Part shown: positions 1 to 64,000 of the stretch, piece by piece
Layout of the letters: each line of letters opens with the position of its first letter
How positions within the stretch are numbered: position 1 is the stretch's first letter
Source of the DNA: a virus
Virus record (IMG/VR): IMGVR_UViG_3300015371_000026
Coordinates: 1-64,000 of that record
DNA length: 64,000 nt
Direction: 5' to 3' (one strand)
The notes under the pieces: model-generated
What the model saw: the letters and a program-made list of their open reading frames with translations, nothing else
What the model was told of the DNA's origin: nothing
Databases searched by the model: none
Program-made: the position numbers and the translations under genes

Positions 1-518
1 ACCCGGAACAGGTGCGGGGAATCATCGAAGCCACGTGGCGATTGAACACGTCCGCCATTCACTCGCCGGTCAGCATGGACGAGGTGCGCGCGTTGGCTCA
101 GTCTTGGCTGGCTCAGGGGGAAGCACTAGCAGCCGCACAACGAGAACGCGATTCGTGGGAGCGCGAGGCGAACCTGAACGAGTTGCAGTACGTCGCGCAT
201 CGGGTGGCAGCAGCGATCCTCGTCGGGACGCTCGTCTCGAAGCAGCCTGAACAGTTGGAGTGGGCCGAGGCGAGCGCGAGGAACCAACCCGAGCCGCACG
301 TTGCGGACGCGACCAGGCTGATCGTTGCTGACGTTCGTCTCTACGACGACGGGAAAGCGCACCTGCTCGCGGACGAACTCGCGGCGGCGCTGGCTTCTCT
401 CTCTAACACGGATTCCGGCAGCGAGGCGACGACGGCCGGACGTGACACACCGAACAAACCCGGCGACCTCGCGGGCGGTGTGGTAGCACGGACGCCTCGC
501 ACGAAGGGCACGGAATGA
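1..518 (+). CDS. Hypothetical protein, 5' end cut by window
   Basis: The frame is open to the left edge of the window, so the true start may lie upstream; the first in-window start is a GTG at 12. The visible ~168 residues contain an alpha-helical, Ala/Glu/Arg-rich middle (about residues 20-125) and a polar, probably disordered tail. I do not recognise a family. Its TGA overlaps the ATG of the next gene, which marks it as the first visible member of a polycistronic run. Confidence 0.6.
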   Translation, partial: PEQVRGIIEATWRLNTSAIHSPVSMDEVRALAQSWLAQGEALAAAQRERDSWEREANLNELQYVAHRVAAAILVGTLVSKQPEQLEWAEASARNQPEPHVADATRLIVADVRLYDDGKAHLLADELAAALASLSNTDSGSEATTAGRDTPNKPGDLAGGVVARTPRTKGTE

Positions 519-691
519 GACGACTGCGCCGCATCTACGCGCTCTGTCGAATGGCTCACGCGATGCGTGTGTGGCCGTGGGACAAGCGGCTGCGGATGAT
601 CGGGACTGAGAGGCCGCCAGAAGAAGTCTTCGAGGCATTCCGCCGCTTGCATGGGCTCTCTAACAGCCCCACCGAGGACACCACCGAATGA
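515..691 (+). CDS. Small hypothetical protein (58 aa)
   Basis: ATG at 515 overlaps the upstream TGA, and its own TGA at 689-691 overlaps the ATG of the next gene, so the frame fits the ATGA-coupled pattern of its neighbours. The product is basic at the N terminus (MRRLRRIYALC), has two Trp residues near position 20 and an acidic, Thr-rich end. No family recognised. The exact overlap at both ends is the main support. Confidence 0.6.
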   Translation: MRRLRRIYALCRMAHAMRVWPWDKRLRMIGTERPPEEVFEAFRRLHGLSNSPTEDTTE

Positions 692-921
692 GCGACCGCG
701 AGACGTTCCGCGTCGAAGGCCCGTGCTGGTGCCCGAACGAGATGACGCTGATGCAGGCGCGCTACATGGGCCACACGAAGGAGTGCAGCGCAGCTCGTGA
801 GGGCTGGCGCCGTGACTCGGCGGGGCTATCGGAGATGGCGCGGCGGCGGCGTGAGTACGAGGAGATCGGCAAGGCGTTCGTGGCTGCTTCTCTCGGCCCC
901 AAGGAAGGGGAACCAGGATGA
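688..921 (+). CDS. Small hypothetical protein (77 aa), Cys-containing
   Basis: A 77-residue frame with ATGA overlaps at both ends. It carries a CWC pair near residue 13 and a further Cys near residue 33, a pattern that could bind a metal, followed by an Arg-rich helical stretch. Function unknown. It sits in a string of small coupled genes typical of phage early regions. Confidence 0.6.
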   Translation: MSDRETFRVEGPCWCPNEMTLMQARYMGHTKECSAAREGWRRDSAGLSEMARRRREYEEIGKAFVAASLGPKEGEPG

Positions 922-1214
922 GCGAACTCGAATCTCGTATCATCGCTCTGGAGCACGCGACGACCAGACCGATCGGCGACGACGAGACGCACTGCGCGCT
1001 CTGTCGAGCGACAGCTGAGACGCGACGACTACAGGCTGCGTGTGCGCATCCGCAGCGTCTCAGAGACGAGATCGACGTGACCTCGTTGGGATCCGGTCGA
1101 CTTCAGACGCTCGTCTTCTGTCGACTCTGCGGCGCCGATCTTGGACGCGGGGAGGGCCCGCTCCCCGCGAACTCGACGACCTACGCTGAGGACTCTGATC
1201 CCGACGATGGCTGA
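918..1214 (+). CDS. Small zinc-ribbon-like protein (98 aa)
   Basis: Two CxxC knuckles (CALC near residue 27 and CRLC near residue 68), with an extra Cys-Ala-His between them, suggest a four-Cys zinc ribbon; the tail is acidic. Role unknown, but such proteins commonly bind nucleic acid or protein partners. Its 3' end overlaps by about 34 bases the end of a gene on the opposite strand, so the two are convergent. Confidence 0.6.
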   Translation: MSELESRIIALEHATTRPIGDDETHCALCRATAETRRLQAACAHPQRLRDEIDVTSLGSGRLQTLVFCRLCGADLGRGEGPLPANSTTYAEDSDPDDG

Positions 1215-1477
1215 GTCCCGCTCGCGCGATCTGCGTCCTCCGGTGTCACACCCTCCGGCAGGTTCGCATCGCGACGCGCACGATCGACCTCGCTCATCTC
1301 GTTACGCAGGAACGACGACGCACTCGCTGCGTCAGGCCGGAACTCCTCCGACAGCTCACCCGGTGCGTCCTTCGGCTGCGGCGGCAGCTGCCCGGCCGGA
1401 AGAATCATCGGGTCCGGGTTGCGCGACGCCTCCTCGTCGTTCAGGCCGTGATCGACCACTGACTGAGGCTTGCCCAT
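1181..1477 (-). CDS. Lone antisense hypothetical protein (98 aa)
   Basis: This is the only minus-strand gene I support in the left 44 kb. The ATG at 1477 is preceded by a good AAGGGAG ribosome binding site. The composition (Pro/Glu/Ser-rich, acidic, few Arg runs) looks like real coding rather than a shadow of the plus strand, where no convincing gene competes. Function unknown; it may be intrinsically disordered. Being convergent with the upstream operon, it could be separately controlled. Confidence 0.55.
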   Translation of the reverse strand: MGKPQSVVDHGLNDEEASRNPDPMILPAGQLPPQPKDAPGELSEEFRPDAASASSFLRNEMSEVDRARRDANLPEGVTPEDADRASGTQPSSGSESSA

Positions 1478-1546
1478 GAGGCTCCCTTCGTGTCGATGGC
1501 CCGGATCTTGGTGCTCGTTCCCGTACCGGCGTAACGGTAAACAGTC

Positions 1547-1783
1547 GTGAGCCGCTGCGCCTGCGGAGCGCTCGTGATCTACGCATCGACGCTCGTCGAC
1601 GAGCTAGTTGCGCTAGAGCCGCTGGACTACGGCGGCACGGACGCGTACGTGCTGCGCGACCCGAAGGGGAAGCGCTGGCGCGAGCGAGGGCCGGTGGCGA
1701 TCCCGGCGTGGCCGACGCTGGCTCGACACGAGATACTGCTCCAACCACATCGATGCTCGGAGGTGAGCGATGGTCGTACGTGA
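1547..1783 (+). CDS. Small hypothetical protein (78 aa)
   Basis: Starts with GTG and a CxC motif at residues 4-6 (SRCACG), with a single further Cys near the end, so a partial metal site is possible. A hydrophobic beta-like stretch follows. It overlaps the start of the next gene by 14 bases. No family recognised. Confidence 0.5.
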   Translation: MSRCACGALVIYASTLVDELVALEPLDYGGTDAYVLRDPKGKRWRERGPVAIPAWPTLARHEILLQPHRCSEVSDGRT

Positions 1784-2657
1784 GCGATCGACAGCGGAGC
1801 GCGTCGTGCGTCTCTGCGAAGACGTCGGACTGGCTGCGTTCCAGTCGCCGGTAGGAAAGCGCCACGACGTGATCGTGGACGGTCGGTTCGTAGTCAACGC
1901 GCCGACTGCTGTTCAACCTGACTGCGCGTATCTCGCGATCCCGAACGCGCAGTGGGCGGAAGCGAAGTATCTCTGGTCGATGTTCGGAGAGCTGCGCCAG
2001 CTGTACGCGTGGGACGACGAGGGCGAGCTGTTCTGCGCGACGCAGACGGAGCTGGAGACGCGACGAGTCCACGGCCAGCCGCACGCGAGCTACAGACTGT
2101 TTCGTGTCGCAGGATGGCGCCCGAGTCGTCTAGTTGACGTCGTGCTCCCGAACAGGCTGATGGTCGCGATCCCGTTCCAGGTGTCGCCGGACGCACCGAT
2201 GCAGACCACGCTGACAGGTGACGTCGAGCCGATGGGCATGGCGGTACGCAAGCTGGGCCCGATGGAGAACCAGCTCGTGACGTGGTTCCGCGACGGGTTC
2301 GCGGCGCGCTCGTCCCAGATCGGAACGCTCAGCCACTCGCTGCGACCGGCGTCGTGCGGCTCGTATCGACGCGACATCGCACGCGGCGAGTACAACGGCG
2401 ACGCGTGCTGTCGCGCAGCCGCTGATCAGGACGGGTCGCGACTCGCGAAGACGATGGAGCGCCACGGAATCGTCTGGCTCGCAGATGATCGTCGCTGGCG
2501 TCTGGTCGGTACTGATGCGCGAGCGAGCGACGGCGAGCGCTGGGACAGGATCGTCGCGGACTTCGCTCGCTGGAATCAGATGCGCGCCGCGACAGCAAAG
2601 GTCGACGGCGACGAGATCATGCCAGAACCGCTGTTCGAGTTCGAGGAGGACGAATGA
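1770..2657 (+). CDS. Hypothetical protein (295 aa)
   Basis: ATG preceded by a near-perfect GGAGGTGAG site, which fixes the start. The N-terminal 100 residues look like a mixed alpha/beta domain (residues 15-80) and the middle has a second beta-rich part; the C-terminal 60 residues contain several Trp and acidic residues. I do not recognise it. It is the gene directly upstream of the ParB/TAGT pair, with ATGA overlap, so a part in the same DNA-modification system is possible but unproven. Confidence 0.6.
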   Translation: MVVRERSTAERVVRLCEDVGLAAFQSPVGKRHDVIVDGRFVVNAPTAVQPDCAYLAIPNAQWAEAKYLWSMFGELRQLYAWDDEGELFCATQTELETRRVHGQPHASYRLFRVAGWRPSRLVDVVLPNRLMVAIPFQVSPDAPMQTTLTGDVEPMGMAVRKLGPMENQLVTWFRDGFAARSSQIGTLSHSLRPASCGSYRRDIARGEYNGDACCRAAADQDGSRLAKTMERHGIVWLADDRRWRLVGTDARASDGERWDRIVADFARWNQMRAATAKVDGDEIMPEPLFEFEEDE

Positions 2658-3646
2658 GCGAGATCCCAGACCTTCCGCTGTTCGGTGAAAGCGCGGAGAC
2701 GGAGGGGGGAGGCGTAAACGAGTCGCCCTCCGATCATGACGGCCAGCAGATGTCACCTCTACAGAGTCCCGAGGTCCATGGCTCGGGTCGTTCGTCTGTA
2801 AGTACGTCGCCTCCCGCCGCCTCCGCGTTCGAGATCGAGATGGTCGAGATCGCGTCGCTGAAGACACACGCGCGCGCCTATCGCAGCCACCCGCCAGATC
2901 AGCTCGAACACCTCGCGCGCAGCCTGCGCACACACGGGTGCTACCGACCCATCCTGATCGCGCGCGACGGGACGATCCTCGCGGGACGCGGGATCACGAC
3001 CGCCGCGAAGGAATGGCTCGGGTGGACCGAGATCCCCGCGCGACGTCTCGACATCGGACCAGAAGATCCCGAGGCGCTGAAGATCCTCGCAGGCGACGAC
3101 GAGGTAGGGAACCTCGCGGAGACGAACGACCGCGCGCGAGCCGAGGTGCTGAAGCACGTCAAGGACAGCGCAGACGAGGGGCTGCTCGGCACAGGGTTCG
3201 ACTCGGGCGCGCTCGCGAATCTCGCGCTGGTCACACGACCCGCGAGCGAGCTAGCCGATAAGGACGAGGCCGCGCACTGGGTCGGGATGCCCGCGTTCGA
3301 GAAGCCCGTCGAGGAACGCTGTAAGCTGGTCGTCAGCTTCACGAGCGACGACGACCGGCTCAAGTTCCTGGAGCTGATCAACCACCAGGGGCACCGCCAT
3401 GTGCGCGGGAAGGCGATCTCCATCTGGTGGCCCGACAAGCCGCGCCAGGATCTCTACGCGCTGCGCTTCGACGACCTCCTCGAGATCCCACCTGACATCA
3501 ACGACAACATCGGGCTCGGTAAGGGCGACCCTGAGCCGATCGACGAGGACGACGCGGTGCGCTGTCTCGTCTGCGGCGGCGAGATCGGCGTGAAGACGCG
3601 CAACTGTCGTCGGTGCGGGACGAAGGAGGGCGAGACACTTGCCTGA
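2654..3646 (+). CDS. ParB-like domain protein with C-terminal zinc ribbon
   Basis: Residues about 62-150 match a phage-type ParB/sulfiredoxin-fold domain: an IxxLKTHARAYRSHP opening, a QLEHLARSLRTHG helix, then RPILIARDGTILAGRG and AAKEWLGWTEIP. Residues 210-275 form a second, beta-rich domain, and Cys304, 307, 318 and 321 form a zinc ribbon. ParB-fold proteins bind DNA and some act as nucleases or NTPases. In phages they are often found beside base-modification genes. The next gene is a TAGT glycosyltransferase, supporting a role in targeting DNA modification. The first 55 residues are low-complexity. Confidence 0.75.
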   Translation: MSEIPDLPLFGESAETEGGGVNESPSDHDGQQMSPLQSPEVHGSGRSSVSTSPPAASAFEIEMVEIASLKTHARAYRSHPPDQLEHLARSLRTHGCYRPILIARDGTILAGRGITTAAKEWLGWTEIPARRLDIGPEDPEALKILAGDDEVGNLAETNDRARAEVLKHVKDSADEGLLGTGFDSGALANLALVTRPASELADKDEAAHWVGMPAFEKPVEERCKLVVSFTSDDDRLKFLELINHQGHRHVRGKAISIWWPDKPRQDLYALRFDDLLEIPPDINDNIGLGKGDPEPIDEDDAVRCLVCGGEIGVKTRNCRRCGTKEGETLA

Positions 3647-4583
3647 TCGCGTGCTTCCGCGCTACCCGGTGTACGTGCCGTCGAAGGGTCGCTACTCGGG
3701 CGCTCGACCGAAGACGGCGCTACGTCTGCTCAAGGACGGCGTCCCGTTTCGCGTCGTCGTCGAGGAAGCCGAGCGACGCGCGTACGAGCGCATGGTCGGC
3801 GCCAGTCGCGTGCTCGTGCTCCCGTTCAGCGATCTCGGGCAGGGGTCGATCCCGGCCCGTAACTGGATCATGGATCACGCCATCGCGGAGGGGCACGAGC
3901 GCCACTGGCAGCTGGACGACAACATCATCGAGTTCCGTCGCCTGTATCGAGGCGACCGCTACCCGTGCTGCGCCGGTGTCGCGCTTCGCGCCTGCGAGGA
4001 CTTTACCGATCGTTACGAGAACATCGGGATCAGCGGGCTCAACTACCAGATGTTCGTGCCGCGCGACACGAGCGTCCCGTTCTATCTGAACGTCCACGTC
4101 TACAGCTGTACGCTGGTCAACAACGCGATCCCGCACCGCTGGCGCGGTCGCTACAACGAGGACACCGACCTGTGCTTGCAGGTGCTCGCCGACGGGTGGT
4201 GCACGGTGGCGCTCAACGTGTTCATGGCGAACAAGTCGCCGACCATGCGGATGAAGGGCGGGAACACCGACGAGCTATACGCGTCGGACGGGCGGCTGGC
4301 GATGGCGCGCGCGCTCGAACGTCTCTGGGCTGGCACCGTGACTACAGATCGTCGCTGGCAGCGCCCGCAGCACGTGATCACGGACTCGTGGCGTAAGTTC
4401 GTCGCGTCGAAGGAGCCCGACCAGATCTCGCTCACCGACCTATACGAGGCGCTCGGGGAAGGACTCGAACTAAAGCTGAAGCCAGGTGTCGATCTCTCCG
4501 CGCTTCCGGCGATCGACGAGTACGGGCTGCGTCTGCACAACACTCGACCGGCTCAGATGCCGATGGCGGAGGTGACGTCGTGA
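3639..4583 (+). CDS. TAGT/GREB1-type DNA glycosyltransferase-like protein
   Basis: A 314-residue GT-A-like enzyme starting at a TTG that overlaps the ParB gene by 8 bases. It opens with VYVPSKGRY, has a metal-binding-like LDD motif (residues 92-94), an NFxV-like central region and a RYNEDTDLCLQ motif (171-181). This order is typical of the TET/JBP-associated glycosyltransferase (TAGT) family, related to the C-terminal part of GREB1. These are proposed to add sugars to modified bases in phage DNA. No TET/JBP hydroxylase or hydroxymethylase was seen in the window, so the acceptor base is unknown. Confidence 0.75.
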   Translation: MPDRVLPRYPVYVPSKGRYSGARPKTALRLLKDGVPFRVVVEEAERRAYERMVGASRVLVLPFSDLGQGSIPARNWIMDHAIAEGHERHWQLDDNIIEFRRLYRGDRYPCCAGVALRACEDFTDRYENIGISGLNYQMFVPRDTSVPFYLNVHVYSCTLVNNAIPHRWRGRYNEDTDLCLQVLADGWCTVALNVFMANKSPTMRMKGGNTDELYASDGRLAMARALERLWAGTVTTDRRWQRPQHVITDSWRKFVASKEPDQISLTDLYEALGEGLELKLKPGVDLSALPAIDEYGLRLHNTRPAQMPMAEVTS

Positions 4584-4753
4584 GGAAAATCGAGAGCGAG
4601 CACGGGACAGTGGACAAACGAAAGGTCGACCGCTCGTTCGAGCAGGACGAGCAGCGCTGGATCGAGTCGTACGTCCACAACTCGGCGACGAAGATCGCAG
4701 AGCGCGCTCACGCCGCGCGCCTCGCGCTCCAGAACGGGAAGACCGAGACGTGA
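4580..4753 (+). CDS. Small basic hypothetical protein (57 aa)
   Basis: GTG start overlaps the TGA of the glycosyltransferase gene, and its TGA overlaps the GTG of the methyltransferase gene. The product is highly charged and helical (MRKIESEHG...; Lys/Arg/Glu-rich). It lies inside the putative DNA-modification cassette and is probably co-translated with it. No family recognised. Confidence 0.55.
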   Translation: MRKIESEHGTVDKRKVDRSFEQDEQRWIESYVHNSATKIAERAHAARLALQNGKTET

Positions 4754-5577
4754 GCAAGCTGCTTCCGCTCTCGCCGTTCGAGATGCGCAAGCAGGATCTC
4801 TTCAGCGTGTTCATCTCTGACTGCTGCGACGCCGGACTCGACCCAGAGCAGATCAAGCGCTGGGCGCAGGAGTCAGAGCGCTACTACCGCGAGCCTGCGA
4901 AGTACGCCGACGAGCAGACCGCGCGGCGCTCGATGGAGGAGTACTGGTACGCGTCGCTCGACGAGGGCGAGCCCGCCTGGGAGGTGTACGCCACGACCGC
5001 GATGGTCGCCGATCTATGGGCGTGCTGGTCCGTCTACTCGCGCGGATACCTGCGCGCCCTTCATAGCGAGCGCGCGCTTCCGACCGGGTCGATCATCGCC
5101 GACATCGGGTATCCGGTGAAGTGCGTCGTCGACCTCGGGTGCGGGATCGCGTACACCACAGCGGCGCTGAAGCGCATCTGGCCGCACGCCGACGTGATCG
5201 GCACCAACCTGCTCTGCACACCGCAGGCCGACGTGGCGCTGCTCGTCGCCGAGCGGTATGACTTCGAGATCTCGGAGAGCATCGCTGACGTCGACCACGC
5301 AGACGTCGTGTTCGCGAGCGAATACTTCGAGCACTTCCAGCAGCCGGTTGCGCACCTCGAGGAGGTTCTGGCGCTCGAACCGCGGGCGCTGATCACCGCG
5401 AACTGCTTCAGCGGAAGGTCGATCGGCCACTTCGACTCGTACATCGTGAACGGTCGCGACGTCTCGGGCCGCGCGACCAGCAGGGCGTTCGGCCTACTGC
5501 TGCGATCGAGCGGGTACGACCTTGTCGAGACGCGGCTGTGGAACAACAGGCCGACGTACTGGCGGCGCCGCTCGTGA
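4750..5577 (+). CDS. Class I SAM-dependent methyltransferase
   Basis: Residues 126-134 (VVDLGCGIA) are a classical glycine-rich SAM-binding motif I. A DVIGTN motif follows as the acidic loop region, and FASEYFEHF near residue 195 resembles motif IV of small-molecule or sugar methyltransferases. The N-terminal 110 residues are helical. No DPPY/NPPY or PC motif is seen, so it is not an obvious DNA-base methylase. Between TAGT and UDG-like genes, it may methylate a base adduct or its sugar; this is inference from context. Confidence 0.75.
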   Translation: MSKLLPLSPFEMRKQDLFSVFISDCCDAGLDPEQIKRWAQESERYYREPAKYADEQTARRSMEEYWYASLDEGEPAWEVYATTAMVADLWACWSVYSRGYLRALHSERALPTGSIIADIGYPVKCVVDLGCGIAYTTAALKRIWPHADVIGTNLLCTPQADVALLVAERYDFEISESIADVDHADVVFASEYFEHFQQPVAHLEEVLALEPRALITANCFSGRSIGHFDSYIVNGRDVSGRATSRAFGLLLRSSGYDLVETRLWNNRPTYWRRRS

Positions 5578-6101
5578 CCGGGTGGATGTACGGGGAGATG
5601 CCAGGAACGACACCGGGGCCGCCGCTGGGCGGTCGCAACGGCGAACTGCTTGCCGAGCTGTGCGGCCTGGACGACTACAACCACCTGCGCGACATGTTCT
5701 GCGTGCGTAACCTCGTCCCGGCTCGACCCGACGACGGGCGCTGGCCCCGGCACGAGGCGCGCGTACGCGCCATGTTCCAGATCGCCGGATGGAGCGACGG
5801 AGACCAGATCGTCCTGCTCGGCGCCCACGTTCGAGACGCGTTCGGGCTCGATGGCAAACCCTTGACCTCGCTGGAGGTCCCGCTAACCAGCGGCCACCAG
5901 GCCGAGGTGCCGTCGGGGAGCGGCCCCCTGGGTGTTTCTGAGGGGGGCAGGCTAGGAACGGCTCCCACGGCTGTCGTCCATCTCGTCCCCCACCCGAGCG
6001 GCCGCAATCGGTGGTGGAACGAGCCAGAGAACCGCGAGCGCGCATCGCGATTGCTCAAGAAAGTCGTTATGGTCGTGCGAGACGAGAGGAGCGCGAGGTG
6101 A
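5574..6101 (+). CDS. Uracil-DNA-glycosylase-superfamily protein
   Basis: Start placed at the GTG whose overlap with the upstream stop gives the usual 4-base coupling (a longer frame from 5538 exists). The 175-residue product has an N-terminal GEMPGTTPGPP loop resembling the UDG water-activating motif, an IVLLGAHVRDAFG strand-helix, and HPSGRNRWWN at residues 140-149, which resembles the UDG DNA-binding/leucine-loop motif. UDG-fold enzymes excise bases; in modification operons they may act on modified thymine or uracil. It could process the base made by the neighbouring TAGT and methyltransferase genes. Confidence 0.65.
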   Translation: MTGWMYGEMPGTTPGPPLGGRNGELLAELCGLDDYNHLRDMFCVRNLVPARPDDGRWPRHEARVRAMFQIAGWSDGDQIVLLGAHVRDAFGLDGKPLTSLEVPLTSGHQAEVPSGSGPLGVSEGGRLGTAPTAVVHLVPHPSGRNRWWNEPENRERASRLLKKVVMVVRDERSAR

Positions 6102-6193
6102 GACCGGGCGATGCGAGACCTAGAGCGGGCACGACGTCGACGAGGCGCCGTTCCCGGTCGTGCGTCTGGCTATCCCCTCGCGCCGCTTACTAG
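6098..6193 (+). CDS. Possible short ORF (31 aa)
   Basis: A GTG overlaps the stop of the UDG-like gene (GTGA) and the frame runs to a TAG at 6191-6193. The predicted peptide is Arg/Ser-rich with no recognisable feature. Support is only the overlap pattern; the stretch may instead be a leader for the next gene, which has its own strong ribosome binding site (CAGGAGGGAG). Confidence 0.2.
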   Translation: MRPGDARPRAGTTSTRRRSRSCVWLSPRAAY

Positions 6194-6220
6194 CCAGCTA
6201 CAGGAGGGAGACGATCGACT

Positions 6221-6472
6221 ATGTCGACGCCAGAACCGCAGCCCGAGCCTCAGGTCGACCTGGGCGACGACGAGAAGGGCACGCGCGAGTACGTGATCCT
6301 CACGGAGTGGAAGGAGAGCGGTCGCGTCAAGGCGCGCAGTGACCGCGAGGCGCTGGAGAAGTTCATGTCCGACTCCGGTACAGACGAGGGGACGTTCGCT
6401 GCTGTCACGGCGAGTCGCTGGAAGCCGCGCACAGTGAAGACGCAGACGAAGACCGCAAGGGTCTTCGAGTAG
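6221..6472 (+). CDS. Small conserved-looking phage protein (83 aa)
   Basis: ATG preceded by CAGGAGGGAGACG. The N terminus is a Pro/Gln/Glu linker; residues 24-75 form a compact domain with YVILTEW, SGRVKARSDREAL and a SRWKPRTVKTQTKT ending. I recall similar small proteins in actinobacteriophages but no function. It is the last gene of the modification-cassette transcript, being followed at once by a strong terminator. Confidence 0.65.
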   Translation: MSTPEPQPEPQVDLGDDEKGTREYVILTEWKESGRVKARSDREALEKFMSDSGTDEGTFAAVTASRWKPRTVKTQTKTARVFE

Positions 6473-6491
6473 CGCAGTAGCACCGACGAGA

Positions 6492-6530
6492 GAGGGTCGG
6501 CTCGTAGCGCGCCGACCCTCGTTTCTCGTC
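6492..6530 (+). terminator. Rho-independent terminator
   Basis: A perfect 10-bp stem (GAGGGTCGGC at 6492-6501 pairing with 6511-6520) with a 9-base loop, followed by a T-rich tract (GTTTCTCGTCCTTTTC). It lies 20 bases after the stop of the upstream gene and ends the left operon. The next gene starts about 85 bases further on; I see no clear promoter there. Confidence 0.8.
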
Positions 6531-6615
6531 CTTTTCGTACGACGTCCGGGCCTTCCCTCGAACCTCCCAGGGGTGGATTATCTCGTGGCCGCAGCGAAAA
6601 CCTAGACCGGGCCGA

Positions 6616-6909
6616 GTGAACGACCGACTATCGCGCCTAGATCCGGCTGGCGACCTCGTCATCGATGCCGCGCTACGCGCTAACGGCGCAGAGCCGTTCG
6701 ACGAGCGCGCCTGGCTGGCCACGGTCGGGTACGAGGACGAGCAGCGCGACCCTGACGACCGCGACTGGCTCGACCGCGTGTACGCGGCGATGATGGCCAC
6801 GAAGTCGCTACGCGTCTGTAAGGCGCTGCTACGCGGCGAGTCTGTTCATCGCTCCCAGCTCGACCCGTCCGCGGTGCGCGCGATCGAGCGCAGATCGAGA
6901 CGGTCGTGA
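6616..6909 (+). CDS. Hypothetical protein (97 aa)
   Basis: GTG start, first gene after the terminator at 6492-6530. The product is acidic then basic (ends in RRSRRS), with a predicted helical middle containing WLATVGYEDEQ. Its stop overlaps the start of the next gene. No family recognised. Confidence 0.55.
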   Translation: MNDRLSRLDPAGDLVIDAALRANGAEPFDERAWLATVGYEDEQRDPDDRDWLDRVYAAMMATKSLRVCKALLRGESVHRSQLDPSAVRAIERRSRRS

Positions 6910-7154
6910 GCGTCGCGTTCATCGAGTTCACCGGCGGCGGTCCCTGGGACGGGCAGATCATCGCGGCCGAGCACCCCGAGTACGAGTACAGAATCCCGCG
7001 CCCGAGCAGGTTCCCGGGCTTCGTCGGCGTGTGCGACGCGGACGACGTCGACGTGACCACGTTCGGGCGCTGCGACGCGTACCGGCGTGACGGGCGACGC
7101 GCGCACATGGTCGGCGGCGCCACAGTCTGGTCGTACAGCTGGGAGCCGATGTGA
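6906..7154 (+). CDS. Hypothetical protein (82 aa)
   Basis: GTG start overlapping the upstream stop. The sequence IEFTGGGPWDGQII followed by a beta-rich, aromatic-rich body and a C-terminal VWSYSWEP suggests a small beta-barrel; I recall similar sequences among phage early proteins without a known role. Coupled by GTGA to the next gene. Confidence 0.55.
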   Translation: MSVAFIEFTGGGPWDGQIIAAEHPEYEYRIPRPSRFPGFVGVCDADDVDVTTFGRCDAYRRDGRRAHMVGGATVWSYSWEPM

Positions 7155-7354
7155 GCGAGCTAGACGTCCATCGCGTCATCTGCCCGTATCGCGACATCGA
7201 ACTCGACCGGCTGCGCGCAACGCGCGTCATCGCAGAGCAGACAGTGCTCGCGCTGCGGCGGATGCTGATCGCGACCGATCCGACGCTGCCGAACGAGTAC
7301 GACGGCACAGCCTGGGCTGACTTAGAGCGCTTGCACCGAACGAAGGTCGCGTGA
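7151..7354 (+). CDS. Hypothetical protein (67 aa)
   Basis: A short, mostly helical protein with 4-base overlaps on both sides. Residues 15-45 form a likely helix (RDIELDRLRATRVIAEQTVLA region). No motif suggests a function. Confidence 0.5.
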   Translation: MSELDVHRVICPYRDIELDRLRATRVIAEQTVLALRRMLIATDPTLPNEYDGTAWADLERLHRTKVA

Positions 7355-7548
7355 ACGAGCTGTCGCTACGCAGAGTCACTGCGTGGATCGCGTTCCCTTC
7401 ACGCCGCACCTGGGGCGAGTGCTGGTGGACCGCGCGAGACATCTGTCTTACGAACCAGCCTGAGCTGCCCGATCCACTTGAGGCGATTCGACGCGAGCAC
7501 GACCGTCGCATCGAACAGGCGTTCATCTTCGGGACGAGCGAGCGATGA
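7351..7548 (+). CDS. Hypothetical protein (65 aa)
   Basis: GTG start with GTGA overlap. Trp-rich centre (residues 12-28 contain four Trp) followed by a charged helix ending RIEQAF. Not recognised. Packed in the same operon as its neighbours. Confidence 0.5.
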   Translation: MNELSLRRVTAWIAFPSRRTWGECWWTARDICLTNQPELPDPLEAIRREHDRRIEQAFIFGTSER

Positions 7549-7931
7549 GGATCGACGACCCCGGCCACGAGTTCATGCTGCGCTGGCTCGACACTGAGAA
7601 GGAGACAGAGGCGCGCTTGATCTTCGTCAAACGCGTCGGAGACGGCTACCCGGGCAACGAGCCGCCCGCACACCCAGGCACCAACTGCCAAGAGGTGATT
7701 CGTGCGCTGATCGCGCGCGTCCAGTATCTCGACAAGCAGATCCCGCACGTCGAGAACCGCACCATCCTCTACGCCCTGCGGCTCGCGCTTTACAGCTTCG
7801 AGCTACGCGCGGCTGAGCGGCACGGACGACTCGAAGCGTTCGAGCGCGAGTTCAATCGCAGCGTGATCGAGACATACGCGACCTGCGCGAAGTGCGGCCA
7901 TGTCGGCTGCGGCGGCGAGTGCCATGAGTGA
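7545..7931 (+). CDS. Hypothetical protein with C-terminal Cys cluster (128 aa)
   Basis: ATGA overlap with the gene before. The body (residues 45-110) is strongly helical (EVIRALIARVQYLDKQI; LRLALYSFELRAAERH). The last 20 residues hold CAKCGHVGCGGEC, a compact zinc-knuckle-like cluster. The helical core resembles conserved phage proteins of unknown role placed near replication genes. Confidence 0.6.
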   Translation: MRIDDPGHEFMLRWLDTEKETEARLIFVKRVGDGYPGNEPPAHPGTNCQEVIRALIARVQYLDKQIPHVENRTILYALRLALYSFELRAAERHGRLEAFEREFNRSVIETYATCAKCGHVGCGGECHE

Positions 7932-8220
7932 GCGGGGCTACGAGCACATTCTCGTCGAGATGCCGCTGTGCGCGAGTGAGCGCGGTAGGCCGATGGTCGT
8001 TCTCCCTTGCAGTCGGTTTCGCGCGTACGCAGACGACATCTATCTCGATCTGCTCAAGCGCTACGCACTCGACACGCTAGAGCGTGCGCGGCGCGAGCAC
8101 CACGGTGACCAGCTACAGCTCCCGAGTCTCGATCCTGACGACTGGTATCTCCGCTCGCGCACACGGCAGGTGCTCGGCTCGCTCTCAGAGGTGTACGAGA
8201 TCGTCCCGCGGGAGGTATGA
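7924..8220 (+). CDS. Hypothetical protein (98 aa)
   Basis: Start chosen at the ATG 8 bases inside the previous gene; an upstream in-frame start at 7900 would overlap more. The product has a beta-like first half (HILVEMPLCAS; MVVLPCSRFR) and a charged second half. It precedes the RepA-like ATPase with a 4-base overlap, so a helper role in replication is conceivable but not shown. Confidence 0.5.
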   Translation: MSERGYEHILVEMPLCASERGRPMVVLPCSRFRAYADDIYLDLLKRYALDTLERARREHHGDQLQLPSLDPDDWYLRSRTRQVLGSLSEVYEIVPREV

Positions 8221-9458
8221 CCGTGCCGGACGAACTCTGGCGCCTACCCGATCTCCCGCTCGGCGCGGTCGCCGAGCCGATCCCGATCACGCCGAGCGAG
8301 GAGGGCGACCAGCGCGAGCGCGTCTTCGTCGACGCCAATGAGTTCGCCGAGAGCGAGATCGACGCGCCCGAGCCGCTGTGGGGAGACGACCAGGTCAACG
8401 CCATACCGGCTGGCGGGCTCGTGCTGCTCGCCGGACGGCCGGGCGCAGGCAAGACGACGGTGATCGTCGACCTGGCCTGCCACCTCGCCTGCGGCCTGTC
8501 CTGGCCGCCCGTCGACCCTGAGAACACGCGCGCACCGGCGTCGTTCCGCGCGCCGCGCCCGCTCCGCGTCGCCGTGGTCGAGAACGAGGGCCCGCAGGAG
8601 ATGTTCAGGCAGAAGATCAAGGAGAAGCTGGACGTGTTCCCGCACCGGATCCCGCACCCGGACGAGAACACCGGATGCCTGGTCATCCAGACGTGGCGCT
8701 GGGGCGCGTTCAGCTTCGCAGACCGCGACGCCGCTGAGAGCGCGCGGCGCGAACTCGACCAGCTCGACGTCGACGTCGTGTTCGGCGACCCGCTGGCGTC
8801 GCTCGGGCCGGAGGGCGTCGGAAGCCCCGCCGACACGCGCGACTTCGTCGCCCTGCTGCGCCCGCTCGGGCTGGGCCAGCGCCGCGCGTTCGTGTTCCTC
8901 CACCACTTCCGCGAGCGCGCCGAGCGCACCGAGGACGAGCTGGCCCGCATCAGCGGAGCCTGGGGCGGACACCTAGACACGCTGCTCACGCTCAGCGCCA
9001 CCACCAGCGAGGACCGCGCGCGACTGGCCTGGCCGAAGCTGCGCTGGGCGAGACGGAAGAAACCAGCGCCGATCATCCTGGAAAAAGTATGGCGCACCGC
9101 GAGTTTCGAGGCCGTCAGCGAGGAGGGCGACGTCAGCGCCCTCGAACCCGTAGTGGCCGCCGCTTTAGCGGAGTCGCGCGAACAGAACTCGAAGCGTCAC
9201 GGCTGGCTGACGGCGATCGAGCTAGGGAAGGTCACGCACAACAGACGCGTCGACGTCCAGAAGGCCCTCGAGGGAGCGCCGCACCTGTTCAGCCTCCGCG
9301 CGGGAGCGGACGCCAAGGCGATCGGCGGGCACGTCAACAGCAAGCTCTGGGGCCTGGCCGAGTGGGACGACGCCGTCCAACAACCTCTACGAGACGTCGA
9401 CGAGGCGACAGGCGCGCTCTCGATCGACGAGGAGATCGACCTGGACCTCGGGCTATGA
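8217..9458 (+). CDS. RepA-like AAA/RecA-fold ATPase (replicative helicase candidate)
   Basis: Walker A GRPGAGKTT at residues 73-81 in a RecA-like core, a probable Walker B in the DVVFGDPLASLG region near 185-195, then HHFRERAE (about 225) and a SGAWGGHLDTLLTL strand typical of the AAA_25/RepA family. The C-terminal 110 residues contain a winged-helix-like segment (WLTAIELGKVTHNRRVDVQKAL) and an acidic tail. Such proteins are hexameric helicases or helicase-like ATPases of phages and plasmids. The repeat cluster 230 bases downstream supports a replication role. Confidence 0.75.
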   Translation: MTVPDELWRLPDLPLGAVAEPIPITPSEEGDQRERVFVDANEFAESEIDAPEPLWGDDQVNAIPAGGLVLLAGRPGAGKTTVIVDLACHLACGLSWPPVDPENTRAPASFRAPRPLRVAVVENEGPQEMFRQKIKEKLDVFPHRIPHPDENTGCLVIQTWRWGAFSFADRDAAESARRELDQLDVDVVFGDPLASLGPEGVGSPADTRDFVALLRPLGLGQRRAFVFLHHFRERAERTEDELARISGAWGGHLDTLLTLSATTSEDRARLAWPKLRWARRKKPAPIILEKVWRTASFEAVSEEGDVSALEPVVAAALAESREQNSKRHGWLTAIELGKVTHNRRVDVQKALEGAPHLFSLRAGADAKAIGGHVNSKLWGLAEWDDAVQQPLRDVDEATGALSIDEEIDLDLGL

Positions 9459-9476
9459 CAACGAGAGGAGCTACCG

Positions 9477-9707
9477 GTGGAACGAGCTGTATGCGACCTG
9501 CGCATCTGGATCGAGGGCGAGGACATCGCCGATCTATGGCGCAAGATGAAGTGGATCCGCGAGACGACCCTCTGCGTCGCGGGCGAGCTGGAGGAGGGGA
9601 TCGATGTACGTCAGATCACGCCGCGACCTCCCAAGCGCTCGCGCGAGTTCAAGCCCACCTGGTGGGGTCAGCCTATGCTGTCCGGACAGTATGGGACAGC
9701 ACGATAA
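9477..9707 (+). CDS. Hypothetical protein (76 aa)
   Basis: GTG preceded by GAGAGGAG. Short, mixed-charge protein with DLRIWIEGEDIADLWRKMKWI as a likely strand-helix; no family recognised. Its last codons (GQYGTAR) overlap the first copy of the iteron-like repeat, so coding and repeat share sequence here. Confidence 0.5.
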   Translation: MERAVCDLRIWIEGEDIADLWRKMKWIRETTLCVAGELEEGIDVRQITPRPPKRSREFKPTWWGQPMLSGQYGTAR

Positions 9708-9862
9708 GTTGGGACAACACCTGTCCCGGTCTCCCGTCTGGACGTCGCTGTTGTCCTGTCCCAGGTTGTCTATGGGTGGGGTGCTATAGCACCCACCCAA
9801 GGATGGGACAACACCGACTCGCAGACCCCGCTGATTCCGACGACTCGACTGGGACAACACCG
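9692..9862 (+). repeat. Iteron-like repeat cluster with central palindrome; origin candidate
   Basis: TGGGACAACACC occurs exactly at 9710-9721, 9804-9815 and 9850-9861, with a variant (TGGGACAGCAC) at 9692-9702. Inverted partial copies lie at about 9748-9770 (TTGTCCTGTCCCAGGTTGTC). Between them, 9774-9798 is an almost perfect inverted repeat (arms of 12-13 bases, one bulged G, centre TATA). This largely non-coding stretch lies next to the RepA-like gene and before an HTH gene. It looks like binding sites of a replication initiator or repressor. Confidence 0.6.
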
Positions 9863-9900
9863 TGAGTCCGTGGCGCGACACCGCCGGGTGGGGGAGCGAC

Positions 9901-10137
9901 GTGCCCGACCGCCTAGTCGAGGTCGCCGAGCGGGTCTGCACCGACCGCCAGCTCGAGGCGCTCCGGCTCGCCAGTCACGGATACGGGTACCGTCGCAGCG
10001 GGAAGATCCTCGGGATCAGCGCGTCAGCGGTGAGCGACCGCCTACAGAACGCCTACCTCAACATCCAGCGGGCGTACGACCTCGAGGACGAGACGATCGA
10101 GAAACTCCGGGAGATCGCGGGACAACGCACCCAGTGA
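9901..10137 (+). CDS. HTH protein, sigma-70 region 4/LuxR-like
   Basis: Start set at GTG 9901 because GGGGGAG lies 4 bases upstream; GTG 9862 is an alternative whose first base adjoins the last iteron. The 78-residue product has RQLEALRLASHGYGYRRSGKILGISASAVSDRLQNA, a helix-turn-helix of the sigma-4/LuxR type, so it should bind DNA. Lying directly downstream of the repeat cluster, it is a candidate to bind those repeats and control its own expression or replication. Confidence 0.65.
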   Translation: MPDRLVEVAERVCTDRQLEALRLASHGYGYRRSGKILGISASAVSDRLQNAYLNIQRAYDLEDETIEKLREIAGQRTQ

Positions 10138-10177
10138 CCGCACAGTTCATACACCTCCCAGAGAACGGAGCGCGCAC

Positions 10178-10399
10178 GTGAACATTCTCGCGTCGAAGTT
10201 CAGACTGCACACCATCGCCAGAGAAGTCGAGCGCACCGTCGCACGCGCGGTGTTCGAGGCAGGAGCAGAGGCACCGCCCACCCCGACCAACAGCCTCCCG
10301 CTCGACGCCAGGCGTCTCAGAGGGATCCCAGTCGTGGGCGGACGCGGATCGATGGGCGGCCACATCGACGGCACGAGGCCAGACCAGAGCAGCGCGTAG
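10178..10399 (+). CDS. Hypothetical protein (73 aa)
   Basis: GTG preceded by a GGAG site at 7-base spacing. Residues 1-30 form a helix; the remainder is Pro/Gly-rich. The frame ends in TAG. The promoter-like TAGACA box at 10397-10402 overlaps this stop. No family recognised. Confidence 0.45.
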   Translation: MNILASKFRLHTIAREVERTVARAVFEAGAEAPPTPTNSLPLDARRLRGIPVVGGRGSMGGHIDGTRPDQSSA

Positions 10400-10425
10400 A
10401 CAGCGCCGCTCTCCGACGCTACACT
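10397..10425 (+). promoter_or_regulatory. Sigma-70-like promoter candidate
   Basis: TAGACA (10397-10402, five of six matches to the -35 consensus), a 17-base spacer and TACACT (10420-10425, four of six to the -10 consensus). Expected start about 10432. A hairpin terminator follows only about 50 bases later, so it may drive a short RNA or, by readthrough, the HNH-terminase operon. Confidence 0.5.
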
Positions 10426-10431
10426 GCGCGA

Positions 10432-10512
10432 CGAGTAGGTCGGAAGGCTTACTCGCTCTACCCCTACCCGAACTGGCACTACGGACGGCCATCGCGCCGT
10501 CCTTTCTCTTTG
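10432..10512 (+). ncRNA. Candidate small RNA of about 75-80 nt
   Basis: The segment between the promoter-like boxes and a terminator-like hairpin has no convincing ORF. It can form one hairpin from CGAGTA (starting about 10431) with TACTCG (about 10451-10456), and a second at 10483-10502 followed by T-rich sequence. Promoter and terminator this close suggest a discrete short transcript. It could alternatively be an attenuated leader for the late operon. No known RNA family recognised. Confidence 0.35.
10483..10512 (+). terminator. Rho-independent terminator candidate
   Basis: GGACGGC (10483-10489) pairs with GCCGTCC (10496-10502) over a 6-base loop, followed by TTTCTCTTTG. The tract reaches the TTG start of the HNH gene. 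It separates the replication-side operon from the packaging operon. Confidence 0.6.
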
Positions 10513-10818
10513 CCTAAGCGCAGCTGCTCATGCGGTCGAGTCGTCGAGCGCGGCACACGGTGCCCAGAACACGCCCGCGCGCCTCGCGACCGGACGTACG
10601 GGAACAGCCGCATCATCGTCAGGTCGAGCGCGCTCGTGTGCTGGATCTGCGGAAAGCCGTTCAGCGAGGACAACCCGCCGACCGCCGACCACTTCGTGCC
10701 GCGTGACCTCGGAGGCAGCGACGACGTCGCGAACATGCGACCCGCTCATCTCAGCTGCAACATCAGCCGCGGTCGCGCGATGATCACTGGGAAGGGGGGG
10801 AGTGGCCTCCGCCCATAG
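10510..10818 (+). CDS. HNH endonuclease
   Basis: TTG start. The 102-residue protein has CWIC (Cys44, Cys47), then ADHFVPRDLGGS (Asp60-His61), N75, H80 and C83: the beta-beta-alpha-metal HNH core with a zinc-stabilising Cys set. An extra N-terminal CSCG...C-x-x-H cluster may bind another zinc. Free-standing HNH nucleases directly upstream of the large terminase are common in HK97-like phages and are needed for DNA packaging in some, where they assist cos cleavage. A job in packaging fits this position. Confidence 0.8.
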   Translation: MPKRSCSCGRVVERGTRCPEHARAPRDRTYGNSRIIVRSSALVCWICGKPFSEDNPPTADHFVPRDLGGSDDVANMRPAHLSCNISRGRAMITGKGGSGLRP

Positions 10819-10901
10819 CGCGTGGTTGCGCTGTCCTACCCTCGCCTCTCTCCGCGAGCGAAACTGCGTACGCGTGGTGGCTGGGCGCAGCTGATGCCGC
10901 T

Positions 10902-11171
10902 GTGAGCGCACTGTCCAGCGGCTCGGTGTTCTGCCACGTGTGCGGCGGCGATATGGCGGACGACTCGTGTACGTGCGGCCATGTGCGCTGCGCGTGCGGG
11001 GGCTGCGAGACGTGCGCCGTTCACTCGCGCCGCTGCTCGTCTGGCGTTAGGGTTCGTGGCGCAGCCTCCGTAGCGATCGCACGGAGCGGTGATAGGCCGC
11101 ACGACGGCGCTTTTGATCGGTACTCACCTCCCGGTCGGAGCGCCGTCGTCGTTCTGGGGGGCGCGTCGTGA
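10902..11171 (+). CDS. Cys-rich small protein (89 aa), doubtful 3' half
   Basis: GTG start; the first 45 residues carry CHVCGGD, CTCG, CACGGCETC and a further Cys, a plausible zinc-binding region. The second half is low-quality coding that overlaps a strong inverted repeat (11101-11149). The stop overlaps the GTG of the terminase gene. No obvious small terminase was found elsewhere, but this protein does not look like one. It is either a real zinc protein or a chance frame. Confidence 0.4.
   Translation: MSALSSGSVFCHVCGGDMADDSCTCGHVRCACGGCETCAVHSRRCSSGVRVRGAASVAIARSGDRPHDGAFDRYSPPGRSAVVVLGGAS
11101..11149 (+). repeat. Perfect 11-bp inverted repeat before the terminase
   Basis: ACGACGGCGCT (11101-11111) is the exact reverse complement of 11139-11149. 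Inside it, GATCGG and CCGGTC can form a second 6-bp stem (one G-U pair), leaving the loop TACTCACCTC. The loop is complementary to the GAGGTGAG ribosome binding site used throughout the minus-strand block. It may be an RNA regulatory hairpin or part of a packaging (cos/pac) site. Confidence 0.5.
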
Positions 11172-12625
11172 GCGCGATGCTCGACTACGCGGTCGCGTAC
11201 GACTTCGAGCAGTGGTCGAGCGCGATGACGCTCGATACGGGTGAGCGCTGGGTCGCGGAGGAGTTCCAGCTCGCTGTCGCAGCTGATCTGCTCGCGGGTG
11301 TGCAGGTGGTCTGGATGGTCGTGCCGGAGGGGAACACCAAGACGACGTTCGCGGCGGGCGTCGCGCTCCATCACATCGAGCGCAAGCGGCGCGGGTACGT
11401 GGCGGTGGCGGCGTCGTCGCGCGACCAGGCGGAGTGGCTCTGGCGTCAGGCGCAGGGGCTGGTGATCGACAGCGATCGTAACCACGAGTTCGTCTGCCTG
11501 GAGGGGTACCGGCGGATTAGGTACGACCGGAACGACTCGCGCATCCAGATCTTCGCGGCGGACGACCGCGGCGGGGACGGGGCGATCGCGTCGCTGTACA
11601 TTCTCGACGAGCTGCACCGCCACAAGGACCTGGCGCTGTACAGGACGTGGCTCGGGAAGCTGAAGAAGCGGAACGCGCAGATGCTCGTGATCAGCACCGC
11701 CGGCGAGGTGGGCGGCGAGTTCGAGGAGGAGCGCGACAGGTTCAGGCGCGGCGGGAACGTGACGCGGCGCGGGTGCTGGACGCGCGCGGAGCGCCCGAAC
11801 GCTGTGCTCCACGACTGGCAGCTGAGCGAGGACGCGGACCCGGAGGACATGGTCGCCGTCAAGGCGGCGAACCCGTTCAGCGGCGTCACCGTCGAGACTC
11901 TGAGCGAGAAGCGCGCGCTGCCGGGGATGACGCTGGCTCACTGGATGCGCTACTCCTGCAACCGGCCGCAGCGCGGGGAGATGGCGGCGATCACGGAGAG
12001 CGAGTGGTGGCGGGCGCGCGTCGACGAGATGATCCCGGAGGGCGAGCGCGTGCGGGCCGGTCTCGACCTGGGCTGGAAGCGGGACACGACCGCGCTGGTG
12101 CCGCTCTGGTCACCGAGTCGCGACGTGCGCCGGTTCGGCCCGGCGGTCGTGCTGGAGCCGCCCGACGACGGAGACCAGCTGGACGCGCACAAGGTGGAGC
12201 GGGCCCTCGAGGCTGTGCACGAGCGCAACCCGATCTGGCAGGTGGTGATGGACATGACCAACGGGGCGCAGCTCTCCCAGTGGATCGAGGCGAACCTGGG
12301 CGCGGAGGTCGTGGACCGCACGCAGTCCGACTCGTTCGCGGCGCTCGACTACGCGTATTTCATGGAGGGCCTGCGCGAGGGGTGGATCCAGCACCAGGGC
12401 GACGTCGACCTGACCGCGCACGCGCTGAACGCGATCGCCCAGGAACTCCCGAGCGGGAAGGTTCGCTTTCAGCGCCCGAAGGAGGGACGCCAGGTGAGAA
12501 CACAGCTGCGCAGGCGGCGCGTGATCGACGCGCTCACCGCCGCGGCGATGGTGCATACGGCGTGCGCCGCGGAGTGGGGAGACCCGCCCGCGGGTGAGAC
12601 CCAACCGATGTACGCGTTCGTATGA
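11168..12625 (+). CDS. terL: Terminase large subunit
   Basis: The 485-residue motor-nuclease packages DNA into the prohead. The ATPase half has a deviant Walker A (PEGNTKTT, residues 53-60), a Walker B in LYILDELHRH (about 145) and a coupling motif LVISTAGE (about 175). The nuclease half has an RNase H-like fold with LDLGWKRDTTAL (about 297) and VVMDMTNGAQ (about 358) supplying acidic metal ligands. It starts with a GTG overlapping the upstream frame and overlaps the portal gene by 4 bases, the usual HK97-type order. Confidence 0.92.
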   Translation: MSAMLDYAVAYDFEQWSSAMTLDTGERWVAEEFQLAVAADLLAGVQVVWMVVPEGNTKTTFAAGVALHHIERKRRGYVAVAASSRDQAEWLWRQAQGLVIDSDRNHEFVCLEGYRRIRYDRNDSRIQIFAADDRGGDGAIASLYILDELHRHKDLALYRTWLGKLKKRNAQMLVISTAGEVGGEFEEERDRFRRGGNVTRRGCWTRAERPNAVLHDWQLSEDADPEDMVAVKAANPFSGVTVETLSEKRALPGMTLAHWMRYSCNRPQRGEMAAITESEWWRARVDEMIPEGERVRAGLDLGWKRDTTALVPLWSPSRDVRRFGPAVVLEPPDDGDQLDAHKVERALEAVHERNPIWQVVMDMTNGAQLSQWIEANLGAEVVDRTQSDSFAALDYAYFMEGLREGWIQHQGDVDLTAHALNAIAQELPSGKVRFQRPKEGRQVRTQLRRRRVIDALTAAAMVHTACAAEWGDPPAGETQPMYAFV

Positions 12626-14070
12626 CCGCGCGCCGACAGTACGAGGACATCCCGGGCTCTGGCAGGATCGTGACCACGTCGACGCGCACGCTGAGCGCCA
12701 GCGAGCGCTCGCTGGAGCTGCGCGAGCGGAGCGACCCGATCCTGTCCATGGACGAGGTCGCCCAGCTGCTGACGTCGTTCCAGTACGGCGGCCTGCGCTA
12801 CACGCTCCCCGGCGCGAGGCAGGAGGAGATCGGCGCCAACTACAGCGGGTTCGCGTCGCACGCGTTCGGGGCCTGCGTCCCGGTGTTCGCGTGTATCGCC
12901 GTGCGCATGTCGCTGTTCTCCGAGGCGCGCTTCCAGTGGCGGAACCTGCGCTCAGGCCACCCCGGGAAGATCTTCGGGACGAACGAGCTGGAGGTGCTGG
13001 AGCGACCGTGGCCGGGCGCGACGACCGGCGATCTGCTCTCGCGCATGGAACTCCACAACTGCATCGGCGGGAACGCGTTCGTGGCCCGCACCGGGTCGCC
13101 GCCGCGTCTGGCGCTGCTGCGCCCAGACTGGGTGGACATCATCGTCGGGAGCGACGACCCGACCGCCGACGTCGGATCGTGGGACCCGGAGGCGATCGTC
13201 ATGGGCTACGTCTACTACCCGGGCGGGCGCTACTCGGGGCGCGAGGCGCGCATCTACACGCCGCTCGAGGTCGCCCACTACGCGCCGCTGCCGGACCCGA
13301 TGGCGCAGTTCAGAGGCATGAGCTGGCTGCAGCCCGTCGTGCGCGAGATCATGGCTGACAAAGCGACGACTGAGCACAAGCTGCGCTACTTCGAGCAGGG
13401 CGCGACCAAGAACCTGCTGGTCAAGTTCAACACGGACGACCTGGAGAAGTTCCGCAGCTGGACGGACGAGTTTCGCGAGCAGCACGAGGGGTCGCGTAAC
13501 GCGTACAAGACACTGTTCCTGGCCATGGGGATGGACGTCGACACCATCGGCGACAACATGGAGCAGATCGACTTCAAGAAGACGCAGGGTGCTGGCGAGA
13601 CGAGAATCGCAGCAGCCGCTGAGGTACCGCCGATCATCGTCGGCCTGAGCGAGGGGCTGGAGTCAGCGACGTACTCCAACTACGGCCAGGCTCGCAGGCG
13701 CTTCGCGGACGGCACCCTGCGCCACCTCTGGCGGAACGCGTGCGGCTCGCTGGAGCATCTGGTCGCGCCGCCGGGAGGGACGCAGCTCTGGTACGACGAG
13801 GCTGACATCCCGTTCCTGGCGGAGGACGCCAAGGACGCCGCGCAGGTGCTCGTGGCCCAGTCGACCGCGATCAAGACGCTGGTCGAGGCCGGGTACACGG
13901 TGGATAGCTCTCGCGATGCCGTCGTCTCGGGCGACCTGAGCACGCTTCAGCACTCGGGTCTGATCAGCGTCCAGCTTCAGAAGCCAGGCGAGAAGCCGAC
14001 ACCGGACAACAAGTCGAATGGCGCGGGTCAACCCGCGAACGTGCCCAGCCCGGGAGGGCAGGCGGCGTGA
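12622..14070 (+). CDS. Portal protein
   Basis: A 482-residue HK97-family portal. Typical features are an early SMDEVAQLLTSFQYGG segment, the helical wing region with ACVPVFACIAVRMS, and a clip/stem part ending in IVGLSEGLESATYSNYGQARRRFADGTLRHLW, the motif that follows the stem in actinophage portals. The C terminus is a disordered Gly/Pro-rich tail. Twelve copies are expected to form the DNA entry ring. Located directly after the terminase and before the capsid protease, with a 4-base overlap upstream. Confidence 0.88.
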   Translation: MTARRQYEDIPGSGRIVTTSTRTLSASERSLELRERSDPILSMDEVAQLLTSFQYGGLRYTLPGARQEEIGANYSGFASHAFGACVPVFACIAVRMSLFSEARFQWRNLRSGHPGKIFGTNELEVLERPWPGATTGDLLSRMELHNCIGGNAFVARTGSPPRLALLRPDWVDIIVGSDDPTADVGSWDPEAIVMGYVYYPGGRYSGREARIYTPLEVAHYAPLPDPMAQFRGMSWLQPVVREIMADKATTEHKLRYFEQGATKNLLVKFNTDDLEKFRSWTDEFREQHEGSRNAYKTLFLAMGMDVDTIGDNMEQIDFKKTQGAGETRIAAAAEVPPIIVGLSEGLESATYSNYGQARRRFADGTLRHLWRNACGSLEHLVAPPGGTQLWYDEADIPFLAEDAKDAAQVLVAQSTAIKTLVEAGYTVDSSRDAVVSGDLSTLQHSGLISVQLQKPGEKPTPDNKSNGAGQPANVPSPGGQAA

Positions 14071-14113
14071 GCGCTGCCGGACGCGTGCGAGCGAAGGAAG
14101 GAGATCAGAACAG

Positions 14114-17100
14114 ATGAGCACAACGCAGCAGCGCGTCGATGACCCGGGCGACTTCTACCGGCCGCTGAACGAGATCCCGTCGTCTCTGCCGCGCGAGAAC
14201 CTGCTGCGCGCGGTCGACGCCAGCGTGGAGTACGTCGAGCGCGCGGATCCCCAGGCGGGCGGGCCGCGTATCTTCGGGCACTTCGCGGTGTTCGACCAGT
14301 GGGCGCTGATCGACTCCGCGACCGAGGGCGTGTTCATGGAGCGCTTCGCGGCCGGGTCGCTGGCCAAGTCGCTGCGCGAAGGTCGCGACCGGATCAAGTG
14401 CATCATGCGGCACGGGACGAAGACGCCGCTGGGCGAACTCGTGCTCGGTCGGATCGTTCACCTCGAGGAGGACTCGACGTTCGAGGTCGAGCTGTTCCCC
14501 GAGCTGGAGCGCGAGGCGCCGCTGCTGATGGCGGGCCTGCGCGCGGGCGAATACTCGATGTCGTTCAAGTTCAGAGTGATCAAGTCGAACGACGTCATGC
14601 GCCCAGCACGCTCGGCGTACAACCCGCGCGGGCTGCCGGAGCGCACCGTCACAGAAGCAGCTGTGCGCGAGTTCGGGCCGTGCACGTTCGCCGTCTACGA
14701 GGGAACCGCGCTCAGCATGCGCTCGATCACAGACGATGTCGTGCGCGAGCGGCTAACGATCCTCGACGAGCGCCACGAGGTCGGTCGCGCGCAGCAGGAG
14801 AACCGTCTGTACGAGCGCTCGCTCGACTACGTCGGGTCGAGCGTCTGGCTGCTGGAGCCCGACTCGCTGCGCACCATCGTCGGGATCCTCGCTGAGCGGC
14901 GCGAGGGGCATCGGGCCTCGCCGGAGGAGATCGCGGAGCGCATCGGCGCGCGCGCTGCTTCAGACGAGCCAGCAGATACCGGGCAGAAGGACTCGGTCGC
15001 AGTGATCCCGATCACAGGGCCGCTGGTTCCCCACGGGAGCGGCATGAGCGCGACCAGCGTTCCGCTGCGCAGCGCGGAGACGATCCAGCAGGAGGTACGC
15101 GCAGCTGCGCTTGACCCAGAGATCGGCGCGATCATGCTCGACATCAACTCGCCCGGCGGAGCGGCGAAGATGATCCCGGAGCTGGCGGCGGAGATCGCCG
15201 CCGCGGGTCAGTCGAAGCCGGTGGTCGCGATGGCGAACACGCTCGCGGCGTCGGGCGCGTACTGGCTCGCGACAGCAGCAGACGAGATCGTCGCGTCACC
15301 GTCAGCTGAGGTCGGCTCGATCGGCGCGTACTCGGTCCACGAGGACGTCTCCGCGGCGATGGAGATGAAGGGCGAGCGGGTTACCCTCGTCTCGGCCGGT
15401 AAGTACAAGGTCGAGAAGAACCCGTTCGAGCCGCTGGACGAGGAGGCGCGCGCAGACATGCAGTCGCGCGTCGACGAGCTGTACAGCGAGTTCGTCAGCG
15501 CGGTCGCGAAGGGTCGCGGAGTCAAAGCGTCCGAGGTGCGCGCAGGGTTCGGGCAGGGCCGCACGGTGATGGCCAAGGCGGCGCTGAAGGAAGGCATGAT
15601 CGACCGCATCGCGACGCGCGATCAGACCCTGACGCGTCTGCGCAAGGTCGCGACGGCGATCGTCGACGGCGACCGCGGCGCAGCTCAGGTCGAGTTCGAC
15701 GCGCCTGACGAGATGGTCGGCCCCCTGTCGTTCGACTACTCGAAGCTACCGATCAAGGTCGTCCTCGACGCCGAGCGTCTCGGCGAGCAGCTAGCAGCGA
15801 TCACAAGACGGAACGGCGAGACGTTCGCGACGGGCGGCGTCGTCGCCAGCGCGCGACCGGAGGCCGTCGTTCCGCTGACACATATTTCCGAGCCGGAGCC
15901 GTCCGCGGCCACCACTCAGGAACGGGCAGAGCCGGAGCCCTCAGAGGCCACCACTCACGACACGGCCGCGCAGGACGCGGCACACGGACCGGATGGGAAG
16001 GAGCAGCAAGTTATGTCCATTGTCGATGGGGAAGTTCACCTCACGATCGAGCAGGTGCGTGATCGCCTCGACTCGATCAAGGTGCGCTTTCAGGAGATCC
16101 ACACCGAGTTCGGCGCTTCAGTGAAGCCCGACGCGGTCAACGAGGAGATCGACCAGCTCCTCAGCGAGCGCGATCGGTTGGAAGAGGCCCAGCGCGACTG
16201 GGAGCGGACGGCATCGATCCTCGAGAGCTACGCGACCCGTGAAGATCGACGCGACGGGAGCGAGCGCACCGGACGCCGCATCGGGAACGGCGGCATCCAC
16301 TCGAACGTCGACCGGCACCCCGGTGTCCCGGCCGACATCTACAGCCTGGTTGAGTACGGGCGACTGAACAAGGCGGAGGACCTCATCCCCGCGCTCCGCG
16401 AGGGCGCGAAGATGGCGGTCGACCGCGCCGTGTTCTCGCACCCCGATGTCGAGAAGGCCGATCAGCAGGCGCGTATCGAGAAGCTGCTCGACACGGTCGA
16501 CAAGAAGCACGGTGCTCTCGCCGAGCTGATCCTGGCGACGGGATCACCAACGTACGAGCGCGCATTCGGGAAGACCCTGATGGGCGAAGGGCTCTCTCCC
16601 GAAGAGGAGCGCGCGATGTCGCTGACCACCACTGCTGGCGGCTTCGCGGTTCCGTACACGCTCGACCCGACGCTCATCCTGACGTCCAACGGTGTCGTCA
16701 ACCCGCTGCGGGCCATCTCGCGGGTCGAGAACATCACCGTGAACGAGTGGCGCGGGCTGAGCACGGCGGGCATCGCCGCGGCGTACACCGCGGAAGCGAC
16801 AGAGGCGACGGACGCGAACCCGGTGTTCGCACAGCCGACCGCCAACGTCGAGAAGGCGCAGGCGTTCATCCCGTTCTCCATCGAGATCGGAGAGGACTGG
16901 GGCCAGCTCCAGTCGCAGATGGCGCGTCTGTTCGCCGACGCCAAGGACACGCTCGAAGCCGACAAGTTCCTGAACGGCTTCGGCCACGCGTCCAACGTCC
17001 CGGAGGGTCTGCACACCGGCGCCACGGTCGTCGTCTCGACGGCGTCCGCGACGACGTTCACTGTCGCAGACCTTTACTCGCTGACGGAGGCTCTGCCGCC

Positions 17101-17473
17101 GCGGTTCGAGCCGAACGGCCGGATCGTCGGCAACCTCAAGCAGTTCAACCGCGTGCGTGCGTTCGACACGTCCGGTGGCGCTGCGCTCTGGGTTCAGCTG
17201 CGTGACTCGCTCCCGAGCGATCTCATCGGCTACCCGTCATACCGCTACAGCAACATGACCTCGACCATCGCGTCGGGCGCGACGATCCTGACCTTCGGAG
17301 ACTTCTCCGAGTTCCTGATCGTCGAGCGAATCGGGATGAGCATCGAGCTGATCCCGCATCTGTTCGGCAGCTCGAACAGGTTCCCGACCGGGCAGCGCGG
17401 GCTGTACGCCCACTGGCGCAACACCTCCAAGGTGCTGACCAACAAGGCGTTCGTCTCGCTGAAGGTCACGTAG
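14114..17473 (+). CDS. Fusion: prohead protease + S49 peptidase + major capsid protein
   Basis: ATG preceded by AGGAGATCAG; a longer upstream frame is ignored. The 1119-residue frame joins four parts. Residues 40-215: S78-type prohead protease (His100 in MRHG, Ser150 in YSMSF). Residues 293-515: S49/SppA-like serine peptidase (Ser380 in AASGAYW, Lys430 in SAGKYK). Residues 520-633: linker with a FATGGVVASARPEAVVPL segment and acidic repeats. Residues 634-1119: a coiled-coil delta-like region (640-715), then an HK97-fold capsid protein (SLTTTAGGFAVP about 868, HWRNTSKVL near the end). An internal start at 16013 would release the capsid part alone. The stop is a tandem TAG-TAA. Confidence 0.85.
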   Translation: MSTTQQRVDDPGDFYRPLNEIPSSLPRENLLRAVDASVEYVERADPQAGGPRIFGHFAVFDQWALIDSATEGVFMERFAAGSLAKSLREGRDRIKCIMRHGTKTPLGELVLGRIVHLEEDSTFEVELFPELEREAPLLMAGLRAGEYSMSFKFRVIKSNDVMRPARSAYNPRGLPERTVTEAAVREFGPCTFAVYEGTALSMRSITDDVVRERLTILDERHEVGRAQQENRLYERSLDYVGSSVWLLEPDSLRTIVGILAERREGHRASPEEIAERIGARAASDEPADTGQKDSVAVIPITGPLVPHGSGMSATSVPLRSAETIQQEVRAAALDPEIGAIMLDINSPGGAAKMIPELAAEIAAAGQSKPVVAMANTLAASGAYWLATAADEIVASPSAEVGSIGAYSVHEDVSAAMEMKGERVTLVSAGKYKVEKNPFEPLDEEARADMQSRVDELYSEFVSAVAKGRGVKASEVRAGFGQGRTVMAKAALKEGMIDRIATRDQTLTRLRKVATAIVDGDRGAAQVEFDAPDEMVGPLSFDYSKLPIKVVLDAERLGEQLAAITRRNGETFATGGVVASARPEAVVPLTHISEPEPSAATTQERAEPEPSEATTHDTAAQDAAHGPDGKEQQVMSIVDGEVHLTIEQVRDRLDSIKVRFQEIHTEFGASVKPDAVNEEIDQLLSERDRLEEAQRDWERTASILESYATREDRRDGSERTGRRIGNGGIHSNVDRHPGVPADIYSLVEYGRLNKAEDLIPALREGAKMAVDRAVFSHPDVEKADQQARIEKLLDTVDKKHGALAELILATGSPTYERAFGKTLMGEGLSPEEERAMSLTTTAGGFAVPYTLDPTLILTSNGVVNPLRAISRVENITVNEWRGLSTAGIAAAYTAEATEATDANPVFAQPTANVEKAQAFIPFSIEIGEDWGQLQSQMARLFADAKDTLEADKFLNGFGHASNVPEGLHTGATVVVSTASATTFTVADLYSLTEALPPRFEPNGRIVGNLKQFNRVRAFDTSGGAALWVQLRDSLPSDLIGYPSYRYSNMTSTIASGATILTFGDFSEFLIVERIGMSIELIPHLFGSSNRFPTGQRGLYAHWRNTSKVLTNKAFVSLKVT
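15995..16015 (+). promoter_or_regulatory. Internal ribosome binding site and ATG for the capsid part
   Basis: GGGAAGGAG (15995-16003) lies 9 bases before an in-frame ATG at 16013 (residue 634, MSIVDGEV). Initiation here would give a 486-residue delta-domain plus capsid protein, close to the usual HK97-type capsid precursor length. This allows many capsid copies per protease copy from one frame. Confidence 0.7.
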
Positions 17474-17485
17474 TAACCGCACGAT

Positions 17486-17521
17486 CTGGGACGGGGGTGC
17501 GGCCCGGCGCTCCCGTCCCAG
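17486..17521 (+). terminator. Strong hairpin after the capsid gene (no T-tract)
   Basis: CTGGGACGGG (17486-17495) pairs perfectly with CCCGTCCCAG (17512-17521) around a 16-base loop. No T-rich tract follows, so it is more likely a partial terminator, or an RNA-stability or processing element, separating abundant capsid message from the downstream cassette. Confidence 0.45.
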
Positions 17522-17550
17522 AACCTAACCGGGTCGAAAGGAAAGGGCAG

Positions 17551-17745
17551 ATGACCAAGATCTACGTACCGAAGGAATCGTTCATCACTCCTATCGTCGA
17601 TGACGACGGCAACTCGCGTGAGCACAACTTTCGCGAGGGACGTACGACAGTCGAGGAAGGGCATCCGGTGATGCGCGGGCGCGAGCAGCTGTTTCGCGAG
17701 ATGACGATCGACTACCCTGCGCCGCGCAAGGTCGTGAACAAGTGA
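17551..17745 (+). CDS. Small protein after the capsid gene (64 aa)
   Basis: Start chosen at the ATG preceded by GGAAAGGGCAG; an upstream GTG is in frame but unsupported. The product is polar (MTKIYVPKESF...), with a REHNFREG segment and a basic end. Small proteins in this place are conserved in many phages, but I know no function; it may be a minor head protein. GTGA overlap couples it to the first glycosyltransferase gene. Confidence 0.6.
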   Translation: MTKIYVPKESFITPIVDDDGNSREHNFREGRTTVEEGHPVMRGREQLFREMTIDYPAPRKVVNK

Positions 17746-18989
17746 AGATCCTTCTCCACTCGAACGCCCCCTGGGCGCACACCGGCTACGGCCAGCAGAC
17801 CGCGCAGCTCGCGACGCGTCTGCGCGACGCCGGTCACGAGGTCGCGCTCTCGACCTTCTACGGCCTCGAGGGCGCGGAGATGGAGTGGGGCGGGATGCGT
17901 GTCTTCCCCACCGACCATACGAAGTTCGGGAAGGCGATGCTCCCGTACTACGTCGGCGAGATCGCCGGTCGTGACACCGATCCGCGCGAGGTGCTCGTGC
18001 TGACGCTGATGGACGTCTGGGCGCTCACAGCGCAGTCCCTGTCGCGTCTGCGACTGGCCAGCTGGACGCCCGTCGACCACGAGCCGATGCCGCCGCGTCT
18101 GGGCGAATACTTCGCCTCCACTGGCGCGCGCCCGATCGCGATGAGTCGATTCGGGGAGACGCAGCTGAAGGAGGCCGGGTTCGACCCGCTCTACGCGCCG
18201 CACGCTGTCGACACGAACGTGATGCGCCCGCTGGGCGGACGCGACGAGCTACGGCGCGCGCTGAAGGTGCCGGAAGACGCGTTCGTGGTCGGGATGGTCG
18301 CCAACAACAAGGGCACCGGCCCGCCGCGCAAGGCGTTCCCGCAGGTCATGCAGGCGTTCTCGATCTTTCACCGCGACCATCCCGACTCTGTGCTCTATCT
18401 CCACTCAGAGGTGTTCGGGCTCGACGCCGGTGTCAACCTGCTGGCGCTCGCGCGCATCTGCGGGATCCCTGATACGGCGCTGGCCACGACCGATCAGCTG
18501 CGTATGCATCTCGGCATTCCCGGCGAGGCGATGGCAGCTGTGTACAACGTCTTCGATGTGCTCGCGAACCCGAGCTACGGGGAGGGATTCGGAATCCCGA
18601 TCATCGAGGCGCAGGCGTGTGGCGTCCCGGTGATCGTCAACGACTGCACGTCGATGCCCGAGCTGCTCGGCGCAGGATGGCTCGTCGACGGCGACGACTT
18701 CTACGACCCGCCTCACGGCGCCTGGTACAAGTGCCCGTCTGTCGCGGAGATCTACCAGGCTATTGAGCAGGCGTACGAGACGCGCGGCGACCAGCAGCTG
18801 CGCGAGCAGGCGCGCGAGTTCGCGCTCGCGTACGACGCGGATTGCGTCTTCGCCGAGTACTGGACACCGGTGCTTGACCAGCTGGAGCTGCCGCGCGAGA
18901 TCGGGCCGCTCGTGATCGCAGAGCAGAACGGGCTGAATCGCGAACAGCGGCGCGCAGCCGCGAAGCAGCGGCAGAAGCAGAAGGTGTGA
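17742..18989 (+). CDS. GT4-family glycosyltransferase
   Basis: A 415-residue GT-B enzyme. The N-terminal domain opens MKILLHSNAPWAHTGYGQQ with the glycine loop. The C-terminal domain has the Ex7E-type donor site in GEGFGIPIIEAQACGVPVI (about residues 280-300), followed by TSMPELLGAGWLVD. It should move a sugar from a nucleotide-sugar onto a glycan or protein. The last 30 residues are a basic, Gln/Arg/Lys-rich tail. First gene of a glycosylation cassette that continues without gaps. Confidence 0.85.
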   Translation: MKILLHSNAPWAHTGYGQQTAQLATRLRDAGHEVALSTFYGLEGAEMEWGGMRVFPTDHTKFGKAMLPYYVGEIAGRDTDPREVLVLTLMDVWALTAQSLSRLRLASWTPVDHEPMPPRLGEYFASTGARPIAMSRFGETQLKEAGFDPLYAPHAVDTNVMRPLGGRDELRRALKVPEDAFVVGMVANNKGTGPPRKAFPQVMQAFSIFHRDHPDSVLYLHSEVFGLDAGVNLLALARICGIPDTALATTDQLRMHLGIPGEAMAAVYNVFDVLANPSYGEGFGIPIIEAQACGVPVIVNDCTSMPELLGAGWLVDGDDFYDPPHGAWYKCPSVAEIYQAIEQAYETRGDQQLREQAREFALAYDADCVFAEYWTPVLDQLELPREIGPLVIAEQNGLNREQRRAAAKQRQKQKV

Positions 18990-19105
18990 CGACCGCCGCG
19001 CTGGTCATCGCGCTCGTCTCGCTGATCGTCGCGCTGGCGCAGCTGGTTGTGACGTTCCTGCTCGTGCTCCCGCGGATCGAGCGGCTTCACCCGAAGAACC
19101 CGTGA
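18986..19105 (+). CDS. Single-pass membrane peptide (39 aa)
   Basis: GTG overlaps the GT4 stop and the TGA overlaps the next ATG (TGATG). Residues 4-30 are almost wholly hydrophobic, giving one transmembrane helix, followed by a short charged tail (RIERLHPKNP). It may anchor or partner the glycosyltransferases at the membrane; this is inference from position. Confidence 0.55.
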   Translation: MTTAALVIALVSLIVALAQLVVTFLLVLPRIERLHPKNP

Positions 19106-19776
19106 TGGACATCGCCGTACTGACACTGACCCGCGACCGGCTCGACTACACCCGCCACTGCTTCGCGTCGCTAATGGAGCACGCCGGGTGCGACTTCGAC
19201 TGGTACGTGCTCGACAACGGGTCGAAGGACGGGACGGTTCAGTGGCTGCGCGAGCGTCTTCCGTACGCGTGCGTGGTCGCGCTTCAGGAGAACGTCGGCA
19301 TCTGTCGCGGCCTGAACTTCATGCTGGACAACTACTGCGACGCAGCTCAGTACGACGTCGTCGTGCGCTTCGACAATGACTGCGAGGTCGTCGACCGCGG
19401 GACGCTCCAGAGAGTGGCGACGCTGGCGTATCAGTCTCAGGCGATCGTCTCTCCGCGTGTGCGCGGGCTGCGCAACCCGCCGCCGACGATCGAGGAGCGC
19501 GAACTCGATGGAGAGGTGTTCGACGAGACGACGATCTTGGGCGGGATCTTTATGGCGATCCCGGCGCGTCTGCTCTCAGCTGACGGCTATCGCTTCGACG
19601 AGCAGCAGCCGCTCTGGGCCGGCGACGAGCTGATTACGACCTGGCATCGCGCGCGCGGCGGGCGCTGCGGCTACATGCGCGACGTCGAGGTCAACCACTA
19701 TGAGACGACAGACGGGCAGCACCGCCAGTACCCGTGGTACTTCGAGCGGCGTGTCCTCGAAGGCGGCCCGGTGTGA
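19105..19776 (+). CDS. GT2-family glycosyltransferase
   Basis: Start at the ATG overlapping the upstream stop (GTG 19102 is the alternative). GT-A fold: IAVLTLTRDRLDYTRHC opening, VLDNGSKDGT nucleotide-binding loop, NVGICRGLN, and a DND metal motif in VVRFDNDCEV (about residue 90), then GGIFMAIPA and GDELITTWHRARG as the catalytic acidic region. Short for the family (about 223 residues) but complete. GTGA overlap with the next gene. Confidence 0.85.
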   Translation: MDIAVLTLTRDRLDYTRHCFASLMEHAGCDFDWYVLDNGSKDGTVQWLRERLPYACVVALQENVGICRGLNFMLDNYCDAAQYDVVVRFDNDCEVVDRGTLQRVATLAYQSQAIVSPRVRGLRNPPPTIEERELDGEVFDETTILGGIFMAIPARLLSADGYRFDEQQPLWAGDELITTWHRARGGRCGYMRDVEVNHYETTDGQHRQYPWYFERRVLEGGPV

Positions 19777-20333
19777 TCATCGATTTCGACGACTTCTGGC
19801 AGAACAACCACCGGCTCGATCTGCTCGAACGTCTTCACGGCGCGAACTCGTCTTTTCGTTGCACGCTGTTCGCGATCCCGGGTCTGGGCGGGCCGGACGG
19901 CTCGTTCTGGAGCAGCGTCCCAGACTGGTGTGAGCTAGCGGTGCACGGGTGGTTCCACGGTGAGCCCGCGACTGAATGTCTGAGCTGGGACTACTGGCGG
20001 ATGCGCGACGTCATCGAGTGGCGACCCGAACGGTTCGTGCGCGGCTTCAAAGCACCCGGCTGGCAGATCTCAGACGAGTGCTACACAGCGCTGCTCGACT
20101 GCGGATGGTGGGTCGCAGATCAGCCGTACAACGACGCGCGTCGTCCTCGCGGGTTACGCGTTCATCGTCTCGGCGACGGCGAGCACTGGCACGGGCATAT
20201 CCAGAACGTCTGCGGGAACGGGATCGAGGAGCGCTTCGACGAACTGCTCGCGCTGGTCGAATCGACAGACCAGTTCTCGTTCGTCTCCGAGACTGTGCAC
20301 GAGTGGCGTCCGGCTCTCGCAGGAGTGTCGTGA
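19773..20333 (+). CDS. Polysaccharide-deacetylase-like (NodB-type) protein
   Basis: Start at the GTG overlapping the upstream stop. The 186-residue protein opens IIDFDDFWQ, giving an Asp pair in the place of the NodB catalytic Asp, and has LAVHGWFH (His-x3-His metal motif, about residues 57-63) followed by FVRGFKAPGWQ, matching the R-x-P-x-G motif region of carbohydrate esterase family 4. It would remove acetyl groups from a sugar made or transferred by its neighbours. Smaller than usual NodB domains. Confidence 0.65.
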   Translation: MIIDFDDFWQNNHRLDLLERLHGANSSFRCTLFAIPGLGGPDGSFWSSVPDWCELAVHGWFHGEPATECLSWDYWRMRDVIEWRPERFVRGFKAPGWQISDECYTALLDCGWWVADQPYNDARRPRGLRVHRLGDGEHWHGHIQNVCGNGIEERFDELLALVESTDQFSFVSETVHEWRPALAGVS

Positions 20334-21049
20334 AGATCAGCGCTGACGCGAGCGCGGCGTTGCTGACGTCTCTCCTTCACGCGCGCTCAGCCTTCATCTA
20401 CGCGCGCATCGGCGACGGCGACATCTACTGCGCATTCTCGCTCCCGCCGTACGGCGACGGAAGCGGCGAGAACACGAACGGCGAGCGCGCGCAGCCGTGG
20501 CTGGGCGAGCGTGTGCGCGGCTCGATTCGCACGATCGCGCGTCTACCGATGCCCGTCTACTTCGGCGACTACCTCTCGCGCGCACCGGGTGGCGAAGGGC
20601 TCGACGAGCGCTGGTCGGAGATGCTCGACTGGCTACACAAGCGGCCGATGATCCACGTCGAGGCACTGTTGATCCATCGTCGCTCGCTCCAGCTGGCGCA
20701 GTTCTATCGCGATCTCGCCAAGGACGATCGCCCGAAGGTCTACGTCTCAGCTGAACGCATGACGTCCGCGGCGCTCGCGCTCGGTGCTGACCATCTCGTG
20801 ATCCCAGAGTCGAACGCGTACGAGCAGACGCGCAGCATCGCCGAGCGCATTCGCAACAGCTCGTGGGAGATCGTGCTCTACTCGGCCGGGTACGCGACGA
20901 AGCCGATCATGGCTGCCGCCTGGTCGCCGGAGCGCACTCAGATCGACCTCGGGTCCGCGCTCGATCCCGTCTACGTCGGCGCGACGCGTACCGGCCAGCT
21001 GTCGAAGCACGACGCGGGCGAGTTCTTCTCAGAGGCGATCGCGGCGTGA
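20330..21049 (+). CDS. GT-D-like glycosyltransferase (DUF1792-type)
   Basis: The true start is the GTG overlapping the upstream stop; longer versions of the frame are unsupported. Residues 22-35 (FIYARIGDGDIYCA) resemble the RxGDGE motif of the GT-D fold (DUF1792/SP_1767 type). Later HLVIPESNAYEQ and EIVLYSAGYATKPIMAA followed by QIDLGSALDP match the last half of that family. These enzymes add a hexose to a growing glycan on serine-rich adhesins. Here it would act within the phage glycan cassette. Confidence 0.65.
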   Translation: MKISADASAALLTSLLHARSAFIYARIGDGDIYCAFSLPPYGDGSGENTNGERAQPWLGERVRGSIRTIARLPMPVYFGDYLSRAPGGEGLDERWSEMLDWLHKRPMIHVEALLIHRRSLQLAQFYRDLAKDDRPKVYVSAERMTSAALALGADHLVIPESNAYEQTRSIAERIRNSSWEIVLYSAGYATKPIMAAAWSPERTQIDLGSALDPVYVGATRTGQLSKHDAGEFFSEAIAA

Positions 21050-21729
21050 AGCTCGACATCGTTCTCCTCCAGTGCGGACTACCGATGCTGACGCAGCGGT
21101 GTCTCGCGAGTATCGTGAGTCATGCGCCCTGGGCCAGGGTCATCTTGGTCGACAACGGCAGCCCTCGCGACGATCTCGTGTCGACCATGCGCTGCGTCTC
21201 GCATGCGTTTCCAGTTGTCGCGAACGATGAGAACCTCGGCTTTGCACGTGCTGTCAACCAGGGGATCAGGTTGAGCGACGCCGACTACGTCTGTATCCAG
21301 AACAACGACACGATCATGTACGAGGGCGGCTATGAGCGCATGATCGCTCACCTAGAGGAGCACGCACCGCGACTCGGTCTGATCGGGCCGATGACGAACA
21401 ACGCAGACAGCGTCCAGCGCGGCGACGGAAACGGGCGCGGCGTCCAGATCGTCAACGGCCTGGTCGCGTTCTTCTGCACCGTGATCCCGCGTCGCGTGAT
21501 CGACGACGTCGGCCTGCTCAGCGAGGAGTACGGGATGGGCTACGGCGAGGACAACGACTACTGCATCCGGCTACGCGACGCGGGCTACCGTCTCGGGATC
21601 GCGCGCGACGTCTTCGTCCATCACGACCACCACGCCACGTATCGCGCGCTGATCGGGGACGACGGGATCGACCGGCTCGGCGTCGAGAACTCAGAGCGCC
21701 TGATGGCCAAGCACGGGAGACTGGAGTGA
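21046..21729 (+). CDS. GT2-family glycosyltransferase (rhamnosyltransferase-like)
   Basis: GTG start overlapping the stop before. GT-A features: LVDNGSPRDD, NLGFARAVNQGI, a QNND metal motif (residues 83-86 region), VNGLVAFFCTVIPRRVIDDVGLLSEEY and GEDNDYCIRLRDAGYRLG, the acidic acceptor-site motif, then a VHHDHHATY ending. This is the common architecture of bacterial O-antigen rhamnosyltransferases. The donor cannot be told from sequence. Confidence 0.87.
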   Translation: MKLDIVLLQCGLPMLTQRCLASIVSHAPWARVILVDNGSPRDDLVSTMRCVSHAFPVVANDENLGFARAVNQGIRLSDADYVCIQNNDTIMYEGGYERMIAHLEEHAPRLGLIGPMTNNADSVQRGDGNGRGVQIVNGLVAFFCTVIPRRVIDDVGLLSEEYGMGYGEDNDYCIRLRDAGYRLGIARDVFVHHDHHATYRALIGDDGIDRLGVENSERLMAKHGRLE

Positions 21730-22313
21730 GCGGCATCGACGAGTCGCGCTTTACGAACGCGACGAAGACGTGCCCGCACCCAGAGCGCTGGACGTCACAC
21801 GACGGCGACTCGTCAGAGGTCGAGGTGTCCGATCTCGCATGGGGGCTTGTGCGCGCCGTCCAGCCGCAGTTCGCGATCGAGACAGGGACAGCGTACGGGC
21901 AGACGACCAGACGCATCGGCGAAGCGCTCGCGTCGAACTCTCCCATCGGCGTGCTGATGGCGTTCGAGAACGATGCGGAGCGTGCAGCGACGACGCGCGA
22001 CAACTGCTTCGGTCTCCCCGTCATGGTGATGGAGAAGGACTCGACGAGCTACCTCCCGCCTGAGGAGATCGTCATTGACTTCAGCTGGTTCGACACATGG
22101 TCGGAGCTACGCATCCCCGAGTTCTGGCACTTCCGTCCGCGCATGCGCCAGGGGTCGATCGTCTGTTTTCACGACACAGCACCCGGTCACGGCGCGAACA
22201 GGATGCCGAGCGGTCGCGACACGCGCACAGAGATCGAGGTCGAGCTGCGCAGCGCCATTCGCTTCGTCCATCTTCCGACGCCGCGCGGGGTGACGATCGG
22301 AGAGGTGCTGTGA
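21726..22313 (+). CDS. Methyltransferase-fold protein (Methyltransf_24-like)
   Basis: A 195-residue protein with AIETGTAYGQTTRRIGEAL as a SAM-binding motif I variant (about 50-70), a GVLMAFENDAE acidic strand end, FSWFDTWSELR, and RQGSIVCFHDTAPG near 145, the motif VI-like strand with the His-Asp pair seen in sugar O-methyltransferases. Likely modifies a sugar of the glycan. Coupled to genes on both sides. Confidence 0.65.
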   Translation: MSGIDESRFTNATKTCPHPERWTSHDGDSSEVEVSDLAWGLVRAVQPQFAIETGTAYGQTTRRIGEALASNSPIGVLMAFENDAERAATTRDNCFGLPVMVMEKDSTSYLPPEEIVIDFSWFDTWSELRIPEFWHFRPRMRQGSIVCFHDTAPGHGANRMPSGRDTRTEIEVELRSAIRFVHLPTPRGVTIGEVL

Positions 22314-22891
22314 GCGAAGCGGCTGCTCTAGCTGCTGAGGCTGTGCGCGGCGGCGCGTCGCAGAAGGCGAGCGAGCTAGCCCCGCTGATCGAGACGCTGC
22401 TCGAACTTGACCCGAAGGTCATCCTGGAGATCGGGTCGAGCGACGGCGGCACCCTACGGTGCTGGCGCCTCGTCGCGCCGCGCGCGTTCATTCTCAGCGT
22501 CTCGCTCCCAGACGGGCCGTACGGCGGCGGCCATCCGCGCGACGTTGACGCGCACGTCATCGCCGGAGACTCGCACGACATGTCCTCGTACGAACTCGTT
22601 ATCGGCGCGCTCGACGGGCGTATGGTCGACTTCTTGTTCCTCGACGGCGATCACACGTTCAGCGGCATCCGGAGCGACTACCACTGCTACGGCCCGCTGG
22701 TTCGACGCGGTGGGATCATCGCGCTCCACGACATTCTCCCTCACGTCGGAGACACTGTTCAGGTCGATCGCTTCTGGGAGCGCCTCAAGTCGATGCCTGC
22801 CACGTACAGTCGAGTCGACGAGCACGTCAGCCCAGACGAGCTACGCGCTGAGTACGGCCAGTGGGGCGGGATCGGGGTGGTGCACAAGTGA
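22310..22891 (+). CDS. Methyltransferase / cephalosporin-hydroxylase-like protein
   Basis: Start at the GTG overlapping the upstream stop. KVILEIGSSDGGTLRCW is SAM motif I; MVDFLFLDGDHTFSGIRSDYHCYGPLVRRGGIIALHDI is the hallmark FIDGDHSYEGVKxDxxxWxPLLKPGGxIAxHD-type region of class I methyltransferases active on sugars. About 193 residues, full length for the family. A second methyltransferase in the cassette suggests a multiply O-methylated glycan. Confidence 0.75.
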   Translation: MSEAAALAAEAVRGGASQKASELAPLIETLLELDPKVILEIGSSDGGTLRCWRLVAPRAFILSVSLPDGPYGGGHPRDVDAHVIAGDSHDMSSYELVIGALDGRMVDFLFLDGDHTFSGIRSDYHCYGPLVRRGGIIALHDILPHVGDTVQVDRFWERLKSMPATYSRVDEHVSPDELRAEYGQWGGIGVVHK

Positions 22892-24120
22892 GCGACGACG
22901 TGCGCGTTAGCGTGATCATCCCGACGATCGGACGCGAGACGCTACAGCGCGCGCTCGACTCGGTAGCAGACGCAGACGAGATCATCCTCGTGCACGACAC
23001 TGACAACAAGGTGCGAGTCGCGACCTACTCAGCTGGAGAGAACTGCGTAGACGTCGTGCTCTCGGCGATGCAGGGTGGCGATCACGGCTACCCAGCCCGT
23101 ATGATCGGGATGCGCTACGCCTCCGGTACGCATCTCGCGTTCCTCGACGACGACGACGTCTACCTCCCCGGTGCGATCGACGCGATGCGCGAGCGCGCGT
23201 GCGACGTACCTGTCATCTTCCGAATGCGGCACCCAGAGCACGGCGTCCTCTGGCGTACTCCTGTCCTCCAGTTCGCCAACGTCGGTACGCCGATGTTCCT
23301 GGTGCCGAATGTCCCCGCTCGACTAGGTGCGTGGGCCGCACACGCACCCGCTCTCCCAGAGCCGGGCGGGGACTACACGTTCATCAGCGGCTGCGTCGAG
23401 CGGATGGGTCAGCCAGAGTGGGACGAGCGCGTCGTCGCAGAAGTCAGGCCGCACGAGCTAGCGACAGTCTCAGTCGTGACACCGTGGCGCGACCATCCCG
23501 AGCTGAGCGAGGACTACTGGGAGGCGATCCGAGCCGGTCGACCTGACGAAGTCATCATCGTCGACAATGCCAGCGACCCGCCCGTCTCGATGCCGACCTG
23601 GGTGACATCGTATGAGGATCGCGTTCAGATCCTTCGCTGCGGCGAGAACGAGGGATTTGCGCGCGCGTCGAACCTCGGGCTGCACGCCGCGAGGAGCGAC
23701 GCTGTGCTGTTCCTGAACAACGACATCGTCTGCGGGCGCGACGACTGGCTATACAACCTCAAGAGCCAGCTCGAACCAGGCGTGATCGTTAGCGCGCGCA
23801 TTCGCTGGGACAAGCACGGCGACGTCGACGGTCGCCCGTACCCGTACGCCGAGGGATGGTGCCTGCTCGCGATGCGCGACGAGCTGCTTGCGCTCGGCGG
23901 CTTCGACGATCGCCTGCAGGAGCCCGCGTACTACTCAGACAACATTCTCAGCTTTCGTGCGCGCATGGCAGGGATGACGCTGCGCGAGGTGAAGATCGGT
24001 CTGCGTCATCTCGTCGGCGCGACAGCGGGCGGGCCAGAGAGTCCCGAGAAGCGCGCCGCGATTGACCACAACTTCGAGATCTACCGGGCCACGGTGCGAG
24101 AGGTCATGGTGCCTGCGTGA
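22888..24120 (+). CDS. Tandem GT2 glycosyltransferase (two GT-A domains)
   Basis: GTG start overlapping the upstream stop; 410 residues. Domain one (1-195): VSVIIPTIGRETLQRALDSV, then HLAFLDDDDVYLPGAI with the DDD metal site. Domain two (200-405): VSVVTPWRDHPE, VIIVDNASDPP, NEGFARASNLGLHAARSD and FLNNDIVCG, then GFDDRL. Each has its own donor site, so the protein may transfer two sugars in turn or act as a polymerising enzyme. Confidence 0.82.
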   Translation: MSDDVRVSVIIPTIGRETLQRALDSVADADEIILVHDTDNKVRVATYSAGENCVDVVLSAMQGGDHGYPARMIGMRYASGTHLAFLDDDDVYLPGAIDAMRERACDVPVIFRMRHPEHGVLWRTPVLQFANVGTPMFLVPNVPARLGAWAAHAPALPEPGGDYTFISGCVERMGQPEWDERVVAEVRPHELATVSVVTPWRDHPELSEDYWEAIRAGRPDEVIIVDNASDPPVSMPTWVTSYEDRVQILRCGENEGFARASNLGLHAARSDAVLFLNNDIVCGRDDWLYNLKSQLEPGVIVSARIRWDKHGDVDGRPYPYAEGWCLLAMRDELLALGGFDDRLQEPAYYSDNILSFRARMAGMTLREVKIGLRHLVGATAGGPESPEKRAAIDHNFEIYRATVREVMVPA

Positions 24121-24356
24121 TCCGCGAGGAGCTGTTGGAAGCAGTGGAGAAGGAGCACCGCGCAGAGGTCGGTAAGCTCAAGCTCCAGCTCGTCGTTTAT
24201 CGACGCGCGCTCGTCGACGCTGGTGTCGATCCTCCTGACATGGACGGCGACGATCTTCTCCAGCTCTGGCAGTCGTACGCAGACGTCGCGCGAGCGACGG
24301 GAGACTTCGTTGTGAAACTCGGACCAGCAAAGGAGATGCTCGACAGGTGGACGTAG
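24117..24356 (+). CDS. Small helical protein (79 aa)
   Basis: GTG-type start coupled to the gene before (GTGA). Residues 1-35 form a strongly charged helix (EELLEAVEKEHRAEVGKLKLQL) likely to be a coiled coil. Function unknown; possibly an adaptor in the glycan cassette. Confidence 0.5.
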   Translation: MIREELLEAVEKEHRAEVGKLKLQLVVYRRALVDAGVDPPDMDGDDLLQLWQSYADVARATGDFVVKLGPAKEMLDRWT

Positions 24357-25168
24357 AACAGCTCAACCCTCCGACCGAGGCTGTAGTCGAGACAACGCCG
24401 ATCGCACCGCGTGCGACGCCCGAGCAGCGCGATCAGTACCCGCCGGGCATGGTGTTCGTGCCCTGCCACGATCTCGCGCGCTACCACGGATTCACGAACG
24501 ACCTCGTGCTGCTCGACGTACCCGACGGCACAGAGATCAACTTCACGCGCAGCAGCTCGATCGTCCAGAACTTCAACCTCGGCGTCGAGACGATGCTACA
24601 GAGCCAGGCGCAGTGGATGTGGGTGATCGGCGACGACCACATGTTCGGGCGCGACGTCGTACTACGTCTGCTGAAGCACGACGTCGACATCGTCGCTCCG
24701 CTCTGCGTCAGGCGCGGACCGCCGTTCACGCTCGTCGCGTTCGACGAGGCGGGGAGCAAGGTCGACGCAGACGGAAACCCGCTGTACCACATGCTCGATA
24801 TGGACGACCTCCCCGATCACGGGCTCATGCCCATTCCCGCGACCGGCTCGGCCGGGATGCTGATTAAGCGCAGCGTCTTCGAGGCGCTGGAGCCGCCGTG
24901 GTTCCGCAACGGCGACCTCGTCACCGTCAACGAGGACGTCATCTTCTGCGAGCGCGTGCGCGAGGAGCTAGGCCTAACGGTTTGGCTCGACGTCGACACG
25001 TACATCGGGCACCTGGGCACGTTCTGCGCGATGCCGATGCACCAGGACGGTCGCTGGGGGCTGATGTTCGACTTCCTCGGCCGCGGAGAGAATCGCATCT
25101 TCTTGCCCGGCGGAGTTAAGCCAGGCGACCCTAGGCGCGGCGTAACGACCGCGAGTGGTAAGTGGTAG
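24347..25168 (+). CDS. GT2-like glycosyltransferase
   Basis: A 273-residue protein with MVFVPCHDLARY, SSIVQNFNLG, and QWMWVIGDDHMFG, where GDDH is the metal-binding DxD-type motif of phage and bacterial GT-A enzymes. DIVAPLCVRRGPPF, GSAGMLIKRSVFEAL and NEDVIFCERVREELG follow in the order expected for the acceptor region. Last sugar-transfer gene of the cassette; overlaps the next gene by 7 bases. Confidence 0.75.
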   Translation: MDVEQLNPPTEAVVETTPIAPRATPEQRDQYPPGMVFVPCHDLARYHGFTNDLVLLDVPDGTEINFTRSSSIVQNFNLGVETMLQSQAQWMWVIGDDHMFGRDVVLRLLKHDVDIVAPLCVRRGPPFTLVAFDEAGSKVDADGNPLYHMLDMDDLPDHGLMPIPATGSAGMLIKRSVFEALEPPWFRNGDLVTVNEDVIFCERVREELGLTVWLDVDTYIGHLGTFCAMPMHQDGRWGLMFDFLGRGENRIFLPGGVKPGDPRRGVTTASGKW

Positions 25169-25353
25169 ACCCGACGATCAGCGGCCACCCTGCGCTGGAG
25201 CTGCCGAACGGCAGGGACCAGCCGGTGGTGATCACCGTATGCGCAGAGTGCGGCGCCATGCGCACGGTTCTGTTCCTGTCGAAAGACAGGTGGTTCTGTT
25301 TCAAGTGCCGGGCCGAGGGGGCAGCGCCCCCGAACATGTTCCCGCTCGCCTAA
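25162..25353 (+). CDS. Small zinc-ribbon protein (63 aa)
   Basis: GTG start overlapping the end of the glycosyltransferase. CAEC (about residues 27-30) and CFKC (46-49) form a four-Cys zinc ribbon with a short beta hairpin between. Role unknown. Its TAA is followed by a strong GAAGGAGG site for the next gene. Confidence 0.6.
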   Translation: MVDPTISGHPALELPNGRDQPVVITVCAECGAMRTVLFLSKDRWFCFKCRAEGAAPPNMFPLA

Positions 25354-25371
25354 CTAGAAGGAGGCTCACCC

Positions 25372-25809
25372 ATGGCTGAGATCTGGCCCGACGAGGGTCT
25401 TACAGCCGCGCTCAACTACTTCCCGACGAACAACTCGGCGCTTCCGGCCAACACCTGGCTCGCCCTGTTTACCGCGTTCACCGCGAGCACGGTCGGGAAC
25501 ACCGACAGCACGATCGCGTCGTACACGGAGCCCTCTGGCGGCGCGTACGCACGCCAGACGATCAGCTCAGTTTCGTGGGCTGACGCATCGGCGACGTCTC
25601 CTGTCGGCGACGGCAAGAAGTCGGTCTGCTCCCAGATCACGTTCGCGACCGCGACGGCGAGCTGGGGCACGATCAACGGCTTCACGCTTGCAGGCGCACT
25701 CACCACGGGGTTCGCGTACTTCGCAGCGAACTTCGACGACACGACCGCGGTGCCGATCACGAGCAACGACGTGATCAAGATCACACCGGCGATCCAGTAC
25801 AACCACTAG
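25372..25809 (+). CDS. Virion structural protein, fibre/decoration-like (145 aa)
   Basis: ATG preceded by AAGGAGG. Beta-rich with WLALFTAFTAS near the N terminus, TEPSGGAYARQTISS, then SQITFATATASWGTINGFTLAGALTTG. This pattern is shared by small phage tail-fibre or decoration-type proteins found near structural genes. It ends in TAG, after which the same frame stays open through the next gene. Confidence 0.6.
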   Translation: MAEIWPDEGLTAALNYFPTNNSALPANTWLALFTAFTASTVGNTDSTIASYTEPSGGAYARQTISSVSWADASATSPVGDGKKSVCSQITFATATASWGTINGFTLAGALTTGFAYFAANFDDTTAVPITSNDVIKITPAIQYNH

Positions 25810-25818
25810 GTCTCGACC

Positions 25819-26223
25819 GTGTCCGACGACTACACTCGTCAGGGCGAGACCTTTCGAGCCGTCGACCGCGGCAGCAAGCTTTTCCCGACTGTTGCTGTGG
25901 TCGACGGCGCGGAGTTGGTGCCGACGCTTACCGGCGCTACCGTCGTCTACACGGTCGACGACAGCCCAGCGGTCGCGCTCGACCCGCCAGACGCCGGAGC
26001 GCACGTCTGCTGGGTTCGCGTCTGGCATGCCACGCAGGACTCCACGAAGCGGCTCTACTACCGGCGCGACGGGACTGCGCCGACAGCGGACGGTGCGAAC
26101 GCCGAGGGGTTCCTGCTCCACGCCGAGGGTCGCATGGTCAGGCTCGCGACCCTGACGAACTTCAAGATGATCAGCGAGACGGGTGCCGCCCATACCGTCT
26201 TCGCGGAGTTCTCTAACACGTGA
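25819..26223 (+). CDS. Probable structural protein (134 aa)
   Basis: GTG start nine bases after, and in frame with, the TAG of the previous gene. Beta-rich sequence with no clear motif; begins MSDDYTRQGETFRAV. Position between fibre-like genes suggests a virion component. Not recognised. Confidence 0.5.
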   Translation: MSDDYTRQGETFRAVDRGSKLFPTVAVVDGAELVPTLTGATVVYTVDDSPAVALDPPDAGAHVCWVRVWHATQDSTKRLYYRRDGTAPTADGANAEGFLLHAEGRMVRLATLTNFKMISETGAAHTVFAEFSNT

Positions 26224-26232
26224 GGGGGAACG

Positions 26233-26928
26233 ATGGTCCGTAGCCGCTACGCGATAGGACTCGCGCTGATGCTCCTACTCGGAGCCGGGGTCGCTGCAGC
26301 GGTCGTTACCGGCAGCTCTGCAGACTCTGTCTCAGCCTGCGCTACAGCGACAGCGCACGGTACGACGGTGAGTGGCCATACGCTCGCTGTCGACGGTGCG
26401 CCGGTCACGACGATCGCTGGCGTGATCATTCCTGACGCTGTCGCGACGAGCTGCGCAACGACAGATAACTCGACGACGACAGTGACCGTTACAGCGACCA
26501 CTACTCTGCCGACGACGACCACCACGCCGACGACGACCACGACTCCTACTACCTCGACCGTCGCCGACACGCAGCCGCCGGCTGTGCCGCAGGGCCAGAC
26601 CGCCGTGCCGACTCAGACGACGATCCTGATGGCATGGCGCGCGTCGACAGACAACGTCGGCGTAGCGGGCTACGAGATCTATCTGAACGACGTCGTGATC
26701 GCCACGACGCAGGCGCTTCAGTACACGTATACGGGCCTGCTCTGCGGAGTGTCGTACAAGCTCGGGCTTACGGCGTACGACGCTGCAGGGAACCGCTCGG
26801 ACGTGCGTTACGCGCAGGGCCCGATCACGACGCTGGCGTGCTCGCCGACGACGACAGCGCCTACATCGACAGCGACTACGACGACGCAGACGGGCACAGC
26901 AGTCGCGAACGTCTGGGTGTCGCCATGA
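26233..26928 (+). CDS. Exported/anchored FN3 protein with Thr-rich linker (231 aa)
   Basis: ATG after GAGGGGGAACG. Residues 6-25 (AIGLALMLLLGAGVAAAVV) form a signal or anchor helix. Residues 75-105 are an extended Thr/Pro stalk (TTTTTPTTTTTPTT type), then a fibronectin type III domain (about 113-203: QTTILMAWRASTDNVGVAGYEIYLN, Y-x-L-x-x-x-AYDAAGN) and a second Thr-rich tail. A Thr/Pro mucin-like linker is a good O-glycosylation target, and the glycosyltransferase cassette ends about 1 kb upstream. FN3 domains usually mediate surface binding. Confidence 0.7.
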   Translation: MVRSRYAIGLALMLLLGAGVAAAVVTGSSADSVSACATATAHGTTVSGHTLAVDGAPVTTIAGVIIPDAVATSCATTDNSTTTVTVTATTTLPTTTTTPTTTTTPTTSTVADTQPPAVPQGQTAVPTQTTILMAWRASTDNVGVAGYEIYLNDVVIATTQALQYTYTGLLCGVSYKLGLTAYDAAGNRSDVRYAQGPITTLACSPTTTAPTSTATTTTQTGTAVANVWVSP

Positions 26929-28316
26929 GCGTTATCGCGTACCCGTATCCGGGCAGGCTCCGCGGCTGGCTGGCGCGGCTCGCGCGAGCGGGCGCAGTCG
27001 TCGGCGTAGGCTCAGCGATCGCCGCCGGAGCGTACGTCGGTAGCGCCTACCTGACCAACAGCTTCCCGTTCGGGCCGCCTCCCGTAGCAGGAGCAGCGAA
27101 CGTCTGGGTGAACACGAGCGCCGGGAGCTGTACTCGCTCGTCGACGCAGGTGGCGTACTCGTCTACGACAGCGTGCGGCTCGTACGACGCGGCCTGGGAC
27201 GTTGCGCTAGCGGGCGACCTCATCCGCGTCAAGAACGGCAGCTACGGAGCGCAGAACGTTACCGGCAACAAGACCTCGGAGACGAAGATCGTCGGCGAGT
27301 CGAAGTCTGGAGTAACGATCAGCGGCGCTACTGCCGCCTGCTTCCCGCCCAGTAACCCAAGCAACGACTCGATGATGTGCGCGATGGCGAACCACATGAC
27401 GATCGAGAACATGACGATCAACGCTGGCACCAACACGAACGGCGGCGGCGCGGCGCTCGGCTCTCAGATTTGCGCCGAGAACGTCACCTACAACAACGTC
27501 GACATTCTCGGCTACTTCCCCGACATCTCGATCGGGCTCGACTACCCCGGCTACTGCCCAGGTAGGGGCGCGTTCTTCCACTGGAACGGCGGCGTAGACG
27601 GCAGCCCGGGGATGCCAGCTCGGCTGTGCAGCGCCTCGTCGGGCTGGGATGCTGGCGAGCCGATCTGGAGCCACGGGATCACCAACATGACTATCGAGGG
27701 GGTCACGTTCAATACGCAGACCGTTTCGTACGCGGGCGTCTGCGCCGACCCGAACAACTCGCACCTAGAGTTCATCCGCATCGACCAAGGCTCAGACGAC
27801 TTCACTCTGCGCAACAGCGTCTTCAAGCCCGGGTCTGACGCAGGCTCGGGGTACATCTTCGGCAACGGCGTCGGCGGCACGAACCGCGGCGTCATCGTCG
27901 GCAACTACTTCGCCGATAACAACGGCGGCACCTGGATTCAGGCCGGGGGAGCGGAGTGCGACTGGACGATCGCGTACAACACGTTCTCCGGCGACGACGG
28001 GCCGAGTATGAACTGCACCGCGTTTCCGTGGGTCGGCAACGTCGGGCCAGCCAGCTCCTACCCAGGCTGCGCGGGCACGCACACGAAGAACGTCTGGGGC
28101 GGCACAGGCTCATGCGGTACGGACACGTTCACGACCGGCAGCCTCGGAGTCGATGCGACGGGGCACCTGACGGCGGGCTCGATCGCCATCGACGCGGGTG
28201 AGACGCCTGGCGCCTCGGACCTCTGTACAGATCCCGCCTACCTGAACTCCAGAGACATCGACGGCGACGTGCGTCCGAACGGCTCGGTGTGCGACGCCGG
28301 AGCGGACGAGCGCTAA
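26925..28316 (+). CDS. Right-handed beta-helix protein with N-terminal membrane segment
   Basis: Start at the ATG overlapping the upstream TGA; the longer frame from 26634 is a shadow. Residues 16-45 are hydrophobic (AGAVVGVGSAIAAGAYVGSAYL). From about 60 the sequence has pectate-lyase-like repeats (NHMTIENMTIN, ITNMTIEGVTFN, DDFTLRNSVFKPG, NRGVIVGNYF). The end, SIAIDAGETPGA then RDIDGDVRPNGSVCDAGADE, matches the closing motif of choice-of-anchor Q beta-helix proteins. Likely a carbohydrate-binding or depolymerising spike, many Asn-Thr sites; the membrane segment is odd for a virion protein. Confidence 0.7.
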   Translation: MSVIAYPYPGRLRGWLARLARAGAVVGVGSAIAAGAYVGSAYLTNSFPFGPPPVAGAANVWVNTSAGSCTRSSTQVAYSSTTACGSYDAAWDVALAGDLIRVKNGSYGAQNVTGNKTSETKIVGESKSGVTISGATAACFPPSNPSNDSMMCAMANHMTIENMTINAGTNTNGGGAALGSQICAENVTYNNVDILGYFPDISIGLDYPGYCPGRGAFFHWNGGVDGSPGMPARLCSASSGWDAGEPIWSHGITNMTIEGVTFNTQTVSYAGVCADPNNSHLEFIRIDQGSDDFTLRNSVFKPGSDAGSGYIFGNGVGGTNRGVIVGNYFADNNGGTWIQAGGAECDWTIAYNTFSGDDGPSMNCTAFPWVGNVGPASSYPGCAGTHTKNVWGGTGSCGTDTFTTGSLGVDATGHLTAGSIAIDAGETPGASDLCTDPAYLNSRDIDGDVRPNGSVCDAGADER

Positions 28317-29044
28317 TGGCGTACCGGCTAACAGGCACAGACCCGTTCGTCCGCTTCTCGATCGGTGCGTTCAACGGGTACTCGATGGAGAGCGACGTCA
28401 TGTCAGCCGCCGCGCTGCTGAAGCGCCGGTCGGCGACGGCGTGGCACGGCATCCACGTCGTCGATGACGGGACTACCTCCCCGTACACGTACATCGACGA
28501 GTTCAACCCGTCGGATCAGTTAGTGGGCGGCCCGGACGGCGTCACGACCTCGGTGCAGACCTTCAACGACACCACGAACTGGATGATTGTCGGGTTCACG
28601 AAGGCTGCTGGTACGGGCGCGGGCATCGCCTGGACGTGGAGGTGGAAGATCGGCGCCGGGGCCTGGTCGTCCGAGGCTGACACCTACTCTGGCAGAACGT
28701 CGAGCGCCGGGTCAGGGTACAGACACATCATCGGCAACGAGCCCGCGCTCGGCGACGATGCTGACTTCGACATCGTCTGCGCTGGCCTGATCAAATCGCA
28801 GCTGTCGCAGGCGAGTTTTGAGAGCCTCGACATGTCGTCGTTCAGCACCTGGACATCTGTGTTTACGGGCGCGGGCGCGTGGCTGATCGGCTTCCAGGCG
28901 ATCGGCAGCCTGAGCGATAACACCGGCAACGGCGGCAACGAACTCTCTCGCTCAGCGGGGATCACGGTCGTCTCAGATCCGCCGGGCTGGTCGTGGGGAG
29001 CAGACCCTCTAGCAAAATCTGGACTAGGGATCATCGGGCCGTAG
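28316..29044 (+). CDS. ConA/LamG-like structural protein (242 aa)
   Basis: ATG overlaps the TAA of the beta-helix gene (TAATG). The fold looks like a concanavalin A-type sandwich: NWMIVGFTKAAG, then YRHIIGNEPALGDDADFDIVCAGLIKSQLSQASFESL, which corresponds to the last strands and terminal helix of such domains. Probably a glycan-binding fibre component. Ends in TAG immediately followed by an in-frame ATG. Confidence 0.6.
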   Translation: MAYRLTGTDPFVRFSIGAFNGYSMESDVMSAAALLKRRSATAWHGIHVVDDGTTSPYTYIDEFNPSDQLVGGPDGVTTSVQTFNDTTNWMIVGFTKAAGTGAGIAWTWRWKIGAGAWSSEADTYSGRTSSAGSGYRHIIGNEPALGDDADFDIVCAGLIKSQLSQASFESLDMSSFSTWTSVFTGAGAWLIGFQAIGSLSDNTGNGGNELSRSAGITVVSDPPGWSWGADPLAKSGLGIIGP

Positions 29045-29680
29045 ATGCCCAACGCTGTCGCCCACGACGTCTCGACTGCGTCGCACACCGCCGGTAACTC
29101 CAGCATCAGCCAGGCGTCGTTTACCTGGAACCACACCGGTGGCGGGAGCGCGCGTGCAGTTCTGATCTTCGTGATCGAGGCGCCGTCTGCGACGAGCGTG
29201 GTCACGAGCGTCACCTACGGCGGTACTGCCGTGCCCGCGATTAGCGGTGCCTCTGCCGCCGATACGGCCACAGAGCCGGGACGTGTTACCGCGTACCTGC
29301 TCGACAACCTCGGCGGGCTCGGCAAGACGGGGACGCAGGCTGTCGTCGTCAACCGCTCCAACACGACGCAGCGCGTCTGGGCCGTGGCGATCACAGTCAC
29401 GTGCCCAGACCCGGTGATCCCCGTCGCGATAACTCTGCGCCAGGAGAACGCGCAGGCTGACGCGAACGCGCGCGCAGTAGACGACGGGACGCGCGGCGCG
29501 AACTCCCTACGGGCGATGGCCTGCTACTCGGGCGCAAGCGCTGCTCCGGGTGCTGATACAGGCTCGACGTCGATCCTCGCGAACGCGTTCGGGGCGGCGT
29601 ACTCCGGCACAGCTGTGCGCGAGACGACGCCCGGGCAGGGGTCGCGTAACGTCGGAGTCACCGGCGCGAGCGACGACTAG
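29045..29680 (+). CDS. Beta-sandwich structural protein, truncated by TAG (211 aa)
   Basis: Begins directly at the previous TAG. The body has VTYGGTAVPAISGASAADTATEPGRVTAYLLDN, TQAVVVNRSNTTQRVWAVAITV and VRETTPGQGSRNVGVTGASDD. From memory, phage and bacterial domains of this type continue past SDD with an AAV-x-LAL strand; exactly that follows here after a TAG at 29678-29680 (AAVYLALVSAYRDEAG). So the stop appears to fall inside the domain's last strand. Expression as one protein with the next ORF needs readthrough; otherwise this copy is truncated. Confidence 0.6.
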   Translation: MPNAVAHDVSTASHTAGNSSISQASFTWNHTGGGSARAVLIFVIEAPSATSVVTSVTYGGTAVPAISGASAADTATEPGRVTAYLLDNLGGLGKTGTQAVVVNRSNTTQRVWAVAITVTCPDPVIPVAITLRQENAQADANARAVDDGTRGANSLRAMACYSGASAAPGADTGSTSILANAFGAAYSGTAVRETTPGQGSRNVGVTGASDD

Positions 29681-29764
29681 GCTGCCGTCTACCTCGCGCT
29701 CGTCTCCGCGTATCGGGATGAGGCGGGCCTCGGCATCAAGCGGCACCTCGGTAGCGGCGTCGAT

Positions 29765-31570
29765 GTGCCTCCGCCGAAGGTCGCGCAGAAGGCCGGTAGC
29801 GGCGTCATGGCGTTCTCCGCTGGAGGGAGCGGCGGCGTCCCGAAGGTCGCGGTCAAGACCGGCTTCGGTCGCATGGGCGCGCCGATCACCGGCGGCCCTG
29901 TTACGAAAACCGGCGCTGGCGTACAGGAGCACGCAGGCTCGGGCGCTGACGCGGCGCTCTGGGTCGACTCCGGCGCTGGCGTACAGGTACGCGCAGGTAG
30001 CGCAGCGGACGCAGCCACCTTCGTGGAGAGCGGCTCAGCGACGAGCCCGCGCTCGGGCGTCGCTGCCGACGAGATCCTGTGGGTCGACAGCGGCGCTGGC
30101 GTATCTCCTCGCGTCGCTTCTGGTGCGAGCCAGAGGATCCTCGGCGGGAAGAGCGGCGCTGGTGTCAGCGAGCGCGTAGCAGCGGGCGTCGACGCAGAGC
30201 TGTTCGTTGAAGCGGGCGCGGGCTCCTCTGATCGCGTAGCGAGCGGCGTCGATGCGGCGACATTTGTCGAGAGCGGGAGCGGTGTCTCTGCGCGATCGGG
30301 TGGCGGCGTCGCTTCTCGCGCAGGGGCGATCAGCAAGTCGGGCGCTGGCGTCACAGCGCTGTCGGGCTCCGCGGCCGACGCAGCGACGTTCGTCGAGAGC
30401 GGCGCTGGCGTTTTGGTCAGGATCAGTTCTGGCGCAGACGAGTCAGACTTCATCGAGAGCGGCTCCGCTATCAGTCCGCGTAGCGCTTCTGGGGCGCGCG
30501 TCAGCGGCGGTGGCGCGGTCTACACCAAGACCGGCTTCGGCCGGATGGGTGCTCGACTCCCGATCTCGACGACCGGCGCTGGCGTCCTCGTACGCGCGGC
30601 ATCGGGTACGTCGCAGAAGATCAGCGGCGGTCTCTCCGGATCTGGAACCGGTGTCTCAGTACGCACCGGCTCGTCTGCTCGCGCAGTCATCTTCTCCCGT
30701 TCTAGCTGGCCGGGGAGCGATACACCTGAGCCCCCGTTCCTCGAAGGCGACCACCCGCCGAACATCGTCTTCGCCGCGTCCGGCGTGTCGCAGAAGGTCG
30801 GTGCCGCGAACCAGAAGGCTGGAGCGGGCGTCAGCGATCGGATCGGCTCGGGCGCAGACGCGGTCGTCTATGCCAAGAGCGGCGCGGGCGTTAGCGCACG
30901 TGTAGCTAGTGGTCAAGATGCAGCCGCCTGGGCAAAGACAGGCTCGGGTGTTCTGTCAGAGACAGGCGGCGCTACAGCCACCAAGGCCGGGCAGAACGCG
31001 AAGGCGGGAACAGGAACTAGCCCGCGAGTTGCCGCTGGCGTAGACGCAGAGACGTTCGTCGAGTCGGGGCAGGGGCAGCTACTCAGAATCGGATCGGCCG
31101 CAGACGCGGTTACGTTCAGCGAGAGCGGGTCAGGTGTTAGCCCGCGCGTCGCGAGCGGAACGTCGACGAAGGGCGCGACGATCGTCAAGAGCGGCTCAGC
31201 GACGGCAATCTTCACTGGCGGCGCGACGCGACTACGCGAGCGCTACCGGGCAAACACAGCGCTCAGCACATTCACCGGAGGCGCATCGGACGCGGCGACG
31301 TTCTTCCGGACCGGGCGCGGCGAGATCGACCGCAAGGCGAGCGGTGCTGACGCGACGCTCTATCAGAAGCGCGGCACCGCGCTCGCGACATTCGCTGGCG
31401 CGGGCGTCTCTCAGCCGGTCACGTTCCTCGCTGGGAGACCTCCACACACGCCCCGTACTCGCATGATCATCCGCGCGAACGGGTCGACGCGCGTCCGTAG
31501 CACCGGGCGCACATTCGTCACTCTCGGTAGCAGCGGCGGCAGCTCCCCGTACGACGAGGGGAGCGGCTAG
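29765..31570 (+). CDS. Repeat-rich Gly/Ala/Ser structural protein (601 aa)
   Basis: The first in-frame start after the TAG at 29678 is GTG 29765, which lacks a good ribosome binding site; the frame is open back to the TAG. Residues 45-530 consist of about 19 copies of a 20-25 residue unit of the form ESGAGVSxRxASGADAATFV. Two units vary as KTGFGRMGA. The unit probably forms repeated beta turns in a fibre. A Pro-rich break lies near residue 320. The C terminus is a GSSGGSSPYDEGSG linker ending in TAG with an in-frame ATG next. Five more units occur in the next gene. Confidence 0.6.
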   Translation: MPPPKVAQKAGSGVMAFSAGGSGGVPKVAVKTGFGRMGAPITGGPVTKTGAGVQEHAGSGADAALWVDSGAGVQVRAGSAADAATFVESGSATSPRSGVAADEILWVDSGAGVSPRVASGASQRILGGKSGAGVSERVAAGVDAELFVEAGAGSSDRVASGVDAATFVESGSGVSARSGGGVASRAGAISKSGAGVTALSGSAADAATFVESGAGVLVRISSGADESDFIESGSAISPRSASGARVSGGGAVYTKTGFGRMGARLPISTTGAGVLVRAASGTSQKISGGLSGSGTGVSVRTGSSARAVIFSRSSWPGSDTPEPPFLEGDHPPNIVFAASGVSQKVGAANQKAGAGVSDRIGSGADAVVYAKSGAGVSARVASGQDAAAWAKTGSGVLSETGGATATKAGQNAKAGTGTSPRVAAGVDAETFVESGQGQLLRIGSAADAVTFSESGSGVSPRVASGTSTKGATIVKSGSATAIFTGGATRLRERYRANTALSTFTGGASDAATFFRTGRGEIDRKASGADATLYQKRGTALATFAGAGVSQPVTFLAGRPPHTPRTRMIIRANGSTRVRSTGRTFVTLGSSGGSSPYDEGSG

Positions 31571-32248
31571 ATGCCTGGGCAGGTGATCCGCAGTTTCACC
31601 GTGATCGTCGGCGGCGTCGATATCTCCGATCACGTGAACGCGCTCGCTGTCGAGGCAAGCAGAGACACGTTCGACATGACGCCGCAGGGATCGCCCGGAA
31701 GATTCCAAGACGTCGGCGTGCCAGACGGAGTGATCGCCGTAGCGTTCTTGCAAGACTGGTATCTCGACTCGCTGCTCTACCCGGTGCTGTCGAGCCCGAC
31801 CGCTCCGACAGTGAGCGCGTCGCTACCAGGCAGCTCGACCTGGACGATCGAGGGAGCGACCGTCGTCGGCTACAGACCGCTCGACGGGGATATCGGCGCG
31901 GCGGGTCGGACGCAGGTCAACTTTCTCGGCGCGCTCACGCTCGGCGGCGGCGAGCACGCAGAAACCGGCGCTGGCGTCTCTCCGCATATCGCCTCCGGAT
32001 CGCGCGTCGGCGGGTCGATCGCGTTCATCAAGACCGGCGCTGGCGTTGTAGTGCGAGCAGCGGGCGGCGTGCGCGCAGCGGTCTATGTCGAGAACGGCGC
32101 GGGCGTGCTCGTCCGCTCGGCGTCTGGCGCTCGCGCTGGTACCGCGATTCTCAAAGCAGGGACTGGACTACAGGTGCGCGCAGCGTCAGGAGCAGACGCG
32201 GGGATCTTCGCTGAGACGGGGATCGGCGCGATGGGAGCTACGCATTGA
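31571..32248 (+). CDS. Structural protein with beta domain and C-terminal repeats (225 aa)
   Basis: ATG abuts the previous TAG in the same frame. Residues 1-125 form a beta-rich domain (RSFTVIVGGVDISDHVNALAVEASRD; LPGSSTWTIEGATVVGYRP) resembling tail-tube or decoration folds. Residues 130-225 hold five copies of the SGAGVxxRxASG repeat found in the neighbouring 601-residue protein. The shared repeat suggests the two act in one fibre or once were one gene. Confidence 0.55.
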   Translation: MPGQVIRSFTVIVGGVDISDHVNALAVEASRDTFDMTPQGSPGRFQDVGVPDGVIAVAFLQDWYLDSLLYPVLSSPTAPTVSASLPGSSTWTIEGATVVGYRPLDGDIGAAGRTQVNFLGALTLGGGEHAETGAGVSPHIASGSRVGGSIAFIKTGAGVVVRAAGGVRAAVYVENGAGVLVRSASGARAGTAILKAGTGLQVRAASGADAGIFAETGIGAMGATH

Positions 32249-32269
32249 GAGAGGAGGCAACGTCACACC

Positions 32270-33223
32270 ATGCCAGACCCTGACTTCACGATCGGACAGG
32301 GCGACAGCGCGGCGGTCTTGACAGGCATCGTGCTCGACCAGCAAGAGCAGCCGGTCAACATCAACGGTGCTGCGCTGCTGCTGCGCGTCGCGCCGATCGG
32401 CGGCGGCTCGCTAATCGTCTCCGGCACGGCGCATGTCGACCAGGTTGGCGACGGCTCAGACGGCACGCGCGGAGACTGGTCGTACGAGTGGAAGACCGGC
32501 GAGACCGATGTCCCCGGGTTCTACCTAGGGCAGCTCGAAGTGACGTTCCAGGGCGGGCTGACGCAGACGTTCCCAGAGCCCGGGTTCATGCTGATCAAGA
32601 TCGAGGACCAACTCCCGCTCGCGCCCGCGTACATCACGCGCGAGGAGCTGAAGCTGTCGCGCGAGATGACCGGGTACGCGTTCGAGGATCACGAGATCGA
32701 CATCGCGATCGGCGCGGCGTCGCGCGTGATCGACGACGCGACAGGTCGGCGCTACTTCGCTGACGCTGTCGCGACGAACGAGCGTCTGTACTCGGCGCGC
32801 TCGTGGCGTCGCGTCGAGATCGACGACCTGATCGAGCTGACATCGTTGGAAGTCGACCGCGACGGCGACGGCGACTACGAGGAGGTCTGGAGCGCAGACC
32901 GCTACCTACTCAACCCAGCTAACGCACCGGCTGACGGAAAGCCGTGGGACGAGATCGCCGTGCGCACTGAGAGCGGCTGGACGTTCCCGCTCGGAGCGAA
33001 TCGCATCCGCGTCACAGGGAAGTTCGGCTGGAAGGCCGTGCCGCCCGAGCTGAAGATGGCCGCGAGCATTCTCGCGCAGCGATACGTGCTTCGCCTACGG
33101 CAGGCACCGTTCGGGATCGTCTCAGCCGGGATGGAGTCTGGTGCGCTGATGCGGATCGCGCGCAACGATCCCGACGTCGCGCCGGTGCTCGACACGTTCA
33201 CTCGCAAGACCCCGTTCATCTAA
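32270..33223 (+). CDS. Head-tail connector protein with N-terminal Ig-like domain
   Basis: ATG after GAGAGGAGGCAACG. Residues 5-112 look like an Ig-like baseplate/fibre (BppU-type) domain: FTIGQGDSAAVLTGIVLDQ...FYLGQLEVTFQGGLTQTFPEPGFMLIKIEDQ. Residues 118-317 resemble the HK97 gp6-type connector: YITREELKLSREMTGYAFEDHEIDIAIGAASRVIDDATGRRYF and PPELKMAASILAQRYVLRL. The connector ring joins portal and tail. The Ig-type extension on a connector is uncommon. Confidence 0.65.
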   Translation: MPDPDFTIGQGDSAAVLTGIVLDQQEQPVNINGAALLLRVAPIGGGSLIVSGTAHVDQVGDGSDGTRGDWSYEWKTGETDVPGFYLGQLEVTFQGGLTQTFPEPGFMLIKIEDQLPLAPAYITREELKLSREMTGYAFEDHEIDIAIGAASRVIDDATGRRYFADAVATNERLYSARSWRRVEIDDLIELTSLEVDRDGDGDYEEVWSADRYLLNPANAPADGKPWDEIAVRTESGWTFPLGANRIRVTGKFGWKAVPPELKMAASILAQRYVLRLRQAPFGIVSAGMESGALMRIARNDPDVAPVLDTFTRKTPFI

Positions 33224-33634
33224 ATGGCAGACATGGAAGCAATCGCGAAGGCGCTCGCCGCGAATCTCTCGACGGCGACCGGCGTTCAGGTCACGCCGTA
33301 CGTGCTGACTAACCCAGGCTCGCCGACGTCGCACGTGTTCCCGAGTGCGATCGAGTACGACCTGGCCGGGTCGCGCGGTCTCGACCGCTGGATCTTCACC
33401 TGCCAGGTGATGATCGGTCTTGCGAGCGACATCGGCGCGCAGCTGACGCTGTACAAATATCTGTCAGAAGAACGCTCAGTGAAGACAGCGGTCGAATCTG
33501 ATCCGCAGCTGGGCGGGAGAGTTGCTGATCTGCGCGTCACACGCTGCGGCGGCGTTCAGTTCCTGACAGTCGAAGGTCGCGGTCCGTACGTTGCCGCGGA
33601 ATGGTCCATCGAGGTCTACGTACCGGGCGCGTAG
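33224..33634 (+). CDS. Tail terminator/completion-like protein (136 aa)
   Basis: ATG abuts the TAA of the connector gene. An alpha-beta protein: N-terminal helix (AIAKALAANLSTATGVQV), then WIFTCQVMIGLASDIGAQLTLYKYL and a beta-rich end (YVAAEWSIEVYV). This matches the fold order and gene position of phage tail terminator proteins, between connector and tail tube. Ends in TAG. Confidence 0.6.
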   Translation: MADMEAIAKALAANLSTATGVQVTPYVLTNPGSPTSHVFPSAIEYDLAGSRGLDRWIFTCQVMIGLASDIGAQLTLYKYLSEERSVKTAVESDPQLGGRVADLRVTRCGGVQFLTVEGRGPYVAAEWSIEVYVPGA

Positions 33635-33652
33635 TCAGAAGGGAAGGAGCAC

Positions 33653-34072
33653 ATGCCCTACAACCCGTTCGTGATCCGCAACCCGGCGATCAAGATCAAC
33701 AGCGTTGATCTCAGCAGCTGGGTCGGAGAGGTCGCAGTCGACATGACTGCCGACGACGTCGACGTGACGGCGTCAGGTGCCGGAGGCAAGCAGCGTCTCC
33801 TCGGTATCCGCGACGACTCGTTCAAGCTCACTGTCTTCTCCGACTTCGGAGCAGGCGCGATCGACCAGACACTCTGGCCGCTGTTCAACGGTGGCTCGCT
33901 GTTCCTGGTCGAGGTGTGGGCATCGGGCACCGTCTCGTCGACGCTCAACCCGAAGTACAGCGGAACCTGCATCCTGACCAATTACTCGCCGATCTCGGGC
34001 GCGATCGGCGACGCCGCAAAGACCGACATCACTCTGCCGGTTCAGGGCGTTATCGCACGCGCCACTACATGA
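33653..34072 (+). CDS. Major tail tube protein
   Basis: ATG after GAAGGGAAGGAG. A 139-residue lambda gpV-type tube protein: IKINSVDLSSWVGEVAVDMTADDVDVTASGAGGKQRLLG, TVFSDFGAGAIDQTLWPLFNGG, LVEVWASGT and GTCILTNYSPISGAIGDAAKTDITLPVQG. Gene order (terminator, tube, chaperones, tape measure) supports this. It polymerises around the tape measure protein. Confidence 0.82.
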   Translation: MPYNPFVIRNPAIKINSVDLSSWVGEVAVDMTADDVDVTASGAGGKQRLLGIRDDSFKLTVFSDFGAGAIDQTLWPLFNGGSLFLVEVWASGTVSSTLNPKYSGTCILTNYSPISGAIGDAAKTDITLPVQGVIARATT

Positions 34073-34452
34073 GCATCAAGATCGACGGGATCCCGGGTCT
34101 GGACGGCGAGTACCCGCTGGATCTGTCGACGCTCAAGAACAAGGACTTCCGTCGCGTCAAGCAGATGACGGGAGTCCGCGCGATGGAGATGGAAGAGGCG
34201 CTAGAGCACGGCGACAACGATGTGCTCGTCGCGTTCGCTGCCATCGCACTGGAGCGCTCGGGTACGCGCTTCCTCGAAGAACAGCTCTGGGAGGGTCCGA
34301 TCGGTTCATGCACGTTCGTCGAAGACGTACAGCCGGAGGTGCGCGAACCCGAGGACCCTACCCCGAGCGAACAGCCGCCCTTGAACGAGCCAGACGAAGG
34401 CACTTCTGGCGGAACTGGCGAGCAACCTGGGGGCGATACCCCTCAGACGTAG
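34069..34452 (+). CDS. Tail assembly chaperone (G-type)
   Basis: ATGA overlap with the tube gene; 127 residues. An acidic-basic helical core (LKNKDFRRVKQMTGVRAMEMEEAL; VLVAFAAIALERSGTRFLEEQLWEG) is followed by an acidic, Pro-rich tail. Frame and position match the shorter of the two tail chaperones that prevent aggregation of the tape measure protein. The frame ends at TAG 34450-34452; part of the ribosomes probably shift to the -1 frame at about 34429. Confidence 0.75.
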   Translation: MSIKIDGIPGLDGEYPLDLSTLKNKDFRRVKQMTGVRAMEMEEALEHGDNDVLVAFAAIALERSGTRFLEEQLWEGPIGSCTFVEDVQPEVREPEDPTPSEQPPLNEPDEGTSGGTGEQPGGDTPQT

Positions 34453-34583
34453 ACGCCGAGTGGTTCTGGTACGCGATGGTCGGGCACGTTTGCGGACTAG
34501 GACCACTCGATCTACGCGAGCTAACACCGGCGCAGATGATGAGCTGTGCAGAGCTAATCGAGGAGGCCACGCGTAGGAGATGA
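34429..34583 (+). CDS. Tail assembly chaperone C-terminal part (-1 frameshift, GT-type)
   Basis: In the -1 frame the sequence after the G-rich CCTGGGGGC (34426-34434) reads RYPSDVDAEWFWYAMVGHVCGLGPLDLRELTPAQM and continues to 34583, a sound coding sequence with no start of its own. The longer fusion would be about 171 residues. The run of five G (34429-34433) is the likely slip site, though it is not a perfect X-XXY-YYZ heptamer. Programmed -1 frameshifting between tail chaperones is conserved in long-tailed phages. Confidence 0.75.
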
Positions 34584-34987
34584 ACTTCAGAGTGTTCACA
34601 CGCGGCTTCGGTTCCACAGCTCGCGCGTTCGCGAAGGTCGAGATCACTGTCGACCCGCTGCTGTCGCGCGAGCTACGTATCGCCGCCGAACCTGTGAAGG
34701 AGGCGGTGAAGCAGAAGGCGATGCAGTGGGGCCAGGCTGGCGCGACACAGTCGCAGACCGCTCGTGGCGTACGTGTCTCGCGACACGGGTTGGAGGTACG
34801 TGTCGAGCAGGCCGGGCCGAAGTCGAGCAACGTACCGCTGCGCCGACCGAACTACGGCGGCGTCCAGATGCGCCACTTCTTCATGCCTGCGCTGGAGGAG
34901 CATCAGGACGAAGTCGTGCAGGGAGTCGAGCTGATCATCGACGGTCTGATCGCCGAGTCGATGGCGCTCGGGCTAACGAAAGACTGA
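34580..34987 (+). CDS. Minor tail/head-tail joining-like protein (135 aa)
   Basis: ATGA overlap with the frameshifted ORF. It has AAEPVKEAVKQKAMQWGQAGATQSQTARGVRVSRHGLEVRV and, later, RRPNYGGVQMRHFFMPALEEHQDEVVQGVEL, which resembles HK97 gp10-type joining proteins, where the final helix follows an MRxxFxPAL motif. Such genes usually come before the tube gene; here it sits between chaperones and tape measure. Confidence 0.5.
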   Translation: MNFRVFTRGFGSTARAFAKVEITVDPLLSRELRIAAEPVKEAVKQKAMQWGQAGATQSQTARGVRVSRHGLEVRVEQAGPKSSNVPLRRPNYGGVQMRHFFMPALEEHQDEVVQGVELIIDGLIAESMALGLTKD

Positions 34988-34988
34988 C

Positions 34989-37900
34989 ATGGCCGTAAAG
35001 ACCATCTTCGTCAACATTCTCGCGAACGCCAACCAGTTTAAACGTGAGCTGCGCGGCGCCGTCATCGCGACGAACGAGGCGAACATCGGTCTCAAGCGGT
35101 ACGGCAAGGCAGCTGGTGTCGCCGGGGTCGCGCTCGGCGCCGGTCTGGTCGTCGGTCTGGAGAAGTCCGCGAAGGCCGCGATGGTTGCGCAGGAGCAGAC
35201 CGCTCGACTCGACCAGGCGTTTCGTCGCTCGCATGTCGCGATGTCTGACTTTACGGGCCAGATCGACAAGGCCGAGAAGTCGTCGCGCAACCTGGGCTTC
35301 ACGAACGCTGCTGTACGCAACTCGCTCGGCTCGCTTGTGATCGCGACTCACAGCGGCAGGAAGGCGATCGCTGATCTGTCGGTGGCAGAAGATCTCGCGC
35401 GCTTCAAGCACGTCGATCTCGCGACTGCGACGAAGTCTCTGACGATGGCGATGGCCGGGTCGCAGCGCGCGCTCAAGCAGCTCGGCATCAACGTCCCGAA
35501 GGTGACGACCGCGCAGGACGCGGCACGCAAGGCGTACGACGCGGCGCGCGAGGCGATCAAACGCCACTACGACGGGATGGGCAAGCTGACGGAGGCGCAG
35601 AAGGAGCAGCGCCAGAAGGCGCTCGATCTGGCCAAGTCGAAGTACGACGGCGCGAAGGCTGACGCGAAGGTCACCGACTCGCAGTCGACCGCAGCGAAGG
35701 TGATCGCGAAGGTGCGCGACCTGATGCACGGACAGGCGGAGGCATACTCGAAGACAGCGGGCGGCGCGATGGAGAAGTACCGCGCGCAGATGGACAACCT
35801 GAAAGAGGTGATGGGCAAGGCGGTGCTACCGGCTATATCGGCGATCGCTGGTGCTCTCGCGAAGTTCTTGGGTGTGCTCTCTGATCACCCGACGCTGCTG
35901 AAGGCGCTCGCGCTCGGACTCGGGATCATGGCGGTCGCGATGATGGCGGCGGGCGCTGCGTCGTTCTTCGCGTCGTCTGCGTTGTTCACGACAACGATCG
36001 CCGTCGGCGCGCTTGAAGTCTCGCTGCTCCCGCTCGTCGCAGCGTTCGCTGTCGTCGCAGCTGCCGTCTACCTCGGGATCAAGTACTGGCCGCAGATCAA
36101 GGACGCGATGGAAGCTGTGTGGCAGTGGATCAAGAGCACGTTCGTCCCGATCTGGGAGACGCTGCGCGACGCGGCGGTTACAGCGTGGGAGAAGATCAAG
36201 AACGCGCTCGTCACTACGTGGGAGGCGATCAAGACAGCTGCGACGGTCGCGTGGGAGGCGATCAAGACGGTGATCACCACTGTCTGGAACTCGATCGTCT
36301 GGGTCTTCGAGCACCTGACGATCGCCGGTCTGATCCTGTCCCACTGGAACCAGATCAAGACGTTCACTGTCGACGTCTTCAACGCCATCGTCGGGTTCTT
36401 CAGTGCGCTACCCGGTCGTATCGCCGACGCGTTCGTCACCGCGTGGGAGGCGGTGAAGGGGAGACTGAGCGGCGCGTTCGACTGGCTGAAGACGCACGCC
36501 GGTCAGGTCATTAGCGGTGTCGTCGGCACGTTCACGTCTCTGCCTGGAAAGATCGGCGACGCGATCGGCGGTGCCATGCACTTTCTGAAGGAAAAGATCG
36601 AGTCACTGTTCGCCTGGAAGACGGTCGTCGGCTGGGTCGAGCACGCACTCGGCTTCTCTGAGCACTCCGAGTTCTTCGGTGACATCGGTATGAAGATCGT
36701 GCGAAGCATCGCGCGTGGTGTCGGTGAGGCGAAGGACCTACTCGTGAACGCGATCGAGAAGATCGCTGGGAGTCTCAACCCGTTCAGCGGAGGGTTGCAG
36801 GGCGGCGGCGTGAGCGGGAAGGGCGGCACCGGTGTTCCTACGGGCGGCGGCTCTACTCTTCCGCTGCTGCTGTCGTGGGCAAAGCAGGAGGGCATCGCTG
36901 TTACCTCGACGACGTCGGGTAACCACGTGAAGGGCAGCTTCCACTATCAGGGACGGGCGATCGACGTATCTGGATCAGCGCCGATGATGGCGAAGTTCTT
37001 CCTCGACACGATCAAGCGGTTCGGCGTCGGCAGGATCAAAGAGTTGTTCTACGACCCAATGGGCTACTTCGTCGACAACGGTCGAGCTGTGAGGGGCGCC
37101 ATCGGCGGGCACTCTGACCACGTCCATCTCGCGCTCGCCGCTGGTGGGATCGCGAACAAAGCGACGATGGCGCTGATCGGCGAGGCTGGCCCTGAGGCGG
37201 TTGTCCCGCTGCGACGCTGGGAGCAGGGCTGGCAGGAGGTCAAGCAGTCGCAGGACGACGGCTGGCGACAGCTGAGCAAGTCATACGCAGACGGCGAGGC
37301 CGAGGCGCGCGAGCGCGACGTGCGTAACGCAGCGCAGTCTGAGACGCAGACGCGGGTCACGCAAGAGCAGCTAGCAGACATGATCGCGAACATTCAGGCG
37401 CTCCCGCCGGGGTTCAACGAGGCGCTCGGGATCTTCGGCATGACCCAGCAGGTGAACGACGAGACGAATACGACGAGCGTCACCGACTCTGTCGACACCG
37501 CGTCTGTCGAGTCGTCGAGTTGGCTCTCGAAGATCTTCGACGCTGTACAGCCGCTGAACGACTCGCTCAAGAACATCGCCGATATTCTGTCGAATAGAGG
37601 CGGCGGCGGCGGCGGCAGCGGCGGCGGCGGCAGCGGCAGAGGCGGCGGCGGCGGCGGCGACGGCGGCGGCAGCGGCGGAGCCGGACAGTTCACTCAGATC
37701 TACCCAGAGGACGCCGGGTTCGTTCAGGTCGGCGGCGGCGTCGGCGACACCGGCTTGTTCGGCGGCGGCGGTGCTAAGACGTCGGGCGTCTCCTCTGCGC
37801 TCGCCGCGCTCGGTACGCTCTCGCCTCCGCACGGGATGCACCGCGACGGCCCGTTCTGGTATTCGGTCGAAGGGTCGAAGGGAATGCCCGCGCCGCTGAT

Positions 37901-38255
37901 CCCGAATATCTCGAACTGGCTCAAGCAGTACACCGGGCGCGGACTTTCACCAGCGCAAGCGATCGGGATCAACAAGTGGTGGCCCGCGCACTACCCGCAG
38001 ATCGTCAAGGGCATGGCGCGCGGCGGCGTCTTCACGAAGCCGTGGGCGGGAATGATGAGCGTCGCTGAGCGCGGGCCAGAGGGCTTCGTCCCGCTCGGTC
38101 GCGGCGACAGTCTCGGCGGCGAGGTGCACATCCATCTACACGGCGGCACGTACATCGGCGGCAGGCCGGAGCAGATCGCGCGCGACCTAGAGGGCCCGCT
38201 GCGGCAGGCGCTCTACCGCACGAAGAACAACAACGGGTCGCTGGAGTTCGGCTAG
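34989..38255 (+). CDS. Tape measure protein with peptidase-like domain
   Basis: The largest ORF for its place: 1088 residues. N-terminal helical, Ala/Lys-rich part; two or three hydrophobic segments at about 300-365; Trp-repeats every 11 residues (AWEKIKNALVTTWEAIK pattern) at 395-445. Residues 625-715 contain SFHYQGRAIDVSG and GGHSDHVHLAL, the zinc ligands of an M15/VanY-type peptidase, which could cut peptidoglycan at infection. A GGxA-x-LIGEAGPEAVVPL motif lies near 730 and a related MSVAERGPEGFVPL near the end. A Gly-Ser linker spans 870-900. It sets tail length. Confidence 0.88.
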   Translation: MAVKTIFVNILANANQFKRELRGAVIATNEANIGLKRYGKAAGVAGVALGAGLVVGLEKSAKAAMVAQEQTARLDQAFRRSHVAMSDFTGQIDKAEKSSRNLGFTNAAVRNSLGSLVIATHSGRKAIADLSVAEDLARFKHVDLATATKSLTMAMAGSQRALKQLGINVPKVTTAQDAARKAYDAAREAIKRHYDGMGKLTEAQKEQRQKALDLAKSKYDGAKADAKVTDSQSTAAKVIAKVRDLMHGQAEAYSKTAGGAMEKYRAQMDNLKEVMGKAVLPAISAIAGALAKFLGVLSDHPTLLKALALGLGIMAVAMMAAGAASFFASSALFTTTIAVGALEVSLLPLVAAFAVVAAAVYLGIKYWPQIKDAMEAVWQWIKSTFVPIWETLRDAAVTAWEKIKNALVTTWEAIKTAATVAWEAIKTVITTVWNSIVWVFEHLTIAGLILSHWNQIKTFTVDVFNAIVGFFSALPGRIADAFVTAWEAVKGRLSGAFDWLKTHAGQVISGVVGTFTSLPGKIGDAIGGAMHFLKEKIESLFAWKTVVGWVEHALGFSEHSEFFGDIGMKIVRSIARGVGEAKDLLVNAIEKIAGSLNPFSGGLQGGGVSGKGGTGVPTGGGSTLPLLLSWAKQEGIAVTSTTSGNHVKGSFHYQGRAIDVSGSAPMMAKFFLDTIKRFGVGRIKELFYDPMGYFVDNGRAVRGAIGGHSDHVHLALAAGGIANKATMALIGEAGPEAVVPLRRWEQGWQEVKQSQDDGWRQLSKSYADGEAEARERDVRNAAQSETQTRVTQEQLADMIANIQALPPGFNEALGIFGMTQQVNDETNTTSVTDSVDTASVESSSWLSKIFDAVQPLNDSLKNIADILSNRGGGGGGSGGGGSGRGGGGGGDGGGSGGAGQFTQIYPEDAGFVQVGGGVGDTGLFGGGGAKTSGVSSALAALGTLSPPHGMHRDGPFWYSVEGSKGMPAPLIPNISNWLKQYTGRGLSPAQAIGINKWWPAHYPQIVKGMARGGVFTKPWAGMMSVAERGPEGFVPLGRGDSLGGEVHIHLHGGTYIGGRPEQIARDLEGPLRQALYRTKNNNGSLEFG
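37600..37682 (+). repeat. GGC-rich microsatellite coding a Gly/Ser linker
   Basis: A run of GGC codons broken by AGC, AGA and GAC encodes a flexible Gly/Ser stretch (about residues 871-898) in the tape measure protein. It is the most repetitive DNA in the window and is prone to slippage in replication and sequencing. It separates the peptidase-bearing region from the C-terminal domain. Confidence 0.8.
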
Positions 38256-40820
38256 ATGACGACGTTCCAGAAGGCCAACGCTGGTCTTCTGGTGCGGGGC
38301 GGTGCGGGCGCATGGATGACGCCGCCGAAGTGGTCGGGCCGCGCGGGCATGGCGCAGCTGATCAGCGAGGTCGACTGGCTCGGCAACCCGACGGCTCCGT
38401 ATCGCGACCAGGTGCAGTACGCCGACGGCTGTACGAGCTACTGGCGCTTCGCGTCTGAGTCGCAGTTTCCAGACGAGCAGGGCATAGGAACGGGCACGAT
38501 CAACGGCGGGACGCGCGTCAATCCCGGATTACTCCCGTACGATCCCGACCCGGCGCTGACGTTCAACGGCAGTAGCCAGTACGCGAACGTCGTCGGCCCG
38601 TACAACCAGGCGGGCTCATGGTCTGTCATGGGCTGGCTGCGCTTCGCGTCGCTTCCCGGTGCGCTCAAGCCGATCTTCGCCAAGGACGCGTACAAGCTGG
38701 AGATCGACTCGGGCGGACACCTGGTGTTCACCGTGATCAACCACGTATCGGGCGGCTCGACGATGACGCAGGTGACGAGTCATACGGTGCTGACCGCGAA
38801 CACGATCTACCACGTCGCCTGTACCCATGTGTCCGGGGTCGGGATCAATCTCTACATCAACGGCGTGCTCGACAACACCGCCGCACATACGATCGGGGCG
38901 GAGTTGTGGGGGTTGCCGCTGCTGTTCGGCGCTCGCCACTCCGGCACCTCTCCGTCGTTCGGAACGGTTGGCACCTCCACGATAGGCGGCTCGACCGCCT
39001 ACACGATCACCGCGCCAGCGAGCATCGCCAGCGGCGACCTGCTCGTGGCGTACCTGTTCGGAGCGCCAGGTGCGGGGCAAGCGCTGGTGACTGCTGTACC
39101 GGCAGGCTGGATCCGGCTCGACTCGTCGATCAATGTGCTCGGCACTGGTGAGTTCAACGAGCTGTACTACAAGATCGCCGGAGCGGGTGACGTAGGTGCG
39201 GGGTCGTACACGTGGACGACGAACATCAACGTGTTCGGCAGCGGGAGCATCACGCGATTCACCGGCGTGGACACGACCAGCCCCTTCGCCAATCCTCCCT
39301 ACGCGCTCGTTAGCAACGTGACGAACCACTCCGGCGGGACGAACGTCCCTCTGTGCGACGATACGCTCGCTGTCGCATACATCGGGGCTAGCAGCGGGGC
39401 GTTCTCATCGAGCATCGGCACAGAACGCTATGACTTCTCTGGGCAGGGCAACTACGCGATGTACACGCTGGCTGTGGGTGCGGCGGCGACAACGGAGTTT
39501 GTGATCAGCGGTGCCGGTCCGGCTAACGACATCGTCCGCACCCTGTTCCTGAAGGGCCCCGACGCTCAAGACTTCAACGCTGTCACGCTCGACGAGTGGT
39601 CGTTCCACACGATCGCGCTTAGCGCAGACGGCGTGCGCGGCTACTACGAGGCGAGGCTCTCGGGTGTCGCTCGCTGGGAGGAGCTGCTGCACAACAACCT
39701 CCCCGACGTGCGCACGCTCCAGTTCCAGTACGGGCGACAGTACGAGCTGAACAGGATGGAAGGCGGAGGCGGGAGCGCGCCGATCAAGAACCAGACGCGC
39801 GACTACGACCCAGCGAACACCAACTCTGCGCACTACCCGTACGTCAAGCCGAACCGCAAGATCCGCTTCCGCGCCTACTACAGCGGGCGCTACTACCCGC
39901 TGTTCCAGGGACTCGTCGAGCGCTGGCCGTCGAGCTGGGATCAGCCCTCGTACGACGAGATGAAGGTCACGCTAGCGGACGGTTTCAGACAGCTCCAACG
40001 CGCGGGCGTCTCGGGTCAGCTCAGCGCAGCACAGAGCGGCGCGCAGATCAACGAGCTGCTCCGACGCGCGCTCTGGTCGCAGAGCAACCGCGCCATTGAC
40101 CCGGGCTTCTACACGATGGCCGCCGACACGTCGCCCGGCATCGCTGAGGCGAAAGGGCTGATCGAAGACATCGCCGACTCCGAGCTGGGGATCTTCTTCA
40201 TCGACCACACGCAGCCGGGGTCGCCCGCGACCCACCACGACAGTCGACACCGCTGGACTGTGTCGCGCAGCTCAGTCGCGCAGGCGACGTTCGCAGACGA
40301 CGGGAGCGGCATCTACTTCCAGCAGCTCGACCCGTCCGACGACGACGACAACATGGCGAACGAGTGGCAGGTCACGTCCGCGAACGGTACGCTCGGGTCC
40401 GCGGTCGATCCCGTCTCTCGCGTCGAGAACTACCCCGTAACCAAGACGCGCTCGACACGGTTGGACAACCCGCTCGACGCAGAGGCGCAGGCGCGAGCGC
40501 TACTGCTCGACACCGCGCGCCCGATGCTGCGCTTCGACAAACTCGTCGTGCGCATGGGCGGGAATACCGCAGCGATCGTCTGGCAAACATGCCTGTCCCT
40601 CGCGATCAGCGACCTCGTGCTCGTCGTCAAGTCGCCTGTGCCGTCCGCTGGCGGGTCGACGATCACGCGCTACTGCTTCATCGAGGGCATCGGCTGGGAC
40701 ATCCAGCCGAACTACTGGGAGGTCAGCTACCAGCTCTCGCCGCAGGGGACGCTGCCGTTCATCGACGCGGCGCTGCTACTCGAACCCGTCTCGTACTGGC
40801 GGTTCGACACCACCACCTAG
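38256..40820 (+). CDS. Distal tail/hub protein with split LamG domain (854 aa)
   Basis: ATG abuts the tape measure TAG in frame. Residues 1-55 are a tail-attachment segment. A LamG sandwich starts at SYWRFASES (about 58), runs to LLFGARHSG (about 232), and resumes at about 435 (TLDEWSFHTIALS); between them sits a separate beta domain (VPAGWIRLDSSINV...; YYKIAGAGDVGAGSYTW) of about 200 residues. Residues 460-835 are the hub-like part (RTLQFQYGRQYELNRMEGG; YPLFQGLVERWPSSWD; YNPV-type region), typical of actinophage minor tail proteins. The last residues (LLEPVSYWRF) start another LamG domain, cut by TAG. Confidence 0.75.
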   Translation: MTTFQKANAGLLVRGGAGAWMTPPKWSGRAGMAQLISEVDWLGNPTAPYRDQVQYADGCTSYWRFASESQFPDEQGIGTGTINGGTRVNPGLLPYDPDPALTFNGSSQYANVVGPYNQAGSWSVMGWLRFASLPGALKPIFAKDAYKLEIDSGGHLVFTVINHVSGGSTMTQVTSHTVLTANTIYHVACTHVSGVGINLYINGVLDNTAAHTIGAELWGLPLLFGARHSGTSPSFGTVGTSTIGGSTAYTITAPASIASGDLLVAYLFGAPGAGQALVTAVPAGWIRLDSSINVLGTGEFNELYYKIAGAGDVGAGSYTWTTNINVFGSGSITRFTGVDTTSPFANPPYALVSNVTNHSGGTNVPLCDDTLAVAYIGASSGAFSSSIGTERYDFSGQGNYAMYTLAVGAAATTEFVISGAGPANDIVRTLFLKGPDAQDFNAVTLDEWSFHTIALSADGVRGYYEARLSGVARWEELLHNNLPDVRTLQFQYGRQYELNRMEGGGGSAPIKNQTRDYDPANTNSAHYPYVKPNRKIRFRAYYSGRYYPLFQGLVERWPSSWDQPSYDEMKVTLADGFRQLQRAGVSGQLSAAQSGAQINELLRRALWSQSNRAIDPGFYTMAADTSPGIAEAKGLIEDIADSELGIFFIDHTQPGSPATHHDSRHRWTVSRSSVAQATFADDGSGIYFQQLDPSDDDDNMANEWQVTSANGTLGSAVDPVSRVENYPVTKTRSTRLDNPLDAEAQARALLLDTARPMLRFDKLVVRMGGNTAAIVWQTCLSLAISDLVLVVKSPVPSAGGSTITRYCFIEGIGWDIQPNYWEVSYQLSPQGTLPFIDAALLLEPVSYWRFDTTT

Positions 40821-41993
40821 ATGGACGACGTACTTAGAAGAAACCCAGCCGTAGTGACCGGCAGCCCGTCGCTGCAGACCGGCCCGCTGACGCTCCCGTC
40901 GCAGGGGCTTCGGCTCGCTGGGACAGACACGTGGGTGGTCGCCGACTCTCCGTCGTCGTCGCTCCCTGTCGGAGACGGAGTCGCGGGCGGCATGACGATC
41001 GCGGGATGGGTGCGCGTCACCTCCTGGCCCGCGTCGCTCAAGAACCTGCTCGCGAAGTCTGGCAGCTACGGGGTTGCGATGACGACAGCCGGGAAGATCG
41101 AGCTGACGTTCGCGAACGGAGCGAACTCGGTGACGCTCGATTCGCTCGCCGTGCTCCAGACGAACGTCTGGTACCACGTCGCGTGCGTCTACAACGGCGG
41201 CTATCTCGGGCCTCCCAAGTTCGGGAAGACAGTCGCGGGCGCAGGTGGCATCGGTATCCCCGGCGACTACCGAGCTGGCGCAGCGCAGGGGAGCGCCAAC
41301 AACCTGCAGGTGTGCAGGTTCCAGGCCCTAGAGCGCGGCCAGGTGACGCAGCTCTCGCTGCGCCTGTCGATCGAGGCGAGCGCGCCGTACGCGCAGGACG
41401 TCGCGGCGGTCGCCTACGCAGACGCGGCTGGTCCCGCGCCGGGAGCGAAGCTCGCGCAGTCAGACGGGCAGTACCTCGTCTCGACGACGTTCGGCGGACC
41501 GATCCCGCTCAACAACGTCGGCTCAGTCTGGGTCGTCTTCCCCGTCGACTTTCTAATCGCGCAGGGCATCTACTACTGGCTCGGGTTCGCGGGCGGCGCG
41601 ATCCACGCGAGCGACACCACCGTGCTGATCATCAGCGACGACGCCACGGGCGGCACGCGCAAGATCAAGCACTCCCAGGTGAGCGTCGGCGCGACGGGCC
41701 CGGCGTCGCAGGCTGTCGCAGATCCGTTCGGGACAGCGGCGAGCAGTGACGCTGTCAACTTCGACGTCTTCGCTGACTACACGCCGACGGGCCGTACCGG
41801 CGCTGAGCAGCTCGCGCTGATCTACATCAACGGCGCGCTCGACAACTCGACGAGCTACGGGCACGGGATCGCAGATAGCGCGAACGCGCTGCAGCACGCC
41901 TCCGGCGACGCGGCCTGCGACCTCAAGGACTGGATGATCTGGGACAGGCCGCTCGCGCCGAACGAGATCGCGCGCCTGTACGCGTGCCGCTGA
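40821..41993 (+). CDS. LamG tail protein with nested domain (390 aa)
   Basis: ATG follows the TAG at 40818-40820 in frame. The first LamG strand (SYWRF) is encoded upstream of that TAG, so the domain appears to span the stop. MTIAGWVRVTSWPASLKNLLAKSG and NVWYHVACVYNG belong to the LamG. At about residue 132 a different beta domain is inserted (FGKTVAGAGGIGIPGDY; QVTQLSLRLSIEA; IYYWLGFAGG), and the LamG resumes near 335 (LALIYINGALDN; DWMIWDRPLAPNEIARLY). Likely a glycan-binding tail tip protein. Confidence 0.65.
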   Translation: MDDVLRRNPAVVTGSPSLQTGPLTLPSQGLRLAGTDTWVVADSPSSSLPVGDGVAGGMTIAGWVRVTSWPASLKNLLAKSGSYGVAMTTAGKIELTFANGANSVTLDSLAVLQTNVWYHVACVYNGGYLGPPKFGKTVAGAGGIGIPGDYRAGAAQGSANNLQVCRFQALERGQVTQLSLRLSIEASAPYAQDVAAVAYADAAGPAPGAKLAQSDGQYLVSTTFGGPIPLNNVGSVWVVFPVDFLIAQGIYYWLGFAGGAIHASDTTVLIISDDATGGTRKIKHSQVSVGATGPASQAVADPFGTAASSDAVNFDVFADYTPTGRTGAEQLALIYINGALDNSTSYGHGIADSANALQHASGDAACDLKDWMIWDRPLAPNEIARLYACR

Positions 41994-42223
41994 TGCAGAG
42001 GCTTCGCTTCCAGCCGGTCAGCGACGCACAGCGCGTAGAGGAGCAGGAGCGCTTAGAGGCGTGCGAGCGTATGCGTGGGCGGATCGACGACCTGCTCGCC
42101 GCCGCGGACCTGATCGACTCGGGCATAGCTACAGCGCAGCAGCAGCGAGACGCGCTCGTGATGTCGCTGCGCGGTGTCGCGCACATGGCCCGCTACCTGC
42201 TCGGCCAGTACGCCGACTATTGA
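41993..42223 (+). CDS. Small helical protein (76 aa)
   Basis: ATG overlaps the preceding TGA (TGATG); GTG 41984 is an alternative. Long charged helix (DAQRVEEQERLEACERMRGRIDDLL) suggests a coiled coil, followed by a shorter helix. It lies between tail tip and endolysin; role unknown. Confidence 0.5.
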   Translation: MQRLRFQPVSDAQRVEEQERLEACERMRGRIDDLLAAADLIDSGIATAQQQRDALVMSLRGVAHMARYLLGQYADY

Positions 42224-42234
42224 GAGGAGCCACG

Positions 42235-42984
42235 TTGCGTCGACTTTCGCTAACCACTCCACACATGCACGGACCCGACGTGCTCGCGCTCCAGCACCTG
42301 CTAGAGCAGCGCGGCTACCTCGCGGCGAATCTCGACGACGGGGAGTACGGCCCCGTCACTGCGCAGGCCGTTTATCGCGCCAAGTACTGGCTCGGCTATC
42401 GCAGCCCCGACCACTCGGCTGGACCGATGCTCGTCTCGTACCTGAAGCGTGAGCGCAAGCCGACGCTGCTGATGGCTCGACGCACGCTGCTGCGCAGGCG
42501 GAAGCGAAAAGACAAGCCGCTGCGCCTGAAGGCGCTCTCGCGGCTGAAGACGCACATCGGGGAGAAGGAGCACCCGCCGGGTTCTAACCGTATGCCTTGG
42601 GCGACGGGATGGTACGGACTCGTCGGGCCCTGGTGCGCGATGGCGGTCAGCCACGCGTACGTCGAGGCTGGCTCGAAGGCCTTTCGGCAGGGACGTCGAT
42701 ACGCCTACGTGCCGTACATCGTCGAAGACGCGCGAGCTGGTCGCAACAACCTCGCGCTCACGCATCTACCTATGCCCGGCGACATCGTCTGTTACGACTG
42801 GGACGGCGATCACCGCGCTGACCACACCGGGCTGTTCGACGGCTGGATCGCCGGAGCGGAGGGTTCAGAGTTCAACGCCATCGAGGCGAACACCGGCGTA
42901 GGAAACGACAGCAACGGAGGAGAAGTTATGAGCAGGCAGCGCAAGATCAGTCAGGTGCAAGCGTTCGTTCACGTGGGAGCGTAG
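42235..42984 (+). CDS. Endolysin: peptidoglycan-binding + CHAP-like domain
   Basis: TTG start chosen because GAGAGGAG lies just upstream. Residues 9-70 form a PG_binding_1 domain (HGPDVLALQHLLEQRGYL...DGEYGPVTAQAVYRAKYWLG). A basic linker (80-100) leads to a Cys-His peptidase domain: Cys134 in PWCAMAVSHAY, His197 in ADHTGLF and an acidic residue near 217 (NAIEANTG). This fold cuts peptidoglycan amide bonds. It starts the lysis module. Ends in TAG with the next ORF in frame. Confidence 0.82.
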   Translation: MRRLSLTTPHMHGPDVLALQHLLEQRGYLAANLDDGEYGPVTAQAVYRAKYWLGYRSPDHSAGPMLVSYLKRERKPTLLMARRTLLRRRKRKDKPLRLKALSRLKTHIGEKEHPPGSNRMPWATGWYGLVGPWCAMAVSHAYVEAGSKAFRQGRRYAYVPYIVEDARAGRNNLALTHLPMPGDIVCYDWDGDHRADHTGLFDGWIAGAEGSEFNAIEANTGVGNDSNGGEVMSRQRKISQVQAFVHVGA

Positions 42985-42987
42985 GCC

Positions 42988-43449
42988 ATGTACGGGGTCT
43001 ACTGGCTAGCGGCGCTCCGCTTCAGCGACACGATCACTCTCGGCAGCATCATCGTCGGGCTGCTACTCGGCGTAACCGGGCTGGCTGTGTTCGCGTACGG
43101 CGCGCGATGGAAGGCCGCATACGAGACGGAGCGAGTAACAGCCAAATCGCTGGAGGAGGGGAGGCTCGCCTTTCAGCAGCGCAGCGAGCGCGTCGAGGCC
43201 GATCTACGCGAAGCGCTCGAACAGGCGCTCGATCTGCGCGCGAGGATCAAACAGCTAGAGCAGGCAACTGATCTGACTGGAGCGGTGGAGCAGATGCACG
43301 CCGAGCACCACGAGATCCTCTTGAAGATCGAGAACCTGACGCAGGTGCTGCGCGTTATCGAGAGCAGGTTCCCGATGCAGGAGCGCAGAGCTGGCGACGA
43401 CGCGCCCGGGCACCCTCGACGCAGAGAGATGGACGGGGACGATCACTAA
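42988..43449 (+). CDS. Membrane protein with coiled coil (153 aa)
   Basis: ATG three bases after the endolysin TAG. One transmembrane helix at about 17-38 (LGSIIVGLLLGVTGLAVFAYG) is followed by a long charged coiled coil (45-130). This resembles lysis-associated membrane proteins such as holin-like or spanin-like partners; the host envelope is unknown so the role is open. Confidence 0.6.
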   Translation: MYGVYWLAALRFSDTITLGSIIVGLLLGVTGLAVFAYGARWKAAYETERVTAKSLEEGRLAFQQRSERVEADLREALEQALDLRARIKQLEQATDLTGAVEQMHAEHHEILLKIENLTQVLRVIESRFPMQERRAGDDAPGHPRRREMDGDDH

Positions 43450-43471
43450 CAGCAAAGAAAGGAGCGCAGGC

Positions 43472-43699
43472 ATGGGCAACCTAGTGCAGTTGTGGAAGAC
43501 GAGCCCGGTGCTGCGGTTCGTCGTGCGTACAGTCGTCGTGGCTGTCGCTGGCTACATCGTCGCGTCGCTGAAGGAGGGCATCACCGACTGGCGCTCGTTC
43601 GTCGGCGGCGCGCTGACAGCGGCGATCACCGCGCTCGTCGGGCTGGTGACTCCGGTCGAGCCGAAGGTCGGGCCGGTCAAGACAGAGGTCTCCGGCTGA
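43472..43699 (+). CDS. Holin candidate (75 aa, two membrane helices)
   Basis: ATG after AAGAAAGGAG. Two hydrophobic segments, VLRFVVRTVVVAVAGYIVASL (about 13-33) and FVGGALTAAITALVGLV (43-59), a short charged N terminus and a polar C terminus are typical of class II holins. Placement directly after the endolysin supports this. It would form membrane lesions that trigger lysis. Confidence 0.7.
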   Translation: MGNLVQLWKTSPVLRFVVRTVVVAVAGYIVASLKEGITDWRSFVGGALTAAITALVGLVTPVEPKVGPVKTEVSG

Positions 43700-43712
43700 A
43701 GAAAGGCGTGGC

Positions 43713-43907
43713 GTGCCGGAGACGACAACTCGTCTTGAGCCCGTCCAGACGTACCGGCAGCGGGTGCTGCGCGAGCTGGGGTTCACGCAGCGCGAGCGCT
43801 CGTCGCTGCTCGCCAGGATCGAGCGGGGCGAGCTACGCCTCGAGGACGTGCGCCAGGCAGTCGAGCGGGGCTGCTCGCTAGGTCTCGCGTACCGGATCTA
43901 TCGCTAA
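43713..43907 (+). CDS. Small charged protein (64 aa)
   Basis: GTG preceded by GAAGAAAGGCG. Arg/Glu-rich helical protein (TYRQRVLRELGFTQRERSSLLARIERGELRLEDVRQAVERG). Similar small proteins occur after holins in phages, without known function. Followed by about 110 bases with no gene. Confidence 0.55.
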   Translation: MPETTTRLEPVQTYRQRVLRELGFTQRERSSLLARIERGELRLEDVRQAVERGCSLGLAYRIYR

Positions 43908-44018
43908 AGCACCCGCGGACAGCTGCCACCCGGCCGAGGCGCTCGCGTAGGGTAGGCCCCTGGCGTCTCCGACGGGGGGCAGGCCGAGAACCGTTCCTAC
44001 GAAGGAAAGGAGCAGGAC

Positions 44019-44477
44019 GTGGACGAAACGACCACAGACCGGCCGGAGGATGAGCAGCCCCTTCCGGACGCGCCGCCGCCGAACCCGGAGCCGGTCGAGC
44101 CGAAGGAGCCCGAGCCGAACGTCGAGCCAGCGCCGGACGAGCCGAAGGAGCCCGAGCCGAACGTCGACCCGGCGCCGGACGACCAGCAGCCTAAAGCGTC
44201 TTCGGGCGTCGAGCCGCATCCCGTCCACTCAGACGCACCAGCTGCTGCGACGTCGCCGTACGACACCACCCCCGAGGGAGGGTCGCAGGCGCTTCGAGGC
44301 GTCTCGGACGCGTTCCCGGGGAACGACTCCGCGCTCGACTACGCGCGATCGCTGATGGCCGATCCGGAGATCGACGCGCCTGACGGGCTCACGTACGACG
44401 ACGCGCGCACGATCCGCGAGACTGTGCTCGGGCGGCGCGCCGTAGACCAGCTCGGGTACCCGGTCGAGTCCGTCTGA
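44019..44477 (+). CDS. Acidic Pro-rich protein with 42-bp tandem repeat (152 aa)
   Basis: GTG after GAAAGGAG. The N-terminal 75 residues are disordered and acidic; a 14-residue unit EPKEPEPNVEPAPD is repeated twice (44097-44138 and 44139-44180). The C-terminal 60 residues are a small helical domain (NDSALDYARSLMADPEID; TYDDARTIRETVLG). Last plus-strand gene before the bidirectional terminator. Function unknown. Confidence 0.6.
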   Translation: MDETTTDRPEDEQPLPDAPPPNPEPVEPKEPEPNVEPAPDEPKEPEPNVDPAPDDQQPKASSGVEPHPVHSDAPAAATSPYDTTPEGGSQALRGVSDAFPGNDSALDYARSLMADPEIDAPDGLTYDDARTIRETVLGRRAVDQLGYPVESV

Positions 44478-44483
44478 CGGCAT

Positions 44484-44530
44484 AAAAAAAGGCGCCCCCA
44501 GCCCGCTTTCGGGCCAGGGGCGCTTTCCTT
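44484..44530. terminator. Bidirectional rho-independent terminator
   Basis: GCGCCCC (44492-44498) pairs with GGGGCGC (44517-44523), with an inner GCCCG/CGGGC stem and a TTT loop. AAAAAAA precedes and TTTCCTT follows, so it works from both sides. It lies between the converging late plus-strand operon and the minus-strand block. Confidence 0.85.
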
Positions 44531-44533
44531 CGA

Positions 44534-44740
44534 TCAGGTGGTGACCTCGTCGGCATCACGCATCTTTCTCTGGATGTACTGGCGAATGTCCTCGCGCAGA
44601 TACGCCTGGATCGCACGACGCGTGTGCCAGGCGATCGGAAGATCCGTGTCCTGCGCGAGTCGAACGAGCGCCTTGTGGTCGGCGTCGTCAACGTCGGTCC
44701 GGACAGGATGCCGCTTGAGGTCTCGCTGTAGCTTCGTCAT
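44534..44740 (-). CDS. RHH (Arc-type) DNA-binding protein (68 aa)
   Basis: Its ATG abuts the TAG of the upstream minus-strand gene (TAGATG). A ribbon-helix-helix is visible: HPVRTDVDDADHKALVRLAQDTDLPIAWHTRRAIQAYLRE. Such proteins bind operators as dimers. Last gene of the minus-strand block; its target is unknown, but operator-like inverted repeats exist near 51482 and 58036. Confidence 0.6.
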   Translation of the reverse strand: MTKLQRDLKRHPVRTDVDDADHKALVRLAQDTDLPIAWHTRRAIQAYLREDIRQYIQRKMRDADEVTT

Positions 44741-45721
44741 CTAGTTCTCCTTTCTGCGATGGACAGGCCTGCCGATCCAGGGCGCACCAGGCGGGCCCTT
44801 CACGTACGGTTCGATGTACGTCGCTGGTCGCGGGCTGTGTCTATGTTCTCGACACGTGCACAGCGACTCACCTCCGTCGATGTGTCGCCAGTGGCCCGAA
44901 ACGAGCCAGCGAACGTGGTACGTCCGACCGGCACCAGTCTGCGGCTGCTCGCCCGCGTACGTCAGGTCGACGTAGTACAGTTTCGGCATCCGTGGTGCCC
45001 AGCGCTCGCGCTCGATCCGCTTACGCTGATGTCTCGGGAGCGTGATCTCCCGCTTCGGCACAGATCGAGCTGTGATCAGATGCGCACCGTTCACCGCTAG
45101 CTGAAGCAGCGCGTGAAGGTGCCCGTCGTGCCAGTCGCCCGATACCTTCCGCGGGCTGATGATCTCGTTCGGCGTTAGATGAAACGCCATCGTGATCATC
45201 GAGCGCGAGATAGGGACGGGCTTCTGACGTCTCTCGACGATCTCTGTGGTTCGCTGAAACGGCACGAAGATCTGCCATTCCTGACCTCTGACGACCTCGT
45301 TGATCGCGACGCCGAGCACGTCGATCACGTCGCGTGAGCCGTCGTCGTTCTCGTCGAGCCAGCTGGTGTACATACCAGGCTGGACGCTTCCGTCGTCGTA
45401 CGTGTGCTGCGTCTCGATCCAGATACGTCGAAACGGCAGCGGCGGAAACGACGGGAGCGCCGGAGGCATAGACTCGATCGCCTCGTACGTCTGCTCTTGA
45501 TCGACGATGTAGTAGCTCGCTGTTCGCAGCATGGCGTATAGCCCTTCGTGCCAGCTGCTCGCCTCCTCGAGCGTCGGCACCCACATCGGGTCGAGTGCCT
45601 GGGTCACGATCCCCTCGTCGACCGGTGTTCGCTCATGCATCACCTGAAGCAGGAGATGGGCGGCGAGTAGACGCTCGCCGCCCGGCCCTGCTCCGGCAGC
45701 GGGTGCGTGTTCGCTAGCCAC
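44741..45721 (-). CDS. Hypothetical protein (326 aa)
   Basis: The largest gene of the minus-strand block. N-terminal half is helical, and the last 80 residues have KLYYVDLTYAG, YHVRWLVSGHWRHI and ATYIEPYVKGPPGAPWIGRPVH. I recall similar C-terminal segments (a V-x-GHWR motif and a final PxxxGP) in actinophage proteins of unknown role. No catalytic motif recognised. Overlaps the upstream gene by 8 bases. Confidence 0.6.
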   Translation of the reverse strand: MASEHAPAAGAGPGGERLLAAHLLLQVMHERTPVDEGIVTQALDPMWVPTLEEASSWHEGLYAMLRTASYYIVDQEQTYEAIESMPPALPSFPPLPFRRIWIETQHTYDDGSVQPGMYTSWLDENDDGSRDVIDVLGVAINEVVRGQEWQIFVPFQRTTEIVERRQKPVPISRSMITMAFHLTPNEIISPRKVSGDWHDGHLHALLQLAVNGAHLITARSVPKREITLPRHQRKRIERERWAPRMPKLYYVDLTYAGEQPQTGAGRTYHVRWLVSGHWRHIDGGESLCTCREHRHSPRPATYIEPYVKGPPGAPWIGRPVHRRKEN

Positions 45722-46004
45722 GGAGGATCACCCGCCAGATCTCGTCGAGCAGCTTCTCCTGCCAGTCATCGTCTGGTACCTCGACGAGTTCGACGAACAG
45801 CTCCATCGGGACGTCGACTGTCGTCTCGTACGCACCTTCCTCGACGTCGCGATCCACCAGCTTGAGATGACCGTGGCAGCGCATGTGCGCGGCGACGTCC
45901 TCTCCCTGCGCGTGCCGATGGATCAGCACTGGCCGCAGGATGTGAAACCCGAACGGGTCGAGTCGCCTGATCGTGTCCGTTTTGAGCTGGCGGTTGGTAG
46001 TCAC
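45714..46004 (-). CDS. Hypothetical protein (96 aa)
   Basis: RRLDPFGFHILRPVLIHRHAQGEDVAAHMRCHGHLKLVD looks like a real conserved phage sequence, with a His-rich centre. The GTG start at 46004 has GGAAGGG too close to it, so the start is uncertain. The upstream ORF runs over it in another frame (see the next entry), which may mean a frameshift. Confidence 0.6.
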   Translation of the reverse strand: MTTNRQLKTDTIRRLDPFGFHILRPVLIHRHAQGEDVAAHMRCHGHLKLVDRDVEEGAYETTVDVPMELFVELVEVPDDDWQEKLLDEIWRVILRG

Positions 46005-46251
46005 GCCCTTCCGCCAGAGCCGCGATCGCGATCAGCTCGCGCGTATTCGCGACGCGCGGGCTCAGCGACAGTCCCATTGAGATGTCGTTGGACTGTTGTT
46101 CGTGCGCTTCTCGTTGCTCCGGCGTTAGGTCGCGCAGGTAGCGCAGTGCCTGCTGTGACTGCTCGATCTGCTCGTCGTCGAGACCGCTGTCGCGCAGTAT
46201 CTCGATGAACTCCGGGTCGTCGGGATCTTCGTCGTGGTCGTATGGGTTCAT
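45766..46251 (-). CDS. Hypothetical acidic protein, 3' end doubtful
   Basis: ATG at 46251 with GAGGTGAGGAG upstream and ATGA overlap with the SLOG gene. Residues 1-85 (MNPYDHDEDPDDPEF...; DDEQIEQSQQALRYLRDLTPEQREAHEQQ; PRVANTRELIAIAALAEG) look genuine. After about 85 the frame becomes Arg-rich and overlaps the next gene by 239 bases, which suggests a frameshift, sequence error or a stop lost near 46000. Confidence 0.45.
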   Translation of the reverse strand: MNPYDHDEDPDDPEFIEILRDSGLDDEQIEQSQQALRYLRDLTPEQREAHEQQSNDISMGLSLSPRVANTRELIAIAALAEGRDYQPPAQNGHDQATRPVRVSHPAASADPSARAGRGRRRAHALPRSSQAGGSRRRGRCVRDDSRRPDGAVRRTRRGTRR

Positions 46252-46691
46252 CTCCTCACCTCCGATCTCTCGATCTGACCATCCGGCCAGACGATCGCGT
46301 GCTCGCGCCCGACCTTGCGCGCGTACCTGATCGTCGCCCACGTCCCCGAGCGCTGCTCCTCGCGATCGAGATGCGGCGTCGTGAACAGAACGTGGCAGAC
46401 GTCGACGATGTCGCGGTTACGGTCGAGCGGCGGAAGCCCGCGCAGGACTCGCTCGCCCTCGATCTTCTCCGCGATCTTGCGCGGGTCGACACCGACGGCT
46501 GGATGGCGCACCAGCTTGTACCCGAGCCAGCGCGCCAGCGCAGCCGCCTCTTGGTCGGCCCCGACACACCCGCCGTGGTGGAACTCGTCCACGTACGGCG
46601 TGACGAGCGTGTCGTCGAGCAGCGTGACGAGCGCCTGTCGTTGGGCATGGGTCGTGCCCGCGCTCGTCCCGCTGAAGCCGACGATGACCAT
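46248..46691 (-). CDS. SLOG/DprA-like nucleotide-binding protein (147 aa)
   Basis: IVGFSGTSAGTTHAQRQALVTLL opening, then FHHGGCVGADQEAAALARWLGYKLVRHPA, an arrangement typical of the SLOG superfamily (DUF2493/YspA-like) that binds nucleotides or their derivatives. VCHVLFTTPHLDREEQRSGTWATIRYAR and a final VWPDG strand complete a Rossmann-like fold. Could sense or process ADP-ribose-type signals; unproven. Short, full length for phage members. Confidence 0.65.
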   Translation of the reverse strand: MVIVGFSGTSAGTTHAQRQALVTLLDDTLVTPYVDEFHHGGCVGADQEAAALARWLGYKLVRHPAVGVDPRKIAEKIEGERVLRGLPPLDRNRDIVDVCHVLFTTPHLDREEQRSGTWATIRYARKVGREHAIVWPDGQIERSEVRR

Positions 46692-46692
46692 G

Positions 46693-46893
46693 TCAGCTCA
46701 CCTCCACCCAGCGCATGCACGTCTGAAGGAGATGGTCGTAGTCGCCGTTCGTGGCCTCGGCCATGAACTCGTCACGCTCATCCTTCGACACACCGGCGCG
46801 CCTCATCGCACCGGTGACGTTCCCGAGAATCGCGAACGCGTTCCCGTCTTTGCCGCTCAGCTGCACCTCGATCTCTGGGTGCCTGACTTCCAT
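46693..46893 (-). CDS. Small conserved phage-type protein (66 aa)
   Basis: ATG preceded by GAGGTGAGAACG. The sequence HPEIEVQLSGKDGNAFAILGNVTGAMRRAGVSKDERDEFMAEATNGDYDHLLQTCMRWV is one I recall as widespread in phage genomes. Function unknown. Ends EVS with the SD of the next gene embedded. A longer upstream frame is a shadow. Confidence 0.75.
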   Translation of the reverse strand: MEVRHPEIEVQLSGKDGNAFAILGNVTGAMRRAGVSKDERDEFMAEATNGDYDHLLQTCMRWVEVS

Positions 46894-46898
46894 CGTTC

Positions 46899-47126
46899 TC
46901 ACCTCTTTCTGTCGGACGTCGCGCTGATTAGCTCGACGCCTGTGTCGTACGACTGCAGCTCGCACTGGATCTGGGCCGCCTGGCGTCCTAGCTCGAACGC
47001 GTCCTCGCCCTCCAGCTCGTAGACGATCGTCCCCTCGTGATCCATCGAGACGATGCGCCCATAGCCGGTAAGTACCTGCGCAAGCTGCTGGATCGTGTTG
47101 CTCTTGACCAGCACAGTTCGCTTCAT
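46899..47126 (-). CDS. Hypothetical protein (75 aa)
   Basis: ATG after GAGGTGAGCT. Alpha-beta protein with TIQQLAQVLTGYGRIVSMDHEGTIVYELEG, likely a small compact fold. Ends DRKR* in the next gene's ribosome binding site. Not recognised. Confidence 0.6.
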   Translation of the reverse strand: MKRTVLVKSNTIQQLAQVLTGYGRIVSMDHEGTIVYELEGEDAFELGRQAAQIQCELQSYDTGVELISATSDRKR

Positions 47127-47129
47127 AGC

Positions 47130-47594
47130 TCACCTCTTTCTGTTCGCGACGCCGTACTGCCAAGCGCGTCGCATCATCGTGTACCCGATCGGGCCCGCGA
47201 CCTGTGAACGATCAGCGATCGCGGTGCCCAGATGAAGCAGCTGACTGTCGTCGATCCTCGACAGCGAGCCTGCGAGCGTTTTCCCGAGCGTCCCGTTCAG
47301 CATCTGCTCGCCGTCAGACGAGAGACGCCACGTGCCCTGGTCGCGCTCGTGTCGCTCGACGACGCCGAAGCGCCGCATCCACGACAATCTGACGCCGACG
47401 CAGCGCACCGCGTGGACGCGCCGGTCGTCGTCAGACATGATCCCGCTTCCGAACGCCTTGACGGCGACGTCTAGGTTGGTCGCCCAGCCGTCACCGTCGC
47501 CGACGTCGACGATCAGCCCGAGCAGATCGCGGTCGCTGTACGCCGCGAGCCGCAGACTTTCCTCTCGACGCACTCGTCTAGGACTTCGCGCCAT
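47130..47594 (-). CDS. Winged-helix-like protein (154 aa)
   Basis: Residues about 15-105 have two or three helices then RVHAVRCVGVRLSWMRRFGVVERHERDQGTWRLSSDGEQML, the last part resembling a winged-helix recognition helix and wing. Possible transcription regulator; no partner known. Overlaps the next upstream gene by 17 bases. Confidence 0.55.
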   Translation of the reverse strand: MARSPRRVRREESLRLAAYSDRDLLGLIVDVGDGDGWATNLDVAVKAFGSGIMSDDDRRVHAVRCVGVRLSWMRRFGVVERHERDQGTWRLSSDGEQMLNGTLGKTLAGSLSRIDDSQLLHLGTAIADRSQVAGPIGYTMMRRAWQYGVANRKR

Positions 47595-48051
47595 TGCTGC
47601 TCACCTCCTCGTTTGTCCAGAGCGCGTACAGCGGGCGCGTGCCGCGTACACCCTCCATCACACCCGCGCGACGGATCACGTTCCCGTCAGCGAGCGCTGC
47701 TAGCGCACGCCCGACCGATGACGACCCAAGTGCTGGGACGTCTTCTGCGATCCGGCTCGTCCCCGCTGGTTCACCGATCCTGCGCATCGCAGCGAGGATC
47801 TCGTCGACACGCTCGTCGGCGATCCCATCGACTGGGTAGCGCTTCTCTTTGCGCCGTCTCGGCTTCTCACGCTTCGGCTTCTCGCGCGGCGTCTTCGGCT
47901 CTGCGCTTCGCAGCACAGCGTCGAGTGTCTTCATCTGCTCGCGCTTCTCAACGATCTCGCGCTGCAGCACGTCGATCTCGCGTTCGAGCTGTGCTCGCGC
48001 CTCGCGTAGAGGCGCGATCGTCTGCTCGATGATCTGCTGTACGTCTGTCAT
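47578..48051 (-). CDS. Coiled-coil + winged-helix protein (157 aa)
   Basis: Residues 3-50 form a coiled coil (EARAQLEREIDVLQREIVEKREQMKTLD), 50-73 a Lys/Arg/Pro-rich linker, and 75-147 a winged helix (VDEILAAMRRIGEPAGTSRIAEDVPALGSSSVGRALAALADGNVIRRAG...PLYAL). Likely a dimeric DNA-binding regulator. GTGA-type overlap with its neighbour. Confidence 0.65.
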   Translation of the reverse strand: MTDVQQIIEQTIAPLREARAQLEREIDVLQREIVEKREQMKTLDAVLRSAEPKTPREKPKREKPRRRKEKRYPVDGIADERVDEILAAMRRIGEPAGTSRIAEDVPALGSSSVGRALAALADGNVIRRAGVMEGVRGTRPLYALWTNEEVSSNGAKS

Positions 48052-48269
48052 GCCCTCACCTCCGTATCGACGATCTCGCGCATCTTGACGACGAGCAGCT
48101 TCAGCTCGTCTTCGACAGCCTTGTGATAGTCGGCTCGTCTGAACATCTCGGATCGTCCGATCGGATAATCCGAGTCGTTCGCTTGACGAACGAGTCTCGC
48201 CGCTTGCTGGCTGTGCACGTGTCGTCGCTCATCGACGACTGTGATCAGCATGTCAGCTAGCTCGCTCAT
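48048..48269 (-). CDS. Hypothetical protein (73 aa)
   Basis: Helical protein (MSELADMLITVVDERRHVHSQQAARLVRQ; VEDELKLLVVKMREIVD). Overlaps its neighbours by 4 bases on each side. No motif; possibly a small regulator. Confidence 0.55.
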   Translation of the reverse strand: MSELADMLITVVDERRHVHSQQAARLVRQANDSDYPIGRSEMFRRADYHKAVEDELKLLVVKMREIVDTEVRA

Positions 48270-48970
48270 GTCACTCCCACCTCCTCGGGTTCGTCGAGCG
48301 TCCGGTCTTCACCGGCGCGCACGACCTTGACCAGCCGGAGCCCGCGCTCCTCGAGCGCGTCCAGCTCCTCCTCGCTCTCGTCGCCCTTGACGACGTACTC
48401 GACCGCCGTCGGCATGAAGAACGTGATCACGCCGGGTGACTCGGTGTAGCCAGTGCCTCTGCATGCCTCGCAAGCGGGGTCTGGCAGCTCTGCACCGAAC
48501 TCGTGGCGCGGGCAGTGACACGTCTGCCGGATCGCTTTCGGATGCGCGAGCGCCACCCAGTGCTCGCCGACCTTGAAGCCGCGCGGCACCGCCGGGATGC
48601 GGCGCGAGACGCCCATGCGGGCAGCCTCGTCCATGAACTCGCGCGGCGTCTTGTAGTACGCCTCGCCGATCCAGATCAGACCAGCACGCTCGCCCTCGCT
48701 CCACTTCTCGCGAAGCATCGGGCCGCCCAGCGGGCAGATCTGGTTGTGTAGCGACGAGCCGTGATCACGCGGCCCAAGCAGCGGATCCGGCAGGATCCAC
48801 GTGAAGCCGCGCGACTGCTTCACTCCCTCGCCGCACGTCGGACAGACATGCAGCGGGATCGGCAGCAGCTCGCACGGCTCGCTCAGCTTCCCGCTGACCA
48901 TGTACAAGCCGCCGCCCTTGCGATACCCGCACCCGCGAGCACCTTCGACCGATGTGTGTACGGTCGCCAT
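48266..48970 (-). CDS. Zinc-binding hypothetical protein (234 aa)
   Basis: ATG after GGAGGTGAGCTAG. Cysteines in CGYRKGGGLY, CPTCG (about 44) and CPLGG, plus CHCPRHEF and CEACRGTGYTE, form at least two zinc-binding clusters; the middle contains GRGGxW-type WVALAHPKAIR. The overall look matches an actinophage family of unknown role. Ends with an acidic tail. Confidence 0.65.
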   Translation of the reverse strand: MATVHTSVEGARGCGYRKGGGLYMVSGKLSEPCELLPIPLHVCPTCGEGVKQSRGFTWILPDPLLGPRDHGSSLHNQICPLGGPMLREKWSEGERAGLIWIGEAYYKTPREFMDEAARMGVSRRIPAVPRGFKVGEHWVALAHPKAIRQTCHCPRHEFGAELPDPACEACRGTGYTESPGVITFFMPTAVEYVVKGDESEEELDALEERGLRLVKVVRAGEDRTLDEPEEVGVT

Positions 48971-49606
48971 CTAGCTCACCTCCATGTATGCGTTCCATCT
49001 GTCGATCGGGATTGCTGCTTTCTGACCCGCACGTGCAAGCGCTTCGTACACCTCACGCACGAAGAACTCTGCAAGGTTGCGCGGTCCTTCCCGATCGAGC
49101 ACTGGCAGGTTCGCGATCCAGAACATCTGCTCGACTGAGACGTCAATCCAGTCTTCGCCCCAGAACTCAGTCGGTTGACTCAGCAGTTCAGCGACGTACG
49201 ACGCTGAGGCCAGTTCGAGCTGAACGAAGTTACGATCAGTCTCGAACGGGTTCGGCGGATCACCGATCAACCCGGTCTGTGCGTAGAAGCGCGACCCGCC
49301 GACGTCGTACTCGTCGTCAGTACCGATCCACAGCTCAGGCTCAGAGCTTGTGAACGCGAATCGTGTTGCGTCGAGCACGCGCCCGTCTGCGAGTCGCACC
49401 CATGAGTGCTGCTGTGCAGCGCCCGAGCCGACGTTGTCGAAGTAGCTCCCGGGCGTGATCTTCCCGAGAAAGTGGCCGCGCTCGACGCGCGCACCGTCGA
49501 TCTCCTCTGCGAGCTGTGTGCTGACGCCGTGACATTGTCCCGCCCAGCGTGCACTCGAACCAGCGATCGCTTCTGCTTGCTTCATCGTTAGTTCGTCGAC
49601 GTTCAT
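48971..49606 (-). CDS. Transglutaminase/papain-like cysteine-protease-fold protein
   Basis: Cys25 in AGQCHGVS, His67 in QQHSWVRL and Asp79 in GRVLDATR occur in the order and spacing of a Cys-His-Asp triad of the transglutaminase-like fold. FLGKI and YFDNVG precede the His. About 211 residues with a helical C-terminal half. It might cleave or cross-link a host protein. Assignment rests on these motifs only. Confidence 0.55.
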   Translation of the reverse strand: MNVDELTMKQAEAIAGSSARWAGQCHGVSTQLAEEIDGARVERGHFLGKITPGSYFDNVGSGAAQQHSWVRLADGRVLDATRFAFTSSEPELWIGTDDEYDVGGSRFYAQTGLIGDPPNPFETDRNFVQLELASASYVAELLSQPTEFWGEDWIDVSVEQMFWIANLPVLDREGPRNLAEFFVREVYEALARAGQKAAIPIDRWNAYMEVS

Positions 49607-49614
49607 CTCTCACC

Positions 49615-49773
49615 TCACTTCCAGAGTCGGTACCAGAAGCCCGCTCGCGCGAGAGTCCGGCCGACCACCTTGTTCTTCGCGCGTCGAGCGATCCGCTTCG
49701 GATCACCGCTCGACAGCGCCCGCATGTCCGCGCTCAGTCGCGCGGCCTTGAACAGCGCGCTGGTCAGACTCAT
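49615..49773 (-). CDS. Small basic protein (52 aa), conserved in actinophages
   Basis: ATG at 49773 overlaps the stop region of the upstream gene. MSLTSALFKAARLSADMRALSSG, then KRIARRAKNKVVGRTLARAGFWYRLWK. I recall this kind of Arg/Lys-rich peptide ending in a WRRLW-like motif as common in actinobacteriophages; function unknown. Confidence 0.65.
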   Translation of the reverse strand: MSLTSALFKAARLSADMRALSSGDPKRIARRAKNKVVGRTLARAGFWYRLWK

Positions 49774-49988
49774 AGGACCGGCCAGCCTTCCATGACGCTC
49801 GCGATGTTGGTCTTGAGCGTGTTCTGGCAGACGCCGCAGAGATCAGCGCGCAGCGTCGTCGATCCCAGCTTCAGATGGACGACGTTACTGATACGTACGT
49901 ACTCGCTCGACCCGCCAGCGTCCTTGACCTGCTCGAACTCCTCGCGCGGGATCTCTCGCCCGCACCTGTCACAGTTCATCGTCAACAT
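49770..49988 (-). CDS. Small zinc-ribbon protein (72 aa)
   Basis: Start set at ATG 49988, with GGGAGGCGAG upstream (a longer frame from 50009 starts inside this site). CDRCGREI (residues 6-13) and CGVC (about 51-54) make a four-Cys zinc ribbon. Overlaps the upstream gene by a few bases. Confidence 0.65.
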   Translation of the reverse strand: MLTMNCDRCGREIPREEFEQVKDAGGSSEYVRISNVVHLKLGSTTLRADLCGVCQNTLKTNIASVMEGWPVL

Positions 49989-50167
49989 CTCTGTCTCGCC
50001 TCCCAGCACCTAATGCACTCGCGCTCGCGACGATGCGGCTGACGGGCGACCAGCAACGGTCGACCGTCCTGATCCTCTACGTCGCCGCAGACGTCACAGC
50101 GCCCGAAGTAGTACTGCGTCGCGTTGCGCTTCCACGCTTCGCGCGCAGCGAGTTCGACTGCGGACAT
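49982..50167 (-). CDS. Small zinc-ribbon protein (61 aa)
   Basis: ATG at 50167 preceded by GGAGGTGAGAAGG. CDVCGD (24-29) and CIRC (53-56) form a zinc ribbon with a basic RQPHRRERE segment between. Adjacent to another zinc-ribbon gene. Longer upstream frame is a shadow. Confidence 0.65.
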   Translation of the reverse strand: MSAVELAAREAWKRNATQYYFGRCDVCGDVEDQDGRPLLVARQPHRRERECIRCWEARQRC

Positions 50168-50208
50168 CCTTCTCACCTCCGTACGACATTTTACCAGACG
50201 CGTACGCG

Positions 50209-50982
50209 TTAGCTGTCGGCGTACGTCTTGCGTACCTCGTCCCAGTGGACTACGCCGAGCAGTTTTCGCACCGTCTCGCGCGTCGTCGGCCAGCCGCGCT
50301 CGCGCAGCTCGTCCTTCAGCGCCAGGTACTCGTCCACGGTTGGGAAGTGGCCTAGCCTCTCGCGCGCGTACGCGAGAGCGCTGAGCGCGTCCTCGCGCGA
50401 GTAGCGTCGCCACGCGTCCGGGAGCGGGACGCCAGCCTCGCTGCAGTAGCGCTCCCAGCTCCCGAACCGGCGCACGACGATCTCGCGCATCGGTCGCAGC
50501 CCGCGTCGATCCCACTCGTTCAGCGTCGGCGTGTGCCCGAGTCGTAGCCGCTCGACGCGTAGTCGACCGAGCATCTCCTCGCGCGAGTAACGCAGCCGGC
50601 GCTCTGAGCGTCCCGACTCTTGGTGATCGGGCTGGATGCAGTTCACCTCTCCGCACGTCGGCCAGACGTCGATCGCTCGCGACAGCTTGATCTTCGTCTC
50701 GTGCTCGAACAGCCACCTGCGCGGGACGCGCGAGCGTCCGTCGTTACGCACGAACGTGCTCGGCCCGCGCCAGTACAGATGGAGATCCGGCCCCTGGATC
50801 GTCCAGGCGCGGAAGCGCTCCTCCTCGTTACGGATACGCGTCTCTAACGAGTCGGGGTCGCGACCCTCCGCGACTGCCTGCCTGAACCAGTGCTCGAACA
50901 GCTGCACGCGGCGCGACTGGCCCACGGTCGGGTCGAGACTCGCCGCGCGCAGCTCCTTCAGTAGATCGAGCGACGACGTCAT
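50209..50982 (-). CDS. HNH endonuclease with two homing-endonuclease-associated repeats
   Basis: Start at ATG 50982 (ATGA overlap upstream). Residues 60-125 hold a His-Me nuclease-like region: WRGPSTFVRNDGRSRVPRRWLFEH, then Cys110, Cys115 and His120 in CGEVNCIQPDHQ. Residues 132-184 (YSREEMLGRLRVERLRLGHTP...RRFGSWERYCSEAGV) and 193-250 (YSREDALSALAYARERLGHFPT...) are homing-endonuclease-associated DNA-binding repeats. Probably a free-standing selfish nuclease, or one turned to a phage function. Confidence 0.72.
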   Translation of the reverse strand: MTSSLDLLKELRAASLDPTVGQSRRVQLFEHWFRQAVAEGRDPDSLETRIRNEEERFRAWTIQGPDLHLYWRGPSTFVRNDGRSRVPRRWLFEHETKIKLSRAIDVWPTCGEVNCIQPDHQESGRSERRLRYSREEMLGRLRVERLRLGHTPTLNEWDRRGLRPMREIVVRRFGSWERYCSEAGVPLPDAWRRYSREDALSALAYARERLGHFPTVDEYLALKDELRERGWPTTRETVRKLLGVVHWDEVRKTYADS

Positions 50983-51404
50983 CGCGCGAGCCCGAGCTTG
51001 TCCAGCGCGCGGCTCTCCAGCTCCGCGCGCAGCTCGGGCGACAGCTCTGACGGGTCGCCGTACAGGTAGCCGAGCGAACTCTGCTCGCCGCACGTCTCGA
51101 CGGACGTATGGGAGAGGTACCAGTCCAGCGGGCTCTCGACCTCGAGCGTCCTCAGCAGATGAAACACCGAGTAGCTCATCTTCGGGTACTCGTCGCCGCA
51201 CATGCGCTGGCGTAGCTCGGCGTTGTACGTCTCTGGCGTGAAGCCGTACTCGGCGAGCACGCGCAGCTTCCAGATCTGATGCGACCGCTCGATCAGCGGA
51301 CCGCAGTCTGCGTCGTAGCCCATCGCGTCGTACGGATCGGGCTGCGTCTCAGCCAGCCAGATTCGGCTAGCCGCCTTGCTCAGATTGTCGGTAGCACCGA
51401 ACAT
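50979..51404 (-). CDS. Hypothetical protein (141 aa)
   Basis: ATG preceded by GGAGGTGAGGTCAG. Mostly helical (LIERSHQIWKLRVLAEYGFTPETYNAELRQRM) and acidic towards the end. Not recognised. First gene after the 14-bp palindrome at 51482, in the direction of transcription. Confidence 0.55.
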   Translation of the reverse strand: MFGATDNLSKAASRIWLAETQPDPYDAMGYDADCGPLIERSHQIWKLRVLAEYGFTPETYNAELRQRMCGDEYPKMSYSVFHLLRTLEVESPLDWYLSHTSVETCGEQSSLGYLYGDPSELSPELRAELESRALDKLGLAR

Positions 51405-51481
51405 CTGACCTCACCTCCTGGTTCGAGTACGCGGATGCGCACTGAGCAACGCCCCACCGCAGGAAGGGCGCTACTCGCTAC

Positions 51482-51495
51482 GTGACCGCGGTCAC
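51482..51495. promoter_or_regulatory. Perfect 14-bp palindrome, operator candidate
   Basis: GTGACCGCGGTCAC is an exact palindrome in the about 100-bp gap between two minus-strand genes. Such a symmetric site is suited to a dimeric repressor such as an RHH or HTH protein. No clear -35/-10 pair was found next to it. Confidence 0.4.
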
Positions 51496-51503
51496 AGCTT
51501 CGT

Positions 51504-51920
51504 TCAGCAGCCAGCTCGACGCTCAGCCGCCTGTTCTGCCCACATGTCGTGCATGTCGCGCGCGTCTTCTTCCGAGAGGATTCTCGACGGGTCGACGCGC
51601 GAGAGATCGGGACGACCGCACTTCGGGCACAGCCCGCGGTTCGCCATGTCGCGCTCCATCGTGTGCATCAGCGACGCGTGGTCCTCGTCGTCGATGATGT
51701 TCTCCTGCAGCCACTCGCTATCGAACACGAGTCCCTCGCGCGACGAGCGACCGTCGTCGATCCGGTTATACAGATCCCAGAGCTGGTCGTCGTAGTCGGC
51801 GAACCCGAACAGCTGGCCGCAGCCGCTGCACGGTGTTCCGTGATCGAGGTCTCCGCCGGTTTCGAGCAGCCGTGCGTTGTACCGCTCCTCCTCGTAGTCG
51901 CGCTGTTCGTCGTTGTCCAT
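51504..51920 (-). CDS. Acidic zinc-binding protein (138 aa)
   Basis: ATG after GAGTGAGGTGAG. CSGCGQLF (about 31) and CPKCGRPD (about 98) suggest a split zinc ribbon flanking a helical, acidic middle with WDLYNRIDDGRSSREG. Role unknown. Confidence 0.6.
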   Translation of the reverse strand: MDNDEQRDYEEERYNARLLETGGDLDHGTPCSGCGQLFGFADYDDQLWDLYNRIDDGRSSREGLVFDSEWLQENIIDDEDHASLMHTMERDMANRGLCPKCGRPDLSRVDPSRILSEEDARDMHDMWAEQAAERRAGC

Positions 51921-51921
51921 C

Positions 51922-52449
51922 TCACCTCACTCCTTCCGCCAGCAGCGGGTCGACCGCCGTGGCCGTGTACATCGGACGATACGTCCCGACCGGCGCGGCG
52001 ACGCCGATCGGCCCGACCACCATCTCGTACTGGGCCTGTGCCTGCGCTGCGCTCATGCTCCAGTACGTTCGCAGCGACCAGCGCAGCATGACGACCGACC
52101 CGAGGTCGGCGTTCTGCTCGTCGTGCTCGTTGAACGCCACGTGCCAGAACTCGTGGTACAAGACGCGCGCTGCCGTCGCCCAGGACAACTGCATGCGCGG
52201 GTCGATGTCACCTGGCTTCCCGTGAAGCAGAAGATCAGCCGCCCATCCCGCGAGCGTGATTCCCTGCTTCCGGTCGCCTGCGTACGCGCAGCTGTTGTCG
52301 TAGCTCCACGTGTACACGGGCATGTCCAGCGGCAGTTTCGCTTCGAGCGCGGGCGACTCGACGCGCCCGTACTCATCTGCGTGTGCAGCCTGTACGCCGC
52401 CAGCGAGTGCGAGCGCGACGACGCAGCCGATGACGAGTAGCTTCGTCAT
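51922..52449 (-). CDS. Secreted HExxH zinc metallopeptidase-like protein (175 aa)
   Basis: Start set at the ATG with GAGGTGAGAGAG upstream. Residues 1-24 are a classical signal peptide (MTKLLVIGCVVALALAGGVQ) with cleavage expected after AHA. The body has ARVLYHEFWHVAFNEHDEQNADL, where HEFWH is a zinc HExxH motif. The protein would act outside the cell or in the envelope. Rest of the sequence not recognised. Confidence 0.65.
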   Translation of the reverse strand: MTKLLVIGCVVALALAGGVQAAHADEYGRVESPALEAKLPLDMPVYTWSYDNSCAYAGDRKQGITLAGWAADLLLHGKPGDIDPRMQLSWATAARVLYHEFWHVAFNEHDEQNADLGSVVMLRWSLRTYWSMSAAQAQAQYEMVVGPIGVAAPVGTYRPMYTATAVDPLLAEGVR

Positions 52450-52534
52450 CTCTCTCACCTCTTCCCTTCGGACTCATCGGTGCGGCCAAGTAGCCGCAGA
52501 CGCGCGAACGTCTCAGCGCTCGCGCGTTTCGTCC

Positions 52535-52756
52535 TTAGTAGTCCTCGTCCCAGCGCTCGCCCGCGTAGAGCGGGTCGAAGTCGCTCGGCTGGAGAACCGG
52601 ATACCGCTCGTTGATCCGCTCTTGCTCGTCCAGGCGCTCGTCCCAGTGCTTGTCGCATCGCGGGAACTGGCGACCGGTCGGCGACAGCGCCATCCTGTAC
52701 TCGACGGCGCCCTCGCAGCCCTCCGGACCGTCCAGGCATCTCAGCTGCTCATCCAT
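52535..52756 (-). CDS. Small conserved phage-type protein (73 aa)
   Basis: ATG after GGAGGTGAGCTGAG. RCLDGPEGCEGAVEYRMAL, FPRCDKHWDERL and FDPLYAGERWDEDY: I recall this pattern as widespread in actinobacteriophages. Three Cys and a His could bind zinc. Function unknown. Confidence 0.75.
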   Translation of the reverse strand: MDEQLRCLDGPEGCEGAVEYRMALSPTGRQFPRCDKHWDERLDEQERINERYPVLQPSDFDPLYAGERWDEDY

Positions 52757-52757
52757 C

Positions 52758-52901
52758 TCAGCTCACCTCCTCCGCTTCGTCCTCGTCGATCTCTCCCATG
52801 TCGAGCAGCATCGCTGCCGCCTCGTGGACGTCGTCGGCGAGACCGCCCTCGACGAGCGCGTCCGCCTTCTCCTGCGGGGTCATGTCGTCCCCGTACGCCA
52901 T
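52758..52901 (-). CDS. Small acidic protein (47 aa)
   Basis: ATG preceded by GGAGAGGTGAGAGCG. MAYGDDMTPQEKADALVEGGLADDVHEAAAMLLDMG suggests two short helices. The C-terminal EEVS* is encoded in the SD of the gene downstream. Function unknown. Confidence 0.6.
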   Translation of the reverse strand: MAYGDDMTPQEKADALVEGGLADDVHEAAAMLLDMGEIDEDEAEEVS

Positions 52902-52906
52902 CGCTC

Positions 52907-53194
52907 TCACCTCTCCTCGGGCGGGACGTACTCGTCGTCGAAGCCGTCGCGGAACCCGACAGACGCCATGCAGTCCTCGCACCACTCGGTCGGAACCGGC
53001 GCGTGTCTACGCGCCAGCGCCAGCGACTCATGGGAGCAGACCGCGCCGTGCTCGACGCAGATCGTCTCCCACCTGTTCCACGCGATTCCCTGTTCACGCG
53101 CCTCGGCCCGCTCGAAGTCGTCGACTCCGCGGTCGACGATCTGGACGAGTGTGCCAGTCTCGCGGGCGCGTCTCTCTTGAACTAGCCGCTCCAT
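52907..53194 (-). CDS. Cys/His protein (95 aa), phage-type
   Basis: ATG after GAGGTGAGAGCG. Helical start, then RWETICVEHGAVCSHESLALARRHAPVPTEWCEDC, a Cys-His set that resembles a phage family I recall, possibly zinc-binding. Ends PPEER*. About 146 bases with no clear gene or signal lie upstream (53195-53349). Confidence 0.65.
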   Translation of the reverse strand: MERLVQERRARETGTLVQIVDRGVDDFERAEAREQGIAWNRWETICVEHGAVCSHESLALARRHAPVPTEWCEDCMASVGFRDGFDDEYVPPEER

Positions 53195-53349
53195 CGCTCT
53201 CACCTCTCTCGTTGTAAGCGTCTCCCTCGTGGCCGAAGCTACCCCCGACGAACTTATTCAGGGGGCCTCTAGGGCCCGAGCGAGCCAGCTGCTGGCAGCC
53301 GTTTTCGGCCTGCTAGGCCAGGTGCACCGACTACCCCGCGCAGCCTGGC

Positions 53350-54189
53350 TCAGTCGGCGTCGAACGTCTCGACGTAGATCGGCGAGATGCCGAAGAACCG
53401 CTCTGTCTCCTCGCGTGCCCGCTCGCTACCGCCAGGAATCCCTCTGCTGTAGCGATCGCGCTTCATGAACAGCCTGTAGCCCGTCCCGAACCCGCTCGGT
53501 GTGAACGAGTACGCGCTCCCGCTCGCCAGCGTTCGCGTCACCTCCTGCTTGCGCTCCGGCGTCACCTCGAACGGGATACCCGGTACTCGCTCCGACTGCG
53601 CGAGACGCGCGCGCGCCTCGGGGATGCGCACCTCGAGGATCTGCTTGATCGTGTGATTCGCCTGCTCGATCACGTCAGCCTTCGCGATCTTGCTCGCAGA
53701 GAGCTGACGCTTCGTGTAGACGACCTTCGTCCCCGCACCGTCGGCGGAGTCCCAGACGATCGTCGTCTCGTCGGAGTACGAGTCCTTGCGGTTCTCGCCG
53801 AACTCGCGATACCCTGGCCCCTGCGTAACTGTGCCGAGCATCTTCGACTTCCCGTGGACGACGCGATCGCCTGCGCGCGGCGCGTCGATCCACTTGCGCG
53901 GGTTGTCGATGTAGAACGAGTCCTCGACGCCGTAGCGGTCGAACGTGCGCCGACCGAGCGGAGTGTCGAAGCTGACGTGCCCAGACGCGAGCGAGTAGCT
54001 GTCGCGACTGTTCGGGTAGAAGTTGATGAGGATCTCGACGTCGGGCGAAGTGAGCGCCAGCACCTTGAACGCTGGCATCCAGTTCGTCTTCGGCTCGACT
54101 CGTACCTCACGCTCGAACCCTTCCGGTGTCTCGATCTCGCGCAGCATGCGCGCGACCGTCGGTACTGACTGCGTCTTCTGTGCTGCCAT
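53350..54189 (-). CDS. Hypothetical protein (279 aa)
   Basis: Start at ATG 54189, preceded by GGAGGTGAGCACG. Beta-rich first half (VKVLALTSPDVEILINFYP; GHVSFDTPLGRRTFDRYG; DRVVHGKSKMLGTVTQG), helical middle, C-terminal GFGTGYRLFMKRDRYSRG. Not recognised. Single medium-sized gene within a field of tiny ones. Confidence 0.55.
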   Translation of the reverse strand: MAAQKTQSVPTVARMLREIETPEGFEREVRVEPKTNWMPAFKVLALTSPDVEILINFYPNSRDSYSLASGHVSFDTPLGRRTFDRYGVEDSFYIDNPRKWIDAPRAGDRVVHGKSKMLGTVTQGPGYREFGENRKDSYSDETTIVWDSADGAGTKVVYTKRQLSASKIAKADVIEQANHTIKQILEVRIPEARARLAQSERVPGIPFEVTPERKQEVTRTLASGSAYSFTPSGFGTGYRLFMKRDRYSRGIPGGSERAREETERFFGISPIYVETFDAD

Positions 54190-54194
54190 CGTGC

Positions 54195-54419
54195 TCACCT
54201 CCAGCTTTCTGCGTACTCGCGCGGGTAGCACCACTTCGCCGCCGCCCACGCGTAGTCGCTGATGACTTCGGCCTCAAGATGAGACCACTTCGGGTCTGCA
54301 AGCAGCTCGTCGAGCATCGCGTCTTTCGCAGCTTCGAGATCACCCGCCCGACGACCGATGTCGAGTAGACGCTCGCGATCGCCACGGTCAAGCTTCACGT
54401 ATGTCGGCAACTTCGCCAT
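54195..54419 (-). CDS. Hypothetical protein (74 aa)
   Basis: ATG after GAGGTGAGCG. MAKLPTYVKLDRGDRERLLDIGRRAGDLEAAKDAMLDELL is helical; the C-terminal DYAWAAAKWCYPREYAESWR is Trp-rich. Unknown. Confidence 0.55.
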   Translation of the reverse strand: MAKLPTYVKLDRGDRERLLDIGRRAGDLEAAKDAMLDELLADPKWSHLEAEVISDYAWAAAKWCYPREYAESWR

Positions 54420-54422
54420 CGC

Positions 54423-54785
54423 TCACCTCACTCTGTCGTGGTAGTAGACGTTCCAGCCGTCCCAGCGCACGCGGCCGTCCGTCGCCTTCTCGACTCGCCG
54501 CAGCACCTTGCGCGCAGCGTCCATCTCGCTGTACTCCGGCTCGTCGGCGTTCGCGCCCAGGCACCACATCGCGTACTCGGCCAGCACGCACGCAGCCTCG
54601 TCCGAGGGCAGCTCCAGCCGTAGGCTGTAGCCGCGCCCTCTCGTGATCCGGCGAGCCGCCAGCCAGGCGACGCGCAACTCCCGCGCGCCGCGCTCGATCT
54701 CGGGCTCGTCAGTGTACTGCTGTCCGGCCATGACGCCGGTGCCGCTGAAGTACGTCTCGAACGCTCCTGGCACGTCGATCTGCAT
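54423..54785 (-). CDS. Hypothetical protein (120 aa)
   Basis: ATG chosen at 54785 with GGTGAGTGAG upstream (GTG 54794 possible). GYSLRLELPSDEAACVLAEYAMWCLGAN and DGWNVYYHD features suggest a small alpha-beta fold. Unknown. Confidence 0.55.
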   Translation of the reverse strand: MQIDVPGAFETYFSGTGVMAGQQYTDEPEIERGARELRVAWLAARRITRGRGYSLRLELPSDEAACVLAEYAMWCLGANADEPEYSEMDAARKVLRRVEKATDGRVRWDGWNVYYHDRVR

Positions 54786-54786
54786 C

Positions 54787-54954
54787 TCACTCACCCCTCT
54801 CCTCGTCTTCGACTTCGAGTCGAACGACCAGACACTCGCCGCGCTGGCCGTGCTCGCTCGCCTCGCGATGCAGCGTGCGCACCGCCGTCTTCATGCCCTG
54901 CTCGTCTTCCGCAGTGGCGCGATCGCCGCTGACCGAATGAACGATCACGTACAT
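54787..54954 (-). CDS. Small hypothetical protein (55 aa)
   Basis: ATG at 54954 after GGAGGTGAGCACG. MYVIVHSVSGDRATAEDEQGMKTAVRTLHREASEHG then GECLVVRLEVEDEERGE; stop lies 1 base from the next ATG. Alpha-beta, not recognised. The spacing and ribosome binding site match its neighbours. Confidence 0.6.
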   Translation of the reverse strand: MYVIVHSVSGDRATAEDEQGMKTAVRTLHREASEHGQRGECLVVRLEVEDEERGE

Positions 54955-54987
54955 CGTGCTCACCTCCCTGTTGCTCGTCTTCCAGAT

Positions 54988-55033
54988 GACCCCCGATCGG
55001 AGTCGAACCGATCGTTGTCGAACCGTCGGGGTC
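54988..55033 (-). other. tRNA 3'-end-like element (T-arm + acceptor), attP candidate
   Basis: On the minus strand a T-arm-like hairpin ATCGG-TTCGACT-CCGAT is followed by GGGGGTC, which pairs with GACCCC upstream (one bulge). The 46-base element lacks D and anticodon arms. CGGTTCGAC also occurs twice within it. It lies in a short intergenic space. Phages that integrate into tRNA genes carry such 3' ends as attachment sites; it could also be a tRNA relic. Confidence 0.4.
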
Positions 55034-55044
55034 GCTGCGAGCGA

Positions 55045-55242
55045 CTAGCGCTCGCTTTCCTCAAGCTGCTGGATCTCCGCGTGCGTCTCGCGCAGCTCAG
55101 CTGCCTTGCGCTCGAACTCGTCTGCGATCGTCAGCAGGTTGTCCCCGTTGATCTCCCAGCCGAGATCTTCGCGCCAGTTGCCGCGACGCAGTACGACGAT
55201 CGCCTGGCCCATGACTGTCTCGCTCAGCGTCATCGCGATCAC
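55045..55242 (-). CDS. Small hypothetical protein (65 aa)
   Basis: GTG at 55242 overlaps the upstream stop; ATG at 55233 is an alternative with AAAGGAG at longer spacing. Beta strand GQAIVVLRRGNWREDLGWEINGD followed by a helix (LLTIADEFERKAAELRETHAEIQQLEE). Ends in TAG next to the tRNA-like element. Unknown. Confidence 0.55.
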   Translation of the reverse strand: MIAMTLSETVMGQAIVVLRRGNWREDLGWEINGDNLLTIADEFERKAAELRETHAEIQQLEESER

Positions 55243-55502
55243 TGCTCCTTTACGACGACGTGGAACTGTCGCCCGTCGCGCAGATGAACGACGAACCCGC
55301 TATCGCGAGTCATCCACGTTCCGCCCGCGTAGTTCTCGGTCGTCGCCTCTTCCAGCTCGTCGACGTCGATCGAGCTGTCGACGTCCTCGGGATGCCCGAT
55401 CGCCTTGTCGACGACCTCCTGCAGAAACATCGCGAACTCGACCTCGGTGAGCGTCTGCTCGTCCTCGTCGGGCTCGTCTTCGCGTGAGTAGAAGTCGTAC
55501 AT
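55239..55502 (-). CDS. Small acidic protein (87 aa)
   Basis: ATG at 55502 after GGAGAGGTGAGAGCG. Acidic helical start (MYDFYSREDEPDEDEQTLTE), then NYAGGTWMTRDSGFVVHLRDGRQFHVVV, a beta hairpin. Unknown; upstream extension is a shadow. Confidence 0.6.
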   Translation of the reverse strand: MYDFYSREDEPDEDEQTLTEVEFAMFLQEVVDKAIGHPEDVDSSIDVDELEEATTENYAGGTWMTRDSGFVVHLRDGRQFHVVVKEQ

Positions 55503-55507
55503 CGCTC

Positions 55508-55723
55508 TCACCTCTCCGGAATGTTGTACTGGACGTTGAACTCGTACGTCGCGCGCGCCTCTGTTAGCTCGACGCGTGACGCGATCCACACCATCTGATC
55601 GGTGCGCGTGTTGATCTCGACGAAGTACCGATACCCGGCGGCGACGACCGTCGTGATCTCGCCAGCGTCGGGCTGATCTTTCCAGTCCCAGACGATCGGG
55701 ACGATGTCGATTCGCTCGTTCAT
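55508..55723 (-). CDS. Small hypothetical protein (71 aa)
   Basis: ATG preceded by GGCGAGGTGAGCTGAG. Beta-rich (MNERIDIVPIVWDWKDQ; RYFVEINTRTDQMVWIASRVELTEA). Ends NIPER* within the SD region of the next gene. Unknown. Confidence 0.55.
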   Translation of the reverse strand: MNERIDIVPIVWDWKDQPDAGEITTVVAAGYRYFVEINTRTDQMVWIASRVELTEARATYEFNVQYNIPER

Positions 55724-55724
55724 C

Positions 55725-56096
55725 TCAGCTCACCTCGCCTGGGTAACCGTCGGCGACGCAGCTCGGGCAGACGGGTCCGTACTCGTCGACGCTCCACTGG
55801 CCGCACTTGCAAAGGCCAGCCTGCTCGTTCAAGCCGACGGCGATCTTCGACGCCAGCTCGACCATCTTGGCGTAGCGCGCGGCCGCGACCGGCGAGACGC
55901 TTCCGTGCGCCTGCCAGTTCACCTCTGCGCCCTTCAGCTCTCCGCCGAAGCGCTCCTCTGGCTTCCAGATCTCGACCTTCGCCAGCGGTGTCGCGGGCTG
56001 CTCGTTCGGCCACAGCTCCAGCGAGTAGTGGCTTCCGTCCTCGATCTTGTACAGCGTCGTGTTCTCGTCCTTACTGATGACGATTAGCTCCTTCAT
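55725..56096 (-). CDS. Zinc-ribbon-tailed protein (123 aa)
   Basis: ATG after GGGAGGTGAGGAACG. N-terminal beta-rich domain (LIVISKDENTTLYKIEDGSHYSLELWPNEQPATPLAKVEIW), then CKCGQW and CPSC, a zinc ribbon near the end. Unknown function. Confidence 0.6.
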   Translation of the reverse strand: MKELIVISKDENTTLYKIEDGSHYSLELWPNEQPATPLAKVEIWKPEERFGGELKGAEVNWQAHGSVSPVAAARYAKMVELASKIAVGLNEQAGLCKCGQWSVDEYGPVCPSCVADGYPGEVS

Positions 56097-56102
56097 CGTT
56101 CC

Positions 56103-56204
56103 TCACCTCCCTGCGCGCTCGCGCGCGCGTCGACTTTTGTTGTGCGTCTCTCGCACCGGGCCGCTCCGGTCAGAGCCGGAGTCGACCGCTACGGCCGCAG
56201 TCAT
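56103..56204 (-). CDS. Possible short ORF (33 aa)
   Basis: ATG overlaps the upstream TGA (ATGA) and the TGA lies in the GGGAGGTGA of the next gene, exactly like the confirmed small genes around it. The peptide is polar and basic at the end. No SD of its own in front beyond the overlap, so the call is tentative. Confidence 0.35.
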   Translation of the reverse strand: MTAAVAVDSGSDRSGPVRETHNKSRRARERAGR

Positions 56205-56398
56205 CGCAGACTTCCGCGCCGTAGCTCGACCAGCTCGAACTGGTCGAGATCGTCTCTACTGGCGTAGTGGAGCGCGAGCGTGTCGCGACCGCGCTGGATC
56301 GCCTCGACGTACGTTTGCGCGATCACGTCTGTTGTACGTCCGAACCCCATGCGCTCGTGGCGCCAGGCCAGCTTCCATTCGTAGGCTCGGTCTCTCAT
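56201..56398 (-). CDS. Small hypothetical protein (65 aa)
   Basis: ATG at 56398 after GGAGAGGTGAGAACG. MRDRAYEWKLAWRHERMGFGRTTDVIAQTYVEAIQRGRDTL, helical. Unknown. The longer frame upstream is a shadow. Confidence 0.55.
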   Translation of the reverse strand: MRDRAYEWKLAWRHERMGFGRTTDVIAQTYVEAIQRGRDTLALHYASRDDLDQFELVELRRGSLR

Positions 56399-56403
56399 CG
56401 TTC

Positions 56404-56727
56404 TCACCTCTCCTCTGCGATGTCGACGAAGTCGACGCCGCTTCCGTAGGGATAGCCGTTGACGACGCTCGCGTGAACAAGCTCGTCGCCGCGCGTGTAC
56501 AGCGTGACGCGGAGCCCGTTCGTCGCGAGCGCTCGCGCGTTCTCTGCCACGACCGCGTTCGCGCGCTTCGAGTACAGGATCGCGTAGGCGTGACCGAACC
56601 CGTGAAGACCGTCGCCGTGGGTACGAACGCCGAAGTCCTTGTAGCAGCCTGCTCGACGATCGCTGCGCCAACGAAGTCCGAGCGCGCTCAGCTCGTCGCG
56701 GATCTTCTGTGCCTGGAGCGTGATCAT
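56404..56727 (-). CDS. Hypothetical protein (107 aa)
   Basis: ATG at 56727 after GAGGTGAGAGCG. LQAQKIRDELSALGLRWRSDRRAGCYKDFGVRTHGDGLHGFGHAYAILYSKRANAVVAENARAL has the look of a small alpha-beta domain. Ends IAEER*. Unknown. Confidence 0.6.
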   Translation of the reverse strand: MITLQAQKIRDELSALGLRWRSDRRAGCYKDFGVRTHGDGLHGFGHAYAILYSKRANAVVAENARALATNGLRVTLYTRGDELVHASVVNGYPYGSGVDFVDIAEER

Positions 56728-56732
56728 CGCTC

Positions 56733-56888
56733 TCACCTCTCGTCGTAGTAGTGGTCGACCATCTCGACGTGCACGGGCGTCTCCACTCGCGGGAACGCCT
56801 CCGCCCAGGAGACGACTCGCCCGTCCGGCATCCGGACGGCGTTGATCGCGACGTCGTACGCCGCGTCGATGTGCTGCTTCTTCTTCAT
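56733..56888 (-). CDS. Small hypothetical protein (51 aa)
   Basis: ATG at 56888 after GCGAGGTGAGAACG. MKKKQHIDAAYDVAINAVRMPDG then VVSWAEAFPRVETPVHVEMVDHYYDER*. Too short for chance in this packed block; function unknown. Confidence 0.55.
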   Translation of the reverse strand: MKKKQHIDAAYDVAINAVRMPDGRVVSWAEAFPRVETPVHVEMVDHYYDER

Positions 56889-56919
56889 CGTTCTCACCTC
56901 GCCTCGCGCGTACGCGCGT

Positions 56920-57069
56920 CTACGAACAGGCGCTCTCGATCTCGAAGCGCTCGTCCTCGGTCATCGTCTTCCACACTTTCCGGATGCGCGCCTCGATCCC
57001 CGTGCGGAACTGCAGCGGGCGCGTTCGAGCCTCGAATACCAGCTTCCAGTATGTCTCGACGTTCGTCAT
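56920..57069 (-). CDS. Small hypothetical protein (49 aa)
   Basis: ATG at 57069 after GGAGAGGTGAGCACG. MTNVETYWKLVFEARTRPLQFRTGIEARIRKVWKTMTEDERF, helical and basic. Unknown. Confidence 0.55.
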   Translation of the reverse strand: MTNVETYWKLVFEARTRPLQFRTGIEARIRKVWKTMTEDERFEIESACS

Positions 57070-57074
57070 CGTGC

Positions 57075-57269
57075 TCACCTCTCCTCGATCTCGTAGGACG
57101 CTGCCTTGCGACTGTCGCCACCAGCGACGTCGCGGCGCGCGTTCAGATTGCGTCGACGCAAAAGATCCTGCGCCATCAGCTCGACGTTCTCGCGCGAACT
57201 CGCGATACGAAGACGCGCGCTGCCGATCTGCTCTCCGTCCTTCGTCAGAAGTTTGATCAGGTACTTCAT
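57075..57269 (-). CDS. Small hypothetical protein (64 aa)
   Basis: ATG after GAGAGGTGAGCGACG. MKYLIKLLTKDGEQIGSARLRIASSRENVELMAQDLLRRRN: strand-strand-helix pattern of a small alpha-beta protein. Ends EIEER*. Unknown. Confidence 0.6.
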   Translation of the reverse strand: MKYLIKLLTKDGEQIGSARLRIASSRENVELMAQDLLRRRNLNARRDVAGGDSRKAASYEIEER

Positions 57270-57282
57270 CGTCGCTCACCTC

Positions 57283-57381
57283 TCAGTCTCTCTCGTCGAT
57301 CTGCTCGCCCTTGCACCGGAACTTCCAGCAGCAAAGACCCGTCAGTACGATGTACAGCTCGATAGCGATCAGAACGATCAT
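57283..57381 (-). CDS. Single-pass membrane peptide (32 aa)
   Basis: ATG at 57381 after GGAGAGGTGAGAGCG. Residues 1-19 (MIVLIAIELYIVLTGLCCW) form a membrane helix, followed by a charged tail. The shared leader makes it a credible gene despite its size. Confidence 0.5.
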   Translation of the reverse strand: MIVLIAIELYIVLTGLCCWKFRCKGEQIDERD

Positions 57382-57386
57382 CGCTC

Positions 57387-57512
57387 TCACCTCTCCTCGC
57401 GGTCGAGCAGAACGTGCAGGCTCGACCAGTTGTGCATGAAGTCGTGCGCCCAGCTTGAAACGTCCAGCAGCATAAGCGCGACGTGCGCGCCGTGGATGAC
57501 GAACTCGAACAT
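57387..57512 (-). CDS. Small hypothetical protein (41 aa), first of the block
   Basis: Start set at ATG 57512 because CGGAGCGAGACAC lies in front; two upstream ATGs lack a site. MFEFVIHGAHVALMLLDVSSWAHDFMHNW is amphipathic or membrane-associated, His-rich. It would be the first gene transcribed in the minus-strand block. Confidence 0.5.
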   Translation of the reverse strand: MFEFVIHGAHVALMLLDVSSWAHDFMHNWSSLHVLLDREER

Positions 57513-58077
57513 GTGTCTCGCTCCGTTCCGCAGGCGACGTTTGCGCCCGCTCGAAGTTTCGGCCGTGCTCTCGGCCATCGTCAGCGCGCCAGCGTTAGGC
57601 GCGGACTTCGTTCGTAACTCATCTGCCACATTCCGAGACTCGCGCGCGTCGCGTCTTATCTACTCGGCCGACTAACGACGCGTCCTGCACTCGCTGGCGT
57701 CTTCGCCGCGCGTCACCGCTTCGTTCGTTCGCTCTCGCTCGTTCGGCTCGTCAGCCTGCCCCGGCTCTCGTGCATCCGGGCGGCTCGCTTCTCGCGCGCG
57801 AGTCTCGTACTGCGTGTGACGCTCGCTCGTCTCGCGTCGTTCGTTAGTGGCTTCGTCATCTGTTATCCGGCTTTCGTTAGTTGGGCTATCGAGGGAGTCG
57901 CGCGTTCGACTCGGAATCTCGATCCCCGCTACTCGCCGGTGACCGCGGGGGGCTGTTCTCGGGAGGTCGCCCCTTCACCTTATGGCCCTCGTCTCGCGCT
58001 CTCTCGCTCTCTCTCCTCTCTCTCGACTAGCTACATCGTACGTCTTACGTACGAATCTGTATACGAAGAATCTACGT
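57513..58077. promoter_or_regulatory. Divergent control region between minus and plus blocks
   Basis: About 565 bases with no supported gene. It contains TTCGTTAG copies near 57839 and 57874, a GAGTCG/CGACTC hairpin near 57895-57912, a long CT tract (about 57988-58025) and a perfect 8-bp inverted repeat TCGTACGT-CTT-ACGTACGA at 58036-58054. GC content falls sharply after 58030. This should hold the promoters for both operons; I could not fix -35/-10 boxes with confidence. Confidence 0.6.
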
Positions 58078-58095
58078 ATGGCTCTAAGGAAATCT

Positions 58096-58173
58096 ATGGA
58101 AATAGCGACTTTTTTGGACGAGGAATGGCTCGCCAAGCGCTCTCGCGTCTGGGATACTGCGTCGACTCGATGA
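58096..58173 (+). CDS. Possible short leader ORF (25 aa)
   Basis: ATG 58096 has CTAAGGAAATCT in front; ATG 58078 gives 31 residues. The TGA overlaps the ATG of the RHH gene. FLDEEWLAKRSRVWDTAST faintly resembles the first helix of an excisionase-type HTH, but it is too short to be one. It may be a leader peptide or a decayed gene. Confidence 0.35.
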   Translation: MEIATFLDEEWLAKRSRVWDTASTR

Positions 58174-58361
58174 GCCAGAACGACCTCTCCAGCGAGCCCG
58201 TCTTCGAGGCGTACGTGGGCGCACCGTGCGAGCGCGAGCTACACCAAGCGCTGACGAAGATCGCGCGACGTAACGACCGCAGTCTCGCCGCAGAGATCAG
58301 ACGCGCGCTACGACGACACGTCGAGCGGGAAACGCCGGAGCTACCGGCGGCAACGGCATGA
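58170..58361 (+). CDS. RHH (Arc/MetJ-type) transcription regulator (63 aa)
   Basis: Start at the internal ATG 58170, which overlaps a short leader ORF; longer frames are unsupported. CERELHQALTKIARRNDRSLAAEIRRALRRHVERE is a standard ribbon-helix-helix. As the first gene of the right plus-strand operon, with an operator-like inverted repeat about 120 bases upstream, it is likely to repress its own operon. ATGA overlap with the nuclease gene. Confidence 0.7.
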   Translation: MSQNDLSSEPVFEAYVGAPCERELHQALTKIARRNDRSLAAEIRRALRRHVERETPELPAATA

Positions 58362-59506
58362 ACACAGCGACGACGAACGTCACTGACGTCTCACCCGTCG
58401 AGGCGAATCGCGTCAACGCATACGTGACGACGACGCGGCGTGGTCGCTACTACTCGTGGCGTGACGAGAACTTCTGGAGCGTCACGACGATGATCAACGG
58501 CGGCGTTCCGAAGGGCGACGTACTCGTCAACTGGGCCAAGAAGTTCACAGCTGAGTACGCGTGCGACAACTTCGAGCAGCTGCGCCAACTTCTAACGCCG
58601 CGCGGCGGTAGTTCGCGCGACATCGACCTCGAACTCGCTGCCGCACAGATCGAGGCGATCGCGCGTCTCGTCGAGATCGCGCGTACGAGTAACGTCGAAA
58701 TCGACCGCGAACTCGCGCTGGCGCAGCTTCGCGCCGTCGCTGTCGCGCTTCAGTCGCGCGGCGGGTACGTCGACAGGGACGCAGCTGTCCAGTGGCTGAA
58801 GGACGCCGCGTATCGCGACCGCGATCGCAAAGGCCAGCTCGGCGAGAAGATCCACGACGCCATCGAGGCGTACGTGCTCGGCCAGCCGTTTCCGAAGTGG
58901 ACGCCCGACATTCTCCCGCGTATGAACGCGTTCGAGCGGTTCCTGGCACGCTACGAACCGAACTACGAGATCGGGATGACAGAGGCGTCGGTGTTCAATC
59001 GGTCTCACCGCTACGCCGGTCGCGCCGACACAGTCTTCGAGATCGGACGAGGTCCGCATAAAGGACGACGCGTGCTGAACGACTACAAGTCTGGCGGGAA
59101 GGACGTCTACCCAGAAGCCGCGCTTCAGCTCGCTGCGTATCGTCGCGCAGAGTTCGTCGGTGCGCCAGACGGCTCGGAGCAGCCGATGCCGCCTGTCGAC
59201 ATGACTACGGTGCTCTGGCTGCCTGACGACGGCGAGTTCCGACTGGTCGAGGTCGCGACGACAGACGACGTCTTCCGCGCGTTCCTATACGTGCGCGAGA
59301 ACTATCGCTGGGCTGACTCGATCAGTAAAGGTGTCGTGCTCGGAAACGTCGCGAGCGACCCGCCGCAGCCAGCATCTGACGCTGAGCGCGAACTCGCGAA
59401 CGAGCTAGCACGTTCTGATTCGCCCCACGGCGAAGAGGGGGAGGGCGAGGCCAGCGCTGGCGGCGAACAGGTCATCGCTCTCCCCCTCCCCCCGGAGAAG
59501 ACGTGA
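58358..59506 (+). CDS. PD-(D/E)XK exonuclease, Cas4/RecB-like (382 aa)
   Basis: Motifs in order: SVTTMINGGVPKGDVLVNWAKKFTAEYA, GQLGEKIHDAIEAYVLG (His-containing motif), RYAGRADTVFEIG (Asp ligand), RVLNDYKSGGKDVYPEAALQLAAYRRA (D-x-K and the Q-x-x-x-Y motif). This is a phage PD-(D/E)XK nuclease used in recombination or DNA end processing. Residues 86-140 hold a duplicated helical insert. The C terminus (345-382) is acidic and disordered. Confidence 0.8.
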   Translation: MNTATTNVTDVSPVEANRVNAYVTTTRRGRYYSWRDENFWSVTTMINGGVPKGDVLVNWAKKFTAEYACDNFEQLRQLLTPRGGSSRDIDLELAAAQIEAIARLVEIARTSNVEIDRELALAQLRAVAVALQSRGGYVDRDAAVQWLKDAAYRDRDRKGQLGEKIHDAIEAYVLGQPFPKWTPDILPRMNAFERFLARYEPNYEIGMTEASVFNRSHRYAGRADTVFEIGRGPHKGRRVLNDYKSGGKDVYPEAALQLAAYRRAEFVGAPDGSEQPMPPVDMTTVLWLPDDGEFRLVEVATTDDVFRAFLYVRENYRWADSISKGVVLGNVASDPPQPASDAERELANELARSDSPHGEEGEGEASAGGEQVIALPLPPEKT

Positions 59507-59739
59507 GCGACGAGCTGCGCTACTCGGCGACGGTGACGTTCCGCGCGGACGGGGAGGAGTGCACGACGGTCGGGTGGGGAAGGACTCGTACCGACGCGAT
59601 CGACCACGCGCGCGCGCAGGCGAATCGTCGCGAGCAGCGAGACTGGATCCCGATTCTCGTCTCGACGATCGACAGCATCTACGCCGACCTGATGGGACGA
59701 CCGCAGCTCCCGCAGCAGCGCGGAGAACGAACGACGTGA
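59503..59739 (+). CDS. Small hypothetical protein (78 aa)
   Basis: GTG overlap on both sides. RYSATVTFRADGEECTTVGWGRTRTDAIDHARAQANRREQR suggests a beta-beta-alpha fold. Between the nuclease and the gp3-like gene; unknown. Confidence 0.6.
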   Translation: MSDELRYSATVTFRADGEECTTVGWGRTRTDAIDHARAQANRREQRDWIPILVSTIDSIYADLMGRPQLPQQRGERTT

Positions 59740-60887
59740 GCCCGATCATCGACATCCAGCGGCGCATGGCCGAACTCGGGCGCATCAGGCTCGGGACGAA
59801 GGGCCCGAAGGGCGAGCCGAAGAAACTGGACACGTTCCGTCTAACCAGCGCCGGGAAGGAGCTGCTGGAGAGCGCCGCAGCGATCTACGGCGGCGAGGTG
59901 CGCCCGTGGACGACCGCGCCGGACGAGGGCCAGTGGGAGCTGATCACCGAGACGAACTCGATGCGCATTCTGATGCCGCCAACGTTCAACGAGATCGACG
60001 GGTCGCCGAGCCACGCGTGGTCGCAGTGGTACGAGCTGTGGTCGCGCGGCGGATGCCAGCGTCGCTGCGACGGGCAGACCGAGTACCTCTCCGGAGGCCC
60101 GTGCATGTGCACGCCTGAGCCCGACGAGCGCGACTGCGAAGTCGTGACCCAGTTCAACATGATCCTGCCCGACGTGGCCGGTCTCGGCGTCTGGCGTCTG
60201 CGCACCGGCGGCTACTACGCGGCGACCGAGACGATCGGGACGCTGGCGCTGCTCGAACGCGCGGCTCAGGAGCACGAGTTCATCCCGGCGGTGCTGCGGA
60301 TGGAGCAGCGCTCGGTGAAGCGCCCGAACGAGCCGCCCCGCCGCTTCGTCGTCCCGGTGATCGACCTACCAGATACACGCGTCGCAGATCTTCTCCCAGC
60401 GTCGGTGCGCGCACTGACCCCGGCGCGCTCGACGGACGAGAGACCGGCCCTCCCTGCCAGCTCGCCACCTCTCCCCGCTGGCGAGGGGGCCGGTTTCGAG
60501 AACGACTCGGCGTCGCGCTTCGACTGGGAACCAGCTGACCTACCTGAGCCTGGGCCCGACGCGGGCGGAGAGGGAGTGGCAAACGCCGTCGAGACACCTG
60601 CGGTAAACGTCTCGTTAGAGCACGCGGATCTGGTTGCTGCAGACGAGCCGGTTCTGCACTCGCCGCCCTCTCCGCCGACGTCGACGCCTGTCGCTACCGA
60701 GATTCTGGACGAGCTGATCAACGAGCGTAAGCAGCAGATCTCTGAGGTGCTTGACCAGCTCGGTCAGACGGACTCGATGTCGACGGTCGAGAAGGTCGGG
60801 GAGCAGTACGAGCCGAGCGCGTATCTCGACTGGCTCGATCGCCAGCTCGAACGCGCGCGCGCCAAGCTGGTCGAGGCGAGCGCGTGA
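59736..60887 (+). CDS. phiC31 gp3-like protein (recombination directionality factor family)
   Basis: GTG start overlapping upstream; the longer frame from 59559 is a shadow. IIDIQRRMAELGRIRLGTKGPKGEPKKLDTFRLTS, AAIYGGEVRPWTTAPDEGQWELITE, SQWYELWSRGGCQRRCDG, CMCTPEPDERDC, and MILPDVAGLGVWRLRTGGYYAATE match the gp3-like superfamily. Cys107, 111, 123, 125 and 134 form a metal site. In phiC31, gp3 makes the serine integrase excise. Many lytic phages keep the gene as an early protein. No integrase was seen. The last 130 residues are disordered. Confidence 0.82.
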   Translation: MSPIIDIQRRMAELGRIRLGTKGPKGEPKKLDTFRLTSAGKELLESAAAIYGGEVRPWTTAPDEGQWELITETNSMRILMPPTFNEIDGSPSHAWSQWYELWSRGGCQRRCDGQTEYLSGGPCMCTPEPDERDCEVVTQFNMILPDVAGLGVWRLRTGGYYAATETIGTLALLERAAQEHEFIPAVLRMEQRSVKRPNEPPRRFVVPVIDLPDTRVADLLPASVRALTPARSTDERPALPASSPPLPAGEGAGFENDSASRFDWEPADLPEPGPDAGGEGVANAVETPAVNVSLEHADLVAADEPVLHSPPSPPTSTPVATEILDELINERKQQISEVLDQLGQTDSMSTVEKVGEQYEPSAYLDWLDRQLERARAKLVEASA

Positions 60888-61081
60888 ACTGCCCGCACTG
60901 TGGGCATCCGCTGGCGTGGCACGACGAGTACGGGATCTGTCGACCGCGAGTGATGATCGATGCGTCGCAGTGTTACGGGAACGTCGTCGCCGGACGCTGT
61001 ACGTACGGCTGCGTGATCCCGGTCGATACTGACGATCTAGCGCACCCGGAGGGCGCGACAGCGTCGTGGGACTATCCATGA
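60884..61081 (+). CDS. Small Cys-rich zinc protein (65 aa)
   Basis: GTG overlap with the gp3-like gene. MNCPHCGHPLAWHDEYGICRPR and three further Cys (QCYGNVVAGRCTYGC) give at least one zinc site. Unknown. Confidence 0.6.
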   Translation: MNCPHCGHPLAWHDEYGICRPRVMIDASQCYGNVVAGRCTYGCVIPVDTDDLAHPEGATASWDYP

Positions 61082-61096
61082 AAGGAGAGGTGAGAG

Positions 61097-61438
61097 ATGC
61101 AGGAGAGGTTGCTACCGGCTAGGTACTACGAGCCGAGCGCAGACGAGCACGAGAGGACGATCAACGCGTCGCCGCACGTCGACCGCAGGCGCTCAGGGCG
61201 CGAGCTGTTCGGGCAGGCTGAGGAGCTAGCGTCGGCGCTTCACGAGGCGCACGTGCTAGGCGACGAGCTGCTGGAGCGCTTCGAGCGGATCGACATGGCG
61301 CGACGTGCGCTGGAGCCGCTGGGTCTACTGACTGCTGTCGAGTTCTGCGAGCCGGTGCAGGCAGCGCTTCGGAAGTGGCGGGCTGAGTCGCGCAGCGTCT
61401 TCGACCTGCCCGCGTTCATGTGCGGAGAGCCGGAGTGA
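61097..61438 (+). CDS. Hypothetical helical protein (113 aa)
   Basis: ATG after GGAGAGGTGAGAG, the same leader style as the minus-strand block. Helical (ELFGQAEELASALHEAHVLGDELLERFERID). Unknown. GTGA overlap with the next gene. Confidence 0.6.
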   Translation: MQERLLPARYYEPSADEHERTINASPHVDRRRSGRELFGQAEELASALHEAHVLGDELLERFERIDMARRALEPLGLLTAVEFCEPVQAALRKWRAESRSVFDLPAFMCGEPE

Positions 61439-61824
61439 GTCGAGCTGATCACACATTCCAGTTCACAGCGTCAGCGATCGCGTCAGCGGCGCACGACGAA
61501 GCTGTGTATCACGCCGAGCGCGCGAAGTACTGGCAGGGAGAGCAGCAGAAGGCCGCCGCGCATATTCGCGAGACGGCGACGGTCGTCGTCAGCGAGGCGC
61601 CTGTTACGGGCGGCTTTCGTATGCACGTCGGGGTCGACTACGGCGACGCAGGTGACTACTTGCGGCTAGGCGAGGCGTACGAGAAGTGGCAGTCGCATCG
61701 CGACGCAGCGGAGCGGTTCCGTAGCGACGCCGAGGTGTACGGCACGCAGGGTGATCGTGTCTACGAGCTGAGTCTCGACGACGTTCACCACTTTCGACTT
61801 CACGGAGGTGAGAGAGAGACGTGA
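61435..61824 (+). CDS. Conserved-looking phage protein (129 aa)
   Basis: GTG start. ADHTFQFTASAIASAAHDEAVYHAERAKYWQGEQQKAAAHIRETATVVVSEAPVTGGF then VDYGDAGDYLRLGEAYEKWQSH and YELSLDDVHHFRL. I recall this protein type as common in actinophages; function unknown. It has a helical hairpin followed by a small beta part. Confidence 0.7.
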   Translation: MSRADHTFQFTASAIASAAHDEAVYHAERAKYWQGEQQKAAAHIRETATVVVSEAPVTGGFRMHVGVDYGDAGDYLRLGEAYEKWQSHRDAAERFRSDAEVYGTQGDRVYELSLDDVHHFRLHGGERET

Positions 61825-62174
61825 GGATCTTGTTCGTCACTATCGCGAGCATCGTCGCGGCCTGGGCGCTCTACTGGGCGAGCGGCGCTCAGGCGCGCGG
61901 CGAGTTCAAGCGCGAGGTCCCGTTCTGGTGGCTGCGTCAGGCGCTCTGCGTTCATCACCGCGAGGGGAGCTGGCGCGACCCTCACGCGCCGTACTACGGC
62001 GGTATGCAGATGGACCTCCAGTTCGCGCGCACGTACGGAGGCTGGATGCTGCGCCACCACGGCACGCCAGACCACTGGTCGCCGCGCGCACAGCTGATCG
62101 TCGCGCATCGCGGCTGGTTGCATCGCGGCTGGTGGCCCTGGCCGAACACGGCGCGCGCCTGCGGGTTGCTCTGA
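61821..62174 (+). CDS. Secreted Rpf/transglycosylase-like protein (117 aa)
   Basis: GTG-coupled start. Residues 2-25 (RILFVTIASIVAAWALYWAS) are a signal or anchor. ALCVHHREGSWRDPHAPYYGGMQMDLQFARTYGGW has the catalytic-type Glu in a lysozyme-like fold (HxxEG, then YGGxQMD), and AQLIVAHRGWLHRGWWPWPNTARACGLL closes it. Similar short transglycosylase-like proteins are common in Actinobacteria and their phages. It would cut glycan strands outside the membrane. It lies far from the endolysin, among replication and recombination genes. Confidence 0.72.
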   Translation: MRILFVTIASIVAAWALYWASGAQARGEFKREVPFWWLRQALCVHHREGSWRDPHAPYYGGMQMDLQFARTYGGWMLRHHGTPDHWSPRAQLIVAHRGWLHRGWWPWPNTARACGLL

Positions 62175-62386
62175 TGCGCACGCCGATCCGTCTCGAAACC
62201 CTCGACAACGAGCACGCCGTCTTTCGCGGGAGTGCAGAGGAGACGTTCACGCGCACGAGTCTCGTCGGCGAGGTCGAACTCAGTCAGCACTATCCGGCTG
62301 TGATGCTCCAGCGCAGCATCTGGGAAGACATCGGTCGTCCCGTCGCGATGATGCTGACGCTCGAAGCGATCGAGGTGAATGTGTGA
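62174..62386 (+). CDS. Small hypothetical protein (70 aa)
   Basis: ATG overlaps the upstream TGA (TGATG). MRTPIRLETLDNEHAVFRGSAEETFTRTSLVGEVELSQHYPAVMLQRSIWEDIGRP suggests a beta-rich fold; ends in EVNV. Unknown. Followed by about 100 bases containing a GAGAGA/TCTCTC hairpin. Confidence 0.55.
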   Translation: MRTPIRLETLDNEHAVFRGSAEETFTRTSLVGEVELSQHYPAVMLQRSIWEDIGRPVAMMLTLEAIEVNV

Positions 62387-62486
62387 CTCACTACGCGACA
62401 GCGCGAACGAGAGATCCCGTGGTCTCTCTCTCGGGCTGCCGGGTAGGCCGCTACTCGACAGCCCACACCAAGCGAAGGAGTTCGAC

Positions 62487-62693
62487 ATGATCAGCGAGCA
62501 GCTGAGAGACGAGATCGTCGCGAACCATCGCGACAACCCGCGTCACGGATCAGACTGTCCAGTTTGTCGAGCGACGGAGGAGGTGAAGGATGCGCATGAG
62601 GTTGTTGGGCCTGCTGATAGTCGCACTCGGGATCGCGGCGGTGATGGGCGGCGGGTCCGGCTTCAACTAGGTCACGCGGAGAGGGACGCATGA
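62487..62693 (+). CDS. Small CxxC protein (68 aa)
   Basis: ATG after GCGAAGGAGTTCGAC. MISEQLRDEIVANHRDNPRHGSDCPVCRATEEVKDAHE: a helix followed by CPVC. The last 30 residues are Arg/Gly-rich and overlap another small ORF, so the true stop is uncertain, though its TGA overlaps the RusA-like start. Confidence 0.5.
   Translation: MISEQLRDEIVANHRDNPRHGSDCPVCRATEEVKDAHEVVGPADSRTRDRGGDGRRVRLQLGHAERDA
62590..62670 (+). CDS. Possible membrane peptide (26 aa)
   Basis: ATG after GGAGGAGGTGAAGG, an excellent site. MRMRLLGLLIVALGIAAVMGGG forms one membrane helix. It overlaps the 3' part of the upstream CxxC gene in another frame, so only one of the two may be fully real. Confidence 0.45.
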   Translation: MRMRLLGLLIVALGIAAVMGGGSGFN

Positions 62694-63136
62694 CCGAAGC
62701 GCTGGTCGACGTGGTCGTCTACGGGGAAGCTGTGCCAGCTGGGGCTTTGGCGGCTGGGTTTCGCGGAGACGGCCGCGTCTTCCTGCGCCATCGCGGCGGC
62801 GCTGAACTCGACTCGTGGAAGCGCTCGATCAAAGACGCAGCCGGTACGGCGATGGAGGGGCGCGCGCCGACGCGCGACGCTGTCTACGTCTCGCTGCGTT
62901 TCTTGGCGAAGCGACCGGCTGGCCACTACGGGAAGCGCGGGCTGCGCCCGAGCGCTCCGAAGTTTCCGACCAAGCGCAGCGTCGCAGACGCAGACAAGCT
63001 GACGCGCGCAGTGCTCGACGCGCTGACTGGCATCGTCTACGCAGACGACTCGCAGGTGGTCGAGATGGTGGTCAGCCGCTACTACGCAGACGGCTCGCCT
63101 GTGCGCTGCGAGATCGTCGTCAGAGGTGTCGAGTGA
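62690..63136 (+). CDS. RusA-like Holliday-junction resolvase (148 aa)
   Basis: VVVYGEAVPAGALA, then RDAVYVSLRFLAKRPAGHYGKRG, KFPTKRSVADADKLTRAVLDALTGIVYADDSQVVEMVVSRYY. The D-x-D-K-L and YADDSQV motifs are the metal-binding acidic residues of the RusA fold. It would resolve four-way junctions in phage DNA before packaging. Coupled with the nuclease and gp3-like genes, it forms a recombination group. Confidence 0.85.
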   Translation: MTEALVDVVVYGEAVPAGALAAGFRGDGRVFLRHRGGAELDSWKRSIKDAAGTAMEGRAPTRDAVYVSLRFLAKRPAGHYGKRGLRPSAPKFPTKRSVADADKLTRAVLDALTGIVYADDSQVVEMVVSRYYADGSPVRCEIVVRGVE

Positions 63137-63291
63137 ACGACGACCAGCTAGAGCTGGACGCGCAGATGCGCGCGATGGGACGTACAGCACTCCAGATCTT
63201 CCGCGGTGCGCGCGAGGACGGCTCGCTCGTCGAGGCGTTCTGGGCTACCGCCGCGTTCTTCGTCGCGGCGTTCAAGCAGAACGAGGAGTGA
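63133..63291 (+). CDS. Small hypothetical protein (52 aa)
   Basis: GTG overlapping the RusA stop. ELDAQMRAMGRTALQIFRGAREDGSLVEAFWATAAFFVAAFKQ, helical with a hydrophobic end. Unknown. Confidence 0.55.
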   Translation: MNDDQLELDAQMRAMGRTALQIFRGAREDGSLVEAFWATAAFFVAAFKQNEE

Positions 63292-63292
63292 G

Positions 63293-63559
63293 TTGAGCGC
63301 GATCGCACACATACGGATCGAGAAGCCGAGTCTGTCTAGGCCAGGGCAGCCGCATATCATGCACAACGACCGGGTCATCGCAGTTGGCGACGACGGCACG
63401 GAGGTCGACATCAGTTCGATAGTCACGGCATGGCATGAGCACAACGTCGTCGGCGAGGCGCGCACGCTGGAGCTGATCGTGCTCTGCTCGCACGTCGTCC
63501 AGAGAGAGCACGACAACCAGATCGTCGTGACTGGGTACGTCGATAAGGAGGCAAAGTGA
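63293..63559 (+). CDS. Small hypothetical protein (88 aa)
   Basis: TTG start supported by GAGGAGTGAG upstream; other starts would overlap more. IAHIRIEKPSLSRPGQPHIMHNDRVIAVGDDGTEVDISS then RTLELIVLCSHVV: beta-rich. Unknown. Confidence 0.5.
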   Translation: MSAIAHIRIEKPSLSRPGQPHIMHNDRVIAVGDDGTEVDISSIVTAWHEHNVVGEARTLELIVLCSHVVQREHDNQIVVTGYVDKEAK

Positions 63560-63876
63560 GTCAGTTCGCGATCAACTTCACGGTCTGGGCGGTCGGCTGG
63601 CTCGGCATGTTCTGCGCGCTCGAAGGGCCCGCTGCGTTCTGGCCTAGATGTCCGTGGGATACGTTCTCGCGCTTCGTCTGGGACGCGCAGGCGCGCTGGG
63701 ACTTTCTGACGGTCGCGGTCGTCGCGATCATCGGCATCCTGGCGTCGCACCTGATCCGCTTCAGGGGGATCGAGGAGGGCGATCGCAAGACGGTCAAGCA
63801 GGCCGTCGTCGAGGCGAAGATCATCCACGCGCACAAGGTGCTGGCGAAGCACCAGCCGAACGTGGTGGGTGCATGA
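63556..63876 (+). CDS. Two-pass membrane protein (106 aa)
   Basis: GTG overlap with the gene before. Hydrophobic segments at about 4-32 (FAINFTVWAVGWLGMFCAL) and 48-66 (FLTVAVVAIIGILASHLI), then a charged helix. Could be a membrane-associated early protein; unknown. Confidence 0.6.
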   Translation: MSQFAINFTVWAVGWLGMFCALEGPAAFWPRCPWDTFSRFVWDAQARWDFLTVAVVAIIGILASHLIRFRGIEEGDRKTVKQAVVEAKIIHAHKVLAKHQPNVVGA

Positions 63877-64000
63877 CGCGCTACTTCCAGCTCGACATCA
63901 CAGACGAAGGCAACGGCGCGCCGTTCGACGGGCGCTGGGAAGACTGGCCCGACGAGGGTGGCGACGCGACCCATATCGGCGACCCGAGCGTGCGCTGCGG
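63873..64000 (+). CDS. Hypothetical protein, 3' end cut by window
   Basis: ATG overlaps the upstream TGA; the frame stays open to the window edge (MTRYFQLDITDEGNGAPFD...). Acidic, Trp-containing. Too little is visible to name it. Confidence 0.5.
   Translation, partial: MTRYFQLDITDEGNGAPFDGRWEDWPDEGGDATHIGDPSVRC

What the first reader, a model, noticed from the sequence alone, without database searches (positions are those of the whole stretch)
40770..41050. In-frame TAG splits a LamG domain between two tail genes
The gene at 38256 ends LLEPVSYWRFDTTT and then TAG (40818-40820). The next gene starts at the very next base, in the same frame, and its first 60 residues read as the continuation of a LamG domain. 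The SYWRF strand is on one side and GLRLAGTDTWVV, GWVRVTSWP on the other. The first LamG of the upstream gene (SYWRFASES...ALTFNGSSQYANVV...GWLRF) shows the same order without a stop. Thus the stop falls inside a domain, suggesting amber readthrough or a split gene.
Basis: partly seen in the sequence, partly recalled or inferred. Interest (0 to 1): 0.72.

Follow-up and report, generated by a model that had tools for sequence, protein, structure and literature searches.

The report
Coupled tail genes split a lectin-like domain
In this phage the stop codon between two tail genes is most likely a true gene end followed at once by a second, separately started gene for a lectin-like protein; the odd part is that the first strand of that protein's domain seems to have been left on the end of the gene before it.

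Summary
Gene 1 (38256-40820, 854 aa) ends ...LLEPVSYWRFDTTT-TAG, and the ATG of gene 2 (40821-41993, 390 aa) follows with no gap. Both sides resemble the start of LamG domains, in the right order and spacing. A second contig (L003) keeps TAGATG.

Amber readthrough is not supported. (1) Zero-spaced TAG|ATG is this phage's habit: six such junctions plus one TAA|ATG; "in frame" then follows automatically. (2) Relatives of gene 1's tail-hub domain (about 45 distinct C-termini in the main scan) end at the same place with their own stop. The one relative with the same tail (L009, ...DSPVSYWRMDSLT-TGA) has no LamG after its stop. (3) mRNA around gene 2's start is among the least structured in the window (6 of 7106 windows as open), typical of a real start site. 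(4) No stimulator structure or tRNA gene was found.

Best reading: two translationally coupled genes, a gp27/VgrG-like hub carrying an N-terminal LamG, and a separate LamG protein cut just after strand 1. Gene 1's last ~23 residues are predicted to lie free of the hub fold, so they may dock gene 2 by supplying that strand; this is untested.

The parts
38256..40820 (+). gene 1: tail hub protein, 854 aa; N-terminal LamG (SYWRF at residue 61, Pfam match 104-233), C-terminal gp27/VgrG-like hub domain; ends SYWRFDTTT-TAG
38436..38954 (+). uninterrupted LamG1 of gene 1, the comparison for the split one
39663..40742 (+). hub domain of gene 1, modelled with pLDDT 80 and pTM 0.80, ordered to about residue 360 of the modelled stretch
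40749..40817 (+). free C-terminal tail of gene 1 (about 23 residues, pLDDT about 33-41) with the LamG strand-1-like SYWRFD
40818..40823 (+). abutting stop and start, TAG|ATG
40806..40856 (+). unstructured, GC-poor start region of gene 2 (MFE -2.1 kcal/mol; weak SD)
40821..41993 (+). gene 2: separate LamG (concanavalin A-like) protein, 390 aa, lacking strand 1, with a long insertion inside the domain
41993..42223 (+). gene 3, 76 aa, start overlaps the stop of gene 2 (TGATG)

Best explanation
Two separate, translationally coupled tail genes. The ribosome that finishes the hub protein (gene 1) at TAG re-initiates at the abutting ATG and makes gene 2, a LamG (concanavalin A-like, presumably sugar-binding) protein of the tail tip. 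Shown: the junction type, the open start region, the family-wide end of the hub gene. Inferred: re-initiation itself, location and sugar binding. The LamG module was probably once continuous with the end of gene 1 and is now cut just after its first beta-strand, so that strand 1 (SYWRFD) sits on gene 1's free C-terminal tail (supported by similarity, not proven). Untested extension: the tail docks gene 2 by supplying the missing strand.
For: Relatives of the hub domain end their gene at the equivalent place, each with its own stop; L009, about 35% identical, ends SYWRMDSLT-TGA at the same codon without a LamG behind. TAG|ATG recurs six times and TAA|ATG once; L009 has TAG|ATG before its hub gene. 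The 51 bases around ATG 40821 fold at -2.1 kcal/mol, the most open of 32 starts, and 6 of 7106 windows are as open; GC3 of codons 2-12 is 0.45 against 0.87 in the gene; the same LamG stretch inside ORFs is not open, -10.4 and -10.8. Coupled starts at distances of -8 to +6 nt are typical of termination-reinitiation and an SD is not always needed (PMC10666635, PMC6728339). Both sides of the stop resemble LamG heads.
Against: No expression data. The SD of gene 2 is weak (-2.2 kcal/mol), so initiation may be poor. Without strand 1 gene 2's LamG would be incomplete, although other phage LamG proteins also start without a YWR strand (L131, L135). The hub relatives have no LamG gene next, so they are no direct model for this pair. 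The junction is seen in one phage only.
Confidence: 0.72

Rival explanations
1. Amber readthrough: some ribosomes read the TAG and make a 1245-residue hub-LamG fusion as a minor tail component, as Q-beta does with its coat extension; gene 2 alone may also be made.
For: The frame stays open and the joined protein gives a complete LamG with correct order and spacing. The SD of gene 2 is weak.
Against: No stable structure behind the stop (-1.5 to -2.1 kcal/mol), no Rfam element, no tRNA gene in the record. L009 keeps the same tail and stop with no LamG to read into. Six TAG|ATG junctions include pairs of clearly different proteins such as tape measure | hub. The open start region argues for initiation.
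Confidence: 0.1
2. The LamG likeness of gene 1's last residues is incidental: SYWRFD is simply this phage's version of the hub family's conserved C-terminal tail (LD....G[RK]LD...L.Y), and gene 2 is an unrelated insertion of a LamG gene that never had strand 1.
For: The tail stands at the same alignment position as the family tails and is weakly similar to them (L009 tail against L048, 0.1% of shuffles; window tail 1-7%). A family member has SYWILD inside (L010). Phage LamG proteins without a YWR strand exist.
Against: The tail is more like LamG heads than family tails are, and the post-stop residues separately match a LamG head; L009's tail YYQTIMRDSPVSYWRMDS has the full look of a LamG start.
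Confidence: 0.16
3. Recent nonsense mutation or sequence error in a single fused gene.
For: A single base separates TAG from sense codons (sequence).
Against: L003 carries the same TAG; L009 ends at the same codon; the start region looks adapted for initiation; relatives end here too.
Confidence: 0.02

Closest known systems
Translational coupling by termination-reinitiation (PMC6728339, PMC10666635)
   Same: Same-strand neighbours with stop and start within the -8 to +6 nt range; SD helpful but not always needed; enriched among subunits of complexes
   Different: Spacing is exactly 0 (TAG|ATG) rather than the commoner -4 or -1 overlaps, and the cut seems to fall inside a domain; coupling itself not measured
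gp27/VgrG-like tail hub proteins (T4 gp27, Mu-like tail protein 3cdd/3d37, contractile injection system hubs 7aef, 7b5h, 6j0m)
   Same: Fold of gene 1's C-terminal domain (Foldseek E down to 2e-16) and its place after the tape measure gene
   Different: Carries an N-terminal LamG with an insertion and a free tail with a LamG strand-like sequence
Laminin_G_3 / concanavalin A-like lectin domains of phage tails
   Same: Pfam match in both genes
   Different: Gene 2 lacks the YWR first strand on its own chain and has a long insertion
Stop codon readthrough in phages (Q-beta coat extension A1)
   Same: An in-frame open frame follows the stop and would give a structural fusion
   Different: An ATG abuts the stop, the start region is open, and no readthrough signal or conserved extension was found
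Donor-strand complementation (pili; TasA, PMC9674648)
   Same: A terminal strand of one chain could complete the sheet of the next protein
   Different: Not shown here; no model of the complex

Membership tests
Translationally coupled gene pair | Same strand, stop and start overlapping or within a few bases | tested here: met
   TAG|ATG, spacing 0, one of seven such junctions
Translationally coupled gene pair | Downstream translation depends on upstream translation | not testable with these tools
   needs a reporter assay
Programmed stop codon readthrough | Stimulating context or structure at the stop | tested here: not met
   least structured stretch of the gene, no Rfam match; the context of the codon itself was not measured
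Programmed stop codon readthrough | Extension conserved behind the same stop in homologues | tested here: not met
   L009 and the other relatives have no LamG behind the stop
Programmed stop codon readthrough | Fusion protein present | not testable with these tools
   needs proteomics
gp27/VgrG-like tail hub | Hub fold | tested here: met
   confident model and Foldseek matches
gp27/VgrG-like tail hub | Gene placed after the tape measure gene | tested here: met
   tape measure at 34989-38255 directly upstream
Laminin_G_3 domain (gene 2) | Profile score above the curated cut-off | tested here: met
   49.8 bits against 27.6
Donor-strand complementation | Sheet of one chain completed by a strand of another chain | tested here: inconclusive
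   tail is free of the hub model but the LamG model was too weak to place it (pLDDT 44)

The most novel reading that the evidence does not exclude
A lectin-like domain split between two coupled genes, in which the free C-terminal tail of the phage hub supplies the first beta-strand of a separately made LamG protein and so clips it to the tail tip without a covalent bond; the conserved tails of the whole hub family may be docking peptides of a similar kind.
Probability: 0.2. Interest if true: 0.6.

Novelty: new variant of a known kind. Interest (0 to 1): 0.33.

Why it matters
It is a clear case where a stop inside an apparent domain is not evidence of readthrough: where a phage abuts stop and start codons, 'in frame' is guaranteed, and where the gene family ends is the better test. 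If the strand-docking idea holds, it would suggest how hub proteins of this large family recruit exchangeable lectin-like proteins through their conserved free tails, testable with two small proteins.

Tried and rejected
Genome-wide TAG recoding: rejected, TAG ends 22 of 90 heuristic genes, also between clearly different proteins. Assembly error: L003 agrees. Structure of the joined LamG2 with TAG read as Q: pLDDT 44, not used as evidence. A joint alignment of hub and LamG rows misplaced the LamG rows and was dropped. A first hub job held two rows from public phage records, which the tool does not accept; the job was rebuilt without them. Prokaryote genome collection: no relatives in two scans. 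Known phages: only remote hub hits. A DNA pattern for P-[VIMT]-[SA]-Y-W-R-x-D-xxx-stop found only L003 and L009 in the viral contigs. Rfam: nothing near the junction. Whether L009's next gene corresponds to the window's gene 3 could not be settled, since the contig ends after 30 codons. Literature searches found no described case of a LamG split this way in the open-access library; that is no proof of absence.

Full report
What is there. The window lies in a 67,391-base virus record of 66% GC. Downstream of a tape measure gene (34989-38255) come gene 1 (38256-40820), gene 2 (40821-41993), a 76-aa gene 3 (41993-42223) and an endolysin. Gene 1 ends SYWRFDTTT-TAG and gene 2 begins with the next base. 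Contig L003 under another IMG sample number has 2 differences in 4029 bases and the same TAGATG; L003, L036 and L037 come from adjacent sample numbers, so their reads may not be fully independent of each other or of the window's.

Is the LamG likeness real? Gene 1 has a LamG near its N terminus with SYWRF at residue 61 and a Pfam match at 104-233; gene 2 matches the same family. Pfam's model begins after the SYWRF strand, so in Pfam's terms the match of gene 2 lies wholly in gene 2. Beyond Pfam, the pre-stop tail resembles the LamG1 head of gene 1 (0.2% of 3000 shuffles) and, separately, the first 34 residues after the stop resemble the LamG1 head of relative L009 (0.2%), in matching order and with one residue's difference in spacing. 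The post-stop part does not match the window's own LamG1 head significantly. I take a once-continuous LamG module as likely, not certain.

What the relatives say. The C-terminal part of gene 1 is modelled with confidence (pLDDT 80, pTM 0.80) and has the fold of tail hubs of contractile injection systems, Mu-like phages, VgrG and T4 gp27. Scans of viral contigs listed 29 and 80 relatives. Those whose gene end is on the contig stop shortly after the last hub strand, mostly 23-29 residues on and with a tail of the form LD....G[RK]LD...L.Y. Of the relatives scanned with a LamG profile, only the window and L009 contain one, and only the window has one after the hub. L009, about 35% identical over the hub part, has a LamG at its N terminus, a TAG|ATG junction to its own tape measure, and ends YYQTIMRDSPVSYWRMDSLT-TGA at the same codon as the window; a different ORF overlaps that stop and no LamG follows in any frame in the remaining 90 bases. 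So the stop stands where this family of genes ends.

How gene 2 is started. Zero-spaced stop|ATG junctions are a habit of this phage: TAG|ATG at 29042, 31568, 38253, 40818 and, on the minus strand, 48973 and 44743, and TAA|ATG at 33221. Any such junction is in frame by construction. Gene 2's SD is weak (-2.2 kcal/mol), as it is at 33224 and 41993. The 51 bases around its ATG fold at -2.1 kcal/mol, the most open of 32 starts tested, and only 6 of 7106 windows of the sequence are as open. Codons 2-12 have GC3 0.45 where the gene has 0.87, and the homologous LamG heads inside ORFs are not open (-10.4 and -10.8). Open start regions help initiation where the SD is weak (general knowledge), and coupling by termination-reinitiation does not strictly need an SD (PMC6728339) and is typical for spacings from -8 to +6 nt (PMC10666635). 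This points to two proteins. Nothing found points to readthrough: no structure behind the stop, no Rfam element, no tRNA gene, no conserved extension.

Mechanism. Shown: junction type, open start region, family-wide gene end, hub fold, LamG likeness on both sides. Inferred: termination-reinitiation, tail-tip location and sugar binding of gene 2. Open: what gene 1's tail does. The model leaves residues 363-385 (SYWRF included) off the hub with pLDDT about 33-41. In the family this tail is about as conserved as the hub domain itself (mean column entropy 1.77 in both), which suggests that it does something, perhaps docking. In this phage it carries the strand that gene 2's LamG lacks, so strand donation is an attractive idea. 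Against it: the joined LamG model was too poor to test it, L009 keeps the tail with no LamG gene next to it, other phage LamG proteins lack the YWR strand too, and the tail also bears some likeness to ordinary family tails.

Verdict. Observation confirmed; readthrough not supported; a LamG split across two coupled genes is likely. Ordinary in its translation, unusual in where the domain is cut.

Noticed in passing
29042, 31568, 33221, 38253, 40818 (+); 48973, 44743 (-): Zero-spaced stop|ATG junctions, six TAG|ATG and one TAA|ATG, recur in this phage; most others carry a better SD than gene 2.
   Followed up: yes
L013:832-1000, L014:2974-3100, L010:4623-5849, and C-termini of most hub relatives: The hub family's C-terminal motif LD....G[RK]LD...L.Y recurs near the N terminus of some members (FRLNDPVKGKLDN, FVLDDPVAGVLDG) and inside L010 (SYWILDTGKLDTTTRLSY); it lies outside the folded hub domain in the model of the window protein.
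   Followed up: partly
42061-42984: The mechanical GTG start of the endolysin ORF is probably wrong; a TTG at 42235 follows GAGAGGAGCCACG and gives MRRLSLTTPHMHGPDV..., directly behind gene 3.
   Followed up: partly
L003:717 and 810 (window 38541 and 38634): The two differences between L003 and the window are both missense in LamG1 (D to N, and W to G at the conserved GW); the second may be an error or a real variant.
   Followed up: no
L009:2490-3200 and window 38950-39600: The N-terminal LamG1 domains of the two related hub proteins carry insertions at different points, an extra stretch of about 170 residues before the core in L009 and a shared GDLLVA... domain after it in both.
   Followed up: no
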